Assembly (NCBI RefSeq): GCF_000152805.1 | Contig: NZ_CH902578.1 | Coordinates: 156,674 to 220,673 of the forward strand | Reading direction: 5' to 3' | DNA length: 64,000 bases | Source of the DNA: Maritimibacter alkaliphilus HTCC2654 | GTDB lineage: Bacteria; Pseudomonadota; Alphaproteobacteria; Rhodobacterales; Rhodobacteraceae | Part shown: in pieces, positions 1 to 64,000 of the stretch | Layout of the letters: every line of letters starts with the position of its first letter | How positions within the stretch are numbered: position 1 is the first letter of the stretch | Notes under the pieces: model-generated | Databases searched by the model: none | What the model was told of the DNA's origin: nothing | The model's input: only the letters and a program-made list of their open reading frames with translations | Made by a program: the position numbers and the translations under genes

Positions 1-3
1 CCT

Positions 4-34
4 CCCCCGGGGATATTTCGGGACCGGAAAGACG
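4..34. repeat. Hairpin-associated TATTT motif, copy 1
   Basis: A 31-base stretch just beyond the trpE stop codon. It matches 8012-8042 at 29 of 31 positions (counted by eye), and a more diverged form lies at 3602-3630. The core is GGATATTTCGGGACCGGAAA. In copies 2 and 3 a GC-rich hairpin precedes the core; here that side is cut by the window edge. Function unknown. Confidence 0.75.
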
Positions 35-46
35 GGGCGGGCGGAG

Positions 47-1555
47 TCAGCTGTTGCCGCCGCGGGTGAACAGGCCAGCCTCGGCCGCCGCGCGGGCGAT
101 GGCTTTGGACTTGTTCACGGTTTCCTGGAATTCGGCCTCCGGGTCGCTGTCGTAGACGACGCCGCCGCCGGATTGGATATAGAGCTTGCGGTCCTTCAGG
201 ACGGCAGTGCGCAGCGCGATGCACATATCCATGTCGCCCATCGCCGAGAAATAGCCCACGCCGCCGCCGTAGACGCCGCGCTTTTCCGGCTCGAGCTCGT
301 CGATGATCTCCATCGCGCGCACTTTCGGCGCGCCGGACACGGTGCCTGCGGGCATCCCGGCGAGGAAGGCCGAGAGCGCATCGTGGTCTTCGCTGAGTTC
401 GCCCACCACGTTCGAGACGATGTGCATGACGTGGCTGTAGCGTTCGACGATGAATTCCTCGGTCGGGCGCACGGTGCCGATCTTGGCGACCCGGCCCACG
501 TCGTTGCGCCCCAGGTCGAGCAGCATGAGGTGTTCGGCCAGTTCCTTTTGATCGGCGAGCAGGTCTTCCTCCAGCGCCTTATCCTCTTCCGGCGTGGCGC
601 CGCGGGGCCGGGTGCCTGCGATCGGGCGGATCGTCACCCCGCGCCCGAAGACGCGGACGAGGATTTCGGGGCTGGCGCCGATGACCTGAAAGCCGCCGAA
701 GTTGAAGAAGAACATGAAGGGCGAGGGGTTCATGCGGCGAAGCGAGCGGTAGAGCGCGAAGGGGGGCAGGGGGAAATCCTGCGTCCAGCGCTGCGAGGGG
801 ACGACCTGAAAGATGTCGCCTGCGCGGATGTATTCCTTGGCCGTTTCGACCGCCGCGAGGTATGCGTCATGGGCGAAGTTCGACACAGGCTCGCCGATGT
901 CCGCGGTCTCACCCAGATCGTGTGACGTGGCGGGCTGGCGTTCGAGGTCACGCAGCGCGTCCTGCACCCGTTCGGCGGCCTGCGCATAGGCGGCGCGCGC
1001 CGACAGGCCCGACGACTGGAACACCGGCGAGACGAGGATCACCTCGCCCTTCACACCGTCCAGAACCGCCACGACCGAGGGGCGGATCATCACCGCGTCG
1101 GGCAGGCCGATGGGGTCGGGGTTCACGTTCGGCAGGTGTTCGACCAGCCGGATCATGTCGTAGCCCAAATAGCCGAAGAGGCCCGCCGAGGCGGCGGGCA
1201 GGTCGTCGGGCAGGTCGATCCGGCTTTCGGCCAGCACGGCGCGCAGCGAGGTCAGGGGATCGTCGGCCGCGTCCTGAAACGCGTCGGGGTCAAAGCGGGC
1301 CTGACGGTTGATCCGGGCCTTGGTGCCGTCGCATTGCCACACGAGGTCCGGCTTCATCCCGATGATCGAATAGCGCCCGCGCACTTCACCGCCCGTCACC
1401 GATTCCAGCATGAAGCTGTCGGTGCGTGCCTCGGTCAGCTTCAGCATGAGCGAGACGGGTGTGTCGAGGTCGGCGGCGAGGCGGGTGTAGACGATCTGAT
1501 TCGCGCCAGCGTTCCAGCCAGCCTCGAAGGCGTCGTAGGACGGGATCAGGGCCAT
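47..1555 (-). CDS. trpE: Anthranilate synthase component I
   Basis: Large subunit of anthranilate synthase: converts chorismate to anthranilate using ammonia supplied by TrpG, the first committed step of tryptophan synthesis in the cytoplasm. The 502-residue length is normal. The N-terminal domain carries SFMLES, the region that binds feedback tryptophan in this family. The C-terminal chorismate-binding domain shows IAGTRPRGATPEED (about residue 315) and MPAGTVSGAPKVRAME (about 405). The gene starts 8 bases after the stop of the PpiD-like gene, so the two are probably cotranscribed, while trpG and trpD form a separate minus-strand cluster further upstream. No Trp-rich leader is visible in the short gap. 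Confidence 0.97.
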   Translation of the reverse strand: MALIPSYDAFEAGWNAGANQIVYTRLAADLDTPVSLMLKLTEARTDSFMLESVTGGEVRGRYSIIGMKPDLVWQCDGTKARINRQARFDPDAFQDAADDPLTSLRAVLAESRIDLPDDLPAASAGLFGYLGYDMIRLVEHLPNVNPDPIGLPDAVMIRPSVVAVLDGVKGEVILVSPVFQSSGLSARAAYAQAAERVQDALRDLERQPATSHDLGETADIGEPVSNFAHDAYLAAVETAKEYIRAGDIFQVVPSQRWTQDFPLPPFALYRSLRRMNPSPFMFFFNFGGFQVIGASPEILVRVFGRGVTIRPIAGTRPRGATPEEDKALEEDLLADQKELAEHLMLLDLGRNDVGRVAKIGTVRPTEEFIVERYSHVMHIVSNVVGELSEDHDALSAFLAGMPAGTVSGAPKVRAMEIIDELEPEKRGVYGGGVGYFSAMGDMDMCIALRTAVLKDRKLYIQSGGGVVYDSDPEAEFQETVNKSKAIARAAAEAGLFTRGGNS

Positions 1556-1563
1556 CGGTCAGC

Positions 1564-3405
1564 TCACGGGAAGTTGGCGTGGACGGCGTTTATCATCGCC
1601 TGATCCAGCGTGACGCCCGCATCCGCTTCCAGTGCGGCGGCGAAGGCATCCTGCACGTCGGCGGCGATCTGCTGCGACACGCGGGCACCGAAGGTGGTCT
1701 TGATCTCCTGTGCCTCGGCGCTGTCCTGATCGGGCGCGTTGACGTCGGTGAGGCCGAGGACCACGACCTGACCATCGCCCGAGACGACCTGCCACGTGCC
1801 TTCTTCCATCTCGAAGGCGGTTTCGATCATCGTGGACGGCGTGCCCTGAATGAAGCTGGTGCGCGCGATGTCCTCTTCCAGCACCTCGGTCAGTCCGACG
1901 GTGGAGGGGGCTTCGGCGCCGCTTTCGAATTGCGGGATCAGGGCTTCGGCGCGGGCGACCAGCGCCTCGGTCAGCGTTTGCGCTTCCCAACCCGCGACGA
2001 CCGCATCGCGCACCTCGTCGAGCGGCTGCAGTGCGGGCGGTGTGATCTCGTCGAGCCGCAGCGCGAAGACCGAGCCGTCTTCCAGTTCCGTGACCTCGGG
2101 GAAGTCGCTTTCGCTGGCCTCGGAAGCCGCTTCGCGGAACGGGGCGTAGGCGGCGATGCCGTCCTGGTTCCCGTCGAAATAGCCGATGGTGTCGACGGTG
2201 ATGAGGCCTTCGGCCGCGAGTTCTTCGAGCGTCGCGCCCCCGGCCATCATCTCGTCGATCTCGGTCGCGCGGGTGCGCACGAGGCGGCGCGCGGCATCGG
2301 CCGCATATTCCTCGAACAACTGATCGCGCACCTCTTCGAAGCTGGTTTCCTGCGCCGAAAGGATCGCGTTCATGCGGAACAGGGCGGGGCCGAGGTCGGT
2401 TTCGATGGGGCCCACGACGCCGGGCGCGTCGAGCGCGAAGATCGGCTCCCCCGCCTGACCGAGGGCGCGGCGGGTCACGTCGCCCATATCCACGTCGGAC
2501 AGCGAGAGACCGCGTGCCTGAACCTCCTGGTCGAAGGTCGTCTCACCCGCTTCGATCCGGTCCGCGGCGGCCTGCGCCTCGTCCGCCGAGCCGAACACGA
2601 GACGTTCGACGAGGCGGCGTTCGGGCACCTGAAATTCGTCGATGCGCTGGTCGTAGAGGGCCTGAAGCTGGGTGTCGTCCATCGGAATCTCGTCCAGCAC
2701 GTCCTCGGGCTTGAGCCAGCCATAGGTGATCTGGCGGGTTTCCGGCGTGGTGAAATCGTCCGGGTTCGCCTCGTAATAGGCTTCGAGATCGGCCTCGGTC
2801 GGTTCCGGCAGCGGCTCTTCGAGGGCCGAGCGGGTCACCGGGGCCCATGTGAAGTCGCGGGTTTCGCGCGCCCAGCCGAACAGCGTGTCGGTGTAGACAT
2901 CGGGCATTTCCAGATCGCTGGTCACGGCGCCGGCAAGGATGGTGCGCGCCACTTCGAGCCGCAGCGTCTCTTCGAACTCGCGGGCGGTCAGGCCGGATTG
3001 TTCGAGAACGAAATCGTAGGTGTCGCGGTCGAACTGGCCGTTCGGGCCCTGGAACGCCGGGATCTCGGTCACGCGGGAGGCGAGGTTCTGATCGCCCACC
3101 GACAGCCCCAGGCGGTCGGTTTCGTTCTCGACCGCCGTGATCGCGACCACGCGCGACAGAACGCGCTGGTCGAGACCGATTTCCTGCGCCTCGGCCATGG
3201 TCAGGTTCTGGCCGGTCTGCTGCTGCCAGCCCTGAAATTCGGCGTTAAGTTCGCGGAAGTAGGCGGAGGCGTCGATTTCGGTGTCGCCGACCTTGCCGAT
3301 CGACTGTCCTGAACCGCCGAAATTGACCGAGCCGAAGCCGATCAGTCCGACCATGACGAGCGCCATGATGATCCAGACGAAAAAGCGCGAAATGTTCGAG
3401 AACAT
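1564..3405 (-). CDS. PpiD/SurA-type periplasmic peptidylprolyl isomerase
   Basis: Membrane-anchored folding factor of 613 residues with the usual PpiD architecture: a short cytoplasmic start, one transmembrane helix at about residues 9-27, a SurA-N-like chaperone region, a PPIC-type rotamase region at about 240-350 and a long C-terminal tail. It would help fold exported proteins at the periplasmic face of the inner membrane. The start is supported by GGAGG about 9 bases upstream. It lies directly before trpE with an 8-base gap. Whether the parvulin domain is active cannot be judged by eye. Confidence 0.88.
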   Translation of the reverse strand: MFSNISRFFVWIIMALVMVGLIGFGSVNFGGSGQSIGKVGDTEIDASAYFRELNAEFQGWQQQTGQNLTMAEAQEIGLDQRVLSRVVAITAVENETDRLGLSVGDQNLASRVTEIPAFQGPNGQFDRDTYDFVLEQSGLTAREFEETLRLEVARTILAGAVTSDLEMPDVYTDTLFGWARETRDFTWAPVTRSALEEPLPEPTEADLEAYYEANPDDFTTPETRQITYGWLKPEDVLDEIPMDDTQLQALYDQRIDEFQVPERRLVERLVFGSADEAQAAADRIEAGETTFDQEVQARGLSLSDVDMGDVTRRALGQAGEPIFALDAPGVVGPIETDLGPALFRMNAILSAQETSFEEVRDQLFEEYAADAARRLVRTRATEIDEMMAGGATLEELAAEGLITVDTIGYFDGNQDGIAAYAPFREAASEASESDFPEVTELEDGSVFALRLDEITPPALQPLDEVRDAVVAGWEAQTLTEALVARAEALIPQFESGAEAPSTVGLTEVLEEDIARTSFIQGTPSTMIETAFEMEEGTWQVVSGDGQVVVLGLTDVNAPDQDSAEAQEIKTTFGARVSQQIAADVQDAFAAALEADAGVTLDQAMINAVHANFP

Positions 3406-3579
3406 GCCCGTTTGCCTCCGGTTGGGTCAGTGGGTTGTAACGGTGCGATTGGGGAATGCCAACAGGGGTTTTGGGCGTTTGGAGGGCCTTGCGAAATCGG
3501 GCGGGCTGGCGCCCGCGCAGGATTTGCGCCGTCCCGGCTTTCGCCGGGTCGTCGTGGTGGAACGCGGCCGGGGGCCGCG

Positions 3580-3630
3580 TCCGGAGGGCCAGCCCTCCGG
3601 ACCTCCCGAGGTATTTGGAGACCGAAGAAG
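3580..3630. repeat. Hairpin-associated TATTT motif, copy 2
   Basis: A perfect 9-bp hairpin (TCCGGAGGG, loop CCAG, CCCTCCGGA) at 3580-3601 is followed directly by CTCCCGAGGTATTTGGAGAC and then CGAAGAAG. The motif ends at the 3' end of the aminotransferase gene. It is the same hairpin-plus-motif layout as copy 3. Confidence 0.7.
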
Positions 3631-3631
3631 A

Positions 3632-4801
3632 TCAGGACAGGGTTGCGAGGCGATCCATGAGGGTCGCGATCCCGGTCGTGTCAATGTTCGCGAAGGCGAT
3701 GCGCAGGTGCGCGGCGCCAGACGGGTCGCCTTCGGGCGTGAACATCGAGCCGGGGAGGGCGAGGACGGCGATGTCGTCGACCATACGGCGGGCGAGGGTG
3801 CCACTTGACTCGTCGAACGGGTGGCGGACATAGGCGAAATAGGCGCCTGCGCCGGAGAGGTGCCAGTCCGGCAGTTTTACAAAGCCTTCTTCGATCGCGC
3901 CGCGTCGTGCGAGGATTTCCGCACGTTCGCCGGCGAGCCATTGGTCGAGGTTCATCAGGCCCCAGAGGGCGGCGTGCTGGCCGAGCTGGCTGGGGCAGAT
4001 CGCGACTGTGTCGAGGAATTTCTCGACCGAGACGAGGCGTTCGGGGCTGGCCACGAGCGCGCCGACGCGGTGTCCGGTCAGGCGGTAGGCCTTGGAAAAG
4101 GAGTAGAGCTGGATCAGCGTGTCCGACCATGCCGGGTCGGAGAAGAGGTCGTGCGGCGCGGAGGGGCGGCTGTCGAAGTCACGGTAGGTTTCATCGAGGA
4201 TCAGGGCCAGGCCGTTGGCTCGGGCGAGGTCGGCGAAGGCGTGGACGAGGTCGGCGGGGTATTCGACCCCCGCCGGGTTGTTCGGCGTGACCAGCACGAT
4301 GGCGCGGGTGCGGTCGGTGAGGCGCGCCTCGGCCTCGGCCACGGTCGGCAGAAGCTCGTCGCCCGTCGGCAGCGGCACGGTCCGGACGCCGGACAAGGAG
4401 AGCCACATCTGGTGGTTGAAATACCACGGGGTCGGCAGGATCACCTCGTCACCGGGGCCGGCGAGGGTCGAAAGCGCCGCGCAAAACGCCTGATTGCACC
4501 CCTGCGTGATCGCGACGTTGCCGGGCGTGATCGGGCCGCCGTAGGCCTGCGAAAAGCGGGCGGCGAGGGCTTCGCGCAGGGAGGGCAGGCCCAGCACGGG
4601 GCCGTAGACATGGGCTGCGGGCAGGGTGAGGGCCACATCAGCCATCGCTTCGCGCAAGGCGAGGGGCGGCGGGTCGACGGGGGCGGCCTGACTGACGTTC
4701 AGGAGCGGCAGATCAGGCGAAAACGTCTTGTCCGCGATCCATCGCTTCGCCTCGACCACCGGCGAGGGGCGGGTCGCGGCCATGTTCGGGTTCAGGATCA
4801 T
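3632..4801 (-). CDS. PLP-dependent aminotransferase, class I/II
   Basis: Fold-type I aminotransferase of 389 residues. The PLP-lysine segment is [15 protein letters not shown] (about residue 245), with NNPAG and the DETYRDF segment upstream, which is typical of aspartate/aromatic-type aminotransferases. Its start overlaps the trpD stop as ATGA, so it is translationally coupled to trpD. That position is often taken by trpC in related bacteria. The substrate cannot be read from the sequence; the context hints at an aromatic or 2-oxo acid but this is inference. Confidence 0.85.
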
Positions 4802-5817
4802 GCGGCTTTCTGGGTGACGGCGGCGAGGGCTTCGATCTTGGCCTTGGCGGCACCGGAATCGATGGACTCGCGTGCGATTTCAACGCCTTCCGGCAGGTTC
4901 GCCGCCTTGTCCGCGACCACGAGACCTGCGGCGGCGTTCAGAAGCACCGCGTCGCGATAGGCGCCTTCGGCCCCGGACAGAAGGGCCGCGAAGGCCTTGC
5001 CGTTCTCTTCGGGCGTGCCGCCGAGGATGTCTTCGAACGGGTGAACGGAAAGGCCCGCGTCTTCGGGATGCACTTCGCGTTCGGTGATCGTGCCGTCTTC
5101 GAGGGCCGCGAGCCAGGACACGCCCGCGATCGACAGTTCATCGGTGCCGTCGCCGCCGTGGACGAGCCAGGCCTTCTCGGAGCCCAGCGTTTGCAGCACT
5201 TCGGCCATCGGACGAATCATCGCCTTGGAGAAGGCGCCGGTGAGTTGCCGGGTGACGCCCGCCGGGTTGGTGAGCGGTCCGAGGATGTTGAACATGGTGC
5301 GGGTGCCGAGCTCGGCGCGGATCGGGCCGACATGGGCCATGGCCGGGTGATGCAGGGGGGCCATCATGAAGGCGATGCCGGTTTCGGCCAGCGCCGCCTC
5401 GACCACCTTGGGGCCGACCATGACGTTCACGCCCATCGCCCCGAGCGCGTCGGCGGACCCGGATTTCGACGACAGGTTGCGGTTGCCGTGCTTGGCCACC
5501 GGCACGCCCGCGCCCGCGACCACGAAGGCGGTGGCGGTCGAAATGTTCAGCGTGCCCTTGCCGTCGCCCCCGGTGCCGACGATGTCGATGGCGCCTTCGG
5601 GCGCGCGCACCTTGTTCATCTTGGCGCGCATCACGGCGGCGGCGGCGGCGTATTCGTCGACGGTTTCGCCGCGCGTGCGCATGGCCATCAGAAGCCCGCC
5701 GATCTGGCCCGGCGTCGCCTCGCCCGTCATGATGATGTTGAAGGCCGCCTCGGCCTCGTCACGGGTCAGGGCACGCTCGGCGGCGGCCCCGATCAACGGC
5801 TTGATCGCATCGCTCAT
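4798..5817 (-). CDS. trpD: Anthranilate phosphoribosyltransferase
   Basis: Transfers phosphoribosyl from PRPP to anthranilate, the second step of tryptophan synthesis. The 339-residue protein starting [10 protein letters not shown] has the family-usual length. The PRPP-binding segment [14 protein letters not shown] is at about residue 80 and KHGNR is nearby. I chose this start over a longer open frame because it overlaps the trpG stop as ATGA and the extra upstream residues are out-of-frame TrpG sequence. The downstream aminotransferase overlaps it in the same way. Confidence 0.97.
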
Positions 5818-6395
5818 GCAGGGACTTTCACGGAATTCAGGAAGGTGCGGATCATGGCGTGGCCATGTTCGGACCGGATGCTTTCGGGGTGGAACTGGAC
5901 GCCTTCGATGGGCAGGCTCTTGTGGCGAAGACCCATGATGGTGCCGTCTTCGAGCCACGCGGTGACTTCAAGGCTGTCGGGAAGGCTGTCACGTTCCACG
6001 ACGAGCGAGTGATAGCGCGTGCCCTTGAGGGGCGAGGGCAGGCCGGAAAAGACGCCCGCGCCCTCGTGATGGATTTCGCCCAACTTGCCGTGCACGATTT
6101 CGGAATGGCGCACGACCTTGCCGCCGAAGGCCTGACCGATGGTCTGGTGTCCGAGGCAGACGCCCATCAGCGGCAGCTTCGCCTCGGCGGCGGCCAGCGT
6201 GAGCGGCAGACAGATGCCCGCCTGATCCGGGTCGCAGGGGCCGGGCGACAGGATGATCGCCTCGGGGCGCATTCCCATCGCCTCCTGCACGTTCACCGCG
6301 TCGTTGCGCACGACTTTGATCTCGGCACCCAATTCGCCGAAGTAATGGACGAGGTTGTAGGTGAAGCTGTCGTAATTATCGATGAGCAGGATCAT
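5814..6395 (-). CDS. trpG: Anthranilate synthase glutamine amidotransferase component
   Basis: Class I glutamine amidotransferase of 193 residues that releases ammonia from glutamine for TrpE. The nucleophile lies in [15 protein letters not shown] (about residue 79) and the His-Glu pair in VQFHPES (about residue 170). First gene of the trpG-trpD-aminotransferase cluster, diverging from the polysaccharide deacetylase gene with a 131-base gap. Could also serve p-aminobenzoate synthesis, as in some bacteria with one shared subunit. Confidence 0.96.
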
Positions 6396-6526
6396 GGGCT
6401 TGCCTTGGGGCTTTCACTGAAGCTTGGTCGCGGTATACATGGTCAGAGCCGGGCGCGGGGGTCAAGGGCGGCCGGGCGCAAGACGGATCGCACGGCTTCG
6501 GATCGTGCGCGAGACTGGAGGCGGAA

Positions 6527-7924
6527 TTGGCGAACGGAATGGTTTCGGGGGTGTTTGCCGGCGTGGTCGTGGCGGCGGTTGGCGTTGCGACGGCGGCACT
6601 GGTGATCGAGCCGGTCGAGATGGGTGAACCGGGGCCGGTCGCCGAAGCGCCGGTCGCCAGCGAGACGCCTGAGCCTGTCGAACCTGACGAGAGCGCACCC
6701 GACGGGCAGGAGCCTGAACCGGAAACTGCCGATGCGACGGAGACTGAGCCTGCGGCGCCAGCGGTCACGGCAGGCGGTGAGACGCAGGCGCCGGAAGCGG
6801 ACCCGATCATGGTCGAACCGACCCCGCGACCCAGCGAAGAAGAGATGGAGCGGGACGAGGAAGCGGCGGAAGCCGAGCCTGCCATGGACCCCGAGCCGAT
6901 GGTCGAGGCCGAGCCGGAGACCGTGAGCGAGGCTGCGCCTGTCCCTGCGGTGTCGGACACGCCGGACGAAGATCTGGCCGAGGCCCCCGAAGCCGATGCG
7001 CCGAAGGCGACGGACACCGAGGTGGCGCAACTGCCCATGGTGATCGCGCCGTCCAACCCGACCGAGCCTGACGTGGCGATGCCGGAGACCGGCAACGACA
7101 CCGTGCGCGCCGAAGGGGCGAGCGTGTTCGACCCGCCGCCGCTGGAAGACGACACGCTCGAAGAACCCGCGCCCTCCGGGCCGGTCGTGACCGGGCGCTT
7201 GCCCACCATCGGGGAAAGCGCCGCCGACGAGGCCGCTGTCGATGCCGGACCGCAACCCGCGATCCGGCGCAATGCGGTGCCCTATGACGGGATCGCGGAA
7301 CTGCCTGAAATGGCGGTGCTTCTGATGGATATGGGGCCGGGGCGCGAGGACGTGGGCGACCTTGCCGTCATGCCGTTCCCGATGTCGGTCGCCGTCGATG
7401 CCTCGTCACCCGACGCGGCCGAAGCCATTGCGTTCTACCGGGCCAACGGGGCCGAGGTGGTGCTGATCGTGCCGCTGCCCGAACTTGCCACCGCGATGGA
7501 CGTGGACGTGACCTTTCAGGCCTACGATCCGCTGATGACCGACATCGTCGCGGTGATGTTCCCGCCCGAGGCCGGGTTTCAGGGGTTGGGCGACGCCGCC
7601 GCGCAGGTGGTGACGAACCTCGACGAACGGGGCCTTGGCCTCGTCACCTATCCCGAGGGGCTGAACACCGGCCACAAGGTCGCGGTGAGCGAGGACGTGC
7701 CAGCGGGCCAGATCTTCCGCGATCTCGACGGGGACGGGCAGGCCGGTGACGTGATGCGCCGGTTTCTGGACAACGTGGCATTCCGCGCGCGCAACGACGA
7801 TGGCGTGATCGCCGTGGCGCGGGTGCGGCCCGAGTCGATTCAGGCGCTCTTGGAATGGTCACTGGGCAACCGGGCGCAATCGGTGAACTTCGCCCCGGTC
7901 TCGGCGGTTCTGCTGGACGAGTGA
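6527..7924 (+). CDS. Divergent polysaccharide deacetylase family protein
   Basis: A 465-residue protein with an N-terminal membrane or signal segment (about residues 5-27), a very long Glu/Ala/Pro-rich linker (about 30-220) and a C-terminal divergent polysaccharide deacetylase domain starting near AVLLMDMG. I chose the TTG start because GGAGG lies 5 bases upstream; the ATG four codons later would be 17 bases from it. The family resembles carbohydrate esterases but usually lacks the metal triad, so enzymatic activity is uncertain. It probably acts in the periplasm or cell wall. Confidence 0.8.
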   Translation: MANGMVSGVFAGVVVAAVGVATAALVIEPVEMGEPGPVAEAPVASETPEPVEPDESAPDGQEPEPETADATETEPAAPAVTAGGETQAPEADPIMVEPTPRPSEEEMERDEEAAEAEPAMDPEPMVEAEPETVSEAAPVPAVSDTPDEDLAEAPEADAPKATDTEVAQLPMVIAPSNPTEPDVAMPETGNDTVRAEGASVFDPPPLEDDTLEEPAPSGPVVTGRLPTIGESAADEAAVDAGPQPAIRRNAVPYDGIAELPEMAVLLMDMGPGREDVGDLAVMPFPMSVAVDASSPDAAEAIAFYRANGAEVVLIVPLPELATAMDVDVTFQAYDPLMTDIVAVMFPPEAGFQGLGDAAAQVVTNLDERGLGLVTYPEGLNTGHKVAVSEDVPAGQIFRDLDGDGQAGDVMRRFLDNVAFRARNDDGVIAVARVRPESIQALLEWSLGNRAQSVNFAPVSAVLLDE

Positions 7925-7990
7925 GTGTCGTCTGAAGGAGTGCGCTGACGCGCACGCATTTTCAGTTTGCGTTCAAGCCACGCGAGGCTT

Positions 7991-8042
7991 CGGGGGCTGT
8001 CTGCCCCCGAGCCCCCGAGGATATTTCGAGACCGGAAAGACG
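7991..8042. repeat. Hairpin-associated TATTT motif, copy 3
   Basis: A 6-bp hairpin (CGGGGG at 7991-7996, CCCCCG at 8004-8009) precedes a 31-base block at 8012-8042 that differs from positions 4-34 at only two bases. It lies between two convergent genes, in the 3' region of metY on the minus strand. Confidence 0.75.
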
Positions 8043-8063
8043 TTTTGCTTGATAGGTTAAGAG

Positions 8064-8096
8064 GCGCGCCCAAGGGTCTGGGCGCGCTTGGTTTTT
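8064..8096 (+). terminator. Intrinsic terminator
   Basis: GCGCGCCC at 8064-8071 pairs perfectly with GGGCGCGC at 8080-8087 over an 8-base loop. A T-run follows at 8092-8096. The orientation fits termination of the rightward deacetylase transcript. Confidence 0.75.
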
Positions 8097-9382
8097 CATA
8101 GGGCGGCGAGGGCCTGATCGAGGTCGGCGATGATGTCGTCGGCGTCTTCGATCCCGATGGACAGACGCACCACGTTGTTGCCGGCCCCTGCCGCCTCGCG
8201 CTGCTCGTCGGTCAGCTGGCGGTGGGTGGTCGACGCCGAGTGGATGATGAGCGAACGGGTGTCGCCGAGGTTCGCCACGTGGCTGAAAAGCTTGAGGTTC
8301 GACACCAGTTTCACGCAATCCTCGTAACCGCCCTTGAGCGCCACGGTGAACAGCGCGCCGGTGCCACGCGGGAAGATGCGCTTGCCGACCTCGTGCGCGG
8401 GCGAAGATTTCAGGCCCGCGTAGTTCACCTTGTCGACCTTGTCGTGCGCTTCGAGCCATTCGGCCACCTTCTGCGCGTTCTCGACATGCTTGCGCATCCT
8501 GAGCGACAGGGTTTCGATGCCCATCAGGGTGTAATGCGCGGCCTGCGGGTTCATCGTCATGCCCAGATCGCGCAGACCGATGGCGATGGAGTGGAAGGTA
8601 AAGGCCATCGCGCCCAGAGCGCCGTGGAAATTCACGCCGTGATAGGCCGGTTCGGGTTCCGAGAGCGACGGGAACTTGCCGGAGGCGGACCAGTCGAACT
8701 TGCCCGAATCCACGATGGCGCCGCCGGTTACCGTGCCATTGCCGGTGAGGTATTTCGTGGTCGAATGCACCACCAGCGTCGCGCCGTGGTCGATGGGGCG
8801 GCACAGATAGGGCGTGGCCGAGGTGTTGTCGACGACCAGCGGCAGGCCGGCCTTGTCGGCCACCTTGGCCACGGCCTCCAGATCGATGGGGTAGCCCACG
8901 GGGTTCGCCAGCGATTCGCAGAAGATCGCGCGGGTGTCTTCGTCGATGGCCGCTTCGATCGCCGCCGGATCGTCGAAATCGACGAAGGTGCAGGACCAGC
9001 CGAAGCGTTTGAACACTTGCGTGAACTGCGTGTAGGTGCCGCCGTAGAGCCGGGTCGAGGCCACGATGTTGCGGCCCGGCGCCATGAGCGGGTAGAGCGC
9101 CATGATCTGCGCCGCGTGACCCGACGAGGTGCAGACCCCGCCCGCGCCGCCTTCGAGTGCCACAATCCGGTCGGCAAGCGCGCCGACGGTGGGGTTCGTG
9201 AGGCGGGAATAGATGTAGCCGACTTCTTCGAGGTTGAAGAGCCGCGCGGCATGGTCGGCGTCTTTGAACACGTAGGATGTGGTCTGGTAGATCGGCACCT
9301 GCCGTGCGCCGGTGGCCGGGTCCGGGGCCGTGCCCGCGTGGACCTGAAGCGTGTCGAATCCGTTCATCTGTGCGTCTGACAT
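8096..9382 (-). CDS. metY: O-acetylhomoserine sulfhydrylase
   Basis: PLP enzyme of the Cys/Met metabolism family (428 residues). It makes homocysteine from O-acetylhomoserine and sulfide, a direct sulfide-assimilation route to methionine. The PLP-lysine motif is VVHSTTKYLTGNG (about residue 206), with SSGHAAQ and SLANPVG also typical. The start is supported by GGAGG 8 bases upstream. The upstream gap shared with the VOC gene contains a GGGGATTTTCCCC palindrome (9418-9430) and an ATTGCGC/GCGCAAT dyad, but no SAM-II riboswitch I could recognise. Confidence 0.95.
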   Translation of the reverse strand: MSDAQMNGFDTLQVHAGTAPDPATGARQVPIYQTTSYVFKDADHAARLFNLEEVGYIYSRLTNPTVGALADRIVALEGGAGGVCTSSGHAAQIMALYPLMAPGRNIVASTRLYGGTYTQFTQVFKRFGWSCTFVDFDDPAAIEAAIDEDTRAIFCESLANPVGYPIDLEAVAKVADKAGLPLVVDNTSATPYLCRPIDHGATLVVHSTTKYLTGNGTVTGGAIVDSGKFDWSASGKFPSLSEPEPAYHGVNFHGALGAMAFTFHSIAIGLRDLGMTMNPQAAHYTLMGIETLSLRMRKHVENAQKVAEWLEAHDKVDKVNYAGLKSSPAHEVGKRIFPRGTGALFTVALKGGYEDCVKLVSNLKLFSHVANLGDTRSLIIHSASTTHRQLTDEQREAAGAGNNVVRLSIGIEDADDIIADLDQALAAL

Positions 9383-9437
9383 AATGTCCTCCCGTAACTG
9401 TCCGCGACGACGCTACGGGGATTTTCCCCATCCATCA

Positions 9438-9479
9438 ATTGCGCTAAGCCGTTGGGCAGACACATTCAATTCGCGCAAT
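9438..9479. promoter_or_regulatory. Inverted repeat between metY and VOC gene
   Basis: ATTGCGC (9438-9444) and GCGCAAT (9473-9479) form 7-bp arms 28 bases apart in the divergent promoter region. A further palindrome GGGGATTTTCCCC sits at 9418-9430 near the metY start. Possibly a regulator site; no regulator gene is adjacent. Confidence 0.35.
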
Positions 9480-9493
9480 CCGAGGAGGGGCTC

Positions 9494-9907
9494 ATGCTCA
9501 CACCGTTTCATCTGGCGATCCATGTCACCGATCTGGAGGACGCGCGGGGGTTCTATGGCGGGGTTCTGGGCTGCACCGAAGGGCGCTCGACCGAAACATG
9601 GGTCGATTTCGATTTCTTCGGCCATCAGTTGAGCCTTCATCGCGGCACGCCCTTCGCGACGACGAACACCGGGAAGGTGGGCGAGCACATGGTGCCGATG
9701 CCGCATCTGGGCCTCGTGCTGGCACTGGACGACTGGCGCGCGCTGGCGGACCGGCTTGAGGCGGCGGGGACCGATTGGATCATCCCGCCGTCGGTGCGGT
9801 TCGAGGGCGAGCCGGGCGAACAATGGACGATGTTCTTCCGCGATCCGGCCGGCAACCCCATCGAGATCAAGGGATATGCCGACATGGCCGGGGTTTTCGC
9901 GACCTGA
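9494..9907 (+). CDS. VOC (glyoxalase/bleomycin-resistance) family protein
   Basis: A 137-residue single-domain vicinal-oxygen-chelate protein starting MLTPFHLAIHVTDLEDAR. GAGGAGGGG lies 4 bases upstream of this ATG, which decides against an earlier in-frame ATG. The N-terminal HLAIHVTDL segment and the C-terminal DPAGNPIEIKGY segment carry the metal-ligand His and Glu of the family. Substrate unknown. It diverges from metY. Confidence 0.88.
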   Translation: MLTPFHLAIHVTDLEDARGFYGGVLGCTEGRSTETWVDFDFFGHQLSLHRGTPFATTNTGKVGEHMVPMPHLGLVLALDDWRALADRLEAAGTDWIIPPSVRFEGEPGEQWTMFFRDPAGNPIEIKGYADMAGVFAT

Positions 9908-9915
9908 CGCACGGG

Positions 9916-10431
9916 TCAGGCGTTCTGCGGACCGGCCCCGGCGAGGGTGAGAGCATGGTCGCGCAGGTCGTCGGGCCAGCCGTCCATCGCGTCCGCGAAG
10001 CCGCGTAGGTCGCCCGCGTAGAGCGCGCGGATCGCCTCTTCGAACCGCGGCAGGTTTCCCGCGATGGCGGACAGGAATCGATAGGCGCGGTCGGGTGCGC
10101 GCGGGTCATCCGTGGGGGCCGCGTTCATGGCGTCGTCCACGATGCGCCGCAAAGCCGCGGACGCGCCACCGCGCTGGCCCGCCAACCAGTCCCAATGGCG
10201 CGGCAGCAGCGTGATCTCGCGCGCCTTGACGCCCATCTTAGGCCTGCCGCGCGGGGCAGGTGCAGGCGTGCCTGACAGGTTCAGGTCGGTTTCCCGCCCG
10301 GTCAGGTCTGAGAACACCAGCAATCCCTCGGGATGCGGTCCGAGCGGGGCAAGGTCGGTTTCGAGCGCGCGGCGCGTGCCCGATGCAAGGCGTTTTGTGC
10401 CCTGAAAGGCGGTGAAGGTTTCTTCGGTCAT
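9916..10431 (-). CDS. DUF2239 family protein
   Basis: A 171-residue protein beginning MTEETFTAF. The segment GRPKMGVKAREITLLPRHWDWLAGQRGGASAALR (about residues 67-100) matches the hallmark of DUF2239 proteins as I recall them, where a GRPK/LLPRHWDWL block is nearly invariant. The longer open frame upstream is rejected because it runs through the divergent promoter. Function unknown. It diverges from a GIY-YIG-like gene over a 60-base gap with a strong inverted repeat. Confidence 0.82.
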   Translation of the reverse strand: MTEETFTAFQGTKRLASGTRRALETDLAPLGPHPEGLLVFSDLTGRETDLNLSGTPAPAPRGRPKMGVKAREITLLPRHWDWLAGQRGGASAALRRIVDDAMNAAPTDDPRAPDRAYRFLSAIAGNLPRFEEAIRALYAGDLRGFADAMDGWPDDLRDHALTLAGAGPQNA

Positions 10432-10439
10432 GTATTTAC

Positions 10440-10477
10440 ACCCGGATAAAATTATGGAACGTGGATAACATCCGGGT
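10440..10477. promoter_or_regulatory. Candidate operator in DUF2239/GIY-YIG divergent promoter
   Basis: Perfect 8-bp inverted repeat ACCCGGAT (10440-10447) and ATCCGGGT (10470-10477). Between the arms there is another GTGGATAACA half-site (10461-10470), so three related GGATAA-like half-sites occur in 40 bases. The dyad covers almost the whole 60-base gap and could control both genes. Confidence 0.5.
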
Positions 10478-10491
10478 AAAAAGGTGGCAAG

Positions 10492-10827
10492 ATGGCTGTG
10501 TCGAAGGATCAAAAGCGGGCGGCGAAAGCGGCGTGGAGCGAGCGCAAGGCGGACTGGGCGATCTGCATCGTCCGCATCGGCGCGGCGATGTGGGTCAAGG
10601 CGGTGTCCGATGCCGCCGCACTGGAACGGCGGTTGTCGTTCATGCTGCGCACGGGCGGCGCCAACAGCGCGCCCGCCGGGATGCAGACGGCGTTTCGTGA
10701 GGAGGGGACCGTCACGGTCGAGGTGGTCGAGCGGTTGGACGACGACCTTTCCGACATGGCGCGCGAGACGCTTGTGAAGGACCGGATCGCGCACTGGGCG
10801 GACGAGCTGGGCGCGACCCCGTTCTAG
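10492..10827 (+). CDS. GIY-YIG-like family protein, catalytic motif not conserved
   Basis: A 111-residue protein. The N-terminal KRAAKAAWSERK and the ordering of WV, LRTG, VVERLDD, LVKDRIAHWADELGA match a family of small alphaproteobacterial GIY-YIG proteins as I recall it. The usual GIY is AIC here and the usual YVG/WVG is WVK, so nuclease activity is doubtful. AAGG lies 7-10 bases before the start. It diverges from the DUF2239 gene and probably shares its operator. Confidence 0.6.
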   Translation: MAVSKDQKRAAKAAWSERKADWAICIVRIGAAMWVKAVSDAAALERRLSFMLRTGGANSAPAGMQTAFREEGTVTVEVVERLDDDLSDMARETLVKDRIAHWADELGATPF

Positions 10828-10830
10828 CGG

Positions 10831-11844
10831 TCACCGCATCCAGAACCCTTCGCGTTTGATCTGGTTGCGGATCATCTTTTCCATCGGCGGCAGGTCGTCA
10901 CGGTCGAACATCCCGCGCACTTTGTGGCCGCGCCCCTGATAGATCATGCGCAGCATAGGCTCATGGTTTTTCAGGACTTTCTTGACCTTGTTGGGGGCGG
11001 CGGCGATCTCCAGCGCCGTGATCGTCGCGTCCGACTCGCGGGCATAGGCCAGCGGCAGGACGCGCCAGTGGCAGGTGATGTCGCCGTCCAGCCCGGCAAG
11101 CTCCGGCCCCGGACGCCCGCCCCCCATCGCATGAATGACGAGGGGCAAGGCGATCTGGTCGAGCCAGGGATAGATCTCCTGACACACCAGCGCCTCGGGC
11201 GCGTCGTCGCGGATGGTGAGTGCGATGTCGAGATAGCGGTCGCGGAAGGCGGCGGGATCGGCCCCAAAGAACCAGCCTGCGTTGAAATACAGGTATCGGC
11301 CCCAGTATTCGTCCGGTTCCGACAGGTCGAGCGAGCTTTCGAAATCCAACCCGAAACGGTCGTAGAGCGATTTCCACGTGTCCGTGTAACCGGGGCCATA
11401 CAGTTCGATCTGCGGCCACGTGCCTTCGCGGTTCATCGAGGCCGAGGGGCGGGCGAAGTCGAAGGGCACCCGCGACAGCGGGCCGGTGACCACCGTGTCG
11501 CTGTCGAAAAAGACGAAGGGCTCGCCAGCGGGCAGGGCCGCCAGACCTTCGATCTTGTTGCCGTTCGAATAGGACGCGCCGAAATGCACGCTTTCGAACG
11601 GAACGATTTCGGCGCCCTGTTCTTCGAGCGCCGCGCGCTGGTCGCCCGACAGGCGCGGGTCGTCGGGCCAGAGCGGGCCGGGCTGCGGTTCGGCCACGAT
11701 CAGGCGTCCGGGGAAGTCTGGGTCGTGTTTGCGCAGGGAGGCCGCGAACAAAAGCGCCTCGTATCCGACCCGTCCCGCCTGTCCGATGATCAGCACGTTG
11801 AACGGGTGCGGCACACCGCTGCTTTTTTTCGCCGCTTTCGCCAT
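10831..11844 (-). CDS. GT-A-like (nucleotide-diphospho-sugar transferase fold) protein
   Basis: A 337-residue cytoplasmic protein. After the Lys/Ser-rich start, FNVLIIGQAGRVGYEALLFAASLRK is followed by FVFFDSDTVV (about residue 108), a DxD-type motif of GT-A glycosyltransferases. HAMGGGRPG and CHWRVLPL follow, and the C-terminus is basic. No signal peptide is visible. The start MAKAAKKSSG was preferred over an ATG 14 codons upstream because the residues before it look non-coding. Substrate unknown; the glycosyltransferase call is fold-level inference. Confidence 0.55.
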   Translation of the reverse strand: MAKAAKKSSGVPHPFNVLIIGQAGRVGYEALLFAASLRKHDPDFPGRLIVAEPQPGPLWPDDPRLSGDQRAALEEQGAEIVPFESVHFGASYSNGNKIEGLAALPAGEPFVFFDSDTVVTGPLSRVPFDFARPSASMNREGTWPQIELYGPGYTDTWKSLYDRFGLDFESSLDLSEPDEYWGRYLYFNAGWFFGADPAAFRDRYLDIALTIRDDAPEALVCQEIYPWLDQIALPLVIHAMGGGRPGPELAGLDGDITCHWRVLPLAYARESDATITALEIAAAPNKVKKVLKNHEPMLRMIYQGRGHKVRGMFDRDDLPPMEKMIRNQIKREGFWMR

Positions 11845-11969
11845 GAACTGTCGCCTGTCTTTGCCCGGTCCCGGATTTTCTGCCACTATAGGCTCAGGCC
11901 GGACGCGGAAAAAGCGTCCATCGGGGCCGGGGCGTGAGAGACCCGAAAAACAGCGAGGGCGACAGGCAG

Positions 11970-12374
11970 ATGAGAAAGCTCAGGACGGTGGCGCTGGCCA
12001 CGGCGACGGTGGTGGCGGGCCTCGTGCCCGCGGCGGCGCAGGATGCCAAGCAGATCCTGTCGATGACCAAGGCCAACTGGGTGGCCGTGCGTGAATACGA
12101 CGGCCGCGATCTCTTGTATTTCACCAACCTGCTGGCCTGGCGCTGCGGGGTCGACCGCATCCGGTTCTCGGTGAACGGCGAACGGCTGGGCGCGCTCGAA
12201 CACGAGCCGTGCCATGAGGACGAGGCGTCGCCCAATGCACTCTATTCCGAAGACATCCTGCCCTATCTCACCTATCCGCTCGGATCGGTCCAAAGCGTGA
12301 CGGTCGAGGTGTCGTTCCCGGATGGGAGCGAGGAGCGTGGCGAATATCAGCGCGGGTCCGTGCTGATCCGCTAG
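11970..12374 (+). CDS. Small secreted protein of unknown function
   Basis: A 134-residue protein with a clear signal peptide (MRKLRTVALATATVVAGL, cleavage near AAAQD). The mature part has two cysteines (WRCGVDR and EPCHED) that could form a periplasmic disulfide, and a beta-rich look (VRFSVNG, VTVEVSFPDGS). I do not recognise the family. The start follows GGCAG-rich sequence; an earlier ATG would place charged residues before the signal peptide. It ends 4 bases into the flavin reductase gene on the other strand. Confidence 0.7.
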   Translation: MRKLRTVALATATVVAGLVPAAAQDAKQILSMTKANWVAVREYDGRDLLYFTNLLAWRCGVDRIRFSVNGERLGALEHEPCHEDEASPNALYSEDILPYLTYPLGSVQSVTVEVSFPDGSEERGEYQRGSVLIR

Positions 12375-12868
12375 TCCTGATGCAGGAAGTTGCCCCAGTT
12401 CCCCGCCATGAACACGCGGGGGGTGGCGGGCGTGGTCGTCACCCGGTCGACATGGCCGATGATGACGGTGTGGTCGCCCGCGTCGATCCGGTCGCGGATG
12501 TGGCATTCGAACCGGGCCGGGCAGTTTTCGATCAGCGGCACGTCCTTGTCCGAGGTGATCCAGTCGAACCCTTCGAAGGCCTCGGCGGTCCTTGTGAAGC
12601 CAAGCGCGACCTCGTCCTGATCCTCGCCCATGATATGCAGCGCGAAATTCGAGGCCGAGGCCATGGCGTCGTGACGGCGCGAGGCCTTGGCCGGGCACCA
12701 CAGGATAAGCGGCGGGTCCATCGAAACGCTGGTGAAGCTGTTCACGGTGATCCCCATCGGGCCACGCGGCGTCATGCAGGTGACGACCGTGACGCCGGTC
12801 GCGAACAGGCCAAGCGCCTCGCGCATCTGCCGTTGGGTGTCCGGCGCGGGAATGAAGCTGTCGATCAT
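12371..12868 (-). CDS. Flavin reductase family protein
   Basis: A 165-residue FMN-binding split-barrel protein of the HpaC/flavin-reductase type. LGLFATGVTVVTCMTPRGPMGITVNSFTSVSMDPPLI is characteristic and C-terminal FMAGNWGNF fits. It would reduce flavin with NAD(P)H for a partner monooxygenase. It is transcribed after the fused YeeE/YedE gene (62-base gap), possibly as one unit, so a link to sulfur metabolism is possible but unproven. Confidence 0.88.
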   Translation of the reverse strand: MIDSFIPAPDTQRQMREALGLFATGVTVVTCMTPRGPMGITVNSFTSVSMDPPLILWCPAKASRRHDAMASASNFALHIMGEDQDEVALGFTRTAEAFEGFDWITSDKDVPLIENCPARFECHIRDRIDAGDHTVIIGHVDRVTTTPATPRVFMAGNWGNFLHQD

Positions 12869-12930
12869 ATCTCACCTGCTCGCGTTCGTCGCGACCCTAT
12901 TCGAGATACGGACCGGATTGAAGGCCGGTT

Positions 12931-13992
12931 CTATTCCGCCGGCTGAAAGCCCGAGATAAGCTGGCGCAGGCCGAACGCGGCACCGGCCATGATGGCGAGG
13001 AAGGTGACGGGGGCGCCGACGTAGAGCACGGAAAAGCCCGACAGGCCCTGGCCAATGGAACAGCCGAACGCGATCACCGCGCCGAAGCCCATCAGAACCG
13101 CCCCGCCGATCTGACGTTTGAGTTCGCGCGGGTCCTCGCAGGCCTCCCACCGGAAATGACCCTTGAGGGCCGAGCCGATGAAGGCACCCGCGAGCACGCC
13201 CGCCACGCTGCCCACGCCGAAATTGAGCGAGGTGCCCGAGGCGGTCATGAGATACAGGATCGTGTCGCCCAGAGGCGCGGAATAGGTGTGGCTTTCCACC
13301 GGGATCGCCGCGAAGCCCGTGTTGGCGATCCATTGCGTCCCGCCCCAGCCGACGACGACGGCGAGGCCGGCGACGACCGACCAGACGGCCTTCATCCGGG
13401 CCTTGCGCATTTCGGGCGAGGTGAACATCGCCGCGATGACGATCAGGCCGAGCGCGATGCCGAAGGTCGGCGCGGACAGGCCGGTGAGGTGTTCGATGTA
13501 ATGCGCGATCCCCGGCACGGTCTCGCCCGGATCGAGGGGGCGTACAGGGAAGGCGAGGACGCGAAGATTGGCGAGGGGGCCGGATATGGCGACATAGGCG
13601 GCCAGCCCCATGACCAGCACGATGACGAAAGACCTGAGGTCACCGCCGCCAAGGCGGGCGAGCGCCCCGAAGCCGCAGTTTCCGGCCAGCGCCATGCCAT
13701 AGCCGAACACCAGACCGCCGACGACCGAGGCCCACGGCACCCAGCCGAACTGGAGGTAACTGGCCGCGCGGGCATCGAGCAGACCCATCTGCATGAGCGC
13801 GAAACTGCCCGCGATGGCCGTGCCGATCGCGATGCCCCACATCCGCATCCTGACCGTCGAGCCGGCATAGAGAATGTCCTCGATCGCGCCCAGCGTGCAG
13901 AAGCGCCCCAGCCGGGCGGCAAGGCCGAGCATGATGCCGCCGACCAGACCGACGAGGGCCGCGACGTTGGATTCGCCCAGCAGTTCGAGCAT
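12931..13992 (-). CDS. Fused YeeE/YedE-family sulfur transporter
   Basis: A polytopic membrane protein of 353 residues with two YeeE/YedE (DUF395) halves. Three conserved cysteine segments are visible: RLGRFCTLGAIED, ALAGNCGFGALARLGGG and AVIAFGCSIGQGLSGFS. In the thiosulfate transporter TsuA such cysteines relay thiosulfate through the channel. It would import thiosulfate or a related sulfur species. GGGAGG lies 8 bases before the start. It diverges away from soxR, and a CATTC-AATC-GAATG palindrome lies about 60 bases upstream of the start. Confidence 0.88.
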   Translation of the reverse strand: MLELLGESNVAALVGLVGGIMLGLAARLGRFCTLGAIEDILYAGSTVRMRMWGIAIGTAIAGSFALMQMGLLDARAASYLQFGWVPWASVVGGLVFGYGMALAGNCGFGALARLGGGDLRSFVIVLVMGLAAYVAISGPLANLRVLAFPVRPLDPGETVPGIAHYIEHLTGLSAPTFGIALGLIVIAAMFTSPEMRKARMKAVWSVVAGLAVVVGWGGTQWIANTGFAAIPVESHTYSAPLGDTILYLMTASGTSLNFGVGSVAGVLAGAFIGSALKGHFRWEACEDPRELKRQIGGAVLMGFGAVIAFGCSIGQGLSGFSVLYVGAPVTFLAIMAGAAFGLRQLISGFQPAE

Positions 13993-14053
13993 GTGGTGCC
14001 TCCCGCGAACCGCAGTCCTCCCAGAGCCGGGGGCGGTTCCTCCCCGACGTCTT

Positions 14054-14067
14054 CATTCAATCGAATG
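14054..14067. promoter_or_regulatory. ATTC/GAAT palindrome before yeeE
   Basis: CATTC-AATC-GAATG, 5-bp arms around a 4-base centre, about 60 bases upstream of the fused YeeE/YedE start. The half-sites match those of the SqrR-type operators in this island but the spacing is 4, not 8, so assignment is tentative. Confidence 0.4.
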
Positions 14068-14114
14068 TGGTGGTGGGTTTGCAAGCAAATCCGTCGCTGC
14101 GGCGCAGTGACGGG

Positions 14115-14519
14115 TTACTCGGCGGCCTTCGACTTGCCCTGATCGACCGAGCAGAACATGTCGTAGATGACTTCCAGAACGCGCCGGGGCCGGTCGTCGG
14201 CGAGGGAGTAATAGATCGCCTTGCCGTCACGGCGCGGTGTCACCAACCCTTCGAGCCTGAGCCGGGCGAGTTGCTGGCTCACCGCAGCCTGACGGGCCGA
14301 CAGGAGTTCTTCGAGCTCGGTCACGGATTTTTCGCCGGTCACCAGATGGCACAGGATCATGAGCCGGCCTTCGTGGCTGATCGCCTTGAGAAAGGCCGAA
14401 GCGTCGCAGGCGGACGTAATCATCTTGTCCATGTCCTCGTCGGACATATCAGGTGTGATTACGGGAAGGGCCATCATCGGGTCCTGATTGTTGAGCGTTT
14501 CGCTAGAAGTTAAATCCAT
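14115..14519 (-). CDS. soxR: ArsR-family thiol-switch repressor of sox genes
   Basis: A 134-residue winged-helix repressor of the SoxR/SqrR/BigR group. The helix-turn-helix is SARQAAVSQQLARLRLEGLV (about residues 74-93). Cys57 (ILCHL) and Cys123 (MFCSV) are 66 residues apart, the same spacing as the Cys41/Cys107 polysulfide switch of Rhodobacter capsulatus SqrR. Persulfide formation between them would release DNA. Met15 or Met16 are alternative starts. It follows soxS on the minus strand, diverging from soxVW. Confidence 0.93.
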   Translation of the reverse strand: MDLTSSETLNNQDPMMALPVITPDMSDEDMDKMITSACDASAFLKAISHEGRLMILCHLVTGEKSVTELEELLSARQAAVSQQLARLRLEGLVTPRRDGKAIYYSLADDRPRRVLEVIYDMFCSVDQGKSKAAE

Positions 14520-14558
14520 CGGGTCTATCCATGCAAATATTAACGTTCGAGCCTGCGT

Positions 14559-14933
14559 TCAACCATCCGCCTGTGTTGCCGGATCGAAACCGATCTGCGC
14601 TTTCAGCATCATCCCGAGCAGGCCCCAGAAGAAATCTTCGCCCGGATAGCCTTCGATCCGGGCCAGTTCGGCACCGTCCTCGACCAGCACGAAGGTCGGC
14701 GTGAAGTTCACCGGGCGGGCGAAGTCGAACTCCGTGCGCCCCTTTTGCACATCGACCAGCTGCACGCGCACCAGCGGCGCGGCCTGTCCTTCGGGGGTCT
14801 TCGGGTAGATCTCGGACAGCTCGGTATCCCATTGGCGGCAATAGGCGCAGCCGGGCTGTTCGACCATGACGAGGTCGGCCGCCAAAGCGGGTAGGGCGGC
14901 GAAGATCGCGAAAAGGGCGGCCAGAGCACGCAT
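14559..14933 (-). CDS. soxS: Periplasmic thioredoxin-like protein SoxS
   Basis: A 124-residue exported thioredoxin-like protein with a signal peptide (to about LPALAA, residue 18), redox motif CAYC (about 29-32) in MVEQPGCAYCRQW, and cis-Pro segment NFTPTFVL. In Paracoccus SoxS keeps SoxYZ reduced and active, receiving electrons through SoxV. It lies ahead of soxR in a two-gene minus-strand unit that diverges from soxV over 89 bases, the arrangement known from Paracoccus sox clusters. Confidence 0.92.
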   Translation of the reverse strand: MRALAALFAIFAALPALAADLVMVEQPGCAYCRQWDTELSEIYPKTPEGQAAPLVRVQLVDVQKGRTEFDFARPVNFTPTFVLVEDGAELARIEGYPGEDFFWGLLGMMLKAQIGFDPATQADG

Positions 14934-14972
14934 CGAAATTTCCGAGTTGACCAGACGATTTCAAAAAACATA

Positions 14973-14988
14973 ATTCGTTTATGCGATT
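14973..14988. promoter_or_regulatory. Near-match ATTC-N8-GAAT site, soxS/soxV
   Basis: ATTC-GTTTATGC-GATT in the divergent soxS/soxV gap, one base off the ATTC-N8-GAAT dyad. This is where SoxR operators are known in related sox clusters. Candidate binding site for autoregulation and control of soxVW. Confidence 0.5.
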
Positions 14989-15022
14989 TGTTCAAGAACG
15001 GAACGGTCGCGTGGGAGGTTCT

Positions 15023-15763
15023 ATGTTCGGTGACATTTCCTATGGCGGGGCCGCATTGGCGGGACTGGTGGCGTTCTTCACGCCCTGCATTCTGCCGATG
15101 GTGCCATTCTACCTGAGTTACATGGCCGGGATCTCGATGGCGCAGCTGACGGGCGAGGGCGACATCCAGCCCGGTGCGCAGCGTCGTCTCGTCGTCTCGG
15201 CGCTGTTCTTCGCGCTCGGCGTGACCACGATCTTCGGGCTTTTGGGCCTGGGCGCCACGGCCGCCGGGCAGGCCTTCGCCCAGTGGAAGCAGGAGTTAAG
15301 CTGGATCGCGGCTGCCGTCATCTTCGTCTTCGGCCTGCATTTCCTGCACGTCATCCGTATCCCGTTCCTGATGCGCGAGGCGCGGATGCAGTCCAAGGCG
15401 GACCCGTCCACCATCGTCGGGGCCTATGTCATGGGTCTGGCCTTCGGCTTCGGCTGGACGGCCTGCGTCGGGCCGGTGCTGGCCTCGATCCTGATGATCG
15501 CCGCGATGAAGGACAGCCTGTGGCAGGGGGGAAGCCTGCTTATCACCTTCGGCCTCGGCATGACCGCGCCCTTCGTGATCGCGGCGGTCTTCGCCAAGCC
15601 GTTCCTCGCCTTCATGGCGCGCAACCGCAAATACATGCCATACGTGGAAAAGGTCATGGGCGTCATGCTCATCCTCTTCGCCGTGCTCATCGCCACGGGA
15701 TCGGTCAACACGATCTCGAACTGGCTTATCGAAACCTTCCCCGTGTTTTCGAACATGGGCTGA
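15023..15763 (+). CDS. soxV: CcdA-type thiol transporter SoxV
   Basis: A 246-residue inner membrane protein of the CcdA/DsbD-beta family with six predicted helices. The two redox cysteines are in AFFTPCILPMVPFY and FGWTACVGPVLASIL. It carries reductant from cytoplasmic thioredoxin to periplasmic SoxS/SoxW. I chose the ATG preceded by GGGAGG (4-8 bases) rather than the ATG 42 bases upstream, which lacks a ribosome site and falls in the promoter. First gene of the rightward sox transcript. Confidence 0.94.
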   Translation: MFGDISYGGAALAGLVAFFTPCILPMVPFYLSYMAGISMAQLTGEGDIQPGAQRRLVVSALFFALGVTTIFGLLGLGATAAGQAFAQWKQELSWIAAAVIFVFGLHFLHVIRIPFLMREARMQSKADPSTIVGAYVMGLAFGFGWTACVGPVLASILMIAAMKDSLWQGGSLLITFGLGMTAPFVIAAVFAKPFLAFMARNRKYMPYVEKVMGVMLILFAVLIATGSVNTISNWLIETFPVFSNMG

Positions 15764-15777
15764 CGGGAGATCTGACA

Positions 15778-16365
15778 ATGCGCTTTCTGACGACCATCGC
15801 CGCCGCCGTGTTTCTGGCGCTTCCCGCCTTCGCCGCCACGATGGGCGACGACGGGCTGCACAAGGCCGAGTGGATGCACGAGACGTTCAAGGATATGTCC
15901 GAAGATCTTGCCGATGCCGAGGCCGAGGGCAAACGCCTTTTGGTGATCTGGGAGCAGCGCGGCTGCGTCTATTGCCGCAAGATGCATGAGGAGGTGTTTC
16001 CGGTTCAGGCGATCCACGACAAGCTGATGGACGACTATTACGTGATCCAGATGAACATGTTCGGCGATGTCGAGGTGACCGACTTCGACGGCGAGGCGCT
16101 GTCGGAAAAGGAAATGGCGCTGAAATGGGGGGTGATGTTCACGCCCACCATGATGTTCTTCCCGCCGGAAGCCGAGGTGGCCGCGGGCACGACCGGTCGC
16201 GAGGCGGCGGTCGTCGTGATGCCGGGGGCCTTCGGCAAGTCGACCACCGACCATCTGCTCGATTGGGTGCTGGAAGAGGGCTACAAGGGCGACGAAAACT
16301 TCCAGAAATACCATTACGAGCGTTTCAATGCCGAACAGGCCAATGGAACGGCTTTGTCGGATTAA
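15778..16365 (+). CDS. soxW: Periplasmic thioredoxin SoxW
   Basis: A 195-residue exported thioredoxin-like protein: signal peptide to about residue 20 (AFAAT), redox motif CVYC in WEQRGCVYCRKMHEEVF (about 62-65), cis-Pro in FTPTMMFF. In Paracoccus SoxW is the second periplasmic acceptor of SoxV. It starts 14 bases after soxV. The 133 bases that follow contain the soxX promoter region. Confidence 0.93.
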   Translation: MRFLTTIAAAVFLALPAFAATMGDDGLHKAEWMHETFKDMSEDLADAEAEGKRLLVIWEQRGCVYCRKMHEEVFPVQAIHDKLMDDYYVIQMNMFGDVEVTDFDGEALSEKEMALKWGVMFTPTMMFFPPEAEVAAGTTGREAAVVVMPGAFGKSTTDHLLDWVLEEGYKGDENFQKYHYERFNAEQANGTALSD

Positions 16366-16418
16366 TCGAGTCTCACTTCAAAAATAATGCGCGACATCAG
16401 TGCCTTGTTAACGAAATC

Positions 16419-16434
16419 ATTCACAAAGAAGAAT
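16419..16434. promoter_or_regulatory. ATTC-N8-GAAT operator before soxX
   Basis: Exact ATTC-ACAAAGAA-GAAT, 64 bases before the soxX start. It overlaps a second dyad, TCACAAA (16421-16427) with TTTGTGA (16434-16440). ATTCACAAA recurs at 16473-16481. The pattern equals the SqrR operator I recall for R. capsulatus; SoxR encoded nearby is the likely binder. Confidence 0.65.
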
Positions 16435-16498
16435 TTGTGATTGGCAAGTTGTCGCAGGTGGCATACAGTCGTATTCACAAATCGTGATGGGAGGAATC

Positions 16499-16978
16499 AT
16501 GAAGCGGACAATGATCGCGCTCGCCGCGTTCGCGATGGGGACCGGGGCGGCTTTCGCCGAAGAGACGGCTCCCGAGAACGTGTCGTTCGACGGCTACGAA
16601 GTGGCCGAGTCGCTGACCGGCGTGCCGGGCGACCCGGAAAAAGGTCGCGAAATCATGACCAACAAATCTGCGGGCAACTGCATCTCGTGCCATGCGGCCG
16701 AGGCCTATGCCGACGTGCCGTTCCACGGCGAGGTCGGGCCGGTGCTCGACGGGGCCGGGGATCGCTGGAGCGAGGCCGAGCTTCGCGGGCTGGTCGTCAA
16801 TGCCAAGATGGCGTTCGACGGCACGGTGATGCCCGCGTTCTACAAGACCGACGGGTTCACACGCCTTGGCGATGCCTTCACCGGCAAAGCCTGGCCGGAA
16901 GGAGAGCCGGTGACGCCGCTTCTTACCGCGCAAGAGGTCGAAGATGTGGTCGCCTACCTGAAGACACTCACCGAGTGA
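16499..16978 (+). CDS. soxX: Sulfur-oxidation cytochrome c subunit SoxX
   Basis: Monohaem subunit of the SoxXA cytochrome that attaches thiosulfate to the SoxY carrier cysteine in the periplasm. 159 residues with a signal peptide (to about AAFAEE, residue 21), haem site CISCH at residues 61-65 and the distal methionine likely in GTVMPAFYK. GGGAGG stands 4-9 bases before the chosen ATG. It opens the soxXYZA block and has its own promoter region with a candidate SoxR operator. Confidence 0.96.
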   Translation: MKRTMIALAAFAMGTGAAFAEETAPENVSFDGYEVAESLTGVPGDPEKGREIMTNKSAGNCISCHAAEAYADVPFHGEVGPVLDGAGDRWSEAELRGLVVNAKMAFDGTVMPAFYKTDGFTRLGDAFTGKAWPEGEPVTPLLTAQEVEDVVAYLKTLTE

Positions 16979-17012
16979 GCCGGGCGGCGGACAGACTAAT
17001 CAGGAGAGACAC

Positions 17013-17429
17013 ATGAAACTCACACGACGTGATGCACTGGCCTGGGGCCTCGGCGCGACTGCCGTCGCCATGCTGCCGATGCGCGCATTCGCGGCGGCGG
17101 ACGACGCCATCGCGGCATTCACCGGCGGGGCCGACGTGGGCGAAGGCGACATCAGCCTCGACGCGCCGGAAATCGCCGAAAACGGCAACACGGTTCCGGT
17201 GACGGTCGCCGCTCCGGGTGCGGTCGCGATCCGCATTCTGGCGGCGGGCAACCCGACGCCGGGCGTGGCCACCTTCAACTTCGGCCCTGCGGCGGGCAGC
17301 CAGTCGGCCTCGACCCGCATCCGGCTCGCCGGCACGCAGGACGTCATCGCCATCGCGCAGATGGAAGATGGCAGCTTCATCCAGACCGCCAAGACCGTGA
17401 AGGTCACCATCGGCGGCTGTGGCGGCTAA
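17013..17429 (+). CDS. soxY: Sulfur carrier subunit SoxY
   Basis: The covalent sulfur carrier of the Sox system. 138 residues with a Tat signal (LTRRDALAWGLG, cleavage near AFAA) and the diagnostic C-terminal GGCGG, whose cysteine carries the bound sulfane and sulfonate. It forms a heterodimer with SoxZ, encoded 24 bases downstream, and travels to the periplasm folded with it. GGAGAG lies before the start. Confidence 0.98.
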   Translation: MKLTRRDALAWGLGATAVAMLPMRAFAAADDAIAAFTGGADVGEGDISLDAPEIAENGNTVPVTVAAPGAVAIRILAAGNPTPGVATFNFGPAAGSQSASTRIRLAGTQDVIAIAQMEDGSFIQTAKTVKVTIGGCGG

Positions 17430-17453
17430 TCAGCGGAAACAGGAGTAAAAACA

Positions 17454-17783
17454 ATGGCATCTGGTGTTAAACCCCGCGTCAAATCTCCCAAGACCGCTGC
17501 GGCGGGCGAAGTTGTGACGCTCAAGACCCTCATCAGTCACCCGATGGAATCGGGCCAGCGCAAGGATAGCGACGGCAACGTCATTCCGCGCTCGATCATC
17601 AACCGTTTCACCTGCGAACTGAACGGAAACATGGTCGTCGACGTGACGCTGGAACCGGCGATCTCGACCAACCCCTACTTCGAATTCGAAGCCAAGGTGG
17701 ATGCGACCGGCGAGTTCAAGTTCACGTGGTACGACGACGACGGCGACGTCTACGAAGACACGCAAGCCATCGAAGTTGCCTGA
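17454..17783 (+). CDS. soxZ: Sulfur carrier partner SoxZ
   Basis: A 109-residue immunoglobulin-fold protein without signal peptide that pairs with SoxY and is exported with it. The segments LISHPMESGQRKDS, PRSIINRFTCELNG and FKFTWYDDDGDVYED are typical of SoxZ. It sits between soxY and soxA with short gaps. Confidence 0.97.
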   Translation: MASGVKPRVKSPKTAAAGEVVTLKTLISHPMESGQRKDSDGNVIPRSIINRFTCELNGNMVVDVTLEPAISTNPYFEFEAKVDATGEFKFTWYDDDGDVYEDTQAIEVA

Positions 17784-17808
17784 AACCGGCACGCAGGGAG
17801 GAGACATA

Positions 17809-18660
17809 ATGAAAGCGAAACTGCTTACAGGTATCGCGGCGGCTGCTCTCGCGTTCGGCGCGGGGGCGGCGATGGCCGACGAGGACGCGGAGCTGGTCAT
17901 CAACGGCGAGATCGAGATCGTCACCAAGACGGCGGCACCGGCCCATCTGGACGGTGCGCTGGACGAGATCATGTCGGGCTGGCGCTTCCGGGACGACACG
18001 ACTCAGGCCATGCAGATGGACGACTTCGACAACCCGGCGATGCTGGCGGTCGAAGACGCGCTTGAGATCTGGGCGACCGCCGACGGCTCCGAAGGCAAAT
18101 CCTGCATGGATTGCCACGGCGCGGCCGAGGATATGGCAGGCGTCAAGCCGGTCTATCCGAAGTGGAACGAGGCCGCGGGCGAAGTCTACACGCTGCAAAT
18201 GCAGGTGAACGACTGTCGCGAGAACCGCATGGGGGCCGAACCGTGGAAGGTGGACGCCTCCGACGCGCTCGCGATGGAAGGTCTGTTGTCCTCGGTCAGC
18301 CGCGGGATGCCGATGAACGTCGCGATCGACGGTCCGGCCCAGTCGACGTGGGAGCAGGGCAAAGAGCTCTACTACACCCGCACCGGCCAGCTCGACCTGT
18401 CCTGCGCGACCTGCCACGAACAGAACTACGGCAACATGATCCGCGCCGACCACCTCAGCATGGGGATGGTCAACGGGTTCCCGACCTACCGTCTAAAGGA
18501 CAGCAAGCTGGTGGGCGTTCAGAGCCGGTTCAAAGGCTGCGTGCGTGACACGCGGGCGGAAACCTACAGCCCGGGTTCGCCGGAGTTCATCGCGCTGGAA
18601 CTGTACGTCGCATCGCGCGCCAACGGTCTGTCGGTCGAAGGTCCGGCCGTCCGCAACTAA
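17809..18660 (+). CDS. soxA: Dihaem cytochrome SoxA
   Basis: Catalytic subunit of SoxXA (283 residues). Signal peptide to about residue 23, two CxxCH haem sites at 99-103 (CMDCH) and 199-203 (CATCH), and the catalytic cysteine at about residue 244 in FKGCVRDTRAE, which becomes the persulfide ligand of the active haem. This is the two-haem type of SoxA. GGGAGGAG precedes the start. A strong terminator follows the stop. Confidence 0.97.
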   Translation: MKAKLLTGIAAAALAFGAGAAMADEDAELVINGEIEIVTKTAAPAHLDGALDEIMSGWRFRDDTTQAMQMDDFDNPAMLAVEDALEIWATADGSEGKSCMDCHGAAEDMAGVKPVYPKWNEAAGEVYTLQMQVNDCRENRMGAEPWKVDASDALAMEGLLSSVSRGMPMNVAIDGPAQSTWEQGKELYYTRTGQLDLSCATCHEQNYGNMIRADHLSMGMVNGFPTYRLKDSKLVGVQSRFKGCVRDTRAETYSPGSPEFIALELYVASRANGLSVEGPAVRN

Positions 18661-18668
18661 ACCTCAGA

Positions 18669-18700
18669 CCCCGCGCGGGCAGGTCTCGCGCGGGGTTTTG
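18669..18700 (+). terminator. Intrinsic terminator after soxA
   Basis: Perfect 9-bp stem CCCCGCGCG (18669-18677) with CGCGCGGGG (18687-18695) over a 9-base loop, followed by TTTT. It lies inside the sox gene series, so soxXYZA and soxBCD may be expressed at different levels or soxB may have its own promoter in the AT-rich 18701-18767. Confidence 0.85.
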
Positions 18701-18767
18701 TCTACCTAAATATATTCCGTTTTTAGCATACGACTAAGGTCGCAGACGGAAGCCAACGGAGAACCCA

Positions 18768-20465
18768 ATGATTTCTCGCCGCGATTTCCTGCAAGTGGGC
18801 ATGGCCGCCAGTGCGCTGGTCGGTGCCTCGGGCTTCGGGAACTGGGCGCGCCTTGCCGCGCAGCAGACCCTGACGCAGGACCAGCTTCTCGACTTCGACA
18901 CGTTCGGGAACGTCACGCTGATCCACGTCACCGACATCCACGCGCAGATGAAGCCGATCTACTTCCGCGAACCCGAGATCAACCTCGGCGTCGGTGAGAA
19001 CAAGGGCAAGGTGCCGCATATCACGGGTGCCGAGTTCAAGGCGCGCTACGGCGTGGCCGATGGAAGCCCGTCGGCTTACGCCTTGACCTACAACGATTTT
19101 TCGGCGCTGGGCCGCGAGTATGGCAAGGTCGGCGGGCTCGACCGCGTGGCCACCGTGGTCAAGTCGATCCGCGCTGCGCGGCCCGATGCGCTGCTGCTCG
19201 ACGGCGGCGACACATGGCACGGCTCCTACACCTGCTACCAGACCGAGGGGCAGGACATGGTCAACGTGATGAACGCGCTGGCCCCCGATGCGATGACGTT
19301 CCACTGGGAATTCACGCTCGGCTCGGACCGGGTGCGCGAGTTGATCGAAGGGCTGCCCTTCGCCGCGCTTGGTCAGAACATTTTCGATGCCGAGTGGGAC
19401 GAGCCCGCCGAAAGCTTCGAAAGCTACAAGATGATGGAAGCGGGCGGCGTGAAGATCGGCGTGATCGGTCAGGCCTTCCCCTACATGCCCATCGCCAACC
19501 CCGGCTGGATGTTCCCCGAATACTCCTTCGGCATTCGTGACGAGCGGATGCAGGAGATGGTGGACGAGGTGCGCGCGGCGGGCGCCGAGCTGGTCGTCTG
19601 CCTCAGCCACAACGGCTTCGACGTGGACAAGAAGATGGCGGGCCGGGTGCAGGGCATCGACGTGATCCTGTCGGGCCACACCCACGACGCGCTGCCCGAG
19701 CCGGTCGTGGTCGGTGACACGATCATCATCGCCTCGGGGTCGAACGGGAAATTCGTGAGCCGCGTGGACCTCGACGTGCGCGACGGGCAGATGATGGGGT
19801 TCCGGCACAAGCTGATCCCGATCTTCTCGGACGTGATCGAAGCCGACGCCGAAATGACCGCGCTGATCGACGAACAGCGCGCGCCCTATCTCGGCGAACT
19901 GGAAGAGGTGATCGGCACCACCGATACCGAGCTTTACCGGCGCGGCAACTTCAACGGCTCGTGGGACGATCTGATCTGCGATGCGCTGATTTCCGAGCGC
20001 GAGGCGGACATCGCCATGTCACCCGGCGTGCGCTGGGGGCCGAGCCTTCTGCCCGGCGACAACATCACGCGCGAAGATATCTGGAACGTCACGTCGATGA
20101 CCTACCCGAACGCCTATCGCACGGAAATGACGGGGGAATTCATCCACACGATCCTCGAGGACGTGGCGGATAACCTTTTCAACCCGGACCCCTATTACCA
20201 GCAGGGCGGCGACATGGTTCGCATCGGTGGCATGGGCTACCGCATCGACATCACCAAGCCGCAGGGCAGCCGGATCACCGAAATGACGCTTCTCAAGACC
20301 GGCGAAGCGATTGACCCCGCCAAGACCTATCAGGTCGCGGGCTGGGCAAGCGTGAACGAGGGCACCGAAGGCCCGCCGATCTGGGACGTGGTGGAAAGCC
20401 ACATCAGGAAACTGGGCACCGTGACGCTCGACCCGAATACCTCGGTCGAAGTGGTGCAGGGATAA
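18768..20465 (+). CDS. soxB: Thiosulfohydrolase SoxB
   Basis: Dimanganese hydrolase that cleaves the terminal sulfonate from SoxY-bound thiosulfate as sulfate. 565 residues with a Tat signal (MISRRDFLQVGM) and the metallophosphoesterase/5'-nucleotidase motifs in order: VTDIHAQ, LDGGDTWHGS, CLSHNGFDVD and LSGHTHDA. The C-terminal 5'-nucleotidase domain starts near residue 380. It is close to soxC (19-base gap). Confidence 0.97.
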   Translation: MISRRDFLQVGMAASALVGASGFGNWARLAAQQTLTQDQLLDFDTFGNVTLIHVTDIHAQMKPIYFREPEINLGVGENKGKVPHITGAEFKARYGVADGSPSAYALTYNDFSALGREYGKVGGLDRVATVVKSIRAARPDALLLDGGDTWHGSYTCYQTEGQDMVNVMNALAPDAMTFHWEFTLGSDRVRELIEGLPFAALGQNIFDAEWDEPAESFESYKMMEAGGVKIGVIGQAFPYMPIANPGWMFPEYSFGIRDERMQEMVDEVRAAGAELVVCLSHNGFDVDKKMAGRVQGIDVILSGHTHDALPEPVVVGDTIIIASGSNGKFVSRVDLDVRDGQMMGFRHKLIPIFSDVIEADAEMTALIDEQRAPYLGELEEVIGTTDTELYRRGNFNGSWDDLICDALISEREADIAMSPGVRWGPSLLPGDNITREDIWNVTSMTYPNAYRTEMTGEFIHTILEDVADNLFNPDPYYQQGGDMVRIGGMGYRIDITKPQGSRITEMTLLKTGEAIDPAKTYQVAGWASVNEGTEGPPIWDVVESHIRKLGTVTLDPNTSVEVVQG

Positions 20466-20484
20466 GACGCGGATAGGAGGCGAG

Positions 20485-21762
20485 ATGTCGATGGACGATC
20501 TGAAAACCTCACGTCGTGGGTTCCTCATGAGCAGCGCCGCCGCCGGTGGCGCGCTCCTGGCGGCCGGCACGGCGCGGGCCGAGGGGGCCGACCCCCTCAT
20601 CACCGAAGTGCAGGACTGGGCCAGCGGTCTGGGCGACGGCGTGGACGCCACGCCCTATGGGATGCCGATCGAGTTTGAGGCAGACGTGGTGCGGCGCAAC
20701 GTGCCGTGGCTGACCGCCGATCCGATCAGCTCGATCAACTTCACCCCGATCCACGCGCTCGACGGCACGATCACCCCGCAGGGCTGCGCTTTCGAACGTC
20801 ACCATTCGGGCGCCATCGAACTGCGCAAGGAAGACTACCGGCTGATGATAAACGGGCTGGTCGATAAGCCGCTCGTGTTTGCCTATGCCGATCTCGAACG
20901 CTTCCCGCGCGAAAACCACGTCTATTTCTGCGAATGCGCGGCGAACACGGGCATGGAATGGGCGGGGGCGCAGCTCAATGGTGCGCAGTTCACCCACGGT
21001 ATGATTCACAACATGGAATATTCCGGCGTGCCGCTGCGCACGCTTCTGGAAGAGGCCGGGATGGATGCCGCTGGGGATCTGTCCGACAAATGGGTCTACG
21101 TGGAAGGGGCCGATGCCTCGTCCAATGGCCGCTCGATCCCGATGGAAAAGGCGCTCGACGACGTGCTAGTGGCGTTCAAGGCCAACGGCGAGGCGCTGCG
21201 CAAGGAACATGGCTATCCCGTCCGGCTCGTGGTGCCGGGCTGGGAAGGCAACATGTGGGTCAAATGGCTGCGCCGGATCGAGATCACGGATCACGCGGTG
21301 GAAAGCCGCGAAGAGACATCGAAATACACCGACACGCTGGCCGACGGCACGTCGCGTAAGTGGACATGGGTCATGGACGCCAAATCGGTCGTGACCAGCC
21401 CCAGCCCGCAGTCGCCGATCACCCACGGCCCGGGCCCGCTGGTCATCACCGGGCTGGCGTGGTCCGGTCACGGCGCGATCACCGGTGTCGACGTTTCCAT
21501 CGACGGTGGCGCGAACTGGCAGAAAGCCCGCCTCGCCAAGCCCGGCGCGAAGATGGCGCTCACGCGGTTCTACCTCGACATCGACTGGGACGGCTCCGAG
21601 ATGCTTCTGCAAAGCCGCGCCCATGACGAAACCGGCTATGTCCAGCCCACCAAGGCGCAATTGCGCGAGGTGCGCGGGCTGAACTCGGTCTACCACAACA
21701 ACTGCATCCAGACCTGGCATGTGAATACCGACGGGAGCGCAGAAAATGTCGAAGTTTCCTAA
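20485..21762 (+). CDS. soxC: Sulfane dehydrogenase molybdoprotein SoxC
   Basis: Molybdenum subunit of sulfane dehydrogenase SoxCD, which oxidises the sulfane sulfur on SoxY in a six-electron step. 425 residues; Tat signal TSRRGFLMSSAA; sulfite-oxidase-type molybdopterin domain with the cysteine segment VYFCECAANTGMEW; C-terminal Mo-co dimerisation domain. Its presence means complete oxidation of thiosulfate without sulfur globules. It overlaps soxD by 17 bases. AGGAGG precedes the start. Confidence 0.97.
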   Translation: MSMDDLKTSRRGFLMSSAAAGGALLAAGTARAEGADPLITEVQDWASGLGDGVDATPYGMPIEFEADVVRRNVPWLTADPISSINFTPIHALDGTITPQGCAFERHHSGAIELRKEDYRLMINGLVDKPLVFAYADLERFPRENHVYFCECAANTGMEWAGAQLNGAQFTHGMIHNMEYSGVPLRTLLEEAGMDAAGDLSDKWVYVEGADASSNGRSIPMEKALDDVLVAFKANGEALRKEHGYPVRLVVPGWEGNMWVKWLRRIEITDHAVESREETSKYTDTLADGTSRKWTWVMDAKSVVTSPSPQSPITHGPGPLVITGLAWSGHGAITGVDVSIDGGANWQKARLAKPGAKMALTRFYLDIDWDGSEMLLQSRAHDETGYVQPTKAQLREVRGLNSVYHNNCIQTWHVNTDGSAENVEVS

Positions 21763-22810
21763 GTTTATCGCGGGAACGGCGCTGGCCACCCTGATCGCCG
21801 CGCCCGCCGTCGCGGACGTCTACGGCCTTGGGCGCGAGGCTTTGCCGGAAGAAATCGCGGCGTGGAACGTCGACATTTCCCCGGACGGCTCGAACCTGCC
21901 CGAAGGGTCGGGATCGGTCGAGGACGGCGAGATCCTGTTCTCGGACAACTGCGCGGCCTGTCATGGCGAATTCGCCGAAGGGGCGGGCAATTGGCCCAAG
22001 CTCGCAGGCGGCGACGACACGCTGGCCAATGACGATCCGGTCAAGACCGTTGGCAGCTACTGGCCCTATCTGTCGACCGTGTTCGACTATGTGCACCGGT
22101 CCATGCCCTTCGGCGCGGCGCAGACGCTGTCCTACGACGACACCTATGCGATCACGGCCTATATCCTGTATTCCAACTTCCTCGTGGACGACGATTTCGT
22201 GCTGTCGAAAGAGACGTTCATGGATGTCGAGATGCCCAATGCGGACGGGTTCATCATCGATGACCGGGCCGAGACGGAATACACGCAGTTCACCGAAGCC
22301 AACGCCTGTTACGAGAACTGCAAGGACAGCGTCGAAATCACGATGCGGGCCACGGTGCTCGACGTGACGCCGGAGACCGAGGAAGAAGCCTCGGTTCAGG
22401 ATGCGTCGGAGGAGGCGCCGGTCGAGGTGGCCGCGGCCGAAACCGAAGCTCCGGCTGAGGAGGCCGCAGCCCCCGCTATGGCCGAACCCGACCCGGAACT
22501 GGTGGCGGCGGGTGAAAACGTCTTCAAGAAGTGCAAGGCCTGCCACAAAGTCGGCGAGGGTGCCAAGAACGGCACCGGGCCGATGCTGAACGGGATCATC
22601 GGCCACCCCGCCGGTGCCGTGGAGGGCTTCAAATATTCGAGCGGTCTTCAGGATGCGGCGGCGGGTGGTCTGGTCTGGGATCAGGCTGCGATGACGCAAT
22701 TCCTGACCAAGCCGCGTGACTTCATCAAGGGGACCAAAATGTCCTTCGTGGGCCTCAAGGATCAGGAAGATATCGACGCGGTGATCGCGTATCTCTCGAC
22801 CTTCGAATAG
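21746..22810 (+). CDS. soxD: Dihaem cytochrome SoxD
   Basis: Electron-accepting subunit of SoxCD. 354 residues: signal peptide to about residue 23, first haem site CAACH at 69-73, an Ala/Glu-rich linker at about 208-250, then a second cytochrome c domain with CKACH at 263-267. The start lies inside soxC, indicating translational coupling. A long symmetrical hairpin follows the gene. Confidence 0.95.
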   Translation: MSKFPKFIAGTALATLIAAPAVADVYGLGREALPEEIAAWNVDISPDGSNLPEGSGSVEDGEILFSDNCAACHGEFAEGAGNWPKLAGGDDTLANDDPVKTVGSYWPYLSTVFDYVHRSMPFGAAQTLSYDDTYAITAYILYSNFLVDDDFVLSKETFMDVEMPNADGFIIDDRAETEYTQFTEANACYENCKDSVEITMRATVLDVTPETEEEASVQDASEEAPVEVAAAETEAPAEEAAAPAMAEPDPELVAAGENVFKKCKACHKVGEGAKNGTGPMLNGIIGHPAGAVEGFKYSSGLQDAAAGGLVWDQAAMTQFLTKPRDFIKGTKMSFVGLKDQEDIDAVIAYLSTFE

Positions 22811-22827
22811 GTCGGATGTATCCTCCC

Positions 22828-22869
22828 GACGGTCGGCGTTGCACGGAATGTCGTGCGGCGGCGACCGTC
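22828..22869 (+). terminator. Two-tier hairpin after soxD
   Basis: Outer arms GACGGTCG (22828-22835) and CGACCGTC (22862-22869) and inner arms GCACG (22841-22845) and CGTGC (22852-22856) share one centre. It is followed by ATTTCATTTC rather than a clean T-run, so it may be a weak terminator or an mRNA-stabilising end. Confidence 0.5.
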
Positions 22870-22969
22870 ATTTCATTTCATATTGCGATTTAAATACAGA
22901 CACTTACGATCCATCGTTCATGCGAAAATCGTTGTGCGATCAAGTGTCGCAGAGTAAGCTGAGATCGTG

Positions 22970-23671
22970 ATGAAACGATTGTCTCTTTTCTGCGCGGCGA
23001 CCGCGATCCTCATCGCGACGGGCGCGCAAGCCAACGAATTCGGCGATGCCGAGGACGGGGCGAAAATCTATCGCAAATGCCGGGCCTGCCACATGGTCGG
23101 GTCCGAGGCGTTCAACCGGACCGGTCCGCAGCTGAACGGCATATTCGGGCGCGCGGCGGCGTCGGTCGATGGCTTTCGCTATTCCGATGGTCTGACCCGC
23201 ATGGGCAACGACGGGCTTGTCTGGGATTTCGACACGCTGGACGCCTACATCGAGAACCCCAAGGCCTTCGCCTCGGACACGCGCATGAACTTTCCGGGGG
23301 TGAAGGACGCAGGCGAGCGGGCCGATCTGCTCGCCTTCCTGCGCCAGTATTCCGACAAGCCGCGTGACATCCCCGAAGCCGCGCCGACCGCCACCCCGCG
23401 TGAGGTCGACCTGTCGGACGAGATCCTCGCCATCGTCGGTGACCCCGAATACGGCGAATACCTCGCCTCCGAATGCACGACCTGTCACCAGCTCGACGGC
23501 GATAACGACGGGATTCCGGCGATCGTCGGCTGGCCGGAGGAGGATTTCGTGGTCGCGATGCACGCCTACAAGGAAAAGTTCAGGCCGCATCCCGTCATGC
23601 AGATGATGGCGGGTCGGCTGTCGAACGAAGAGATTGCCGCACTGGCGGCGTATTTCGGAGGGCTCGAATAG
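22970..23671 (+). CDS. soxE: Dihaem cytochrome c SoxE
   Basis: A 233-residue periplasmic cytochrome with a signal peptide to about residue 21 and two haem sites, CRACH at 37-41 and CTTCH at 169-173. In Paracoccus soxE lies between soxD and soxF and pairs with the flavoprotein SoxF. The ATG is preferred to the GTG one codon earlier. A 159-base gap with its own hairpin separates it from soxD, so soxEF may be a distinct unit. Confidence 0.9.
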   Translation: MKRLSLFCAATAILIATGAQANEFGDAEDGAKIYRKCRACHMVGSEAFNRTGPQLNGIFGRAAASVDGFRYSDGLTRMGNDGLVWDFDTLDAYIENPKAFASDTRMNFPGVKDAGERADLLAFLRQYSDKPRDIPEAAPTATPREVDLSDEILAIVGDPEYGEYLASECTTCHQLDGDNDGIPAIVGWPEEDFVVAMHAYKEKFRPHPVMQMMAGRLSNEEIAALAAYFGGLE

Positions 23672-23698
23672 CCCTCGTTTTCAGGGAGGAGAACGAAA

Positions 23699-24970
23699 AT
23701 GGCATTGAACAGAAGGACTTTCATGGGCGCCACGGCGGGCGCCGCCGCTGCGACACTGGCCGCGCCGCATGTCTATGCCGCGAGCCACGGAGGCAAGCCC
23801 AAGGTCGTCGTCGTGGGCGGCGGGGCAGGCGGTGCCACGGTGGCGCGCTATCTGGCCAAGGACGCGGGCGATGCGCTCGACATCACCTTGGTCGAACCGA
23901 CGCGGGTCTATTACACCTGCTTTTTCTCGAACCTCTATCTGGGCGGCTTCCGCACGATGGAAAGCCTTGCCCACGATTACGGCAACATCGCCTCGGCGGG
24001 GGTCAACGTTGTGCACGACTATGCCGTGGGCGTGGACAGGGATGCCAAGACCGTCACGCTCGCCAGTGGCGATACGCTGATGTACGACCGTCTGGTTCTG
24101 TCGCCGGGGATCGACTTCATCGACGGCGCGGTGCCCGGATGGGACGTGAGCCAGCAGAACAAGATGCCCCATGCCTACAAGGCCGGGAGCCAGACCGAGC
24201 TTCTGAAAGCGCAGATCGAAGCGATGCCCGAGGGCGGCACCTTCGCCATGATCGCCCCGCCGAACCCTTATCGCTGCCCGCCGGGGCCGTATGAGCGGAT
24301 TTCGATGGTCGCCCACATGCTCACCCAGATGAACCCGACGGCCAAGATCCTCGTCGCCGACCCGAAAGAGAAGTTCTCGAAGCAAGGCCTTTTCGAAGAA
24401 GGGTGGAACACGCATTACTCCGGCATGATCGAACGGATCGGGCCGGATTTCGGCGGCAACAACGTGTCGGTGGACCCGGATGCGATGACCATCGACATCG
24501 ACGGGGCGGTCGAGAATGTGGACGTGTGCAACGTGATCCCCGCGATGAAAGCGGGCGTGATCTGCGAGCGGGCCGGGCTGAACGACGGCAATTGGGCGCC
24601 GGTGGACGGGGCCACGATGCAAAGCCGGATCGACGAGAATGTGCACGTGCTGGGCGATGCCTGCGCGCAGGGCGACATGCCCAAGTCGGGTTTTTCCGCC
24701 AACAGTCAGGCCAAGGTGGCGGCGATGGCCGTGCGCGCGGCCCTGACCGACAGCCGCATGTTCCCCGCCAAGTTCTCGAACACCTGCTGGTCGCTCATCG
24801 CGCCCGACGACGGGGTCAAGGTCGGCGCGAGCTATGAAGCGACCGAGGAAAAGATCGCCTCGACCGACAGCTTCATCAGCCAGACCGGCGAAGACGCGGC
24901 GCTGCGAAAGGCGACCTACGAGGAAAGTATTGGCTGGTATGCCGGTATCACTTCTGATATATTCGGATAA
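23699..24970 (+). CDS. soxF: Sulfide dehydrogenase flavoprotein SoxF
   Basis: FAD subunit of a flavocytochrome c sulfide dehydrogenase (423 residues). Tat signal NRRTFMGATAG; FAD-binding VVVGGGAGGATVARYL near residue 39; redox cysteines likely in YYTCFFSN and CNVIPA; C-terminal FCSD-flavin-binding domain with NTCWSLIAP. It oxidises sulfide in the periplasm with SoxE as electron acceptor. GGGAGGAG precedes the start. The stop codon lies inside a perfect ATTC-N8-GAAT dyad. Confidence 0.95.
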   Translation: MALNRRTFMGATAGAAAATLAAPHVYAASHGGKPKVVVVGGGAGGATVARYLAKDAGDALDITLVEPTRVYYTCFFSNLYLGGFRTMESLAHDYGNIASAGVNVVHDYAVGVDRDAKTVTLASGDTLMYDRLVLSPGIDFIDGAVPGWDVSQQNKMPHAYKAGSQTELLKAQIEAMPEGGTFAMIAPPNPYRCPPGPYERISMVAHMLTQMNPTAKILVADPKEKFSKQGLFEEGWNTHYSGMIERIGPDFGGNNVSVDPDAMTIDIDGAVENVDVCNVIPAMKAGVICERAGLNDGNWAPVDGATMQSRIDENVHVLGDACAQGDMPKSGFSANSQAKVAAMAVRAALTDSRMFPAKFSNTCWSLIAPDDGVKVGASYEATEEKIASTDSFISQTGEDAALRKATYEESIGWYAGITSDIFG

Positions 24971-24976
24971 TCGAAT
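24961..24976. promoter_or_regulatory. ATTC-N8-GAAT operator overlapping the soxF stop
   Basis: Exact ATTC-GGATAATC-GAAT, with the soxF TAA codon (24968-24970) inside the spacer and 51 bases before the DUF302 gene. It suggests a separate SoxR-controlled promoter for the genes downstream. Confidence 0.6.
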
Positions 24977-25027
24977 GTATGGCGCGGGCTGGCATCAAGC
25001 CGGCCCGCCACACAGCGGGAGGACCCC

Positions 25028-25477
25028 ATGAAACGCATTCTGATCGCGGCCATCGCCGCCGTCTTTGCCGCCACCGCAGCGCAGGCCGAAAGCCACGCTG
25101 GCGGTCAGGCGACGACCTATACCTATGACGGCAGCTTCGACGATGCGGCCTTCGCCGTCGAGAACGCCATCGTGGGGCAGGGGCTGGTCATCGACTACAC
25201 CTCGCACACCGGCGAAATGCTCGCGCGCACGGCGGTCGACGTCGGCTCGGACGTGGTGCTGTTCGAAGAGGCGGACGTCTACCTGTTCTGCTCGGCGGTG
25301 GTCAGCCGCAAGGTGATGGAAGCCGATCCGATGAATATCGCCCACTGTCCCTACGGCATCTTCGTCGCCGAACGCGAGGGCGAGGTGATGATCGGGTATC
25401 GCAACTATCCCGAAGGCCCGATGCAGGAGGTTCAGGCCCTGCTCGACAGCATCGTTCAGGACGCATTGGGCAACTGA
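25028..25477 (+). CDS. Exported DUF302 protein
   Basis: A 149-residue protein with a signal peptide (cleavage near AQAES, residue 20) and a DUF302 domain (about 30-145), ending in EVQALLDSIVQDAL. Two cysteines occur in LFCSAVV and AHCPYGIFV. DUF302 proteins are often found next to sulfur-oxidation genes but their role is unknown. It takes the place after soxF where Paracoccus has soxG. GGGAGG precedes the start and a candidate operator lies just upstream. Confidence 0.85.
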   Translation: MKRILIAAIAAVFAATAAQAESHAGGQATTYTYDGSFDDAAFAVENAIVGQGLVIDYTSHTGEMLARTAVDVGSDVVLFEEADVYLFCSAVVSRKVMEADPMNIAHCPYGIFVAEREGEVMIGYRNYPEGPMQEVQALLDSIVQDALGN

Positions 25478-25507
25478 CGCGACCGGGTGCTGGCGGAACA
25501 CTGTTCT

Positions 25508-25598
25508 CAGGCCGGGGGTTCCTCCGGCCTGATGTGGAACGGTTTTGGTTCCTGCGCGCTTACTGACGGGACGACGTTCCGTCTTGGCGGCCAAAACC
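25508..25598 (+). other. Structured intergenic region before the yeeE/yedE pair
   Basis: Three pairings occur in 91 bases: CAGGCCGG/CCGGCCTG (25508-25515 with 25524-25531), an outer GGTTTTGG/CCAAAACC (25541-25548 with 25591-25598), and nested within it an 8-bp stem, one G-U, with a triloop (25565-25583). A T-run begins 12 bases after the last arm. It could be a terminator of the DUF302 transcript or a leader RNA of the next genes. Confidence 0.45.
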
Positions 25599-25605
25599 AC
25601 AAAAT

Positions 25606-25621
25606 AATCATTTTTTTGAAT
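25606..25621. promoter_or_regulatory. Near-match ATTC-N8-GAAT site before yeeE
   Basis: AATC-ATTTTTTT-GAAT, one base off the dyad, 70 bases before the first YeeE/YedE-pair gene and directly after the structured region. Confidence 0.4.
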
Positions 25622-25691
25622 GTTTACTTGCGAACCGCGGGCTGGCCGAATAGCTAGACCCTTCAAGACGACATGAACGAGTGAGGCGAAC

Positions 25692-26132
25692 ATGGAAGTC
25701 ATCGAAACGGCCTTTACCCCCTGGGCCTCTCTCATCGGGGGACTACTGATCGGACTGGGCACCGTGCTGCTCATGGCCGTGCGCGGCAACGTGCTGGGTG
25801 CGACCGGCATTCTGGCGGGGTTCATGACGCCCTCGTCCTCGTCCGACTGGGCGTGGCGGGCGGTGATGATCCTCGGCATGATCTCGGCCCCCATCGCGAT
25901 CCTTCTGGCGACCGGCAGCTTCCCGGCCATCGAGGTGCCCGTGAACCGCTGGATGATGATCGTCGGCGGCATCATCGTGGGTGTGGGCGTGACCTATGGC
26001 TCGGGCTGCACCTCGGGCCACGGGGTCTGCGGCGTCGCGCGGCTCTCCCCGCGTTCCATCACCGCCACGATCAGCTTCATGCTGACCGCCGGCATCACCG
26101 TCTACATCCTGCGCCACGTGATCGGAGGCTGA
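25692..26132 (+). CDS. YeeE/YedE half-transporter, N-terminal type
   Basis: A 146-residue membrane protein with about four helices and the conserved segment [21 protein letters not shown]. It is one half of the split form of the YeeE/YedE family (PmpA-like); the other half follows after 3 bases. Together they resemble the fused protein encoded at 12931-13992. Expected role: movement of thiosulfate or another sulfur species across the inner membrane. Confidence 0.87.
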
Positions 26133-26135
26133 CCC

Positions 26136-26579
26136 ATGGAAAAGCTGCTTGTCTACATTTCCGGCCTGCTCTTCGGCCTCGGCGTGTCCATCGGTGGCAT
26201 GGCGAACCCGGCCAAGGTTCAGAACTTCTTCGACGTAGCGGGCGCGTGGGACCCGTCCCTGATCCTCGTCATGGGCGGCGCGCTGGCCGTGACCGCGCCC
26301 GGTTACTGGTTCCTGTTCAAGCGCGGCAAACCGATGTTCGCGAGCGCGTTCAGCGTGCCGACCAACCGGACCATCGACACCAAGCTCGTCGCCGGGTCGG
26401 CGGTGTTCGGGATCGGCTGGGGGATCGCAGGGTTCTGCCCCGGTGCGTCGATCCCGGTGCTCTCGACGCTGAACCCCGACGTGCTGATCTTCACCGCATC
26501 GCTCATCGGCGGCGTGCTGATCGCCAAGGGCGCGATGAAGATGACCGCGAACCGCAAGGCCGCCGCTCAGGCCGCCTGA
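26136..26579 (+). CDS. YeeE/YedE half-transporter, C-terminal type (DUF6691-like)
   Basis: A 147-residue membrane protein, partner of the preceding gene (PmpB-like). The conserved cysteine is in WGIAGFCPGASIPVLS, and GVSIGGMANPAKVQNFFD is typical of the family. A clear terminator follows, so the pair forms one transcript unit possibly with the DUF302 gene. Confidence 0.86.
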   Translation: MEKLLVYISGLLFGLGVSIGGMANPAKVQNFFDVAGAWDPSLILVMGGALAVTAPGYWFLFKRGKPMFASAFSVPTNRTIDTKLVAGSAVFGIGWGIAGFCPGASIPVLSTLNPDVLIFTASLIGGVLIAKGAMKMTANRKAAAQAA

Positions 26580-26603
26580 CGGGACCACACAGACCAGACG
26601 AAA

Positions 26604-26632
26604 GGCCGCGTCCGCCGGGCGCGGCCCTTTTC
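26604..26632 (+). terminator. Intrinsic terminator after the yeeE/yedE pair
   Basis: GGCCGCG (26604-26610) pairs with CGCGGCC (26620-26626) over a 9-base loop, followed by CTTTTC. Confidence 0.8.
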
Positions 26633-26695
26633 GTGCGCCGGACCTTGGCCGAGCCGGTGCAAACGTGCCGCAAAACATGCGCCCGAGAAAAATAA

Positions 26696-26711
26696 ATTCA
26701 AAAAAACGAAT
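26696..26711. promoter_or_regulatory. ATTC-N8-GAAT operator before the metallo-beta-lactamase gene
   Basis: Exact ATTC-AAAAAAAC-GAAT in an AT-rich promoter region, about 136 bases before the start codon. Candidate SoxR site controlling the persulfide block. Confidence 0.6.
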
Positions 26712-26847
26712 GTGAGGGGTTTACGCATCGCTCAGGTCCGCCTATCTCATCTTCAACGGCTTGAATGCGTGCATCGAACGCGTATTCAGGGCAAACTGGA
26801 CCCGCCGGGGCTGGGCATGGCTCCCCCGGTCAATTCTGGAGGGAGTT

Positions 26848-27747
26848 ATGAAGGACATGACCCAGAGCTATCCCGTGGACACCTCGGTCAAACCGGACGT
26901 GAAAGCGTTCTTCGATCCGGCGACGAACACGATTTCCTACGTGGTGAAAGATCCGAACTCGAACGCCTGTGCGATCGTCGACAGCGTCATGGACATCGAC
27001 TATGCCGCCGGGCGCATCACCTACGACAACGCCGACGAGATCATCGCCTATGTGCAGGATCAGGGGCTCGACGTCGAATGGCTGATCGAAACCCACGTTC
27101 ACGCCGACCACCTGTCCGCCGCGCCCTATATCCAGAGCAAGGTCGGCGGCAAGATCGGCATCGGTGAAAACATCGTCGTGGTGCAGGACGTGTTCGGCAA
27201 GGTCTTCAACGAGGGGACCGAGTTCCAGCGTGACGGCTCGCAGTTCGACCGCCTGTTCAAAGAGGGTGACACCTACCAGATCGGCGGCCTGACCGCCTTC
27301 GCGATGCACACGCCGGGCCACACGCCCGCCTGTATGACGCACGTTGTGGGCGACGCGGCCTTTGTCGGTGATACGCTGTTCATGCCCGATGGCGGGTCGG
27401 CCCGTGCCGATTTCCCGGGCGGCGATGCCGGTGTCCTTTACGACTCGATCCAGAAGGTGCTGGCCCTGCCGGACGAAACCCGTCTGTTCATGTGCCACGA
27501 CTACGGACCGAACGGCCGCGATATCGAGTGGGAAACCTCGGTCGCTGCCGAGAAAGAGCACAACATCCACGTCGGTGGCGGCAAGTCGAAGGAGGACTTC
27601 GTCAAGTTCCGCACCGAGCGCGATGCGCAGCTCGACATGCCGCGTCTCATCATTCCGTCCTTGCAAGTGAACATGCGGGCTGGCCAGATGCCCCCCAAGG
27701 ACGAGCAGGGCGACGTTTTCTTCAAAGTGCCCGTCAACAAGCTCTGA
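26848..27747 (+). CDS. Metallo-beta-lactamase-fold persulfide dioxygenase-like protein
   Basis: A 299-residue MBL-fold hydrolase of the ETHE1/Blh group, cytoplasmic. Metal motif THVHADHLSA (His83, His85, Asp87, His88), then HTPGHTPACMTH, VGDTLFMPDGGSARADFPGGDAG and CHDYGPNGR. Such enzymes oxidise glutathione persulfide to sulfite. I chose the ATG with GGAGGG 6-11 bases upstream over one 87 bases earlier. In the Blh proteins of other alphaproteobacteria this domain is fused to the DUF442 domain, which is a separate gene here. Confidence 0.88.
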   Translation: MKDMTQSYPVDTSVKPDVKAFFDPATNTISYVVKDPNSNACAIVDSVMDIDYAAGRITYDNADEIIAYVQDQGLDVEWLIETHVHADHLSAAPYIQSKVGGKIGIGENIVVVQDVFGKVFNEGTEFQRDGSQFDRLFKEGDTYQIGGLTAFAMHTPGHTPACMTHVVGDAAFVGDTLFMPDGGSARADFPGGDAGVLYDSIQKVLALPDETRLFMCHDYGPNGRDIEWETSVAAEKEHNIHVGGGKSKEDFVKFRTERDAQLDMPRLIIPSLQVNMRAGQMPPKDEQGDVFFKVPVNKL

Positions 27748-27771
27748 TCGGGACATGAGGAGAACCGCGCG

Positions 27772-28104
27772 ATGCATATGAACAAGCTCGACGACAAGGT
27801 GACCGTGTCGCCGCAGATCGCCGTCACGGACGTGGCCGAGATCGCGGCGCAAGGCTACACTGGCCTGATGTGCAACCGCCCGGATGGTGAGGATCCGGGC
27901 CAGCCGACATGGGCCGAGATCGAGGCGGCTGCCAAAGAGGCCGGTCTCAAGACCTATTTCCTGCCGGTGCAAAGCCGGCCGGAAGCCGAAAGCGCAGCCG
28001 AAGGGTTCGCCGCGGCGATGGACGAGAACGACCAGCTTTTCGCCTATTGCCGCAGCGGCACGCGCTGCCAGCTGATCTATCAGGCCGCCAAGGCGCGGGC
28101 CTGA
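27772..28104 (+). CDS. TIGR01244 (DUF442) sulfur transferase
   Basis: A 110-residue protein of the beta-lactamase-hydrolase-like phosphatase/rhodanese-type family. The active loop is CRSGTR (Cys93 to Arg98) in LFAYCRSGTRCQLIY. It probably passes sulfane sulfur or acts as a thiosulfate sulfurtransferase next to the dioxygenase encoded 24 bases upstream. A second ATG two codons in is possible, but the first has the better distance from GAGGAG. Confidence 0.86.
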   Translation: MHMNKLDDKVTVSPQIAVTDVAEIAAQGYTGLMCNRPDGEDPGQPTWAEIEAAAKEAGLKTYFLPVQSRPEAESAAEGFAAAMDENDQLFAYCRSGTRCQLIYQAAKARA

Positions 28105-28168
28105 CCGGGCAGGGGCCGGATCGACCGGCCCCGCCGCACCGGGTATCCGACAAAAAGGGGGGCAGCGC

Positions 28169-29938
28169 ATGGCGCGTCTCGCATCCAAAAGCCGGGCGGC
28201 ATCGATCCGGCGTTTCTTTCCTATTCTCGATTGGGGTTCGGAGTATTCGAAGGACACGTTCCTGTCGGACTTCGTGGCCGCCCTGATCGTCACGATCATG
28301 CTGATCCCGCAGTCGCTCGCCTATGCGCTGCTCGCGGGTCTGCCGCCCGAGATGGGGCTTTACGCCTCGATCCTGCCGCTGGTGGCCTATGCCATCTTCG
28401 GCACGTCGCGGGCGCTGGCGGTCGGCCCGGTCGCGGTCGTGTCGCTGATGACGGCTGCCGCCATCGGCAAGCTGGGCCTCGCCACGCCCGCCGAATACGC
28501 CGCCGCCGCGATCACGCTGGCCTTCCTGTCGGGTCTGATCCTGACGGTGATGGGCGTGTTCCGGCTGGGCTTCCTCGCCAACTTCCTGTCGCATCCGGTC
28601 ATCGCCGGGTTCATCACCGCCTCGGGCCTGCTCATCGCCACGTCGCAGATGAAACACATCCTGGGCGTGCCGTCGCATGGCGAGGCGCTATTCGACCGGC
28701 TCGCGACGCTTATCAGCCATGTGGGTCAGACGAACCTCATCACCTTCGCGGTCGGCGCGGCCTCCATCGCGTTCCTGTTCTGGGTGCGTAAGGGGATGAA
28801 GCCGCTCCTCATCAAGCTGGGGCTGAAGCCGCGTCTTGCGGATATTCTTGCCAAGGCCGGGCCGGTTGCTGCCGTGGCCGTGACGACGCTTTTGTCCTTC
28901 GCCTTCGATTTCGCGGGTCACGGGGTGTCCATCGTGGGTGACGTGCCGCAGGGCCTGCCGCCGCTGACGTTCCCGAGCTTCAACCTCGATCTCGTCGGCC
29001 AGTTGATCGGCCCGGCGATCCTGATCTCGATCATCGGCTTCGTGGAGTCGATCTCGGTCGCCCAGACGCTCGCCGCCAAGCGCCGCCAGCGGATCACGCC
29101 GGATCAGGAACTCGTCGGTCTGGGCGCATCGAACATCGCGGCCTCGCTTTCGGGCGGTTATCCGGTCACGGGCGGTTTCGCGCGTTCGGTCGTGAACTTC
29201 GACGCCGGGGCCGAGACGCCCGCCGCCGGGGCGTTCACCGCCGTGGGGATCGCGCTTGCCGCGCTGCTTCTCACGCCGCTACTTTACTTTCTGCCGACCG
29301 CCACGCTGGCCGCCACGATCATCGTCGCTGTCCTGAGCCTTGTCGATTTCGGTATCCTCAAGCGGACGTGGAAATACTCCAAGGCCGATTTCGCCGCCGT
29401 CGCCGCGACGATCCTGCTGACACTCACCTTCGGGGTCGAGGTCGGCGTGTCCTCGGGCGTCGTGCTGTCGATCGTGCTGTTCCTTTACAAGACCTCGCGC
29501 CCGCATATCGCGGAAGTGGGGCTGGTGCCGGGAACCGAGCACTTCCGTAACATCGACCGCCACCACGTGCTGACCCACCCGGAGCTTCTGAGCCTGCGTC
29601 TGGACGAAAACCTCTATTTCGCCAACGCCCGCTATATCGAGGACTACATCCTCGACCGGCTCGCCAAGGGCCAGCCCGTGAAACACGTGGTGCTCATGTG
29701 CTCGGCGGTGAACGTGATCGACCTGTCGGCGCTCGAAAGCCTCGAGGAACTCAATCGCCGGATGGACGACATGGGGATCAGGCTGCACCTGTCCGAGGTG
29801 AAGGGGCCGGTGATGGATCGGTTGCAGAAGACCCATTTCCTCGACGACCTGACGGGACAGGTGTTCCTGTCGCAATACGGGGCGATGAAGGCGTTGGGGC
29901 CGGTGGACGGGTTGAAGCCCAAGCTGGCGGCGGAGTGA
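28169..29938 (+). CDS. SulP-family inorganic anion transporter
   Basis: A 589-residue inner membrane transporter with the Sulfate_transp domain (about residues 30-410; PQSLAYALLAGLPPEMGLYAS is the family signature) and a C-terminal STAS domain (about 460-570). It likely moves sulfate or bicarbonate. Placed after the persulfide genes, export or import of sulfur oxyanions is the reasonable guess. An intrinsic terminator follows. Confidence 0.92.
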   Translation: MARLASKSRAASIRRFFPILDWGSEYSKDTFLSDFVAALIVTIMLIPQSLAYALLAGLPPEMGLYASILPLVAYAIFGTSRALAVGPVAVVSLMTAAAIGKLGLATPAEYAAAAITLAFLSGLILTVMGVFRLGFLANFLSHPVIAGFITASGLLIATSQMKHILGVPSHGEALFDRLATLISHVGQTNLITFAVGAASIAFLFWVRKGMKPLLIKLGLKPRLADILAKAGPVAAVAVTTLLSFAFDFAGHGVSIVGDVPQGLPPLTFPSFNLDLVGQLIGPAILISIIGFVESISVAQTLAAKRRQRITPDQELVGLGASNIAASLSGGYPVTGGFARSVVNFDAGAETPAAGAFTAVGIALAALLLTPLLYFLPTATLAATIIVAVLSLVDFGILKRTWKYSKADFAAVAATILLTLTFGVEVGVSSGVVLSIVLFLYKTSRPHIAEVGLVPGTEHFRNIDRHHVLTHPELLSLRLDENLYFANARYIEDYILDRLAKGQPVKHVVLMCSAVNVIDLSALESLEELNRRMDDMGIRLHLSEVKGPVMDRLQKTHFLDDLTGQVFLSQYGAMKALGPVDGLKPKLAAE

Positions 29939-29955
29939 GGCCGCACCACGCCATG

Positions 29956-29988
29956 AGGGGCGAAGGGGGACACCTCTTCGCCCCTTTG
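29956..29988 (+). terminator. Intrinsic terminator after sulP
   Basis: AGGGGCGAAG (29956-29965) pairs with CTTCGCCCCT (29976-29985), 10 bp, followed by TT then G. Confidence 0.75.
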
Positions 29989-30067
29989 CCTGTGCCACCC
30001 CGCCACAACCTGCCAGTGGCGCGCCACGCGCCGTTGGGCTAAGGGAAGGCGAAAGAAGGGGACGGGA

Positions 30068-30883
30068 ATGGATATTGCGACACTGGCGTTGATGGGCGGA
30101 CTGCTTCTCGTGATCGGGGCGGTCGCGGGTATCCTTGCCGGGCTTCTGGGCGTGGGAGGCGGCATCGTTCTGGTCCCCGCCTTCTATTATGCTTTCGCCG
30201 GATTGGGATACGACGGGCCGGAACTGATGCAGGTCTGCCTTGCCACGTCGCTGTCCACGATCATCGTGACCTCGATCCGCTCGGTGTCTTCTCACAACAA
30301 GAAGGGCGCGGTGGAATGGCCGATCCTCAGGGCCTGGGCGCCGGGGATCATGATCGGGGCCGTGATCGGCGTGCTCGTCGCTTCCGGTCTGCGCACGCCG
30401 ACGCTACAGGTGATCTTCGGCACCATCGCCATCCTCGTCGCGTTCTACATGTTGTTTTTCAAGTCCGAATGGCAGATCGCGGACCGGATGCCGGGGCTGG
30501 TCGGCAGGTCGATCCTGTCGCCTCTGGTCGGCTTTCTTTCGGTCCTCATGGGGATCGGCGGCGGCAGTTTCGGGGTGCCGATCATGTCGCTGCATGGCGT
30601 GGCGATCCATCGCGCGGTGGCGACGGCGGCGGGCTTTGGCCTTATCATCGCGGTGCCGTCTGTCATCGCCTTTCTGTTCGTCGATGTGGCGGGCGCGCCG
30701 CCCTATACCATCGGCGCGGTGAACCTGCCCGCCTTCCTCGTCGTGATCGCGATGACCACGCTGACCGCACCGCTGGGCGTCAAGCTTGCACATGCGATGG
30801 ACCCGAAGCCGCTCAAGCGGGTGTTCGGCGTGTTCCTGTTGCTCGTCGCGCTCAACATGCTGCGCAAGGCGCTGATGGGCTAG
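30068..30883 (+). CDS. TauE/SafE-family sulfite or anion exporter
   Basis: A 271-residue membrane protein with about eight helices in two repeats. GLLGVGGGIVLVPAFYY and MGIGGGSFGVPIMSLHG are the paired glycine-rich TauE/SafE signatures. Members export sulfite or sulfoacetate. Its position beyond the sox and persulfide genes fits sulfite export. AAGAAGGGGACGGG precedes the start. Confidence 0.88.
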   Translation: MDIATLALMGGLLLVIGAVAGILAGLLGVGGGIVLVPAFYYAFAGLGYDGPELMQVCLATSLSTIIVTSIRSVSSHNKKGAVEWPILRAWAPGIMIGAVIGVLVASGLRTPTLQVIFGTIAILVAFYMLFFKSEWQIADRMPGLVGRSILSPLVGFLSVLMGIGGGSFGVPIMSLHGVAIHRAVATAAGFGLIIAVPSVIAFLFVDVAGAPPYTIGAVNLPAFLVVIAMTTLTAPLGVKLAHAMDPKPLKRVFGVFLLLVALNMLRKALMG

Positions 30884-30953
30884 GGCGCGACACCCCGGCG
30901 CATGGCGATGCCGACCGCCGGGGCGCATAGGAACCGAAGTAAGGAGTAGCCCG

Positions 30954-31940
30954 ATGCAACCGCCCAATTTCGGTGTCCCGCCCAAGAAACCCGGCCTCTG
31001 GCGCCGCACGCCGCCCGCGCTTTTCCCGCCGGTCTTCGGCCTTTTCGGTCTGGCTGTCGCATGGCGTCGCGCGGCGGACGCTTTCGCGATGCCCTACTGG
31101 CCGGCCGAATTGCTGTTCGGCGCGGTGACGCTGCTCTACCTCTTCCTGCTGGTGGCATACGGCGCCAAGGTCATGCGTCGTCCCGGTGTGGTGGTCGAGG
31201 ATCTGCGGGTTCTGCCCGGACGTGCCGGACTGGCCGCGATGTCGCTGTCGGGGATGCTGATGGCGCTGGGCCTGATCGCGCTGAACGAAACGCTCGCCGC
31301 CGTCGTCCTCACCCTTGCCGTCGGCCTCCATGCCGTTCTGCTGTTGCTGGTCGTGCGCGGGCTGTTGACGGGGCCCGCCGAGGGGCGGGTGGTCACCCCC
31401 GTCTGGCACCTGACGTTCGTGGGGTTCATCATCAGCCCCATCGCGGGCGTTCCGCTGGGCTGGGATCTATGGTCGACAGTGGTGTTCTGGGTCTCGCTCG
31501 CCATCGCCGCCGCGATCTGGGGCACGTCGCTGTCGCAGTTCGCCCGCCGTGACGTGCCTGCGCCTCTGCGCCCGCTGCTTGCGATCCATCTGGCGCCTGC
31601 AAGCGTGCTCGGCTCCGTCGCGCTGCTTCTGGGCTATCACACGCTGGCGCTGGGGCTGGGCATGCTCGCGATCCCCATCCTCGTGGCCTTGCTCGCCCGT
31701 CCGCGCTGGCTTCTGGCCTCCGGGTTCTCACCGCTCTGGGGGGCCTTCACCTTTCCCATCGCGGCCTTTTCGTCGCTCATGCAGATGCTCGGCTCGGTCG
31801 GCGACGGCGAGGTATTCCGCATCCTCGGCGGCCTCGCACTGGTGGCGGCCACGCTGGGTATTCCGGTCGTGATGTGGAAGGTCGTCCAGCTTTGGGGCAA
31901 GGGCCAGCTTGCGGTCAAGACCAACGCCGCCGAGGCGTGA
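30954..31940 (+). CDS. SLAC1/TDT-family (tellurite-resistance TehA-like) membrane protein
   Basis: A 328-residue protein with about ten hydrophobic helices. FGLFGLAVAWRRAA near the start and FGAVTLLYLFLL fit the SLAC1/TehA anion-channel family. It could carry sulfite or another anion, as Ssu1-type members do, but the family also covers malate and tellurite resistance proteins. It is the last plus-strand gene of the island. Confidence 0.75.
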   Translation: MQPPNFGVPPKKPGLWRRTPPALFPPVFGLFGLAVAWRRAADAFAMPYWPAELLFGAVTLLYLFLLVAYGAKVMRRPGVVVEDLRVLPGRAGLAAMSLSGMLMALGLIALNETLAAVVLTLAVGLHAVLLLLVVRGLLTGPAEGRVVTPVWHLTFVGFIISPIAGVPLGWDLWSTVVFWVSLAIAAAIWGTSLSQFARRDVPAPLRPLLAIHLAPASVLGSVALLLGYHTLALGLGMLAIPILVALLARPRWLLASGFSPLWGAFTFPIAAFSSLMQMLGSVGDGEVFRILGGLALVAATLGIPVVMWKVVQLWGKGQLAVKTNAAEA

Positions 31941-31944
31941 GGGC

Positions 31945-32283
31945 TTACCCCAGCGCGGCCTGCACCTTTTTCGGCAGCTTCGCGCGGATCGTGTCATAGG
32001 ACACGGCAAGGCGGTGGCGAAACTCCTCCTCGCTCGTCGCCCCGAACGGGAGAAGCACCCATGATTTATGGAAATACGCGGCCTTTTGCGCGACGCCCGC
32101 ATCCTTGAGCATGTCCGCGGTTTCCACATCGGGGCATTTCACCGCGACCCCGGTGCCCATCGCGCCGATGCAGGCGAACATCTTGTCGCCCACCTTCCAT
32201 GCGTCATGTCCGCCGCCCCACGGGTCCGACAATTCGGCCCCGGCGAAGCCCTTACAGATCTCGTTGACCAGTTCACGCGACAT
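31945..32283 (-). CDS. MmcQ/YjbR family protein
   Basis: A 112-residue protein starting MSRELVNEICKGF. The DPWGGGHDAWKVGDKMFACIG and SYDTIRAKLPKK segments identify the MmcQ/YjbR (CyaY-like fold, DNA-binding) family. Longer open frames upstream are shadows of cysS. Its start is 54 bases from the cysS leader ORF on the other strand. Confidence 0.88.
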   Translation of the reverse strand: MSRELVNEICKGFAGAELSDPWGGGHDAWKVGDKMFACIGAMGTGVAVKCPDVETADMLKDAGVAQKAAYFHKSWVLLPFGATSEEEFRHRLAVSYDTIRAKLPKKVQAALG

Positions 32284-32302
32284 GGGGGCGAGGCTAACAC
32301 GC

Positions 32303-32330
32303 TTGGCACACCGCGCGAAGCCTGCTATCC
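32303..32330 (+). promoter_or_regulatory. Possible promoter for the cysS leader
   Basis: TTGGCA at 32303-32308 resembles a -35 element, and CTATCC at 32325-32330 with 16-base spacing is a weak -10 candidate. A start 7-8 bases later would make the leader ORF nearly leaderless, which would fit the absence of a ribosome site before it. Confidence 0.3.
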
Positions 32331-32337
32331 AGCGCGT

Positions 32338-32382
32338 ATGAACGACAACCGCAACATCATCATTTGCTGCATTACCTGCTGA
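32338..32382 (+). CDS. Cys-rich leader peptide of cysS (candidate)
   Basis: A 14-codon ORF encoding MNDNRNIIICCITC with three cysteine codons (TGC TGC at 32365-32370 and TGC at 32377-32379) just before TGA. It ends 84 bases before the cysteinyl-tRNA synthetase gene. The stop codon lies within a CTGAC-ATC-GTCAG hairpin (32379-32391), and the next base pairs (32391-32398 with 32433-32440) would form an alternative long-range stem. The layout fits ribosome-mediated attenuation by charged tRNA-Cys. There is no clear ribosome site, so leaderless translation would be required. Confidence 0.5.
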   Translation: MNDNRNIIICCITC

Positions 32383-32440
32383 CATCGTCAGGCGGGCCGT
32401 TCTTCTATTCCTCATCCAGATCGAAGCTGCTAGGTCCGCC
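32379..32440 (+). promoter_or_regulatory. Alternative hairpins between cysS leader and cysS
   Basis: Stem 1 CTGAC/GTCAG (32379-32383 with 32387-32391) with a triloop. Stem 2 GGCGGGCC (32391-32398) with GGTCCGCC (32433-32440), 8 pairs including one G-U. They share base 32391. No T-run follows stem 2, so a classical intrinsic attenuator is not evident; control of translation or Rho access is possible. Confidence 0.4.
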
Positions 32441-32466
32441 GCGGGAGAAGTGCGCGCGAGGACGCC

Positions 32467-33840
32467 ATGGTAGAGATCAAGTTTCACAACACCGCCACCC
32501 GGTCGAAAGAGGTGTTCACGCCCATCGACCCGGACAACGTGCGGATGTACGTCTGCGGGCCGACCGTCTACGACCGCGCCCATCTGGGCAACGCGCGCCC
32601 AGTCGTGGTGTTCGACGTGCTTTACCGGCTGCTGCGGGAGGTCTACGGGCCGAACCACGTGACCTACGTGCGCAACTTCACCGACGTTGACGACAAGATC
32701 ATCGAACGCGCCAACCGCGACGGCAAGGAGATCGACCAGATCACGTCGGAGACGACGCAATGGTATCTGGACGACATGGCCGCGCTGGGGGCGTTGGAGC
32801 CGACCGCGATGCCCCGCGCGACGCAGCATATCGACGACATGGTCACCATGATCGAGGGGTTGATCGACAGCGGCCACGCTTATGCCGCCGAGGGTCATGT
32901 GCTCTTCGCGGTCGACAGCTACGACGATTACGGCAAGCTTTCGGGCCGTTCGGTCGACGACATGATCGCGGGCGCCCGCGTGGAAGTGGCGCCATACAAG
33001 CGCAACCCAATGGACTTCGTGCTGTGGAAGCCCGCCCGCGACGGCGAGCCGGGGTGGGACAGCCCGTGGGGCCGGGGTCGGCCCGGCTGGCATATCGAAT
33101 GTTCGGCCATGTCCTACGGGTTGCTCGGTGAAAGCTTCGACATCCACGGCGGCGGCAACGACCTGATGTTCCCGCACCACGAGAACGAGATCGCCCAGTC
33201 GAAATGCGCTCATGCGGGGGCCGGTTTCGCGAATGTCTGGCTGCACAACGAGATGCTTCAGGTCGAGGGCAAGAAGATGTCCAAGTCGCTGGGCAACTTC
33301 TTCACCGTGCATGATCTGCTGGAACAGGGCGTGCCGGGCGAGGTGATCCGCTTCGTGTTCCTCGGCACGCATTACCGCAAGCCGATGGATTGGACCGAGA
33401 AGAAGCGGGAGGAGGCTGAGGCGACTCTCGGCAAGTGGCACCGGATGAGAGGCTCCAACAAGCCGGGAGCGGTGCCAAAGGCAATCGTCGATGCGGTCGC
33501 AAACGATCTCAATACTCCCGAGGCGATTTCTGTGCTCCATAAGTTGGCAAACATTGGAGACATTGAGGGGCTGTTGGGCGGTCTCGACTTCTTGGGGCTG
33601 AAAACTATCGACACTGAAATGCTCGATCTTATTCGAGAGGGAGAACAGGAAAGGCTTTCAGAGTTGGAGGCAAAGCTCACGCAACTGCGCATTGGGGCGA
33701 TGAATACTAAGGACTACTCGCAGGTGGACGCGATGAAGTCAGCTTTGATTGCGGCAGGTGTCGAAGTGCGCATGTCCAAGGCTGGGATAGAACTTGTGCC
33801 CGGGGCCGGGTTCGACCGAGCCAAGCTGGAAGGGCTGTGA
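32467..33840 (+). CDS. cysS: Cysteinyl-tRNA synthetase
   Basis: Charges tRNA-Cys (457 residues, normal length). Zinc and catalytic motifs in order: [19 protein letters not shown] (HIGH equivalent HLGN), [22 protein letters not shown] and [13 protein letters not shown] precedes the start. From roughly 33470 to 33790, covering the C-terminal DALR region, the base composition drops visibly: I count 90 G+C in 180 bases at 33541-33720, against 37 of 60 at 33181-33240. The gene is intact, so this may be a recombined 3' part. Confidence 0.97.
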
Positions 33841-33870
33841 TGGTAACGGTCTTCCCGACAGAGGGCAGCG

Positions 33871-34030
33871 CATGGCCGCGGGTGGGCGCATCTGCCGCCC
33901 GTGGTCGCCCGTTTATCTCAACGCCTCATCGAACCTCAGGCCGCGCGCTTGCGGCGACGAAGCGCCCGGCCGTTGGGGCGGCCGTGCGCTGCCCGGGCCG
34001 CTGGCGCGGCTATTCCGGGCGGAGGCTCGG
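33871..34030 (+). repeat. Intergenic repeat element, copy A
   Basis: Shares collinear blocks with the livG/livF element (copy B): GGGTGGGCGC (33880-33889), GTGGTCG (33901-33907), TTTATCTCAA (33912-33921), GCGCCCG (33962-33968) and GCCCGGGC (33991-33998). All blocks keep the same spacing in copy B except for one single-base shift. Boundaries are approximate. It lies between cysS and cimA. The reading frame over the blocks differs between copies, so it is unlikely to be protein-coding. Confidence 0.7.
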
Positions 34031-34062
34031 CGCGACAACCATGACAACCAACGAGGCCCGTC

Positions 34063-35685
34063 ATGACTGAACGTCTCTACCTCTTCGACACCACGCTGCG
34101 CGACGGGCAGCAGACGCAGGGCGTGCAGTTCTCGACGCCGGAAAAAATGGCCATCGCCAAGTCTCTCGACGAATTGGGCATCGACTATATCGAGGGCGGC
34201 TGGCCCGGTGCGAACCCGACCGACAGCGAGTTCTTTCACGTCCGCCCCCAGACCCGCGCGACCTTCACTGCCTTCGGGATGACCAAGCGGGCGGGGCGGT
34301 CAGCGGAGAACGACGACGTGTTGGCGCAGGTGATGCAGGCCGAGACGCCCGCCGTCTGCCTCGTCGGCAAGACGCACGATTTCCACGTGACCACCGCGCT
34401 CGGGATCACGCTCGAGGAGAACCTCGAGAACATCTCGGCGAGCGTCGCTTATCTCAAGCGCGAGAACCGCGAGCCGCTGTTCGATGCCGAGCACTTCTTC
34501 GACGGCTACAAGGCGAACCCCGACTATGCGTTGTCCTGCGTCTTGGCAGCCTATGAGGCGGGCGCGCGTTGGGTCGTGCTGTGCGACACCAATGGCGGCA
34601 CGCTCCCCAAAGAGGTCGAAGCGATCACGCGGGCGGTGATCGACGCGGGCATCCCCGGCGATCATCTGGGCATCCACACCCACAACGACACCGGCAACGC
34701 GGTCGCCAATTCGCTCGCCGCCGTCGATGCGGGCGCGCGCCAGATTCAAGGGACGCTCAACGGGCTGGGCGAGCGATGTGGGAACGCGAACCTCATCACG
34801 ATCATTCCCACCCTGATGCTCAAAGAACCCTACAAGTCCGTCTACGAGATCGGGGTCCCGCAGGAGGCGCTGATCTCGCTCACCCGCGTGTCGCGGCAGT
34901 TGGACGACATTCTGAACCGGGTGCCGACCAAGAGCGCGCCTTACGTGGGTGGCTCGGCCTTCGTTCACAAGGCGGGGCTTCATGCCAGCGCGATCCTGAA
35001 AGACCCGACGACCTACGAACACATCGACCCGGCGCTCGTGGGCAACGAGCGCGTCGTGCCGATGTCCAATCAGGCCGGGCAATCGAACCTGAGGGCGCGG
35101 CTGCAAGCCGTTGGTATCGCGCTTGAAAAGGGCGATCCGCACCTGTCGGAAATCCTCGACGCCGTGAAGGCGCGTGAGGATCAGGGTTACGCCTATGACA
35201 GCGCGGAAGCGTCCTTCGAACTCGTGGCGCGCGGTATCCTCGGCACCTTGCCCAATTACTTCGACGTCGAACGCTACCGCGTGATTTCCGAGCGTCGGCG
35301 CAACGCGAAGGGCCGCATCGTCGTGGAATCCGAGGCGATGGTGACGGTGCGCTACCCGGACGGGGTCGAAAAGACCTCGTTCTTCAAGAACGAGCACCCG
35401 CAGGAAATGTCGGACGATGGCCCGGTCAATGCGATCTGGCTGGCGTTGCAGGCCGACCTCGGCCCATATCAGGCGTCGATCGAGCCGGTGAAGCTGACCG
35501 ACTTCAAGGTGCGCATCACCCAAGGCGGGATCGAGGCGGTCACGCGCGTCATCATCGACTTCACCGATGGCGAGAAGCGGTGGTCCACGGTGGGCGTGTC
35601 GTCGAACATCGTCGATGCGAGCTTCGCCGCGCTCCTCGATGCGCTGGTCTGGAAACTGCTGGATGACGGCGTGCGTCCGGCGTGA
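34063..35685 (+). CDS. cimA: (R)-citramalate synthase
   Basis: Condenses acetyl-CoA and pyruvate to citramalate, giving a threonine-independent route to isoleucine. 540 residues: HMGL-like TIM barrel opening with LFDTTLRDGQQTQGVQFS, metal segment GIHTHNDTGNAVANS, then a C-terminal LeuA-type allosteric domain (about residues 400-530). CimA rather than isopropylmalate synthase is indicated by the IEGGWPGANPTDSEFF segment. GAGG precedes the start. Confidence 0.93.
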   Translation: MTERLYLFDTTLRDGQQTQGVQFSTPEKMAIAKSLDELGIDYIEGGWPGANPTDSEFFHVRPQTRATFTAFGMTKRAGRSAENDDVLAQVMQAETPAVCLVGKTHDFHVTTALGITLEENLENISASVAYLKRENREPLFDAEHFFDGYKANPDYALSCVLAAYEAGARWVVLCDTNGGTLPKEVEAITRAVIDAGIPGDHLGIHTHNDTGNAVANSLAAVDAGARQIQGTLNGLGERCGNANLITIIPTLMLKEPYKSVYEIGVPQEALISLTRVSRQLDDILNRVPTKSAPYVGGSAFVHKAGLHASAILKDPTTYEHIDPALVGNERVVPMSNQAGQSNLRARLQAVGIALEKGDPHLSEILDAVKAREDQGYAYDSAEASFELVARGILGTLPNYFDVERYRVISERRRNAKGRIVVESEAMVTVRYPDGVEKTSFFKNEHPQEMSDDGPVNAIWLALQADLGPYQASIEPVKLTDFKVRITQGGIEAVTRVIIDFTDGEKRWSTVGVSSNIVDASFAALLDALVWKLLDDGVRPA

Positions 35686-35734
35686 ACGGGGGCGTCGGTC
35701 ATATCGGGCAGCATCCGCGCCACGAGGTCGCTGA

Positions 35735-36487
35735 ATGACCGTTCAGGAATGCGCAGAGATCGTCGAGCGCGGTGACCCGGATCGGCTTGTGGCCGCGATG
35801 AGCGCGCCGGTGCCGGACCGCGAGGTGCTGTTTCCGCTTTATGCCTTCAACCTCGAAATCGCGCGGGCCCCGTGGCTGACGCAGGAGCCGTTGATCGCGG
35901 AAATGCGGCTACAGTTCTGGCGCGACGTGCTGGACGAGATCGAACAGGGCAAGACCCCGCGCGCGCATGAGGTGGTGGCACCGCTCGGCGCTGCGATCCA
36001 TGCCCGCGCGATCCCGCTGGCCCCGCTGCGTGCGATGATCGACGCGCGGCGCGCCGACATCGCGCGGGAGCCTTTCGTCGCCCCTGCCGACCTGTGGGAT
36101 TACATCAACGCGGGCGCCGGGTCGCTCATGTTCGCCTCGGTCGCCGCATTGGGGCGCACGGACGAGGCCGAGGCGCGGGTGTTGGGTCGGGTGCAGGGGC
36201 TGGCCGCGTGGCTCGAGGCGCAGCCGGAACTTCTGGCCCATGGCTGGCGGGCCTTCGACGCCGGGTTCTATCCCGAAATGATCGACGTGGCGCTGGCCGA
36301 CCTCAGGTCGGTCAGGGGGCACGACTTCGGCAAGGCGACCCCGGCCGCGCGGGCCGCGAGCCGGGCGGGCGCGATCCTGAAACGGGCGAAAGCCGACCCC
36401 GATGCGATCATCGAAGGCCGGCTTTCGGAAAGCGAATTCGCCCGGCGGGGTCGGTTCCTGTGGAAGACCCTGCGCGGGCGATGGTAA
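35735..36487 (+). CDS. Squalene/phytoene synthase family protein (NDUFAF6-like)
   Basis: A 250-residue all-alpha protein. LFPLYAFNLEIARAP and EMRLQFWRDVLDEIEQG are the family signature, but the aspartate-rich DxxxD motifs of true prenyl synthases are not evident. That matches the alphaproteobacterial relatives of the mitochondrial complex I assembly factor NDUFAF6, so a prenyl synthase role is doubtful. It follows cimA with a 49-base gap. Confidence 0.75.
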   Translation: MTVQECAEIVERGDPDRLVAAMSAPVPDREVLFPLYAFNLEIARAPWLTQEPLIAEMRLQFWRDVLDEIEQGKTPRAHEVVAPLGAAIHARAIPLAPLRAMIDARRADIAREPFVAPADLWDYINAGAGSLMFASVAALGRTDEAEARVLGRVQGLAAWLEAQPELLAHGWRAFDAGFYPEMIDVALADLRSVRGHDFGKATPAARAASRAGAILKRAKADPDAIIEGRLSESEFARRGRFLWKTLRGRW

Positions 36488-36490
36488 CGC

Positions 36491-37156
36491 CTATTTGGTC
36501 GCGTTGATGTAGATCTGGCCTTCCTGCGCGCTGCCGTTTTCGCTCAGCGTCGATTGCGTGCCGAACCCGTTGAGCGTAGTGCCGCCATAGACCTTCACCC
36601 CGTCCGCATCCGCGCCGACGAACTGGCCCGCGCCTGTGCCGCCGACCTCGATCGTGTCGCCGTCCTGCGTGAGCGTGCCGGAAAACCCGACGGTGAAACG
36701 CTCGCCCGTCGAGGTGTCGGCGGTCACGTCGATCGTGCCGTCGACCGGCGAGAAATCGGCGAGTTGGGTTTCGATGTCCGCCACCGTGCCGGTGTAGATC
36801 GCCGCGTTGAACGCCTGCATGTCCACGTCCTTGGCCCCGACGAAGTTCTGAAGCGATCCGCTGACCGCTCCACCCGCCGCGCTGAAGCGCGCGTCGAGCG
36901 TCGCTTCGCCCGCCATGACGCGTTGGTTCGCATCCGTCGCGCTGTCGGCCATCTGGATCAGCGCCGATCCGGTGTAGCTGGCCGTGCCGGAGGTGGGCAT
37001 GGTCGTCGTCTCGTTCTCGAACTCGCCGACCTCGGTGATCGAGTCATAGACCACTTCGGCCAGCGACCCCTGCAATCCGGTGCCCTTGAGGCAGCCGGAC
37101 AGGACGAAAGCGGCGCAGAGCGTCAGGCCAGCGCGCAGCATCGGTTTGGTATTCAT
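36491..37156 (-). CDS. Lipoprotein with TbpB-like beta-barrel domain
   Basis: A 221-residue exported lipoprotein. The signal ends in the lipobox LSGC (Cys22), followed by a Gly/Thr/Ser-rich region and a C-terminal transferrin-binding-protein-B-like barrel (SGTASYTGSALIQ, FVGADADGVKVYGGTTLNGFG). Related proteins hold surface or periplasmic ligands; the ligand here is unknown. The ribosome site GAGGG lies in a 5-bp hairpin with CCCTC on the transcript. Confidence 0.75.
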   Translation of the reverse strand: MNTKPMLRAGLTLCAAFVLSGCLKGTGLQGSLAEVVYDSITEVGEFENETTTMPTSGTASYTGSALIQMADSATDANQRVMAGEATLDARFSAAGGAVSGSLQNFVGAKDVDMQAFNAAIYTGTVADIETQLADFSPVDGTIDVTADTSTGERFTVGFSGTLTQDGDTIEVGGTGAGQFVGADADGVKVYGGTTLNGFGTQSTLSENGSAQEGQIYINATK

Positions 37157-37164
37157 GGATAAAT

Positions 37165-37183
37165 CCCTCGTTAGATGTGAGGG
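37165..37183 (-). promoter_or_regulatory. Hairpin covering the ribosome site of the lipoprotein gene
   Basis: On the minus-strand transcript CCCTC-N9-GAGGG precedes ATG by 8 bases. The second arm is the ribosome binding site, so it could be hidden when the 5-bp stem forms. Weak stem, so only suggestive. Confidence 0.35.
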
Positions 37184-37228
37184 TTTTAGTCCCGACTCCC
37201 GGTCCGGGCGTATCCCCCAAACGGGGGG

Positions 37229-38449
37229 TCAGTCCTCATTCGGTCGCAGGACCAGCCAGATCAGCGCCGCACCGGCGAGCGCGAGGAACGGCACCATGGC
37301 AAGGTTCACGGCGGTCCAGCCGTCCTGCGGCGTGCCGCCCGAACAGTTCATGAGACCGCCCGAGGCCAGCGAGGCGAGCGTGACGCCACCGAACACGATC
37401 ATGTCGTTCATGCCCTGAATGCGGCCCCGCTCATGCGCTTGGTGTGCGCCCGCGAGCATGGTCGTCGCGCCGATGAAGCCGAAGTTCCAACCGATGCCCA
37501 AGAGCACGAGCGCAATGAAGAAGTTCTCGAGTTCCACGCCCTGTAGTCCCACGACGCCCGCCGCGGCGAGAATGACGAGGCCGGTCGCCATGATCTTTCG
37601 CACGCCGAACCGCGCGATCAGGTGGCCGGTGAAGAAGGACGGGATGAACATGGCGAGGACGTGGGCCGACACCACGTCGGCAGCGGTCGAGCTTTCGAAA
37701 CCGCAGCCCACCACCGCGAGGGGGGTCGAGGTCATGACGAGGTTCATGAGCGAATAGCTGACCATGGCGACGATGATCGCCACGGCGATGGTCGGGGTCG
37801 TCAGCATCTCCCACGTCGTGCGTCCGCGCGGGGCATCGTGGCTGGGCACCGGCGGTTTCGGGATGTCGAGCGCGAGGAAGAGGAGCGAGCCGACCACGTT
37901 GATCGCCACGATGGCGGCATAGACGCCGAGGAAGGGGATGACGCTCACGTCGACGGTGGCCTTGACCAGTTGCGGGCCGATGATCGCCGAGACGAGGCCG
38001 CCCGCCATGACGTACGAGATCGCCTTGGGCCGGAAGCTGTCCGATGCCGTGTCGGCGGCGGCGAAGCGGTAAAAACCTTGCGCGGACATATACATGCCGG
38101 TGAAGGCCGAGCCGACGATGAACAGGGTGAAGCTCGCCTGACTCAGGCCATAGGCGGCAATCGCGGCACCGATGGTTCCGCCCAATGTGCCGGTCCAGAA
38201 CCCGGCGCGGCGGCCGAAGCGTTGCATGATCCAGCTCATCGGGTTGGCCGAGAGCATCGACACAAGCACGATGGCCGAGATCGCCAGCGTCGCGAAACAG
38301 GGGTTCGGGGCAAGCGACTGACCCGCCAGCCCGCCGACGGTGAAGATCATCGGCATCTGCGCGCCAAGGAGCGCCTGCGCGATCACGAGGATCGCCACGT
38401 TGCGCTTGGCCTTGCGGTCGTCGGTCTGGGAATAGGTCGCGTCAGTCAT
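37229..38449 (-). CDS. Major facilitator superfamily transporter
   Basis: A 406-residue inner membrane transporter with twelve likely helices. FGRRAGFWTGTLGGTIGA corresponds to the loop 2-3 motif and RGRIQGMNDMIVFGGVTL to the second half. Substrate unknown. A CCCCC-AAAC-GGGGG hairpin lies just beyond the stop (about 37214-37227) and may act as a terminator. Confidence 0.87.
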   Translation of the reverse strand: MTDATYSQTDDRKAKRNVAILVIAQALLGAQMPMIFTVGGLAGQSLAPNPCFATLAISAIVLVSMLSANPMSWIMQRFGRRAGFWTGTLGGTIGAAIAAYGLSQASFTLFIVGSAFTGMYMSAQGFYRFAAADTASDSFRPKAISYVMAGGLVSAIIGPQLVKATVDVSVIPFLGVYAAIVAINVVGSLLFLALDIPKPPVPSHDAPRGRTTWEMLTTPTIAVAIIVAMVSYSLMNLVMTSTPLAVVGCGFESSTAADVVSAHVLAMFIPSFFTGHLIARFGVRKIMATGLVILAAAGVVGLQGVELENFFIALVLLGIGWNFGFIGATTMLAGAHQAHERGRIQGMNDMIVFGGVTLASLASGGLMNCSGGTPQDGWTAVNLAMVPFLALAGAALIWLVLRPNED

Positions 38450-38489
38450 GCAAGATCGCTTATATGTTCTGCGGGCCGCAGAAAAGGGG

Positions 38490-39752
38490 TCATGCGATGA
38501 TATGGGCGAACGACCCTGCGACGCGTCCTTGGATCAGGCCCATGGCGGGCAGCGCGACCCCTTCGGCATCCTGCGCATCGAACAGGGGCGCACCGTCGGC
38601 GGCGAGCGTGGTGGTGTAATGGAACTCATGCGCCATATGCGTGCCGGGCAGGGCGGACCAGTGGCTCGTCAGGCGTCGGTAGCCAAGGTGAAGCTTGCGT
38701 TGGGCAAAGGATGTGGCGAGGCCCAAAAGCCCGGCCATCCTGTGAACCGTGCCGTCCGCGTCGGTCAGCGTTTCGCCCAGCACCATATAGCCGCCGCATT
38801 CGCCGTAGATGTCGGTGGTGCTGGCGGCGTCGCGCAGACTGTTCAGGAAGGTCGTGTTCGATGCGATCCGGGCTGCGTGCAATTCGGGGTAACCGCCGGG
38901 AAGATAGACGAAATCCGCCTCCGGCACCGCCTCGTCCGCGAGCGGGGAGAAAGGAAGGATCGTGCTGCCTGCGCGGTCCCATGCCGCCAGTTGGTGCGGA
39001 TAGACGAAGCTGAAAGCCGCGTCGCGTGCGATGGCGATGCGTTTCGGCGCGGAGGGCGCTGCGCGCGGCGGGGCGGTGGCCGTGTCGCGGGCCAGCGCCA
39101 CCAGCGCGTCCAAGTCGAGGCGCGCGCGCACCACGTCGGCGGCGCGATCGAGAAACCCGGTCAGGTCCGGGTGCTCGGCGGCCTGCACCAACCCGAGGTG
39201 TCGGTCGGGCAGGGCGAGGTTCGGATCACGCGGCAAAGCCCCCAGCACCGGAAGACCGAGCGGCGACAGGGCGCGGCGCAGCATCGCCTCGTGCCGGGGG
39301 GAGCCGACGTTGTTCAGGATCACACCCGAGACGCGGACCTCGGGGTCATGGCTCGCGAACCCGCGCACGAGCGCGGCGACCGAATGCGACATGCTGGCCG
39401 CGTTCACCACCAGCACGACAGGCAATCCGATGATGCGGGCGAGGTCTGCGGTCGCCCCGTCGCCATCGGGCGGCGCGCCGTCGAACAGACCCATCGCCCC
39501 CTCGACGATGAGCAGGCCGTCACCCTTGGCCAGCGACCGGATCTGATGTTTCGGCATCGCCCAGGCGTCGAGGTTGACCGACACCTGCCCGCAGGCGGCC
39601 TCGTGAAACCGGGGGTCGATATAATCCGGGCCGGATTTGGCCCCCCGGACCGCGACGCCGCGCTGGCTGAGGGCACGCAGGATGCCGAGCGTCACGGTCG
39701 TCTTGCCGCTGCCCGAGGTCGGTGCGGCGAGGATCAGACCCTTGCCGTTCAT
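38490..39752 (-). CDS. cobB: Cobyrinate a,c-diamide synthase
   Basis: ATP-dependent amidase of cobalamin synthesis (420 residues). N-terminal P-loop-like domain with APTSGSGKTTVTLGILRAL (about residue 10) and C-terminal glutamine amidotransferase domain with YGECGGYMVLGETL (about 330). It overlaps the cobA stop by 4 bases (ATGA), indicating coupling. Confidence 0.94.
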   Translation of the reverse strand: MNGKGLILAAPTSGSGKTTVTLGILRALSQRGVAVRGAKSGPDYIDPRFHEAACGQVSVNLDAWAMPKHQIRSLAKGDGLLIVEGAMGLFDGAPPDGDGATADLARIIGLPVVLVVNAASMSHSVAALVRGFASHDPEVRVSGVILNNVGSPRHEAMLRRALSPLGLPVLGALPRDPNLALPDRHLGLVQAAEHPDLTGFLDRAADVVRARLDLDALVALARDTATAPPRAAPSAPKRIAIARDAAFSFVYPHQLAAWDRAGSTILPFSPLADEAVPEADFVYLPGGYPELHAARIASNTTFLNSLRDAASTTDIYGECGGYMVLGETLTDADGTVHRMAGLLGLATSFAQRKLHLGYRRLTSHWSALPGTHMAHEFHYTTTLAADGAPLFDAQDAEGVALPAMGLIQGRVAGSFAHIIA

Positions 39753-40600
39753 CCGTCCTCCACCGGGCGCCCGATGGCGAGCGGGTCGAGGTTGCGCATC
39801 GGGCGACCCATCGCAAGCGATTGCCAGTCGAGCGCCTGCCGCAGAAGCGCCGCGCGGCCCACGCAGATCACGGCGGGGGCGCCGATCCCGCTGTCGCGGG
39901 CATCCGCCGCGCAGGTGGCGAGGGTGGTTTCGAGAACCTGCTGGTCGGGCAGGGTGGCCTGCGCGACGATCGCCACCGGCTCCTCCGGTCCGCGCCCGGC
40001 GGCGATGAGGTCGGCGGCGATGGCGGCAAGGTGCTTCATCCCCATGTAGATCACGATGACGCCCGACCCCTTGGCGACGCTCGCCCAGTCCACGCCGCTC
40101 GCGTTTCCGGTGCGGTCATGCCCGGTGACGAAGGTGACCGCTTGGTTCACATCGCGATGCGTGACCGGGATGCCGGCGTAGGCCAGCCCGCCGATCCCCG
40201 CCGAAATGCCTGGAATGATGCGGATCGGGACGTTGTGCTGCACCAACGTCTGCCCTTCCTCGCCGCCGCGCCCGAAGACAAAGGGATCGCCGCCCTTGAG
40301 GCGCAAGACCTTCTTGCCCGCGCGGGCGAGGTCGACCAGTTGCAGCGAGATGTCCTTTTGCTTGGCCGACGGCTTGCCGCCCCGCTTGCCCGCGTAGATC
40401 AATTCGGCCGCCGGACCCGCCCAGCCGAGGATGCGGTCGTCCACCAGCGCGTCATGCACGATCACGTCGGCCTGCCTGAGCGCATTCAGGGCATGGAGCG
40501 TCAGCAGACCCGGATCGCCCGGACCCGCGCCGCACAGCCAGACCCAGCCGGGCTGCATGTCGGGCCAATCGCCGGGGGGAAGGGGTGTCGAGTCGCTCAT
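39749..40600 (-). CDS. cobA: Uroporphyrinogen-III C-methyltransferase
   Basis: SAM-dependent enzyme making precorrin-2 at the branch to cobalamin and sirohaem. 283 residues. VWLCGAGPGDPGLLTLHALNAL near the start and RLKGGDPFVFGRGGEE (about 110) are the two tetrapyrrole methylase signatures. The start MSDSTPLPPG is chosen because a longer frame enters the gap to cobK. Diverges from cobK. No cobalamin riboswitch is recognisable in the 125-base gap. Confidence 0.94.
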   Translation of the reverse strand: MSDSTPLPPGDWPDMQPGWVWLCGAGPGDPGLLTLHALNALRQADVIVHDALVDDRILGWAGPAAELIYAGKRGGKPSAKQKDISLQLVDLARAGKKVLRLKGGDPFVFGRGGEEGQTLVQHNVPIRIIPGISAGIGGLAYAGIPVTHRDVNQAVTFVTGHDRTGNASGVDWASVAKGSGVIVIYMGMKHLAAIAADLIAAGRGPEEPVAIVAQATLPDQQVLETTLATCAADARDSGIGAPAVICVGRAALLRQALDWQSLAMGRPMRNLDPLAIGRPVEDG

Positions 40601-40725
40601 GCGCGCGTTATGCACCCCGTGACGCATGATGAGAAGCGGCGGGTTTCCTTGTCGGGTGTGGTGCCTATAGTCGCCGCGACCGGGGGCACGCCCGCCTCAC
40701 CGAACGAAAGGCCGAGACCGCCGAG

Positions 40726-41457
40726 ATGAAAATCCTCCTCCTTGCAGGCACCTATGAGGCGCGCCAGATCGCGCTCAGGCTCGGGCGTGACGGGCGGATC
40801 GACCTCACCGCCTCGCTCGCCGGGGCCACCCGCGCACCTTTGCCGCTGGATGGCGCGGTTCGGGTCGGGGGGTTCGGCGGGCGGCAGGGCCAGCAGGATT
40901 TCATGGCGGCGGGTGGCTTCGACGCGGTGATCGACGCGACGCATCCGTTCGCGCACCGGATTTCCTTTCGCACGCACTCGATCTGCGCCGCGCTCGGCGT
41001 TCCGTATCTTCAGGTTTTGCGCCCCGGCTGGGCGGCGACCGGGGCGGATGATTGGACCTTCGTGGCGGACGAAGCGGGGGTCGCCGCCAAGGTCGCCGCG
41101 AACATGACCGTGTTCCTCGCCACGGGGCCGGGGTCGCTCGCCGCGATTGGCCAACTGCCCGCCGCCCGCGTGCTCTGCCGGGTGATCGACGCGCCGGAGG
41201 GGCCGTTTCCGTGGGAAAACGGCGCATGGCGCCGGGGACGGCCGCCGTTTTCGGTTGAGGACGAGGTGGAGTTCCTGCGCGACGAGGGCGTCGATCTGCT
41301 TGTGACTAAGAACGCGGGCGGGCGCGGCGGCTGGGCCAAGCTGGAGGCCGCGCGCGCGCTTGGCCTGCCGGTCGTGCTGATCGACCGCCCGCCGCAACCG
41401 CCCGGAGAAAAGGCGGAGAGCGTCGAAACCGCGCTCGACTGGATCGAACGGCTGTGA
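40726..41457 (+). CDS. cobK: Precorrin-6A reductase
   Basis: NADPH-dependent reductase of the aerobic cobalamin pathway (243 residues). ILLLAGTYEARQIALRL at the N-terminus, DATHPFAHRIS (about 65) and LVTKNAGGRGGWAKLEAAR (about 195) are family signatures. It overlaps the start of the glycosylase gene as GTGA. Confidence 0.94.
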   Translation: MKILLLAGTYEARQIALRLGRDGRIDLTASLAGATRAPLPLDGAVRVGGFGGRQGQQDFMAAGGFDAVIDATHPFAHRISFRTHSICAALGVPYLQVLRPGWAATGADDWTFVADEAGVAAKVAANMTVFLATGPGSLAAIGQLPAARVLCRVIDAPEGPFPWENGAWRRGRPPFSVEDEVEFLRDEGVDLLVTKNAGGRGGWAKLEAARALGLPVVLIDRPPQPPGEKAESVETALDWIERL

Positions 41458-42086
41458 GCGTCGGGCGGATCATCCACGGGCCACAGGACGTGGCCGAAGG
41501 CGCGGCATGGCTGGCCGAGTGCGACCCACGGTTCGCGCGGGCGCTGGCCGAGACCGGCGAACTGCCGCTTCGGCGCAAACCGCAGGGCTTCGACCAGCTT
41601 CTGTCGGCCATCGTGAGCCAGCAGGTCTCGACCGCCTCCGCCGCCGCGATCTGGGCACGTGTCGAGGCGGCGGGGCTGACCACGCCGGACCGGGTGGCGC
41701 GGGCGGGCGAGGACGACCTGCGCGCCGTCGGCCTGTCGCGCCCCAAGATGCGCTATGCCCGCGCGCTGGCCGAGGCGGGGATCGACTATGACGCGCTCGC
41801 GCATCTGCCGGATGACGAGGTGATCGCGACCTTGGTCGCCGTGCCGGGCATCGGGCACTGGACCGCCGAAATCTACGCCATGTTCTCGCTCGGCCGGGCC
41901 GATGTGTTCGCCCATGGCGATCTGGCCTTGCAGGAGGCCGCGCGCATCCTGTTCGACCTGCCGGAACGCCCGCGCGAAAAGGCGATGCGCGAGATCGCGC
42001 GGGACTGGTCGCCGTGGCGTGGCGTTGCGGCCCGGCTGCTCTGGGCCTATTACCGGGTGGCGAAGAACAGGGAAGGGGTGTGTTGA
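41454..42086 (+). CDS. AlkA-like DNA-3-methyladenine glycosylase
   Basis: Base-excision repair glycosylase of the HhH-GPD superfamily (210 residues). The helix-hairpin-helix segment VAVPGIGHWTAEIYAMFSLGRADVFAHGDL contains the catalytic aspartate of the family (likely Asp in HGDLAL). The GTG start overlaps the cobK stop. Removes alkylated bases. Confidence 0.9.
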   Translation: MSVGRIIHGPQDVAEGAAWLAECDPRFARALAETGELPLRRKPQGFDQLLSAIVSQQVSTASAAAIWARVEAAGLTTPDRVARAGEDDLRAVGLSRPKMRYARALAEAGIDYDALAHLPDDEVIATLVAVPGIGHWTAEIYAMFSLGRADVFAHGDLALQEAARILFDLPERPREKAMREIARDWSPWRGVAARLLWAYYRVAKNREGVC

Positions 42087-42763
42087 TGGCACGCGAGTTG
42101 CAGTACAAGAGCCGACCGGCCAAATCGGGGGAGACGAAATCGGTGGTCGTGTTCCTGCATGGCTACGGCGCGGACGGGGCGGATCTTCTGGGATTGGCCG
42201 ATCCGTTGTCCGATCACATGCCCGACACCGCGTTCTATGCGCCCGACGCGCCCGAGAAATGCGCGGGCAACCCGTTCGGTTTTCAGTGGTTCCCGATTCC
42301 GTGGCTCGACGGTTCGTCGGAAGAGGCCGCGCGGGCCGGGGCGGACCTGGCGCATGAGGATATCGACGCCTTCCTCGACATGGTGATGGCGCAGGAGGGG
42401 ATCACGCCCGACCGCCTGATCGTCTATGGGTTCAGTCAGGGCACGATGATGTCGCTCAAAGTCATCCCGCAGCGCGACACCGAGATCGCGGGGATCGTGG
42501 CCTTCTCCGGTCGCATCCTTCAGCCCGAGACCTACGGCGAGCACGTCAAAGTGCGTCCGCCCGTCTTGCTGGTCCACGGCGATGCGGACGAGATGGTGCC
42601 GGTCGCGCATTTTCAGGAGGCCGGTCAGGTGCTGAACGACGCGGGCTTCACCGTCTACGGCCACATCCAGAAGGGCACCGGGCACGGGATCGCCCCCGAC
42701 GGGCTGTCGGTCGCGCTGTCCTTCATGGCCGATCGGCTGGGAATCGCCCCGTCGGCTGGGTAG
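42086..42763 (+). CDS. Alpha/beta-hydrolase carboxylesterase
   Basis: A 225-residue phospholipase/carboxylesterase family hydrolase. VFLHGYGADGADLLGLA oxyanion region, nucleophile Ser in YGFSQGTMMSL (about 117), Asp in HGDADEMVP and His in GTGHGI. Its start overlaps the preceding stop as TGATG, so it is coupled to the glycosylase gene. Confidence 0.92.
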   Translation: MARELQYKSRPAKSGETKSVVVFLHGYGADGADLLGLADPLSDHMPDTAFYAPDAPEKCAGNPFGFQWFPIPWLDGSSEEAARAGADLAHEDIDAFLDMVMAQEGITPDRLIVYGFSQGTMMSLKVIPQRDTEIAGIVAFSGRILQPETYGEHVKVRPPVLLVHGDADEMVPVAHFQEAGQVLNDAGFTVYGHIQKGTGHGIAPDGLSVALSFMADRLGIAPSAG

Positions 42764-43367
42764 GGCCGTTTCGCCCACATCGCCTGCGTATTCGGGAGGT
42801 TCGGATCGGGTGAGCGTGACGGGAATGCCGCGCTTTGTGGAGCGACCGGCGCAAGTCTGCCAGCGGTGCGGCGATGCGCGTTCCGGCTGTAGCCACCGGT
42901 CACAAGCGAGGTGCTCAGACGGGGATGACCCTTGGTGCGGAAGTCATTTAACGAAAGGGCGGGAGTGCCGGATGCAAAGGCGCTCCTGCCGCCGAGCGTG
43001 TCTGAAAAATCTATTTATTTCAGACAGTAAGGTCGCGAGATCGGCGGGGCACTGGCGGTCGATGCGCGTCTCGGTCCGGCTTGTCACGATGGCATTGAGG
43101 CACCCGGCGCAAGGCGGTGGGCGACGAGTGAAGCGGAACTGTATTCCGTGGTCGCGCGGTCCTCAACGGGCCTCAGCAGAGAGAACGTAGAGCGAACATT
43201 CGCGGATGTTCGATTCGTCACAAGCCTGACACGTATGTCCGACAAGCTGCGCCCAGATCGTGGGGCTTGTCAGAGGTTCTGACCCATATATAGTCCTAGA
43301 TTAGAAACAGACGGGGCGGGTTCCCCGCCCTGCGAGCGAGGCACAGGGCGAGGGCGGAGTCACTCCG
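42764..43367. other. 604-base gap without a supported gene
   Basis: Several short frames exist but none has both a ribosome site and a recognisable protein. It contains two palindromes: TGTCTGAAA/TTTCAGACA (42999-43007 and 43018-43026, 10-base spacer) and the 20-base CGAACATTCGCGGATGTTCG (43193-43212). AT-rich CATATATAGTCCTAG near 43287 could be part of the promoter of the HNH gene. Confidence 0.6.
42999..43026. repeat. 9-bp perfect inverted repeat
   Basis: TGTCTGAAA and TTTCAGACA around AATCTATTTA. No T-run follows, so it is not an ordinary terminator. Could be an operator or the trace of a mobile element end. Confidence 0.4.
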
Positions 43368-43952
43368 ATGGACGGCGATTTCAGGACACATTTCGTACGA
43401 GAACACAGCAACCCGAGGTCGCATCCGGCGCTCGTGTTGAACGCGGACTTCCGCCCGCTTTCCTACTACCCCCTGTCCTTATGGCCCTGGCAGGAGGCGA
43501 TCAAGGCGGCCTTCCTCGACCGGGTGAACATCATCGCCGAATACGACGAGGTGGTCAGAAGCCCGAGTATGGAGATCAGGATCCCCTCGGTCGTCGTTCT
43601 GAAAGATTACGTTAAACCCCAGAAGCGCGTGGCTTTCACGCGCTTCAATCTTTTTCTAAGGGACGAATTTCGCTGCCAGTACTGCGGATCGAAGGGCGAT
43701 CTGACCTTCGATCACGTGGTGCCACGGGCGCGGGGCGGGGTGACGAGTTGGGAAAACGTGGTCGCGGCTTGTTCCAAATGCAACCTGCGCAAGGGGTCCA
43801 AGCACCTGCATCAGTCGGGTCTTTCGTTGCGCAAGCCGCCGCGCCAGCCGGGGGCCGAGGAGTTGCGCAACATGGGGCGCAAGTTCCCGCCCGGCTACCT
43901 GCATGAAAGCTGGATGGATTTCCTGTACTGGGACGCCGAACTGGAGGCGTGA
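43368..43952 (+). CDS. HNH endonuclease
   Basis: A 194-residue protein with a zinc-supported HNH core: FRCQYCGSKGDLTFDHVVPRARGG and WENVVAACSKCNLRKGSK (about residues 102-145). This is a conserved, probably chromosomal-maintenance HNH protein seen in many alphaproteobacteria; it is not next to phage or restriction genes here. The start follows GGCGGAG. An imperfect GC-rich hairpin follows at 43980-43997. Confidence 0.9.
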   Translation: MDGDFRTHFVREHSNPRSHPALVLNADFRPLSYYPLSLWPWQEAIKAAFLDRVNIIAEYDEVVRSPSMEIRIPSVVVLKDYVKPQKRVAFTRFNLFLRDEFRCQYCGSKGDLTFDHVVPRARGGVTSWENVVAACSKCNLRKGSKHLHQSGLSLRKPPRQPGAEELRNMGRKFPPGYLHESWMDFLYWDAELEA

Positions 43953-44041
43953 CGGTGAGGGATCGAGGGATCGAACGGTGCGCGCCCACGGGCGCGCGCT
44001 TTCGCTTGAGCGGGGGGCTTCGGGACACGCCAAGGCCGGGA

Positions 44042-45205
44042 TCAGGCCCGATTTGCCAGATGCGCGGGCAGGGCGCGTGGACGGTGGCGCGCGCCCGACC
44101 ACGTCAGCGGCACGGGGGCCGTGGCAGGCGGGTGCAGCTGACCTGTCGCGAGGGCCGCGCGCGTCTCGGCGGTCGTGAGCATCAGGCGGGCGGGCGGCGT
44201 TCCGGTGACGCGGCCGCCAAGGGCGCCGATGCGTAACCAGTCCGCGCGTTCGATGCCATCGAGGCTCGCAAAGGCCTCCGGCCCCGGAAACAGGCTTTCG
44301 ACCGCGATCCCGTCCGCGATGATGACCTCGTGCCGTGGCAGGAGCAGGTTGAAATAGGTGATCTCACGCCGCCCGGTCAGGCGCCGGACGCGCGGCAGAC
44401 GGGTGAGCGCCTTGGCGGGCGCAAGGGCGCCGAGCGGGTCGTGCAGCGCATGGCAGGGCGCGGTCTGCATGAGGACGCGGTGGTTGGGGGACAGGATCAG
44501 ATCGCGGGTCGGCAGGCCCGGACCGAAGGCGCCTTTGGCGATGTGCACCGGCTGCCCCGGATGCGGGCGCGGATCGAACCGAATGCGCCGTTTCCCGATC
44601 CAGCGGATGGGCTGCGGCCCGCTGTCGAGCGTCAGAACCGCGTCCCCCCGGCGCAGGCGGTCGGTGCGCACCGGGCCATCCGGCGTCGCGACCATCGCGC
44701 CCGCGGTCAGGCAGACGAAATCCAGATCGTCTTTCGAGTGTTGAATGACCCCGTCGAAGTTGGTCGAATTGACCGAGGTGAAGGTTACGCTTTCGATCCC
44801 CTGACTTGCCAGTTCCGGCTGGGTGTCGCGCACCAGCAAAAAGGCGTTTCCGGCGGTGTCCTGAACCACCAGAAGTTCCGAGGTCCATGTCGCCCCGTCA
44901 TTGAAGGTCACGGTGCCGGTCAGGCTGGCGATACTGTCGATCTTGGTGGTGACCAGGCCTGATCCAAGGTCGTAGTGGATCACGTCGCCCGTCCAGGGTG
45001 TATCGGTGCTGACCACGTCGTCGAAAGCGCCCGCATCGGTCTCGATCGTGACGATGTTCTGATAAAGCGAATTCCCCGGCCCGCCGCCGAACGTCGTGAG
45101 GAGCGGAGAGGTATTCTCCATCCCCACGAACAGTTCGTCGTAATCCATGTCCGGCAATGTTCCCAGAAACAGACTCGACCAGGTTACATTGTCGGCCAAG
45201 GCCAC
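44042..45205 (-). CDS. Hint-domain protein
   Basis: A 387-residue protein. The N-terminal half is beta-rich and of unknown fold. From about residue 168 a Hint (Hedgehog/intein) domain begins with CLTAGAMVATPDGPVRTDRLRRGDAVLTLD, containing the nucleophilic Cys and the following Thr. It continues with LILSPNHRVLM. Rhodobacterales carry many such Hint-domain proteins, often secreted; no signal peptide is obvious. Self-cleavage is possible but unproven. Confidence 0.85.
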   Translation of the reverse strand: MALADNVTWSSLFLGTLPDMDYDELFVGMENTSPLLTTFGGGPGNSLYQNIVTIETDAGAFDDVVSTDTPWTGDVIHYDLGSGLVTTKIDSIASLTGTVTFNDGATWTSELLVVQDTAGNAFLLVRDTQPELASQGIESVTFTSVNSTNFDGVIQHSKDDLDFVCLTAGAMVATPDGPVRTDRLRRGDAVLTLDSGPQPIRWIGKRRIRFDPRPHPGQPVHIAKGAFGPGLPTRDLILSPNHRVLMQTAPCHALHDPLGALAPAKALTRLPRVRRLTGRREITYFNLLLPRHEVIIADGIAVESLFPGPEAFASLDGIERADWLRIGALGGRVTGTPPARLMLTTAETRAALATGQLHPPATAPVPLTWSGARHRPRALPAHLANRA

Positions 45206-45268
45206 GACCCCCAGTACACCGGTTCGGGTCGGGATAGCAGCGATTGGTTAGGATCGGGTGAAGGCCGC

Positions 45269-46216
45269 TCAGGCCGAGCAGGAGGCCCCGCCCAGAACGC
45301 AGAATTTCGCGCAATGGGGATGGTTCAACGCGACCGGGCGCTCGGCGTCCGCCAGTGTCGGGCCAAGGTCGAAGGCCTGTTCATAGGGCAGGAGCGTGCA
45401 GGACACGACCGACGGGTGCTGCCCTTTGCGTTTCACCACCATGCGGGACGAGGCGCACATGACGTCGCGCGGCGACTTGTCGAGGATGCCCCAGCAGGCC
45501 GTTGTGATTTCCGGCACTTCGACCGTCACGTCCATTTCCGGGAAAATGACGAGCTGGCCGGGGTTCTCGGCATCCACCGGGTATACGTGTTCGGCGAACA
45601 GGGCGCCGTAGCCTGCGCGCGCCTCGGCTTCGCTTTCCTGCCAGCGTGCGCGGCCCGCAATCGCGATGGTCGCGCCCTCGTCGCGCAGCCAGTCGAGCCC
45701 CTTGAGCGTCGCGGCGAAGCTGCCCTTGCCGCGCACCGCGTCATGGCCCTCGGCGGTCCAGTGATCCATCGACACGCGCAGGGTGATCCGGCCTGCGAAC
45801 CCCTTGAGAAGCTGGGCGAGTTTCGTGCGCACGAGGGGCCGCATCATCGGGGCCATCGCGTTGGTCAGCACCAGCACCTCGTAGCCCGCCGACAGGGCGT
45901 CGCGCATCATTGCGGGGAAATCGGGGTTCATGAACGGCTCGCCGCCGGTAAAGCCGATCTCGGTCACCGGCCATCCACGCGCCTTGATCTGGTCGAGGTA
46001 TCCCGCGACCTCGCCCCGGGTCATATAGGCCAGCGCATCGTTGGTGGGCGAGCTTTCGATGTAGCAGCCCTCGCAGGTGATGTTGCACAGCGTTCCGGTG
46101 TTGAACCAGAGCGTTTCGGGATGGGTCAGCGCCACAGTGGCCCGCGGGCTGCCGTCCGCCGTCACCTTGGGGTCTTCGAACTTGCCCTGATTGGCAAGCG
46201 GCACGCGTTGATCCAT
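45269..46216 (-). CDS. Radical SAM protein with C-terminal cysteine motif
   Basis: A 315-residue radical SAM enzyme. The cluster motif CNITCEGC (Cys44, Cys48, Cys51) is followed by TEIGFTGGEPFMNPDF. Several further cysteines near the end (SCTLLPYEQ, HCAKFCVLGGASC) may hold a second cluster, as in SPASM-like proteins. Substrate unknown. The start MDQRVPLANQ is chosen because a much longer frame on this strand is only the shadow of zwf. It diverges from zwf. Confidence 0.87.
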   Translation of the reverse strand: MDQRVPLANQGKFEDPKVTADGSPRATVALTHPETLWFNTGTLCNITCEGCYIESSPTNDALAYMTRGEVAGYLDQIKARGWPVTEIGFTGGEPFMNPDFPAMMRDALSAGYEVLVLTNAMAPMMRPLVRTKLAQLLKGFAGRITLRVSMDHWTAEGHDAVRGKGSFAATLKGLDWLRDEGATIAIAGRARWQESEAEARAGYGALFAEHVYPVDAENPGQLVIFPEMDVTVEVPEITTACWGILDKSPRDVMCASSRMVVKRKGQHPSVVSCTLLPYEQAFDLGPTLADAERPVALNHPHCAKFCVLGGASCSA

Positions 46217-46358
46217 TCCGATACCTTTCCTTTCATTTTGGCTAAACCATCGCGTCTGAAAGAAAAAGGTCGCAGGCGCAGCGCGTGACGCAGTTGTGAT
46301 GTGTGCCAACAGTGCTAGACTCGCCGCCATAGGGAGGCTATCAACCGGGCGCAGTTGG

Positions 46359-46370
46359 GTTAGCGCTAAC
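46359..46370. promoter_or_regulatory. LacI-type operator before zwf
   Basis: Perfect 12-bp palindrome GTTAGCGCTAAC, 44 bases before the zwf start. A central CG and this half-site are typical of LacI-family operators. In Rhodobacter sphaeroides the LacI-family regulator CceR controls the zwf/pgi and Entner-Doudoroff genes, so a CceR-like repressor is the likely binder (inference). Confidence 0.65.
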
Positions 46371-46414
46371 AATCGGGTCTGCGGCGGGGCCGACGGACCG
46401 GAACGGAGACACAG

Positions 46415-47860
46415 ATGGTATCGCGCGTCATTCCGGTCGACCCTTTCGACCTCGTCATCTTCGGCGGCACAGGCGATCTTGCCCGCCGCAAGATATTGCC
46501 GGGGCTCTATCGCCGGTTCTTTGATGGTCAGATGCCGGACGAGGCGCGGATCATCGGCGCGGCGCGCTCCGAGATGGACGAAGCCGGGTATCGCGATTTC
46601 GTGCGCGACGCGATCAAGGAATTTTCCGGAAAACGCAACGATCCCAATATGGTATCGGCGTTTCTTGAGAAGCTGTCCTATGTCGCCGTCGATGCCACCG
46701 GGACCGACGGGTGGAAAGATCTGGCCAAGACGATGCGCGCCGACGTGGTCAAGGCCTATTACTTTTCCGTAGGCCCGAGCCTTTTCGGTGCCATTGCCGA
46801 GCGCCTGCACAAATACAAGATCGCCGACGATGCCGCGCGCATCGTGGTCGAGAAACCCTTCGGTCACGACCGGGAGTCGGCTCGGGCGCTCAACGCCACG
46901 CTGGCCGAACATTTCGACGAGACGCAGATCTACCGCATCGACCACTACCTTGGAAAAGAGACGGTTCAAAACCTGATGGCGGTGCGCTTCGGCAACATGC
47001 TGTTCGAACCGCTGTGGAACGCGCAATACGTCGATCATATCCAGATCACCGTGGCCGAGACCGTGGGGGTCGGCGGGCGCGGCGAATATTACGACCGCTC
47101 CGGCGCGATGCGGGACATGGTGCAGAACCACTTGATGCAACTTCTGTGTCTGACCGCGATGGAGCCGCCGTCGAAATACGATCCCGACGCCGTGCGCGAC
47201 GAGAAACTCAAGGTGATCCGGGCGCTGGAGCCGGTGGAGCACTCCGAAATCGTGCGCGGACAATACAAATCCAAAAGCGAAAGCTACCTGAAGGACGTCG
47301 AGAACCCGGAGTCGCTGACCGAAAGCTATGTCGCGATGAAGATCAGGATCGCGAACTGGCGCTGGAACGGCACACCGTTCTACCTGCGCACCGGCAAGAA
47401 GATGAAAGCGCGTGTGTCCGAGATCGTCGTGCGCTTCAAGGAGCCGCCGCATTCGATCTTCGAAGAGGATACCGGCCAAAGCGCCAACGAACTGACGATC
47501 CGGCTTCAGCCGAACGAGGGCATGGATCTGACCGTGACCATCAAGGAGCCGGGGCCGGGGGGTATGCGCCTGATCGACGTGCCGCTCGACATGACCTTCG
47601 CCGAGGCGCTGGGCGAAGAGGCGGCGGATGTGCCCGACGCCTATGAACGCCTCATCATGGATGTGATCCGGGGCAATCAGACGCTGTTCATGCGCGGGGA
47701 CGAGGTGGAAGCGGCCTGGGCCTGGACCGACCCGATCATCGACGGCTGGACGGAACGCGAAGACCGGCCGTTTCCTTATGAGCCGGGGTCGACAGGGCCG
47801 GAAGAAGCCCTCATCCTCATGCACCGCGACGGACGACGATGGCGGGAGCTGCGCGCATGA
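46415..47860 (+). CDS. zwf: Glucose-6-phosphate 1-dehydrogenase
   Basis: First enzyme of the oxidative pentose phosphate and Entner-Doudoroff routes (481 residues). Nucleotide-binding IFGGTGDLARRKILPGLY near the start and active-site RIDHYLGKETVQN (about 170). GGAGACACAG precedes the start. The stop overlaps the pgl start as ATGA. Confidence 0.97.
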   Translation: MVSRVIPVDPFDLVIFGGTGDLARRKILPGLYRRFFDGQMPDEARIIGAARSEMDEAGYRDFVRDAIKEFSGKRNDPNMVSAFLEKLSYVAVDATGTDGWKDLAKTMRADVVKAYYFSVGPSLFGAIAERLHKYKIADDAARIVVEKPFGHDRESARALNATLAEHFDETQIYRIDHYLGKETVQNLMAVRFGNMLFEPLWNAQYVDHIQITVAETVGVGGRGEYYDRSGAMRDMVQNHLMQLLCLTAMEPPSKYDPDAVRDEKLKVIRALEPVEHSEIVRGQYKSKSESYLKDVENPESLTESYVAMKIRIANWRWNGTPFYLRTGKKMKARVSEIVVRFKEPPHSIFEEDTGQSANELTIRLQPNEGMDLTVTIKEPGPGGMRLIDVPLDMTFAEALGEEAADVPDAYERLIMDVIRGNQTLFMRGDEVEAAWAWTDPIIDGWTEREDRPFPYEPGSTGPEEALILMHRDGRRWRELRA

Positions 47861-48537
47861 CTTACGAACTCAAGGAATACCCGGACCGCGAGTTGATGAT
47901 GATGGACCTCGCCGACCGAATCGCATCGGAACTGCGGGGCACCTTGGCGCATGAGGATCGCGCCTCGCTCGCCGTGCCGGGGGGCACCACGCCGGGGCCG
48001 ATCTTCGACACGCTTTCGGCCCTGCATCTCGACTGGGACCGGGTCGATGTGATGCTGACGGACGAGCGTTGGGTGCCGATGGGCAGCGACCGCTCGAACA
48101 CGCGGCTTCTGCGTGACCGGCTGTTTCGCGATCAGGCCGCCGCGGCCCATCTGATCCCCCTATACGGCGAGACCGCGACCCCCGAGGACTCGCTCGACAG
48201 GTTGTCGGCCGGGGTCGAGGCGGCCCTGCCGCTTTCCGTCGTGCTGCTCGGCATGGGGGCCGACATGCATACGGCGAGCCTGTTTCCCGGTGCCGACCGG
48301 CTGGAGGAGGGGCTTTCCCCCAAAGCGCCCGCCGTGTTGCCCATGCGTGCCGACGGGGCGCCCGAACCCCGGATGACGCTGACGGCGCGGGTCTTGAATG
48401 GTGCAATGTCGAAACACCTCGTCATCACCGGCGCGGCCAAGCGCGAGGCGCTTGAAAAAGCGTCGAAAACCAAGGATGTGATGGCGGCACCCGTCAAATC
48501 CGTGCTCAAAGGGATGGTTGTTCACTGGGCGGAATAG
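47857..48537 (+). CDS. pgl: 6-phosphogluconolactonase
   Basis: Hydrolyses 6-phosphogluconolactone (226 residues). Signature segments are SLAVPGGTTPGPIFDTLS, LTDERWVP and LLGMGADMHTASLFPG. I chose the ATG that overlaps the zwf stop rather than one 18 bases earlier. Middle gene of zwf-pgl-pgi. Confidence 0.95.
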   Translation: MTYELKEYPDRELMMMDLADRIASELRGTLAHEDRASLAVPGGTTPGPIFDTLSALHLDWDRVDVMLTDERWVPMGSDRSNTRLLRDRLFRDQAAAAHLIPLYGETATPEDSLDRLSAGVEAALPLSVVLLGMGADMHTASLFPGADRLEEGLSPKAPAVLPMRADGAPEPRMTLTARVLNGAMSKHLVITGAAKREALEKASKTKDVMAAPVKSVLKGMVVHWAE

Positions 48538-48613
48538 GCGTTAGCCTGCCGAGGATGAGGCAACCATAACCAGCCGGACCGAACGGGCGGACGGCGGACA
48601 CATGAGGTGGGGA

Positions 48614-50230
48614 ATGTCCTGGACATCGCTGAAATCGCATCGCGCGATGCAGGGAAGCGTGACGATCGCGGATCTGTTGCAGGATCCGGCGCGCGCCTCC
48701 GGCTTTTCCGTCCGCATGGACGACATGCTGTTCGACTATTCCAAGACCACCATCGACGCCGAAGCCCGCGATCTGCTGCTCACGCTGGCCGATGAGGCAG
48801 GTGTCGCGCACCGGCGCGAGGCGATGTTCGCGGGCGAGAAGATCAACGAGACCGAGGGGCGGGCGGTGCTCCACACCGCTCTGCGCGATCCCGGCCCGCA
48901 CGGCGCGACCGTCGACGGGGTGGAAGTCCTGCCGGGCGTTCACGACACGCTCGACCGGATGGAGGAATTCGCCGAGGGCCTGCGCACCGGCAAGGTGCGG
49001 CCCGTGAACGGCGGGCGCTTCACCGATATCGTGAACATCGGGATCGGCGGCTCCGACCTTGGCCCCGCGATGGCCATGCTGGCGCTTGCCCCGTATCACG
49101 ACGGGCCGCGCGTGCATTACGTGTCGAACGTGGATGGCGCGCATATTCACGACACGCTTGCCGATCTCGACCCGGACACGACGCTGGTGATCGTCGCCTC
49201 GAAGACCTTCACCACCATCGAAACCATGACGAACGCCGAAACCGCGCGAAGCTGGCTGAAACGCGCGATCGGCGAGCAGGCGGTGGGCCGTCATCTGGCG
49301 GCGCTGTCTTCGGCCGTGGACAAGACGACGAAATGGGGCATCGACCCTTCGCGCGTCTTCGGGTTCGAGGATTGGGTCGGCGGGCGGTATTCGATCTGGG
49401 GGCCCGTGGGCCTTGGCCTGATGATCGCCGTGGGGGCCAAACGGTTCCGTGAATTCCTTGCCGGCGGACACGACATGGACTTGCATTTCCGCGAAGCCGA
49501 GGGGGCGGATAACCTGCCGCTCATGCTCGCCCTCGTGGGCATCTGGCATCGTCAGGTCTGTGGCTATCCGACACGGGCGGTTCTGCCGTACGACCAGCGG
49601 CTTTCCCGCCTTCCGGCCTATCTCCAGCAGCTAGAGATGGAGAGCAACGGGAAGTCGGTCGCGATGGATGGCACGGGGCTTGAGGTGGTCTCTGGCCCTG
49701 TGGTCTGGGGCGAGCCGGGAACGAATGGTCAGCATGCGTTCTATCAGCTCATCCATCAGGGGACCGAGGTGGTGCCGTGCGAGTTTCTTGTCGCGGCGAG
49801 AGGGCACGAGCCGGAGCTTGCGCATCAACACGCGCTGCTCGTCGCCAACTGCCTTGCGCAGTCCGAGGCGTTGATGCAGGGCCGGTCGCTGGACGTGGCC
49901 TTGGAACTGATGGCCGAAAAGGGCCTGTCCGGGGCCGAGCAGGAACGTCAGGCGCGCCACCGGGTGTTCCCCGGCAATCGCCCCTCGACGACGCTGATCT
50001 ATCCGCTTCTGACGCCGCGTGTGCTGGGCCGTATCATCGCGCTCTACGAACATCGCGTGTTCGTCGAGGGCGTGATCCTCGGCATCAATTCCTACGACCA
50101 GTGGGGCGTGGAACTGGGCAAGGAACTGGCGGTCGCACTGGCCCCGGTTCTGGCCGGGGACGAGGACGCCGCGTCGAAGGACGGCTCGACCCGGGCGCTC
50201 GTGGACTATGTTCAGGCGCACCGCGACTGA
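48614..50230 (+). CDS. pgi: Glucose-6-phosphate isomerase
   Basis: Interconverts glucose- and fructose-6-phosphate (538 residues). Signatures: [18 protein letters not shown] (about 145) and [16 protein letters not shown] near the C-terminus, with the [10 protein letters not shown] phosphosugar segment between. I chose the ATG after GAGGTGGGGA over one 12 bases upstream without a ribosome site. Follows pgl by 76 bases. Confidence 0.95.
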
Positions 50231-50250
50231 GCCCGCCGCGCCGTCGCGCC

Positions 50251-51231
50251 CTACGCCGGTTTGACCAACCCGTCGAGCCGCGCCTTGGCTGCCGCGAACT
50301 CCCGCTCCAGACGTGCGACGACCTGGGCTGCGGGCGGCACGTCGCGGATGGCGCCGATCCCCTGACCGGCCCCCCAGATATCGCGCCAGGCCTTTGATTT
50401 CTCGCCTGCCGCGACCTTTGAGACATCGCCTTTCTCGCCGCCAAGCGCCGCCGGGTCCATCCCCGCCGCCGTGATCGACGGGATCAGGTAGTTGCCGTTC
50501 ACCCCGGTGAAGTGGTCGGTGTAAAGAATGTCTTCGGCCCCGCTGTCGCAGATCATCTGCTTGTAGCCGTCCGGGGCGTTTGCCTCTTCGGTCGCGATGA
50601 ACATGGAGCCCGCGTATCCGCCGTCCGCCCCCATCGCGAGGGCTGCGAGCACGGCGTCGCCGGTCGCCTGTGCACCCGACAGAAAAAGCGGCCCGTCGAA
50701 CCATTCGCGGATTTCCTGCACCAGCGCGAAGGGCGACCATGTGCCCGCATGACCCCCTGCGCCCGCCGCCACGGCGATCAGGCCGTCGGCCCCTTTCTCG
50801 ATCGCCTTGTGGGCGAATTTCACGTTGATGACGTCGTGCAGCACGACCGCGCCGACCGAATGCGCGGCTTCGTTGATCTCGGGCCGGGCGCCGAGCGAGG
50901 TGATCCAGATCGGCACCTCGTGCTTCATCAGGATCTCCACGTCCCGTTGCAGCCGCTCGTTCGTCCGATGCGCGATCAGGTTCACGCCGAAGGGGGCCGA
51001 AGGCTTGTCGGGGTGGGCCGCGTCGTACTCGGCCAGTTCCGTCTTGATCCGCGTGAGCCATTCCTCGAGCTGGATCGGCTCGCCGTCCTTTTCACGGGCA
51101 TTGAGCGCCGGAAAGGTGCCGACGATCCCCGCCTTGCACTGGGCGATGACCAGTTCGGGGCCGGAACAGATGAACATGGGCGCGCCGATCAGGGGCAGGC
51201 GCATCGTGTCGAAGATCGCGGGAAGGGTCAT
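50251..51231 (-). CDS. Nitronate monooxygenase family protein
   Basis: FMN-dependent TIM-barrel protein of 326 residues. LIGAPMFICSGPELVIAQCKAGIVGTFPALNA at the N-terminus and AVAAGAGGHAGTWSPFALVQEI (about 170-190) are diagnostic. Oxidises nitronates or serves as a flavin enoyl reductase-like oxidase. Last gene of the minus-strand acyl-CoA operon; the start overlaps the upstream region by close spacing (1-base gap). Confidence 0.9.
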   Translation of the reverse strand: MTLPAIFDTMRLPLIGAPMFICSGPELVIAQCKAGIVGTFPALNAREKDGEPIQLEEWLTRIKTELAEYDAAHPDKPSAPFGVNLIAHRTNERLQRDVEILMKHEVPIWITSLGARPEINEAAHSVGAVVLHDVINVKFAHKAIEKGADGLIAVAAGAGGHAGTWSPFALVQEIREWFDGPLFLSGAQATGDAVLAALAMGADGGYAGSMFIATEEANAPDGYKQMICDSGAEDILYTDHFTGVNGNYLIPSITAAGMDPAALGGEKGDVSKVAAGEKSKAWRDIWGAGQGIGAIRDVPPAAQVVARLEREFAAAKARLDGLVKPA

Positions 51232-51232
51232 G

Positions 51233-52003
51233 TCAGGTGCCTGTGAAGTTCGGTTTGCGTTTCTCGAAGAATGCCGCGACGCCCTCGCGCGTGTCGGCGG
51301 CGGCGGCGAGGGCCGTCTGCTCGGTCGCCTCGGCCCCGATGGCGTCGGCATAGGACATGCCGTCCATCGCCCTGAGCAGCCGTTTCGCAGCGGCGGTGGC
51401 CAGCGGCGGACCGGCGGCGATCCGGGTGGCGAGCGCGGTCGTTTCAGCGGCCAGGTCGTCGTCCGGGTGCACCGCGTTGGCGAGGCCCAGTTCGACCGCT
51501 TCCGTCGCGGGGATCTTGCGCCCCTCGAGGATCGCCTGAAGCGCACGCTTGTAGCCAAGGCCCCGGTGCAAAAGCCACGTATTGCCGCCATCCGGGATCA
51601 GGTTGATCGCGGCGAAGGCCATGTAGATGTTGGCGCTTTCCGCCATCACCATCATGTCGCAGTTCATCGCGACCGCCGCGCCGATGCCCGCCGCCGAGCC
51701 GTGGACCTGCGAAATCCAGATCTTTGGCGAGGTGGCGATCATGGCGAGGATCGGACGATATTCCTGTTCGAGGAACATGCCGGTGTGGCGCGACAGCCCT
51801 TCTTTCAGGTCGGTGCCGGAGCAAAAGCCGCGCCCGTTGCCCGACACGATGATCGCGCGCACCGCGTCGTCCTCGTGCACCTTCAGGATCGCCTCGCGAA
51901 AGCCCGCGCGTAGGCCGGGGTCCATCGCGTTGAACGCATCGGGGCGGTTGAACGTGATCCGGGCAATCGGCCCGTCGGTTTCATACAGGATCGGTTCGGT
52001 CAT
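51233..52003 (-). CDS. Enoyl-CoA hydratase/isomerase family protein
   Basis: A 256-residue crotonase-fold protein. RITFNRPDAFNAMD, VSGNGRGFCSGTDLKEG (oxyanion segment) and VHGSAAGIGAAVAMNCDMMV identify the family; the usual catalytic Glu pair is not clearly kept, so hydratase versus isomerase is open. It lies between the CoA-transferase and nitronate monooxygenase genes. Confidence 0.88.
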   Translation of the reverse strand: MTEPILYETDGPIARITFNRPDAFNAMDPGLRAGFREAILKVHEDDAVRAIIVSGNGRGFCSGTDLKEGLSRHTGMFLEQEYRPILAMIATSPKIWISQVHGSAAGIGAAVAMNCDMMVMAESANIYMAFAAINLIPDGGNTWLLHRGLGYKRALQAILEGRKIPATEAVELGLANAVHPDDDLAAETTALATRIAAGPPLATAAAKRLLRAMDGMSYADAIGAEATEQTALAAAADTREGVAAFFEKRKPNFTGT

Positions 52004-52012
52004 CTGGTCCTC

Positions 52013-53140
52013 TCAGGTCAGCACGCCGGCGTCGCGCAGGCGCGCGATTTCGGCGTCGTCATAGCCCAGCCCGCGCAACACCGCGACGGTGTCCGAGCCG
52101 GGGGCCGGGGGCGCGGCCACGTTGTCGGGCGTCGAGCGGCTGAAGCGTGGGGCGGGCGCCGCCTGCGTCACGCCGCCGACTTCGGTGAAGGTGCCGCGCG
52201 CGGCCATGTGGGGATGCGTCGGGGCCTCGGACCACGTCATCACGGGTGTCACGCAGGCGTCGGAGCCGTCGAAGATCGCGGCCCATTCGTCGCGCGTTTT
52301 CTGCTTGAACACCCCGGCATAGGCGTCGCGCCGGTCGGGCCAGTCTTTGGCCGACATCTGCGTGGCGAGGTGATCCTCGGGCAACCCTGCGAGCCTGACC
52401 AGCTCTGCATGGAACTGAGGTTCGAGCGGCCCGACGGCCATGAACTTGCCGTCCGCGCATTCATAGGTCCGGTAGAACGGCGCGCCGCCGTCCAGAAGGT
52501 TGGCCTGTCGGTCCTCGCTCCAGTGACCGCGCGCGATGAACGTGTGGATCAACGCCATCATCGCGCTCGCCCCGTCGACCATCGCGGCGTCCACCACCTG
52601 ACCCTCGCCGGAGGTCTGACGTTCGTAAAGCGCGGCCATGATCCCGAACAGAAGGAACATGGTCCCTCCGCCGTAATCCGCCCCGATGTTGAGGGGCGGG
52701 GGCGGGCTGCGGTCGGCCTCGCCGGTCGCGTGCAGGAAGCCGGTCAGGCCAAGATAGTTGATGTCGTGGCCCGCCGTCATCGCGAGCGGGCCGTCCTGAC
52801 CCCAGCCGGTCATGCGGGCAAAGACGAGCTTGGGGTTCACCGCGTGACATGCTTCGGGCCCCAGTCCCATGCGCTCCATCACGCCGGGGCGGAAGCCTTC
52901 GATGAGCACGTCCGCCGCTTCGATGAGCGCAAGCGCCGCCGCCACGCCTTCGGGCGATTTGAGGTTCAGCGCGACCGAGCGTTTGCCCCGGTTGTTGATG
53001 TCGGTCTTGTCGACGGGGCCGGATTTGCGGGTGACGAGCACCACCTCCGCGCCAAGGTCGGCAAGGAACTGGCCCGCCAGCGGGGCGGGGCCAAGCCCTT
53101 GCATTTCGACGACGCTCAGACCTTTGAGGGGTCCGCTCAT
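52013..53140 (-). CDS. CaiB/BaiF-type CoA transferase (alpha-methylacyl-CoA racemase-like)
   Basis: A 375-residue family III CoA-transferase. GLSVVEMQGLGPAPLAGQFLADLGAEVVLV and NRGKRSVALNLKSPEG near the start, with ARMTGWGQDGPLA, are typical of alpha-methylacyl-CoA racemase-like members. It would epimerise branched acyl-CoA or exchange CoA. The start overlaps the end of the upstream hydroxyacyl-CoA dehydrogenase gene (ATGA). Confidence 0.9.
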   Translation of the reverse strand: MSGPLKGLSVVEMQGLGPAPLAGQFLADLGAEVVLVTRKSGPVDKTDINNRGKRSVALNLKSPEGVAAALALIEAADVLIEGFRPGVMERMGLGPEACHAVNPKLVFARMTGWGQDGPLAMTAGHDINYLGLTGFLHATGEADRSPPPPLNIGADYGGGTMFLLFGIMAALYERQTSGEGQVVDAAMVDGASAMMALIHTFIARGHWSEDRQANLLDGGAPFYRTYECADGKFMAVGPLEPQFHAELVRLAGLPEDHLATQMSAKDWPDRRDAYAGVFKQKTRDEWAAIFDGSDACVTPVMTWSEAPTHPHMAARGTFTEVGGVTQAAPAPRFSRSTPDNVAAPPAPGSDTVAVLRGLGYDDAEIARLRDAGVLT

Positions 53141-55284
53141 GCCGCCTTGGCCTCGGTCTCGCGCAGGCGGTCGTACATGGCATCGGGCACGGCGAAGCGG
53201 TCGCCGTATTTGTCGGCGAGTTCTTTGGCCCGCGCCTTGAACCTGTCGATGCCCTCACCCTTGATGAACTGGATCGCGCCGCCCGTATGGTGCGGAAAAC
53301 CGATGGCCATGATCCCGCCGAGGTTCGCCTCGACTTCGGTCATCAGCACGCCTTCGTCGAGGCAGCGCAGGGTTTCGATCGCCTGACGGTAAAGGATGCG
53401 GTCGATGGCGTCCTCGACGGAGATGTCGGCGTTGCCCTTGGCGAACTGGCCCAGACCGTCCCACAACGTGCGGTTGCCCTCACCGTCGTAGTCGTAGAAC
53501 CCGCCGCCGTACTGACGCCCGCCGCGCCCCATTTCGATCATCGGATCGGTGACGGCGGTGGTGGCGGTGTTGTGGTGGCCAAAGTTGCTTTCGACCCCCA
53601 GCCGCTTGTCCAGCGCCTCATGCGTCTTGCGGACTTTCTGGCTGAGGATCAGCGACACCTCGTCGAACACCTGAAGCGGGCCGACCGGCATCCCGGCAAG
53701 CCATGCGGCACGTTCGATGGCGGACGGTTTCATCCCGTCCACGAGGAGCTGGCAGCCCTCGTCCATGAAGGTGCCGAACACGCGGGAAGTGAAGAACCCG
53801 CGGCTGTCGTTCACGACGATGGGCATGTAGCCGATCTGCTGGACGTAGTCATAGGCCTTGCGCAGCGTGTCCTGCGAGGTTTTCTCGCCCATGATAATCT
53901 CGACCACCTTCATCTTGTCGACGGGCGAGAAGAAGTGGAGGCCGATGAACCGCTCGGGCTCGGGGCAGCTTTCTGCGAGGATCGAGATCGGCAGGGTCGA
54001 AGTGTTCGAGCCGTAGATCCCGTCCTCCGACAGCATCGGCCAGGTATCCGCGATCACCTTGTCCTTGAGGTCGATGTCCTCGAACACGGCTTCGATGATG
54101 ATGTCCACGCTGCCGGGGGCGGCGTTTTCCGTCGCGGGTTCGATTTGTGAAAGAAGCGCGTTTTTTGCGTCTTCGTCCATACGCCCGCGTCCGATTGCCT
54201 TGTCGCAGAGCTTTTCGGAGTAGCCCTTGCCCTTTTCGGCATTGGCCATTTCGGTGTCCTTGAGGCGCGTTTTCAGCCCGCGTTTCGCGTGGGCATAGGC
54301 GATGCCGGACCCCATCATGCCCGCGCCCAATACGGCGGCGGATGTCGCTTTCCAACGATCCCCTTCGGGGCGGACCTTGCCCGACTTGATCGCGTTCATA
54401 CCGAAGAAGAAGGTGCTGATCGCCGCTTTGGATTCTTTCGACGCCATCAGCCCGATGAACCGCCGCGTCTCCATCCGAAGCGCCGCGTCGAAGTTCATCT
54501 TCATCGAGGTCACGGCCACGTCGAGGATCTTTTCAGGCGCCGGCAGCAGCCCGCGTGTCTTTTGATACAGCATGGCCGACGCGCCGATCATGGTCTGCCG
54601 GATGCGCGGGTGCAGCGCGTCGCCGCCGGGATAGCGAAAGCCCTTTTGGTCCCACGGCTGCGTATGTGCGTCGGGATTGGCCTTGATCCACGCCTTGGCA
54701 GCCGGGATCAAGTCGTCACGGGTCGCGACGATTTCATCCACCATGCCGATCTTGAGCGCCTCTTGCGGTTTGACCTGACGGCCCTCCAGCAGCAGCGGCA
54801 GAGCGGTTTCCAGCCCCAGCTTGGCGGTCATGCGGACGACGCCGCCCGCGCCGGGCAGGAGGCCAAGGGTCACTTCGGGCAGACCGACGATGGCCTTGGG
54901 GTCGTCCACCACGACGCGGTGATTGCACGACAGGCACAGCTCATACCCGCCGCCAAGCGCGGCCCCGTTGATCGCGGCCACGACCGGGACCGGAAGCTTT
55001 TCAAGCCGCCGATACGTGGCCTTGGAGTTCTCGATCAACTCGAATTCACGCTGGCCCGCTTCCATCGTCGCCAGAATGTCCTTGAGGTCGCCGCCCGCGA
55101 AGAAGGTGGATTTGGCGCTGGCAAAAACCACGCCGGTCAGACCCTCTTCGGCCTCCAGCTTGTCGCAGAGGTCGCGCATCCCCGGCTCGAACCGCGCGTT
55201 CATCGTGTTCGCGCCCTGACCCTGCATGTCCATGGTCACGGTGACGATACCGTCGGCGTCTTTTTCGTAGATGAAATCTTCCAT
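53137..55284 (-). CDS. Bifunctional enoyl-CoA hydratase/3-hydroxyacyl-CoA dehydrogenase
   Basis: A 715-residue FadB/FadJ-type beta-oxidation protein. N-terminal crotonase domain (NGAALGGGYELCLSCNHRV, about residue 105), then the NAD-binding domain opening with AVLGAGMMGSGIAYAHAKRG (about 320) and the hydroxyacyl-CoA dehydrogenase C-terminal domains with HFFSPVDKMKVVEII. I chose MEDFIYEKDA because GAGGGGG lies before it. Works with the thiolase encoded 11 bases upstream. Confidence 0.95.
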   Translation of the reverse strand: MEDFIYEKDADGIVTVTMDMQGQGANTMNARFEPGMRDLCDKLEAEEGLTGVVFASAKSTFFAGGDLKDILATMEAGQREFELIENSKATYRRLEKLPVPVVAAINGAALGGGYELCLSCNHRVVVDDPKAIVGLPEVTLGLLPGAGGVVRMTAKLGLETALPLLLEGRQVKPQEALKIGMVDEIVATRDDLIPAAKAWIKANPDAHTQPWDQKGFRYPGGDALHPRIRQTMIGASAMLYQKTRGLLPAPEKILDVAVTSMKMNFDAALRMETRRFIGLMASKESKAAISTFFFGMNAIKSGKVRPEGDRWKATSAAVLGAGMMGSGIAYAHAKRGLKTRLKDTEMANAEKGKGYSEKLCDKAIGRGRMDEDAKNALLSQIEPATENAAPGSVDIIIEAVFEDIDLKDKVIADTWPMLSEDGIYGSNTSTLPISILAESCPEPERFIGLHFFSPVDKMKVVEIIMGEKTSQDTLRKAYDYVQQIGYMPIVVNDSRGFFTSRVFGTFMDEGCQLLVDGMKPSAIERAAWLAGMPVGPLQVFDEVSLILSQKVRKTHEALDKRLGVESNFGHHNTATTAVTDPMIEMGRGGRQYGGGFYDYDGEGNRTLWDGLGQFAKGNADISVEDAIDRILYRQAIETLRCLDEGVLMTEVEANLGGIMAIGFPHHTGGAIQFIKGEGIDRFKARAKELADKYGDRFAVPDAMYDRLRETEAKAA

Positions 55285-55295
55285 GTCTTTCCCCC

Positions 55296-56504
55296 TCAGA
55301 GCCGTTCGATGATGGACGCGATGCCCATGCCGCCGCCCACGCACATGGTGATGAGCGCGCGCTTCAGGTTCCGCCGTTCCAGCTCGTCCAGCATGGTCGA
55401 GACCAGACAGCCGCCGGTCGCGCCAAGCGGGTGACCCATGGCGATGGCACCGCCCACGACGTTCAGCTTTTCGTCCGGCACATCGAGGTCGCGTTGCAGG
55501 CGCAGGGCGACCGAGGCGAAGGCTTCGTTGATCTCGACAAGGTCGATGTCGTCCATTGTCAGCCCCGCCTTGGCGAGCGCCTTTTTCGACGCGGGGCCGG
55601 GGCCGGTCAGCATGATCGTCGGGTCGGTGGCGGTGAGGGCGATGGCCAGCACGCGGCCGCGCGGGTCCAGCCCGATGTCCTTGCCGATCTTCTCGTTCCC
55701 GACCATGACGAGCGAGGCCCCGTCCACGATGCCCGACGAGTTGCCGGGGGTGTGGACGTGGTTGATACGCTCGACCTCGGGGTATTTCGACAGCGCCACG
55801 GCGTCGAAGCCCATCTTGCCCGGCCCCTCGAACGAGGCGCGCAGGCTGCCCAGCTTCTGCATGTCGGTGTCGGGTTTGATGAAATCGTCCTTTTCAAGCA
55901 CGATCAGCCCGTTCTCGTCGCGCACCGGCACGACCGAGCGGTCGAACCAGCCGCTGTCGCGGGCGTGCGCCGCGCGCTTCTGGCTTTCCAGCGCGAAGGC
56001 GTCCACGTCGTCGCGGCTCCACCCTTCGATGGTGGCGATCAGGTCGGCCCCGATGCCCTGCGGCACGAACCCGGTGTCGAGCGCGGTTTCGGGGTCTTCG
56101 GCAAACGGGCCGCCGTCTGCCCCCATCGGCACGCGGGACATCGATTCGAACCCGCCCGCGCAGACCAGGTCTTCCCAGCCCGAAGCGACTTTCGCCGCCG
56201 CCGTGTTGAACGTGTCCAAACCGCTCGCACAGAAACGGTTGAGCTGCGCGCCCGGAACTTTCTCGTCCCAGCCCGCCTTTTGCAGCGCGATCTTGGGCAG
56301 CACCGCGCCCTGTTCCATGACCGGGGCCACGCAGCCCAGCATCACGTCGTCCACCAGCCCGGTGTCGAAGTCGTGGCGCGCCGTCATCTCGTTCAGAAGC
56401 GTGGTGACGAGGTGAATGGGCTTCACCTCATGCAAAGTGCCGTCCGCCTTGCCCTTGGAGCGCGGCGTGCGAATCGCATCGTAGATATAGGCCGTTTCAG
56501 CCAT
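55296..56504 (-). CDS. Acetyl-CoA C-acetyltransferase (thiolase)
   Basis: Degradative-type thiolase of 402 residues. Nucleophile Cys in [12 protein letters not shown] (about 90), [11 protein letters not shown] (about 355) and the second catalytic Cys in TMCVGGGMG near the end. Cleaves 3-ketoacyl-CoA from the neighbouring bifunctional enzyme. GGGAGGAGA precedes the start. It follows the TetR gene by 29 bases. Confidence 0.95.
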
Positions 56505-56533
56505 AGGTCTCTCCTCCCAGTATCCCGCCCGGT

Positions 56534-57154
56534 TCAGGCCGCGTCGAACACGGCCAGTCGGGGCAGGGGGTCCAGTTCCGTTTGAGTGATGTCTCTTGCT
56601 TCGGCCCGGTCAATACCGACGCCACGTAGAATGACCTCGGCCGTGTCGGAACCGGCCTGTCGCCAGGTCCGCCGCCCGTCGAGGACAAGGCTCATCGCGC
56701 CGAATGTCGCGCCCCCCGCCGTGGCGGTGATCGAGGCGACCTGATCGCGGTGAAAGGTGAATCGGCCCGAAATCAGGCCGCGCCGCAACTCTTCGGCGGG
56801 CATTTCGGCCCAGAAGCTGCCAAGGCTCGGCTCCATCATCGCGTAGCGCGCGATGAAGCGGCCCCAATGCGGGTCGTCGTGGACCCGCCGCACGCAAAGG
56901 CGAATCGAGGCCGACACTTTCTCGGCCGGGTCGTCCATGTGGTCTGTCGCGGCCTTGATCGAGTCGCGGAATTCGGCGGCCACGGTTTCACACACCGATG
57001 TGAACAGGCTCTGCGGGTCATCGAGGTTATTGTAGATCGTACCGCGCGACAGACCTGCTTCGCGGGCCAGATCGCTCACGGCCACGGTGGTCCCGCCTTC
57101 CACGGCGAAGATCCGCATGGCGGCCTGATGAATGCGCAGCGTGGCGGTGTTCAT
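56534..57154 (-). CDS. TetR-family transcriptional regulator
   Basis: A 206-residue repressor starting [20 protein letters not shown]. The helix-turn-helix [28 protein letters not shown] (about 24-51) is standard; the ligand domain is divergent. It heads the minus-strand acyl-CoA operon and diverges from livH, so it probably controls both through the palindrome in between, with an acyl-CoA as likely ligand (inference). Confidence 0.92.
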
Positions 57155-57181
57155 TTTTCCGGCGGTCCCTCGAAAAACGTT

Positions 57182-57221
57182 GTTGACTGAAATTGAACAC
57201 GAGTGTTTAAATCGTGTCAAC
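57182..57221. promoter_or_regulatory. Nested palindrome, probable TetR operator
   Basis: Outer arms GTTGAC (57182-57187) and GTCAAC (57216-57221) and inner AACAC-GA-GTGTT (57196-57207) share exactly one centre (57201/57202), giving 40 bp of two-tier symmetry in the tetR/liv divergent region. Confidence 0.65.
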
Positions 57222-57251
57222 AGCGTTCATTGCCGATGGGAGGAGACGGCC

Positions 57252-57296
57252 ATGAAGGACTGCATGAGGGGCGCGATTGCGTCCGGGCTTCGCTGA
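57252..57296 (+). CDS. 14-codon mini-ORF coupled to livH
   Basis: Encodes MKDCMRGAIASGLR, preceded by GGGAGGA at 8 bases spacing, the only good ribosome site before livH. Its TGA shares an A with the livH ATG (TGATG), so livH translation would depend on re-initiation after this mini-ORF. No amino-acid run suggests attenuation. Confidence 0.5.
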   Translation: MKDCMRGAIASGLR

Positions 57297-58171
57297 TGGA
57301 GCTTTTGCAGCTTATTATCGGAGGGTTGGCAAACGGCTGTATCTACGGCCTCGTCGCCCTCGGTTTCGTGCTCATCTACAAGGCCAGCGAAGGCGTGAAC
57401 TTCGCCCAAGGCGACATGATGATGCTGGGCGCCTTCGTGGCGCTGGGGTTTGGCAATTCGGATCAGATGGGGCTGCCCTTCGGGGTCGCCATGATCCTGG
57501 CCATGGTCGTCATGTTCGGCGTCGGCTACGGGGTCGAGCGGGTGGTGGTGCGGCGCATCTTCGGGCAGCCGCAATTCGCGCTCGTCATCCTGACCATCGC
57601 CATGGGCTTCGTGTTCCGCTTCGTCGCCGGGTCGATCTGGGGGTATTCACCGCTGGTGTTGGAAACACCCTTCGCGGGGCGCAACCTTTACCCCGGCGGG
57701 ATCGTCGTGGGCCTTGCCGACCTCGTGACCATCGGCGTGACCATCGCGCTGACGCTCGCGCTCTGGGCGTTCTTCGCGTTCACCAAGATCGGGTTGGCGG
57801 CCCAAGCGGCGAGCCAGAACCAGATGGCGGCCTATATCGTCGGCGTGCCGGTGATGCGGGTGAACAGCCTGATCTGGGGTCTGTCGGGGGTCGTCGCGAC
57901 CGTGGCGGGCGTGCTTTACGCCACCAAGGGCGCGATCGACCCGAACATCGGGCTTTTGGGCATCAAAGCTTTCGCGGCGGCGGTCATCGGCGGCCTCGGC
58001 TCATTGCCCGGCGCGCTTCTGGGCGGTCTCATCATCGGGGTCGTCGAACCCATCGCGGGCCGCTATGCGCCCGGTGAACTGGCCAAGATGTCGCCCTACA
58101 TCATCATGCTCGTCGTGCTGGTCACGCGCCCCGGCGGGCTGTTCGCGCAGATCCAGATGAAGAAGGTCTGA
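57296..58171 (+). CDS. livH: Branched-chain-type ABC transporter permease LivH
   Basis: Membrane permease of the LivH type (291 residues, about eight helices), starting MELLQLIIGGLANGCIYGL, the usual opening. VAVIGG-like FAAAVIGGLGSLPGALLGGL (about 235) is the conserved EAA-type segment. Named by family; the substrate may be an organic acid rather than an amino acid given the acyl-CoA ligase in the operon. Confidence 0.92.
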   Translation: MELLQLIIGGLANGCIYGLVALGFVLIYKASEGVNFAQGDMMMLGAFVALGFGNSDQMGLPFGVAMILAMVVMFGVGYGVERVVVRRIFGQPQFALVILTIAMGFVFRFVAGSIWGYSPLVLETPFAGRNLYPGGIVVGLADLVTIGVTIALTLALWAFFAFTKIGLAAQAASQNQMAAYIVGVPVMRVNSLIWGLSGVVATVAGVLYATKGAIDPNIGLLGIKAFAAAVIGGLGSLPGALLGGLIIGVVEPIAGRYAPGELAKMSPYIIMLVVLVTRPGGLFAQIQMKKV

Positions 58172-58174
58172 TCC

Positions 58175-59272
58175 ATGCGCATCGTGTTCAAGAAAAGCTA
58201 CGACCGCGACATCGACCTGCACGAACATGGCTGGAGCCGCGCCAAGATCGCGGTTCTGGCGGGGATCATGATCGTGCTGCCGTTCCTCGTGGGCGAATAC
58301 TACCTCGCCGAAGCGACCAACACCCTGATCTGGGCGCTGGCGGGCATGGGCCTGATGGTCGCCGTGGGACATACCGGACAGGTGAGCCTCGGCCACGCCG
58401 CGTTCCTTGCCATCGGGGCCTATGCCGACTCGGCGCTGATGAACGCGGGCCTGCCGTTTCTGCTGAGTTTCCCGATTGCGGGCCTTATCACCGGTATCTT
58501 CGGTGCGATCATCGCCATTCCGGCGGTGCGCATGTCGGGCATCTATCTTGCCATCGCCACGCTCGCGGTTTTCGTGATCGTCGAAGAGATGGTCATCATG
58601 CTGGAGCCGATCACCGGCGGCGTCGGCGGGATCATGGCGCCCTCCATCCAGATTTTCGGGATCAGTTTTGACCGCTACGGCGCGCTTCAGAACTTCTACT
58701 GGTTGATCCTCGGTGTCGTCGCGCTGGTCGCTTGGGGGTATGCGAACCTCATGCGCAGCCCGACCGGCCGATCCTTCCTTGCCGTGAGGGACAGCGAAGT
58801 CAGCGCGCGGGCGCTGGGGATCAACGTCACGCGGACCAAGTCGCTGGCCTTCGGCCTGTCGACCGGCGTGACGGGTTTGGCGGGTGCGCTGATGGGGCAC
58901 TACATCGGGTTCTATAACTACGAGCTTTTCTCGATCTTCATCTCGATCAACCTGCTGCTCGTCGTGACCATCGGGGGGCTCGGCTTCATCCAGGGGGCGT
59001 TCCTGGGCGCGATCCTCATCACCGCCGTCCCACAGGCCATCGCCATCGCGCGCGACGGGTTGAACGCGAATTTCGGCATCGACCTCGGGTCGGTTCCCGG
59101 CCTCGACACGATGATCTTCGCGGTGATCCTGATCCTGTTCATCATCTTCGAGCCGACCGGGCTTTATGGCCGCTGGCTCAAGATCCGGGTCTGGTTCGAG
59201 ATTTTCCCACTCGCCCGGCGCGACATGTTCCGCCGCCAGAAGAGCTATCTGAAAACGGAGCGGATGAAATGA
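58175..59272 (+). CDS. livM: Branched-chain-type ABC transporter permease LivM
   Basis: Second permease of the transporter (365 residues, about nine helices). GHTGQVSLGHAAFLAIGAY (about 65) and GGLGFIQGAFLGAILIT (about 265) are family signatures. It starts 3 bases after livH and overlaps livG by 4 bases (ATGA). Confidence 0.93.
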   Translation: MRIVFKKSYDRDIDLHEHGWSRAKIAVLAGIMIVLPFLVGEYYLAEATNTLIWALAGMGLMVAVGHTGQVSLGHAAFLAIGAYADSALMNAGLPFLLSFPIAGLITGIFGAIIAIPAVRMSGIYLAIATLAVFVIVEEMVIMLEPITGGVGGIMAPSIQIFGISFDRYGALQNFYWLILGVVALVAWGYANLMRSPTGRSFLAVRDSEVSARALGINVTRTKSLAFGLSTGVTGLAGALMGHYIGFYNYELFSIFISINLLLVVTIGGLGFIQGAFLGAILITAVPQAIAIARDGLNANFGIDLGSVPGLDTMIFAVILILFIIFEPTGLYGRWLKIRVWFEIFPLARRDMFRRQKSYLKTERMK

Positions 59273-60045
59273 GCCTGCTCGACGTCAACGATCTGGCCGT
59301 TCACTTCGGCGGTGTGAAGGCGGTGGACGGCGTGTCCTTTTCGGTCGATCCCGGCGAGGTCTTCGCGATCATCGGCCCGAACGGGGCAGGGAAGTCCACG
59401 ATCTTCAACCTGATCTCGCGCATCTACGAACCCACGCGCGGCACTATCCGCTTCGACGGGCAGGACATCACCGGGCTCAAGGCGCATGATATCGCGCAGC
59501 TTGGCATCGCGCGCACGTTCCAGAACATCGAGTTGTTCGATCACTCGACGGTGCTGGCGAACCTGCTCATGGGCCGGCACACGCACAAGTCGACCAACTT
59601 CGTGCAGGACATCCTGTTTCTGCCCAAGGTCCGGCGCGAGGAGCGTGAGCATCGTCACCGGGTCGAGGAGGTGATCGAGTTTCTCGAACTCGAAGCCTAC
59701 CGGAACAAGATGATCGCAGGTCTTCCTTACGGCGTGCGCAAGGTGGTCGAGATCGGGCGCGCACTGGCCTTGGGGCCGAAGCTGATCCTGCTGGATGAGC
59801 CTGCAAGCGGATTGTCGGTCGAGGAAACGCAGGACGTGGCATATTGGATCGAGGACATGCGCCGGGACATGGGGCTGACGGTTCTGATGGTCGAGCACGA
59901 CATGAGCCTCGTCAATCAGGTGTCCGACCGGGTGCTGGCCGTGGCCAACGGCAAACCATTGGCGATGGGCACGCCGCAGGAGGTGCAGGCGCACCCGGAC
60001 GTGCAGGCGGCCTATCTGGGAACCGCTGTGGGGGATGCGGCATGA
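59269..60045 (+). CDS. livG: Branched-chain-type ABC transporter ATPase LivG
   Basis: A 258-residue ATPase. Walker A GPNGAGKST (about 37), Walker B LILLDEPASGL, and EHDMS switch. The ABC signature reads LPYGVRK rather than LSGGQ-like LSYGQQ, a variant within the LivG group. It ends in GDAA, encoded by the first copy of a 17-bp repeat that duplicates the livG/livF junction. Confidence 0.94.
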   Translation: MSLLDVNDLAVHFGGVKAVDGVSFSVDPGEVFAIIGPNGAGKSTIFNLISRIYEPTRGTIRFDGQDITGLKAHDIAQLGIARTFQNIELFDHSTVLANLLMGRHTHKSTNFVQDILFLPKVRREEREHRHRVEEVIEFLELEAYRNKMIAGLPYGVRKVVEIGRALALGPKLILLDEPASGLSVEETQDVAYWIEDMRRDMGLTVLMVEHDMSLVNQVSDRVLAVANGKPLAMGTPQEVQAHPDVQAAYLGTAVGDAA

Positions 60046-60046
60046 C
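60030..60046 (+). repeat. 17-bp direct repeat, left copy
   Basis: GGGGGATGCGGCATGAC, identical to 60245-60261. It contains the livG stop and a vestigial ATGA start. Confidence 0.9.
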
Positions 60047-60244
60047 GGGTATCCAGTTCGATAAGGGACGCGCCCGACCCGTGGGTGGGCGCTTTGCCCC
60101 GATTGTGGTCGGCGCTTTATCTCAAAAGCTCCTGACGATGGTTGTGCGGCATCCAACTTTGCCATGCGCCCGCCCGGGGGGCGGGTCGGGCGCGGCCCGG
60201 GCTGGTCGCCCGGGCCAGCAAACGGTGCGGATCGCGCCCAATAA
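60047..60244 (+). repeat. Intergenic repeat element, copy B, inserted between livG and livF
   Basis: 198 bases between perfect 17-bp direct repeats. It shares the blocks GGGTGGGCGC (60083-60092), GTGGTCG (60105-60111), TTTATCTCAA (60116-60125), GCGCCCG (60166-60172) and GCCCGGGC (60195-60202) with copy A at 33871-34030, collinear with a single one-base shift. A 72-codon frame runs from the vestigial ATG at 60042 to the TGA at 60258-60260, overlapping both neighbours as ATGA, so ribosome coupling across the insert is kept. Confidence 0.75.
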
Positions 60245-60261
60245 GGGGGATGCGGCATGAC
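60245..60261 (+). repeat. 17-bp direct repeat, right copy
   Basis: GGGGGATGCGGCATGAC, identical to 60030-60046. It contains the functional livF start ATG at 60257. Confidence 0.9.
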
Positions 60262-61018
60262 CGTCCTGTCCGTCCGCAACCTCGAGACCTTCTACGGCGC
60301 GATCATGGCCCTGCGCGGGGTCTCCATCGACGTCGAGCAGGGCGAGATCGTCACCATCCTCGGCGCCAACGGAGCCGGGAAAACCACGCTGATGAAGACC
60401 ATCGCGGGTCTGATGGACCCCGAAAAAGGTCAGATCACCTTCATGGGCGACGCCATCGCCGGGCTCGACCCCGACCGCGTGGTGTCCAAGGGCATCAGCC
60501 TCGTCCCCGAGGGGCGCGAGGTGTTCCCCTATCTCTCCATCGAAGAGAACTTGAAACTCGGCGCGTTCACCCGCCGGGGCGACCTGTCGAACGATCTCGA
60601 CCTCGTCTACACCTATTTCCCAATCCTCAAAGAGCGCAGGCGTCAAGCCGCGGGGTTCCTGTCGGGCGGGCAGCAACAGATGCTCGCCATCGGGCGGGGC
60701 CTGATGGCCGAACCCAAGCTCATGATGCTGGACGAGCCGTCGCTTGGCCTCTCGCCGCTTCTGACGCAGGAGATTTTCGGGATCATCGCGCGGCTCAATG
60801 CCGAGGAGGGCGTGACCATGCTCCTCGTCGAACAGAACGCGCATATCGCACTGGAAACCGCGCATCGGGGCTATGTCCTGGAGATGGGTCGGATCGTGAT
60901 GACCGGGCCGTGCGAACAGCTCAAGGCCTCGGACGACATTCAGGAATTCTACCTCGGGCGCACCGAGGAAACCGAGCGCGGGCAGAAACGCTGGAAGAGG
61001 CGCAAGACATGGAGATGA
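60257..61018 (+). CDS. livF: Branched-chain-type ABC transporter ATPase LivF
   Basis: A 253-residue ATPase. Walker A GANGAGKTT (about 36), signature LSGGQQQML (about 136), Walker B LMMLDEPSLGLSP and EQNA switch. Pairs with LivG. Ends 10 bases inside the acyl-CoA ligase gene. Confidence 0.95.
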   Translation: MTVLSVRNLETFYGAIMALRGVSIDVEQGEIVTILGANGAGKTTLMKTIAGLMDPEKGQITFMGDAIAGLDPDRVVSKGISLVPEGREVFPYLSIEENLKLGAFTRRGDLSNDLDLVYTYFPILKERRRQAAGFLSGGQQQMLAIGRGLMAEPKLMMLDEPSLGLSPLLTQEIFGIIARLNAEEGVTMLLVEQNAHIALETAHRGYVLEMGRIVMTGPCEQLKASDDIQEFYLGRTEETERGQKRWKRRKTWR

Positions 61019-62832
61019 GCCGGATCAAGACGGGCGACCCCATCGCATTCGAGGGCTTCGACACCATCGTCAAGCTCTGGGCGGACCGCTGCGCGAAGTA
61101 TGGCGACCGGACCTGCCACCGCGAGAAAGAACTGGGCATCTGGAAAAGCTATTCGTGGCGCGACTATTACGAGACCACGAAGAAGATCGGCCTCGCGCTG
61201 ATGGACCTTGGCGTGCAGAAGGGCGAGCCGGTGCTGATCTTGGCTGAGGACCGGCGCGAATGGATTTACTGCGACCTTGCGGCGGCTTCGATCGGCGCGA
61301 TCCCGGCGGGCGTCTACACCACCGACAGCGCGGGCCAGCTTGCCTATCTCGCCAATGACAGCGGGGCGCGGGTGCTGTTTGTCGAGAACGACGAGCAACT
61401 CGACAAATGGCTTCAGGCGCGCGGCGACATGCCGGGGATCGAGCATGTCATCGTGTTCGACCGCGAGGGGCTTGCGACGTTCCGAAACGACAAGGTCATG
61501 TTCCTCGACGAATTGATCGAGATGGGGGGCAAGGCCGCCGACCCGAACCGGTTCGAGACGGCACTCGACGCGGTGAAGCCCGAAGACCCCCGGATGCTGA
61601 TCTATACCTCGGGCACCACCGGGCCGCCCAAGGGCGCGATCTTGACGCATCGCAACATGGTCTATCAGCTTGTGGCGGGCGAGCAGATGCTCGACTTTCA
61701 CGAGACCGACAATCAGCTTTGCTTCCTGCCGCTCTGTCACGTGCTCGAACGGCTCGTCTCGGTCGACGCGCCCATCGCCAACGGCTGCACGGTGAATTTC
61801 GCGGAAAGCCCGGAAACCGTGTTCGAGAACTTGCAGGAGGTCGCGCCAGACACTTTCGCGGGCGTGCCGCGCATCTGGGAAAAGATCTATTCCCGCGTGA
61901 CCATCATGCGCTCGGAAGCCGGACCCATAGGCGCACGCGCCTTCGACGCCGCGATGGCCATCGGGCACCGCTATTCGAAGGCGGACAAGCCCGGTGTCGG
62001 GCTGAAAGTGGCGCATTGGCTGGCACAGGTCACTGTGCTCAGGAACCTGCGCCGGATGTTGGGGCTGGGCAACGCCCGGCGCGTGACCTCGGGTGCTGCG
62101 CCCATTTCGCCCGATCTGATCGACTGGTTCTGGGCGCTGGGCGTGCCGCTGGTCGAAGGCTTCGGCATGACCGAGACGGGGGGCGTCGCGACCGTGAACA
62201 CGGTGGACGACAACACCATCGGCACGGTGGGCAAACCGCTCCCCGGTGTCGAGCTTCGCTTGGCCGACACGGGCGAATTGCTGGTGGGTGGGCCGTGCGT
62301 GTTCGGGGGCTACTGGAAGAAGCCGGAAAAGACCGCCGAGACCATCGACGATGACGGCTGGCTGCATACGGGCGACATCGGGCGGATTGGCAATGACGTC
62401 ACGCTCACCATCACGGGCCGGATGAAGGACATCATCATCACGGCGGGGGGCAAGAACATCACGCCCGCTGAGATCGAGTCGAAGCTGAAGTTCAGCCCCT
62501 ACATTTCGGACGCCGTGGTGATCGGGGATCGGCGCAAATACCTGACCTGCCTCATCATGATCGATCAGGAGAATGTCGAGAAATTCGCGCAGGACCGCCA
62601 GATCCCGTTCTCGGACTTCGCCTCGCTCACCCGCGCGCAGGAGGTGCGCGATCTGATCGGGCAGGTGGTGGCGGACACCAACAAGCAGTTCGCACAGGTC
62701 GAACAAATCAAGGATTTCCGACTGATCGACATCCTTCTGACGGCGGAGGACGAGGAATTGACGCCGACGATGAAGCTCAAGCGGAATTTCGTCAACGAAC
62801 GCCACGCGGCGCTCATTGACCAGATGTACTGA
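61009..62832 (+). CDS. Long-chain-type acyl-CoA synthetase (AMP-dependent ligase)
   Basis: A 607-residue ANL-superfamily ligase. AMP motif IYTSGTTGPPKGAILTH (about 197), FGMTETGG (about 385), TGDIGRIG and GRMKDIIITAGGKNI (about 465), matching FAA1-type long-chain ligases. It would activate a carboxylate taken up by the Liv-type system. AAGAGG stands 8 bases before the first ATG; a second ATG two codons on would give an ATGA overlap with livF. Confidence 0.93.
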   Translation: MEMSRIKTGDPIAFEGFDTIVKLWADRCAKYGDRTCHREKELGIWKSYSWRDYYETTKKIGLALMDLGVQKGEPVLILAEDRREWIYCDLAAASIGAIPAGVYTTDSAGQLAYLANDSGARVLFVENDEQLDKWLQARGDMPGIEHVIVFDREGLATFRNDKVMFLDELIEMGGKAADPNRFETALDAVKPEDPRMLIYTSGTTGPPKGAILTHRNMVYQLVAGEQMLDFHETDNQLCFLPLCHVLERLVSVDAPIANGCTVNFAESPETVFENLQEVAPDTFAGVPRIWEKIYSRVTIMRSEAGPIGARAFDAAMAIGHRYSKADKPGVGLKVAHWLAQVTVLRNLRRMLGLGNARRVTSGAAPISPDLIDWFWALGVPLVEGFGMTETGGVATVNTVDDNTIGTVGKPLPGVELRLADTGELLVGGPCVFGGYWKKPEKTAETIDDDGWLHTGDIGRIGNDVTLTITGRMKDIIITAGGKNITPAEIESKLKFSPYISDAVVIGDRRKYLTCLIMIDQENVEKFAQDRQIPFSDFASLTRAQEVRDLIGQVVADTNKQFAQVEQIKDFRLIDILLTAEDEELTPTMKLKRNFVNERHAALIDQMY

Positions 62833-62861
62833 AGACAACAGTTCAAACAGGGAGGAAAGAC

Positions 62862-64000
62862 ATGAATAAAGTCAAAGCCTTGGCAGCCGTCGCTGCCATG
62901 ACGGTGCCGGGGGCCGCATTTGCGCAGACCGCCGGTGTGACCGACGACGAGATCAAGATCGGCGGGGCGCACGACCTGTCGGGCATCTTCGCGCCGTTCT
63001 CGGTTCCGGCCGTGACCGCCGCCAACCTCGTGTTCGAGGAAGTGAACGCGAACGGCGGCATCCACGGGCGCAAGATCACCTATATCGTCGAGGATCACGG
63101 CTATCAGGTGCCCAAGGCCGCGCAGGCCGCCAACAAGCTCATCAACCGTGACGAAGTGTTCGCGATGCTCCTGAACCTCGGGACGCCGCACAACCTCGCC
63201 ATGTTCCAGCTGATGGAGCCGAAGGGCATTCCGAACGTCTCGCCCATCACGGCCGCGCGCCAGATGATCGAGCCGCCCGCGCCGTGGAAATTCGCCGGCA
63301 CCTCGTCCTACTACGACGCGATCAAGGCGACGGCGGAATACATGGTGGCCGAAGAGGGCGCCTCGAAGTTCTGCCTGATGATCCTGCCCACCGACTTCGG
63401 CAAGGAAATCGAAGCGGCGGTGCATGAAATGGCCGAGGCCGGGACCATCGAAATGGGGGCCGAGATCGCCCACAAGCCCGATGAATCCGACTTCACCGGC
63501 GCGCTGGGCAAGGTCAAGGAATCGGGCTGCGACACGGTCGGCATGGCGCTGGGCGTGAGCCAGCAGATCAACGCGATCACCACGGCGAACAAGCTGGGCA
63601 TGGACGTGCGCTTCATGCTGTCGGGCGCGGGCTTCCACACCGTCGTCGCCAAGGGCCTTGCCGCGCAGGGCGTCATGGGCGGCGTCTATGCCGGTGCGGG
63701 CTGGCAGGACCTCGAAGCACGGGCCGGGCAGCCGGAAGTGCAGGAGTGGATCGCCTCCTACAAGGAAGCGACCGGCGAAGACTTCCCCTCGACCGGGGCG
63801 CTGCTGGGCTATGGCGGGGCGACCACCATGGTCAAGGCGCTGGAAGCGGCCGGGCCGGACCTGACCCATGAAAGCTTCATCGCGGCGATGGAAAGCCTCG
63901 ACTACGAAGACCCCATCGGGGGCAACCGGGTCGACTATTCCGCCGACGACCACGTGGGCGCCGACGAAGTCTTCGTGAGCCGCATCGAAAACGGCTCATG
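62862..64000 (+). CDS. ABC transporter substrate-binding protein (partial)
   Basis: Periplasmic type-1 binding protein of the LivK family, cut by the window edge after about 379 residues. Signal peptide to about AAFAQT (residue 22), then GVTDDEIKIGGAHDLSGIFAPFSVPAV, the usual opening of the mature domain. It delivers the substrate to LivHM. GGAGGAAAGAC precedes the start. It follows the ligase gene by 29 bases. Confidence 0.93.
   Translation, partial: MNKVKALAAVAAMTVPGAAFAQTAGVTDDEIKIGGAHDLSGIFAPFSVPAVTAANLVFEEVNANGGIHGRKITYIVEDHGYQVPKAAQAANKLINRDEVFAMLLNLGTPHNLAMFQLMEPKGIPNVSPITAARQMIEPPAPWKFAGTSSYYDAIKATAEYMVAEEGASKFCLMILPTDFGKEIEAAVHEMAEAGTIEMGAEIAHKPDESDFTGALGKVKESGCDTVGMALGVSQQINAITTANKLGMDVRFMLSGAGFHTVVAKGLAAQGVMGGVYAGAGWQDLEARAGQPEVQEWIASYKEATGEDFPSTGALLGYGGATTMVKALEAAGPDLTHESFIAAMESLDYEDPIGGNRVDYSADDHVGADEVFVSRIENGS

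Follow-up and report, generated by a model that had tools for sequence, protein, structure and literature searches.

Does the short cysteine-containing ORF in front of cysS, the gene for cysteinyl-tRNA synthetase, tie the expression of this gene to the supply of cysteine in Maritimibacter alkaliphilus HTCC2654, and through which RNA structures? In the window, the whole 64,000-nucleotide stretch of DNA that was analysed, cysS lies at 32467-33840 of the + strand, encodes a protein of 457 aa (Pfam tRNA-synt_1e, E 6.8e-120) and is preceded by the Shine-Dalgarno (SD) sequence GAGGA at 32458-32462 (+). A preliminary description, made from the sequence alone, had placed a 14-codon ORF directly before cysS, with its stop codon in the hairpin CTGAC (32379-32383)/GTCAG (32387-32391), and an alternative stem, GGCGGGCC (32391-32398)/GGTCCGCC (32433-32440), that has G32391 in common with this hairpin. 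All of these elements are present. The ORF, MNDNRNIIICCITC (32338-32382, +), begins at ATG 32338, ends at TGA 32380-32382 and is separated from the cysS start by 84 nt. Its tandem Cys residues (CC) are codons 10 and 11, so that the first Cys codon is the 10th.

The leader is divergent from, and back to back with, a YjbR family gene (31948-32283, -; Pfam E 3.7e-14), with ~55 nt between the start of that gene and the leader ATG. Further upstream are two sulfur-related neighbours of cysS, a TauE/SafE-type sulfite exporter (30068-30883, +) and a SLAC1-type channel (30954-31940, +), and 3' of cysS is a homocitrate/citramalate-synthase-like gene (34063-35685, +; HMGL-like with a LeuA dimer domain).

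The Cys leader ORF is conserved before cysS in Rhodobacterales

Upstream regions of Rhodobacterales cysS genes were gathered by protein search, which gave 161 distinct regions, about one per genus. A short ORF with at least two Cys codons was found in 140 of the 161 regions compared to 4-11 in shuffled sequences. This is the unbiased comparison, and it confirms that the leader ORF is more than chance. When an ORF was counted only if it had at least one Cys codon, 150 of the 161 regions contained one. Among the 150 leaders selected in this way, 130 were 13 or 14 codons long and 139 used TGA as the stop codon, and their Cys codons were TGC 383 times and TGT 38 times. Cys at codons -4 and -5 is conserved through both TGC and TGT, and the N-terminal half of the peptide has no conservation over the 150 leaders. 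Some leaders, such as L083, keep only one Cys; within the genus of the window, the ORF occurs in all eight genomes with one to four Cys each. The last codon is NGC in 119/143 leaders, which fits pairing with the GCGGG stretch described below and would not reflect a requirement for Cys at this position. The Ile codon beside the conserved Cys is ATT in 132/143 leaders, and the cysS gene of the window favours ATC (16 ATC, 6 ATT).

Covariance-model searches matched 105 of 121 Rhodobacterales genomes. In the window's own genome there was one strong match, located before cysS. A single leader was found per genome, adjoining cysS in more than 100 genera. An Rfam search of the region and of its relatives matched no family, and the T-box riboswitch model likewise gave no match there. 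The comparison across Rhodobacterales proposed in the preliminary description thus revealed a conserved Cys ORF, together with stems that carry compensatory changes.

Promoter geometry supports a leaderless start

A predicted leader promoter occupies 32303-32331 (+), with the -35 element TTGGCA at 32303-32308, a 17-nt spacer and the -10 element TATCCA at 32326-32331. Its predicted +1 is A32338, with which the leader ATG begins, and the leader RNA is therefore read as leaderless. Over the 150 leaders, the TTG of the -35 and the TA of the -10 lie at a constant distance before the ATG. This fixed spacing across the family supports a leaderless start, which had been only implied at the outset.

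Three stems covary and define competing folds

RNAalifold on a 134-sequence alignment reported no structure, and pair counts in fixed columns were weak, both because the register shifts between lineages. We therefore used two register-tolerant tests without fixed columns: one measured the real arms against permutations of the arms among genomes, and the other, the sister-swap test, exchanged arms between genomes of highest similarity and so took kinship into account. Three stems stood out in Rhodobacterales. The strongest, P0, pairs GAACG (32340-32344, +), which overlaps the start codon, with CGTTC (32398-32402, +). It gave a permutation z of 12.3 with 56 swaps better and 6 worse, is recovered in the folds, and is represented by more than 60 different complementary pairs, including GAACGG/CCGTTC, GAACCG/CGGTTC, GAAGAGC/GCTCTTT and ATGAACAC/GTGTTCAT. 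P1 is the stop-codon hairpin (z 10.2, swaps 38:6 for the core pairs), with the extended 5' arm CCTGCTGAC at 32375-32383 (+) and a 3' arm at 32387-32396 (+) made up of GTCA (32387-32390), G32391 and GCGGG (32392-32396). P2 joins GGCGGGCC (32391-32398, +) to GGTCCGCC (32433-32440, +); its GCGGGC/GCCCGC pairing gave a z of 8.9 and swaps of 40:8, and L083 carries the compensatory pair GGCGGACC/GGTCCGCC. Both hairpins of the preliminary description are hence real, and the pairing that covaries most strongly, between the start-codon region and the stretch after GCGGGC, had been overlooked.

Six other pairings tested in Rhodobacterales showed no excess. A control pairing of the sequence 5' of the start with the P0 3' arm reached 41:21 in sister swaps, so small excesses in this test are not trustworthy; P0, P1 and P2 are well above it. 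An inner extension of P2, CTTC/GAAG, did not covary (23:24), and neither the Cys codons nor the start region showed an excess of pairing with the 3' side of P2.

The stems compete with each other. In the nascent RNA fold of the window, the stop hairpin is extended to CCTGCTGAC/GTCA-GCGGG, and it thereby shares five further bases (32392-32396) with P2. Since extended P1 and P2 both use GCGGG, they are mutually exclusive. The Cys leader ORF thus sits within mutually exclusive RNA structures, of which P1 and P2 both covary, as is expected of an attenuator. P0 and P2 cross, and would be either alternatives or parts of a pseudoknot. Among 131 leaders folded from the start to just past P0, the lowest-energy structure contained P0 in 124, P1 in 115 and extended P1 in 102. 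Once the folded RNA was lengthened to include the P2 3' arm, P2 formed in 94 of the 131 and P0 was left in 28. For the window, the predicted energies are -18.5 kcal/mol for the 5'-closed form and -17.4 kcal/mol for P2 together with the P1 core. The comparative evidence fixes the parts and the two competing conformations, but not the output step, which we infer.

A U/C-rich tract overlaps a second promoter-like site

Directly after P0 is a U/C-rich tract (32403-32413, +; 51% T and 8% G over the family), a candidate termination tract. It overlaps the -35 of a second promoter-like site (32408-32436, +), which the preliminary description had also overlooked and which consists of TTCCTC (32408-32413), a 17-nt spacer and TAGGTC (32431-32436), with TG before the -10 and a predicted start near 32443. 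Over Rhodobacterales the element takes the form TTTYCA-N17-TAAGCC, with TG just before TA, at constant spacing between leader and cysS. Its matrix scores exceed all shuffled controls in 144 of the 161 regions, and the site is kept in 7 of the 11 regions without a leader ORF (L012, L023, L142, L152, L161, L189 and L198). We read it as a predicted core promoter of cysS itself. Alphaproteobacterial promoters usually lack T at the last -10 position (PMC8407463). The -35 of this second site lacks the G of TTG, which is unusual for promoters of this class. A transcription start downstream of 32340, which the preliminary description had regarded as evidence against its reading, is partly in play, as the conserved site predicts one near 32443 for part of the cysS transcripts.

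Because the tract coincides with the -35 of the second promoter, its conservation has two possible causes. The P2 arms flank the second promoter and can meet only in RNA begun at the leader promoter. In the window, P2 ends 17 nt before the cysS SD. No downstream terminator or SD-blocking hairpin was supported by covariation in Rhodobacterales.

A related leader precedes cysS in Hyphomicrobiales

A leaderless leader before cysS is also found in Rhizobium, Ensifer, Mesorhizobium, Bradyrhizobium, Devosia and others. One example is MKTVICIICRKIIR, with the stop codon TAG within GCTAGC/GCTGGC and a P0 such as AACGGCC/GGCCGTT. In one order, taken as Hyphomicrobiales from the sequences, a model built from these leaders matched 71 of 199 genomes, each of them once, representing 41 of 99 genera; it also matched 4/4 genomes of a small separate order. 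In most other families sampled in the class the leader was absent. Cys is present in 72 of 73 Hyphomicrobiales leaders. In sister swaps P0 (18:6) and P1 (23:4) covary in this order, and P2 is not significant (10:13). On geometric grounds, P1 and P2 would exclude each other here through the shared GCTGGC. Literature searches found no cysS leader described for Hyphomicrobiales.

Individual Hyphomicrobiales leaders carry additional features. In L301, L300 and L338, the cysS Shine-Dalgarno, GGGG, can pair with a CCCC stretch that follows P2, hinting at translational control in these three; such SD pairing occurs in single genomes and is unsupported over the whole set (5:11). In the Rhizobium-type leaders L040, L052 and L291, the P2 3' arm is followed by a CCGG..CCGG hairpin and then a U run (AUAUUUUU or similar), plausibly an intrinsic terminator. 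A terminator of this type was not seen in Rhodobacterales.

A model for the control of cysS and its alternatives

Comparison across genomes supports the ORF, its Cys codons, the leaderless geometry, the three stems P0, P1 and P2, the incompatibility of P2 with extended P1, and the second promoter-like site. We consider it very likely that the leader senses Cys, and a low level of charged Cys-tRNA very probably raises cysteinyl-tRNA synthetase production. We give about an even chance to the leader being a ribosome-mediated, Cys-tRNA-sensing attenuator of cysS. Transcription would begin with the first base of the leader's ATG, and translation of the 14-codon ORF would be leaderless. The emerging RNA would first adopt the 5'-closed form, in which extended P1 is enclosed by P0, the pairing of the start-codon region with the bases just ahead of the tract. 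With ample Cys-tRNA, the ribosome would finish and depart, the 5'-closed form would persist and much of the transcription from the leader promoter would end at the tract. With scarce Cys-tRNA, a ribosome stalled at the Cys codons would cover or crowd the 5' arms of P0 and P1, RNA polymerase would continue into cysS and P2 would form instead. The second promoter would supply basal cysS mRNA independent of the leader. In this scheme, we infer that ribosomes stall, which sign the control has, that transcription terminates at the tract and that the second promoter is active. More tentatively, P0 may be the decision element: by linking the leaderless start codon with the RNA just ahead of the tract, it would let the attenuator read ribosome cover of the first codons. 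This layout, unlike the trp-type scheme, would be common to Rhodobacterales and Hyphomicrobiales and, in Rhodobacterales, overlaid on a separate basal cysS promoter.

Several observations argue for attenuation: a conserved Cys leader before cysS only, the leaderless promoter geometry, covariation of P0, P1 and P2 in Rhodobacterales and of P0 and P1 in Hyphomicrobiales, a predicted nascent fold that holds P0 and P1 with a predicted full-length fold that switches to P2, the U/C-rich tract right after P0, retention of the second promoter-like site without the leader, and an independent published prediction (PMC8632094). Cys-dependent control through ribosome position and alternative folding, as initially proposed, is well supported by the comparative evidence, and the overall reading is supported in part. 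Against attenuation, the run of U is weak and falls on the second promoter's -35, so that conservation of the tract need not mean termination; leaders with a single Cys (L083) count against it; a ribosome stalled on the leader of the window, whose first Cys codon is number 10, may do no more than crowd the P0 5' arm, without covering it; and a second promoter would make control of total cysS mRNA less tight. Furthermore, the tract precedes the 3' arm of P2, which excludes P2 from any decision on termination at that point, even though P2 is under selection.

This last point bears on a reading that we consider possible though rather unlikely, in which Cys sensing is kept and the choice between P0/P1 and P2 takes effect in the full-length RNA, by way of Rho or of the translation or stability of the cysS mRNA. 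Such an output can be entertained since no downstream terminator or SD-blocking hairpin is supported and P2, which forms only in RNA past the tract, covaries. In its favour, a terminator hairpin with a clear U run lacks support in Rhodobacterales; against it, no covarying pairing was found to hide the cysS SD there or, overall, in Hyphomicrobiales, and 17 nt lie between P2 and the SD in the window. The second promoter-like site between leader and cysS would also suit a leader that makes a separate small RNA and/or peptide acting in trans, with cysS driven mainly by its own promoter, for which rnTrpL is a precedent in an alphaproteobacterium (PMC10117765). We regard this as improbable, given that a single leader per genome has remained beside cysS across more than 100 genera, that P2 depends on RNA extending beyond the second promoter and that the peptide lacks conservation in its N-terminal half. 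It is more improbable still that the Cys content is incidental, the ORF being a by-product of conserved RNA structure and promoter. The NGC last codon, which fits GCGGG pairing and indicates some RNA-level constraint, and the leaders with only one Cys are consistent with this, but TGC and TGT both serve to maintain Cys at codons -4 and -5, the ORF is conserved in its start, frame and length, the Hyphomicrobiales leaders carry Cys in 72/73 cases despite a different sequence and stop codon, and the downstream gene is always cysS. A chance ORF with chance inverted repeats, for which only the shortness of the ORF speaks, has a negligible probability: it is already refuted by conservation that spans ~150 genera, extends to a second order and includes compensatory changes.

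Comparison with known systems

A Cys leader ORF controlling a tRNA synthetase gene has rarely been described, and the published motif is a prediction. The anatomy added here makes the mechanism testable in workable laboratory species, with the base pairs to break and restore named; the Hyphomicrobiales carriers include Rhizobium, Ensifer and Bradyrhizobium. T-box riboswitches likewise control synthetase genes according to tRNA charging, but they bind tRNA directly and have no leader ORF. The trpL leader of Sinorhizobium meliloti has a classical intrinsic terminator, and we know of no start-codon stem in trpL/rnTrpL. Like the cysS leader, trpL/rnTrpL is a leaderless 14-codon ORF that starts at the AUG and precedes a gene for the same amino acid (PMC10117765), with Trp and trpE in place of Cys and cysS. 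Mycobacterial Cys-rich uORFs, found before cysA2 and others, also present a Cys cluster in a small, conserved, ribosome-occupied uORF (PMC4633059), and candidate cys leader peptides are listed in PMC1262725; these belong to another phylum, precede cys metabolism genes and have no conserved terminator hairpins reported (PMC1262725).

The closest known system is the motif uORFC-8-2 (Brewer et al. 2021, RNA Biol, PMC8632094), for which the published text gives 145 examples, all of them before cysS and exclusively in Rhodobacterales, and proposes ribosome-mediated attenuation as a prediction, with no experiment. The preliminary description, which knew of no established cysS attenuator of this kind in Rhodobacterales, was therefore out of date. 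By location and ORF, the feature in the window is a member of uORFC-8-2 as described in that text: it lies before cysS in Rhodobacterales and has an AUG uORF with tandem Cys codons, UGC dominant. In a comparison by text only, P0 and P1 followed by the U/C tract fit the published wording of two stems, the first with the Cys codons, and a 3' U run, and the tract is probably this U run. The text places the tandem Cys at positions 14-15, compared to codons 9-11 of 13-14 here, and calls the motif exclusive to Rhodobacterales (PMC8632094), whereas we also find the leader in Hyphomicrobiales. A leaderless start, a start-codon stem or a second promoter is not named in the text compared (PMC8632094). 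To that text, the present analysis adds the leaderless start, the start-codon stem P0, the second promoter and the wider distribution.
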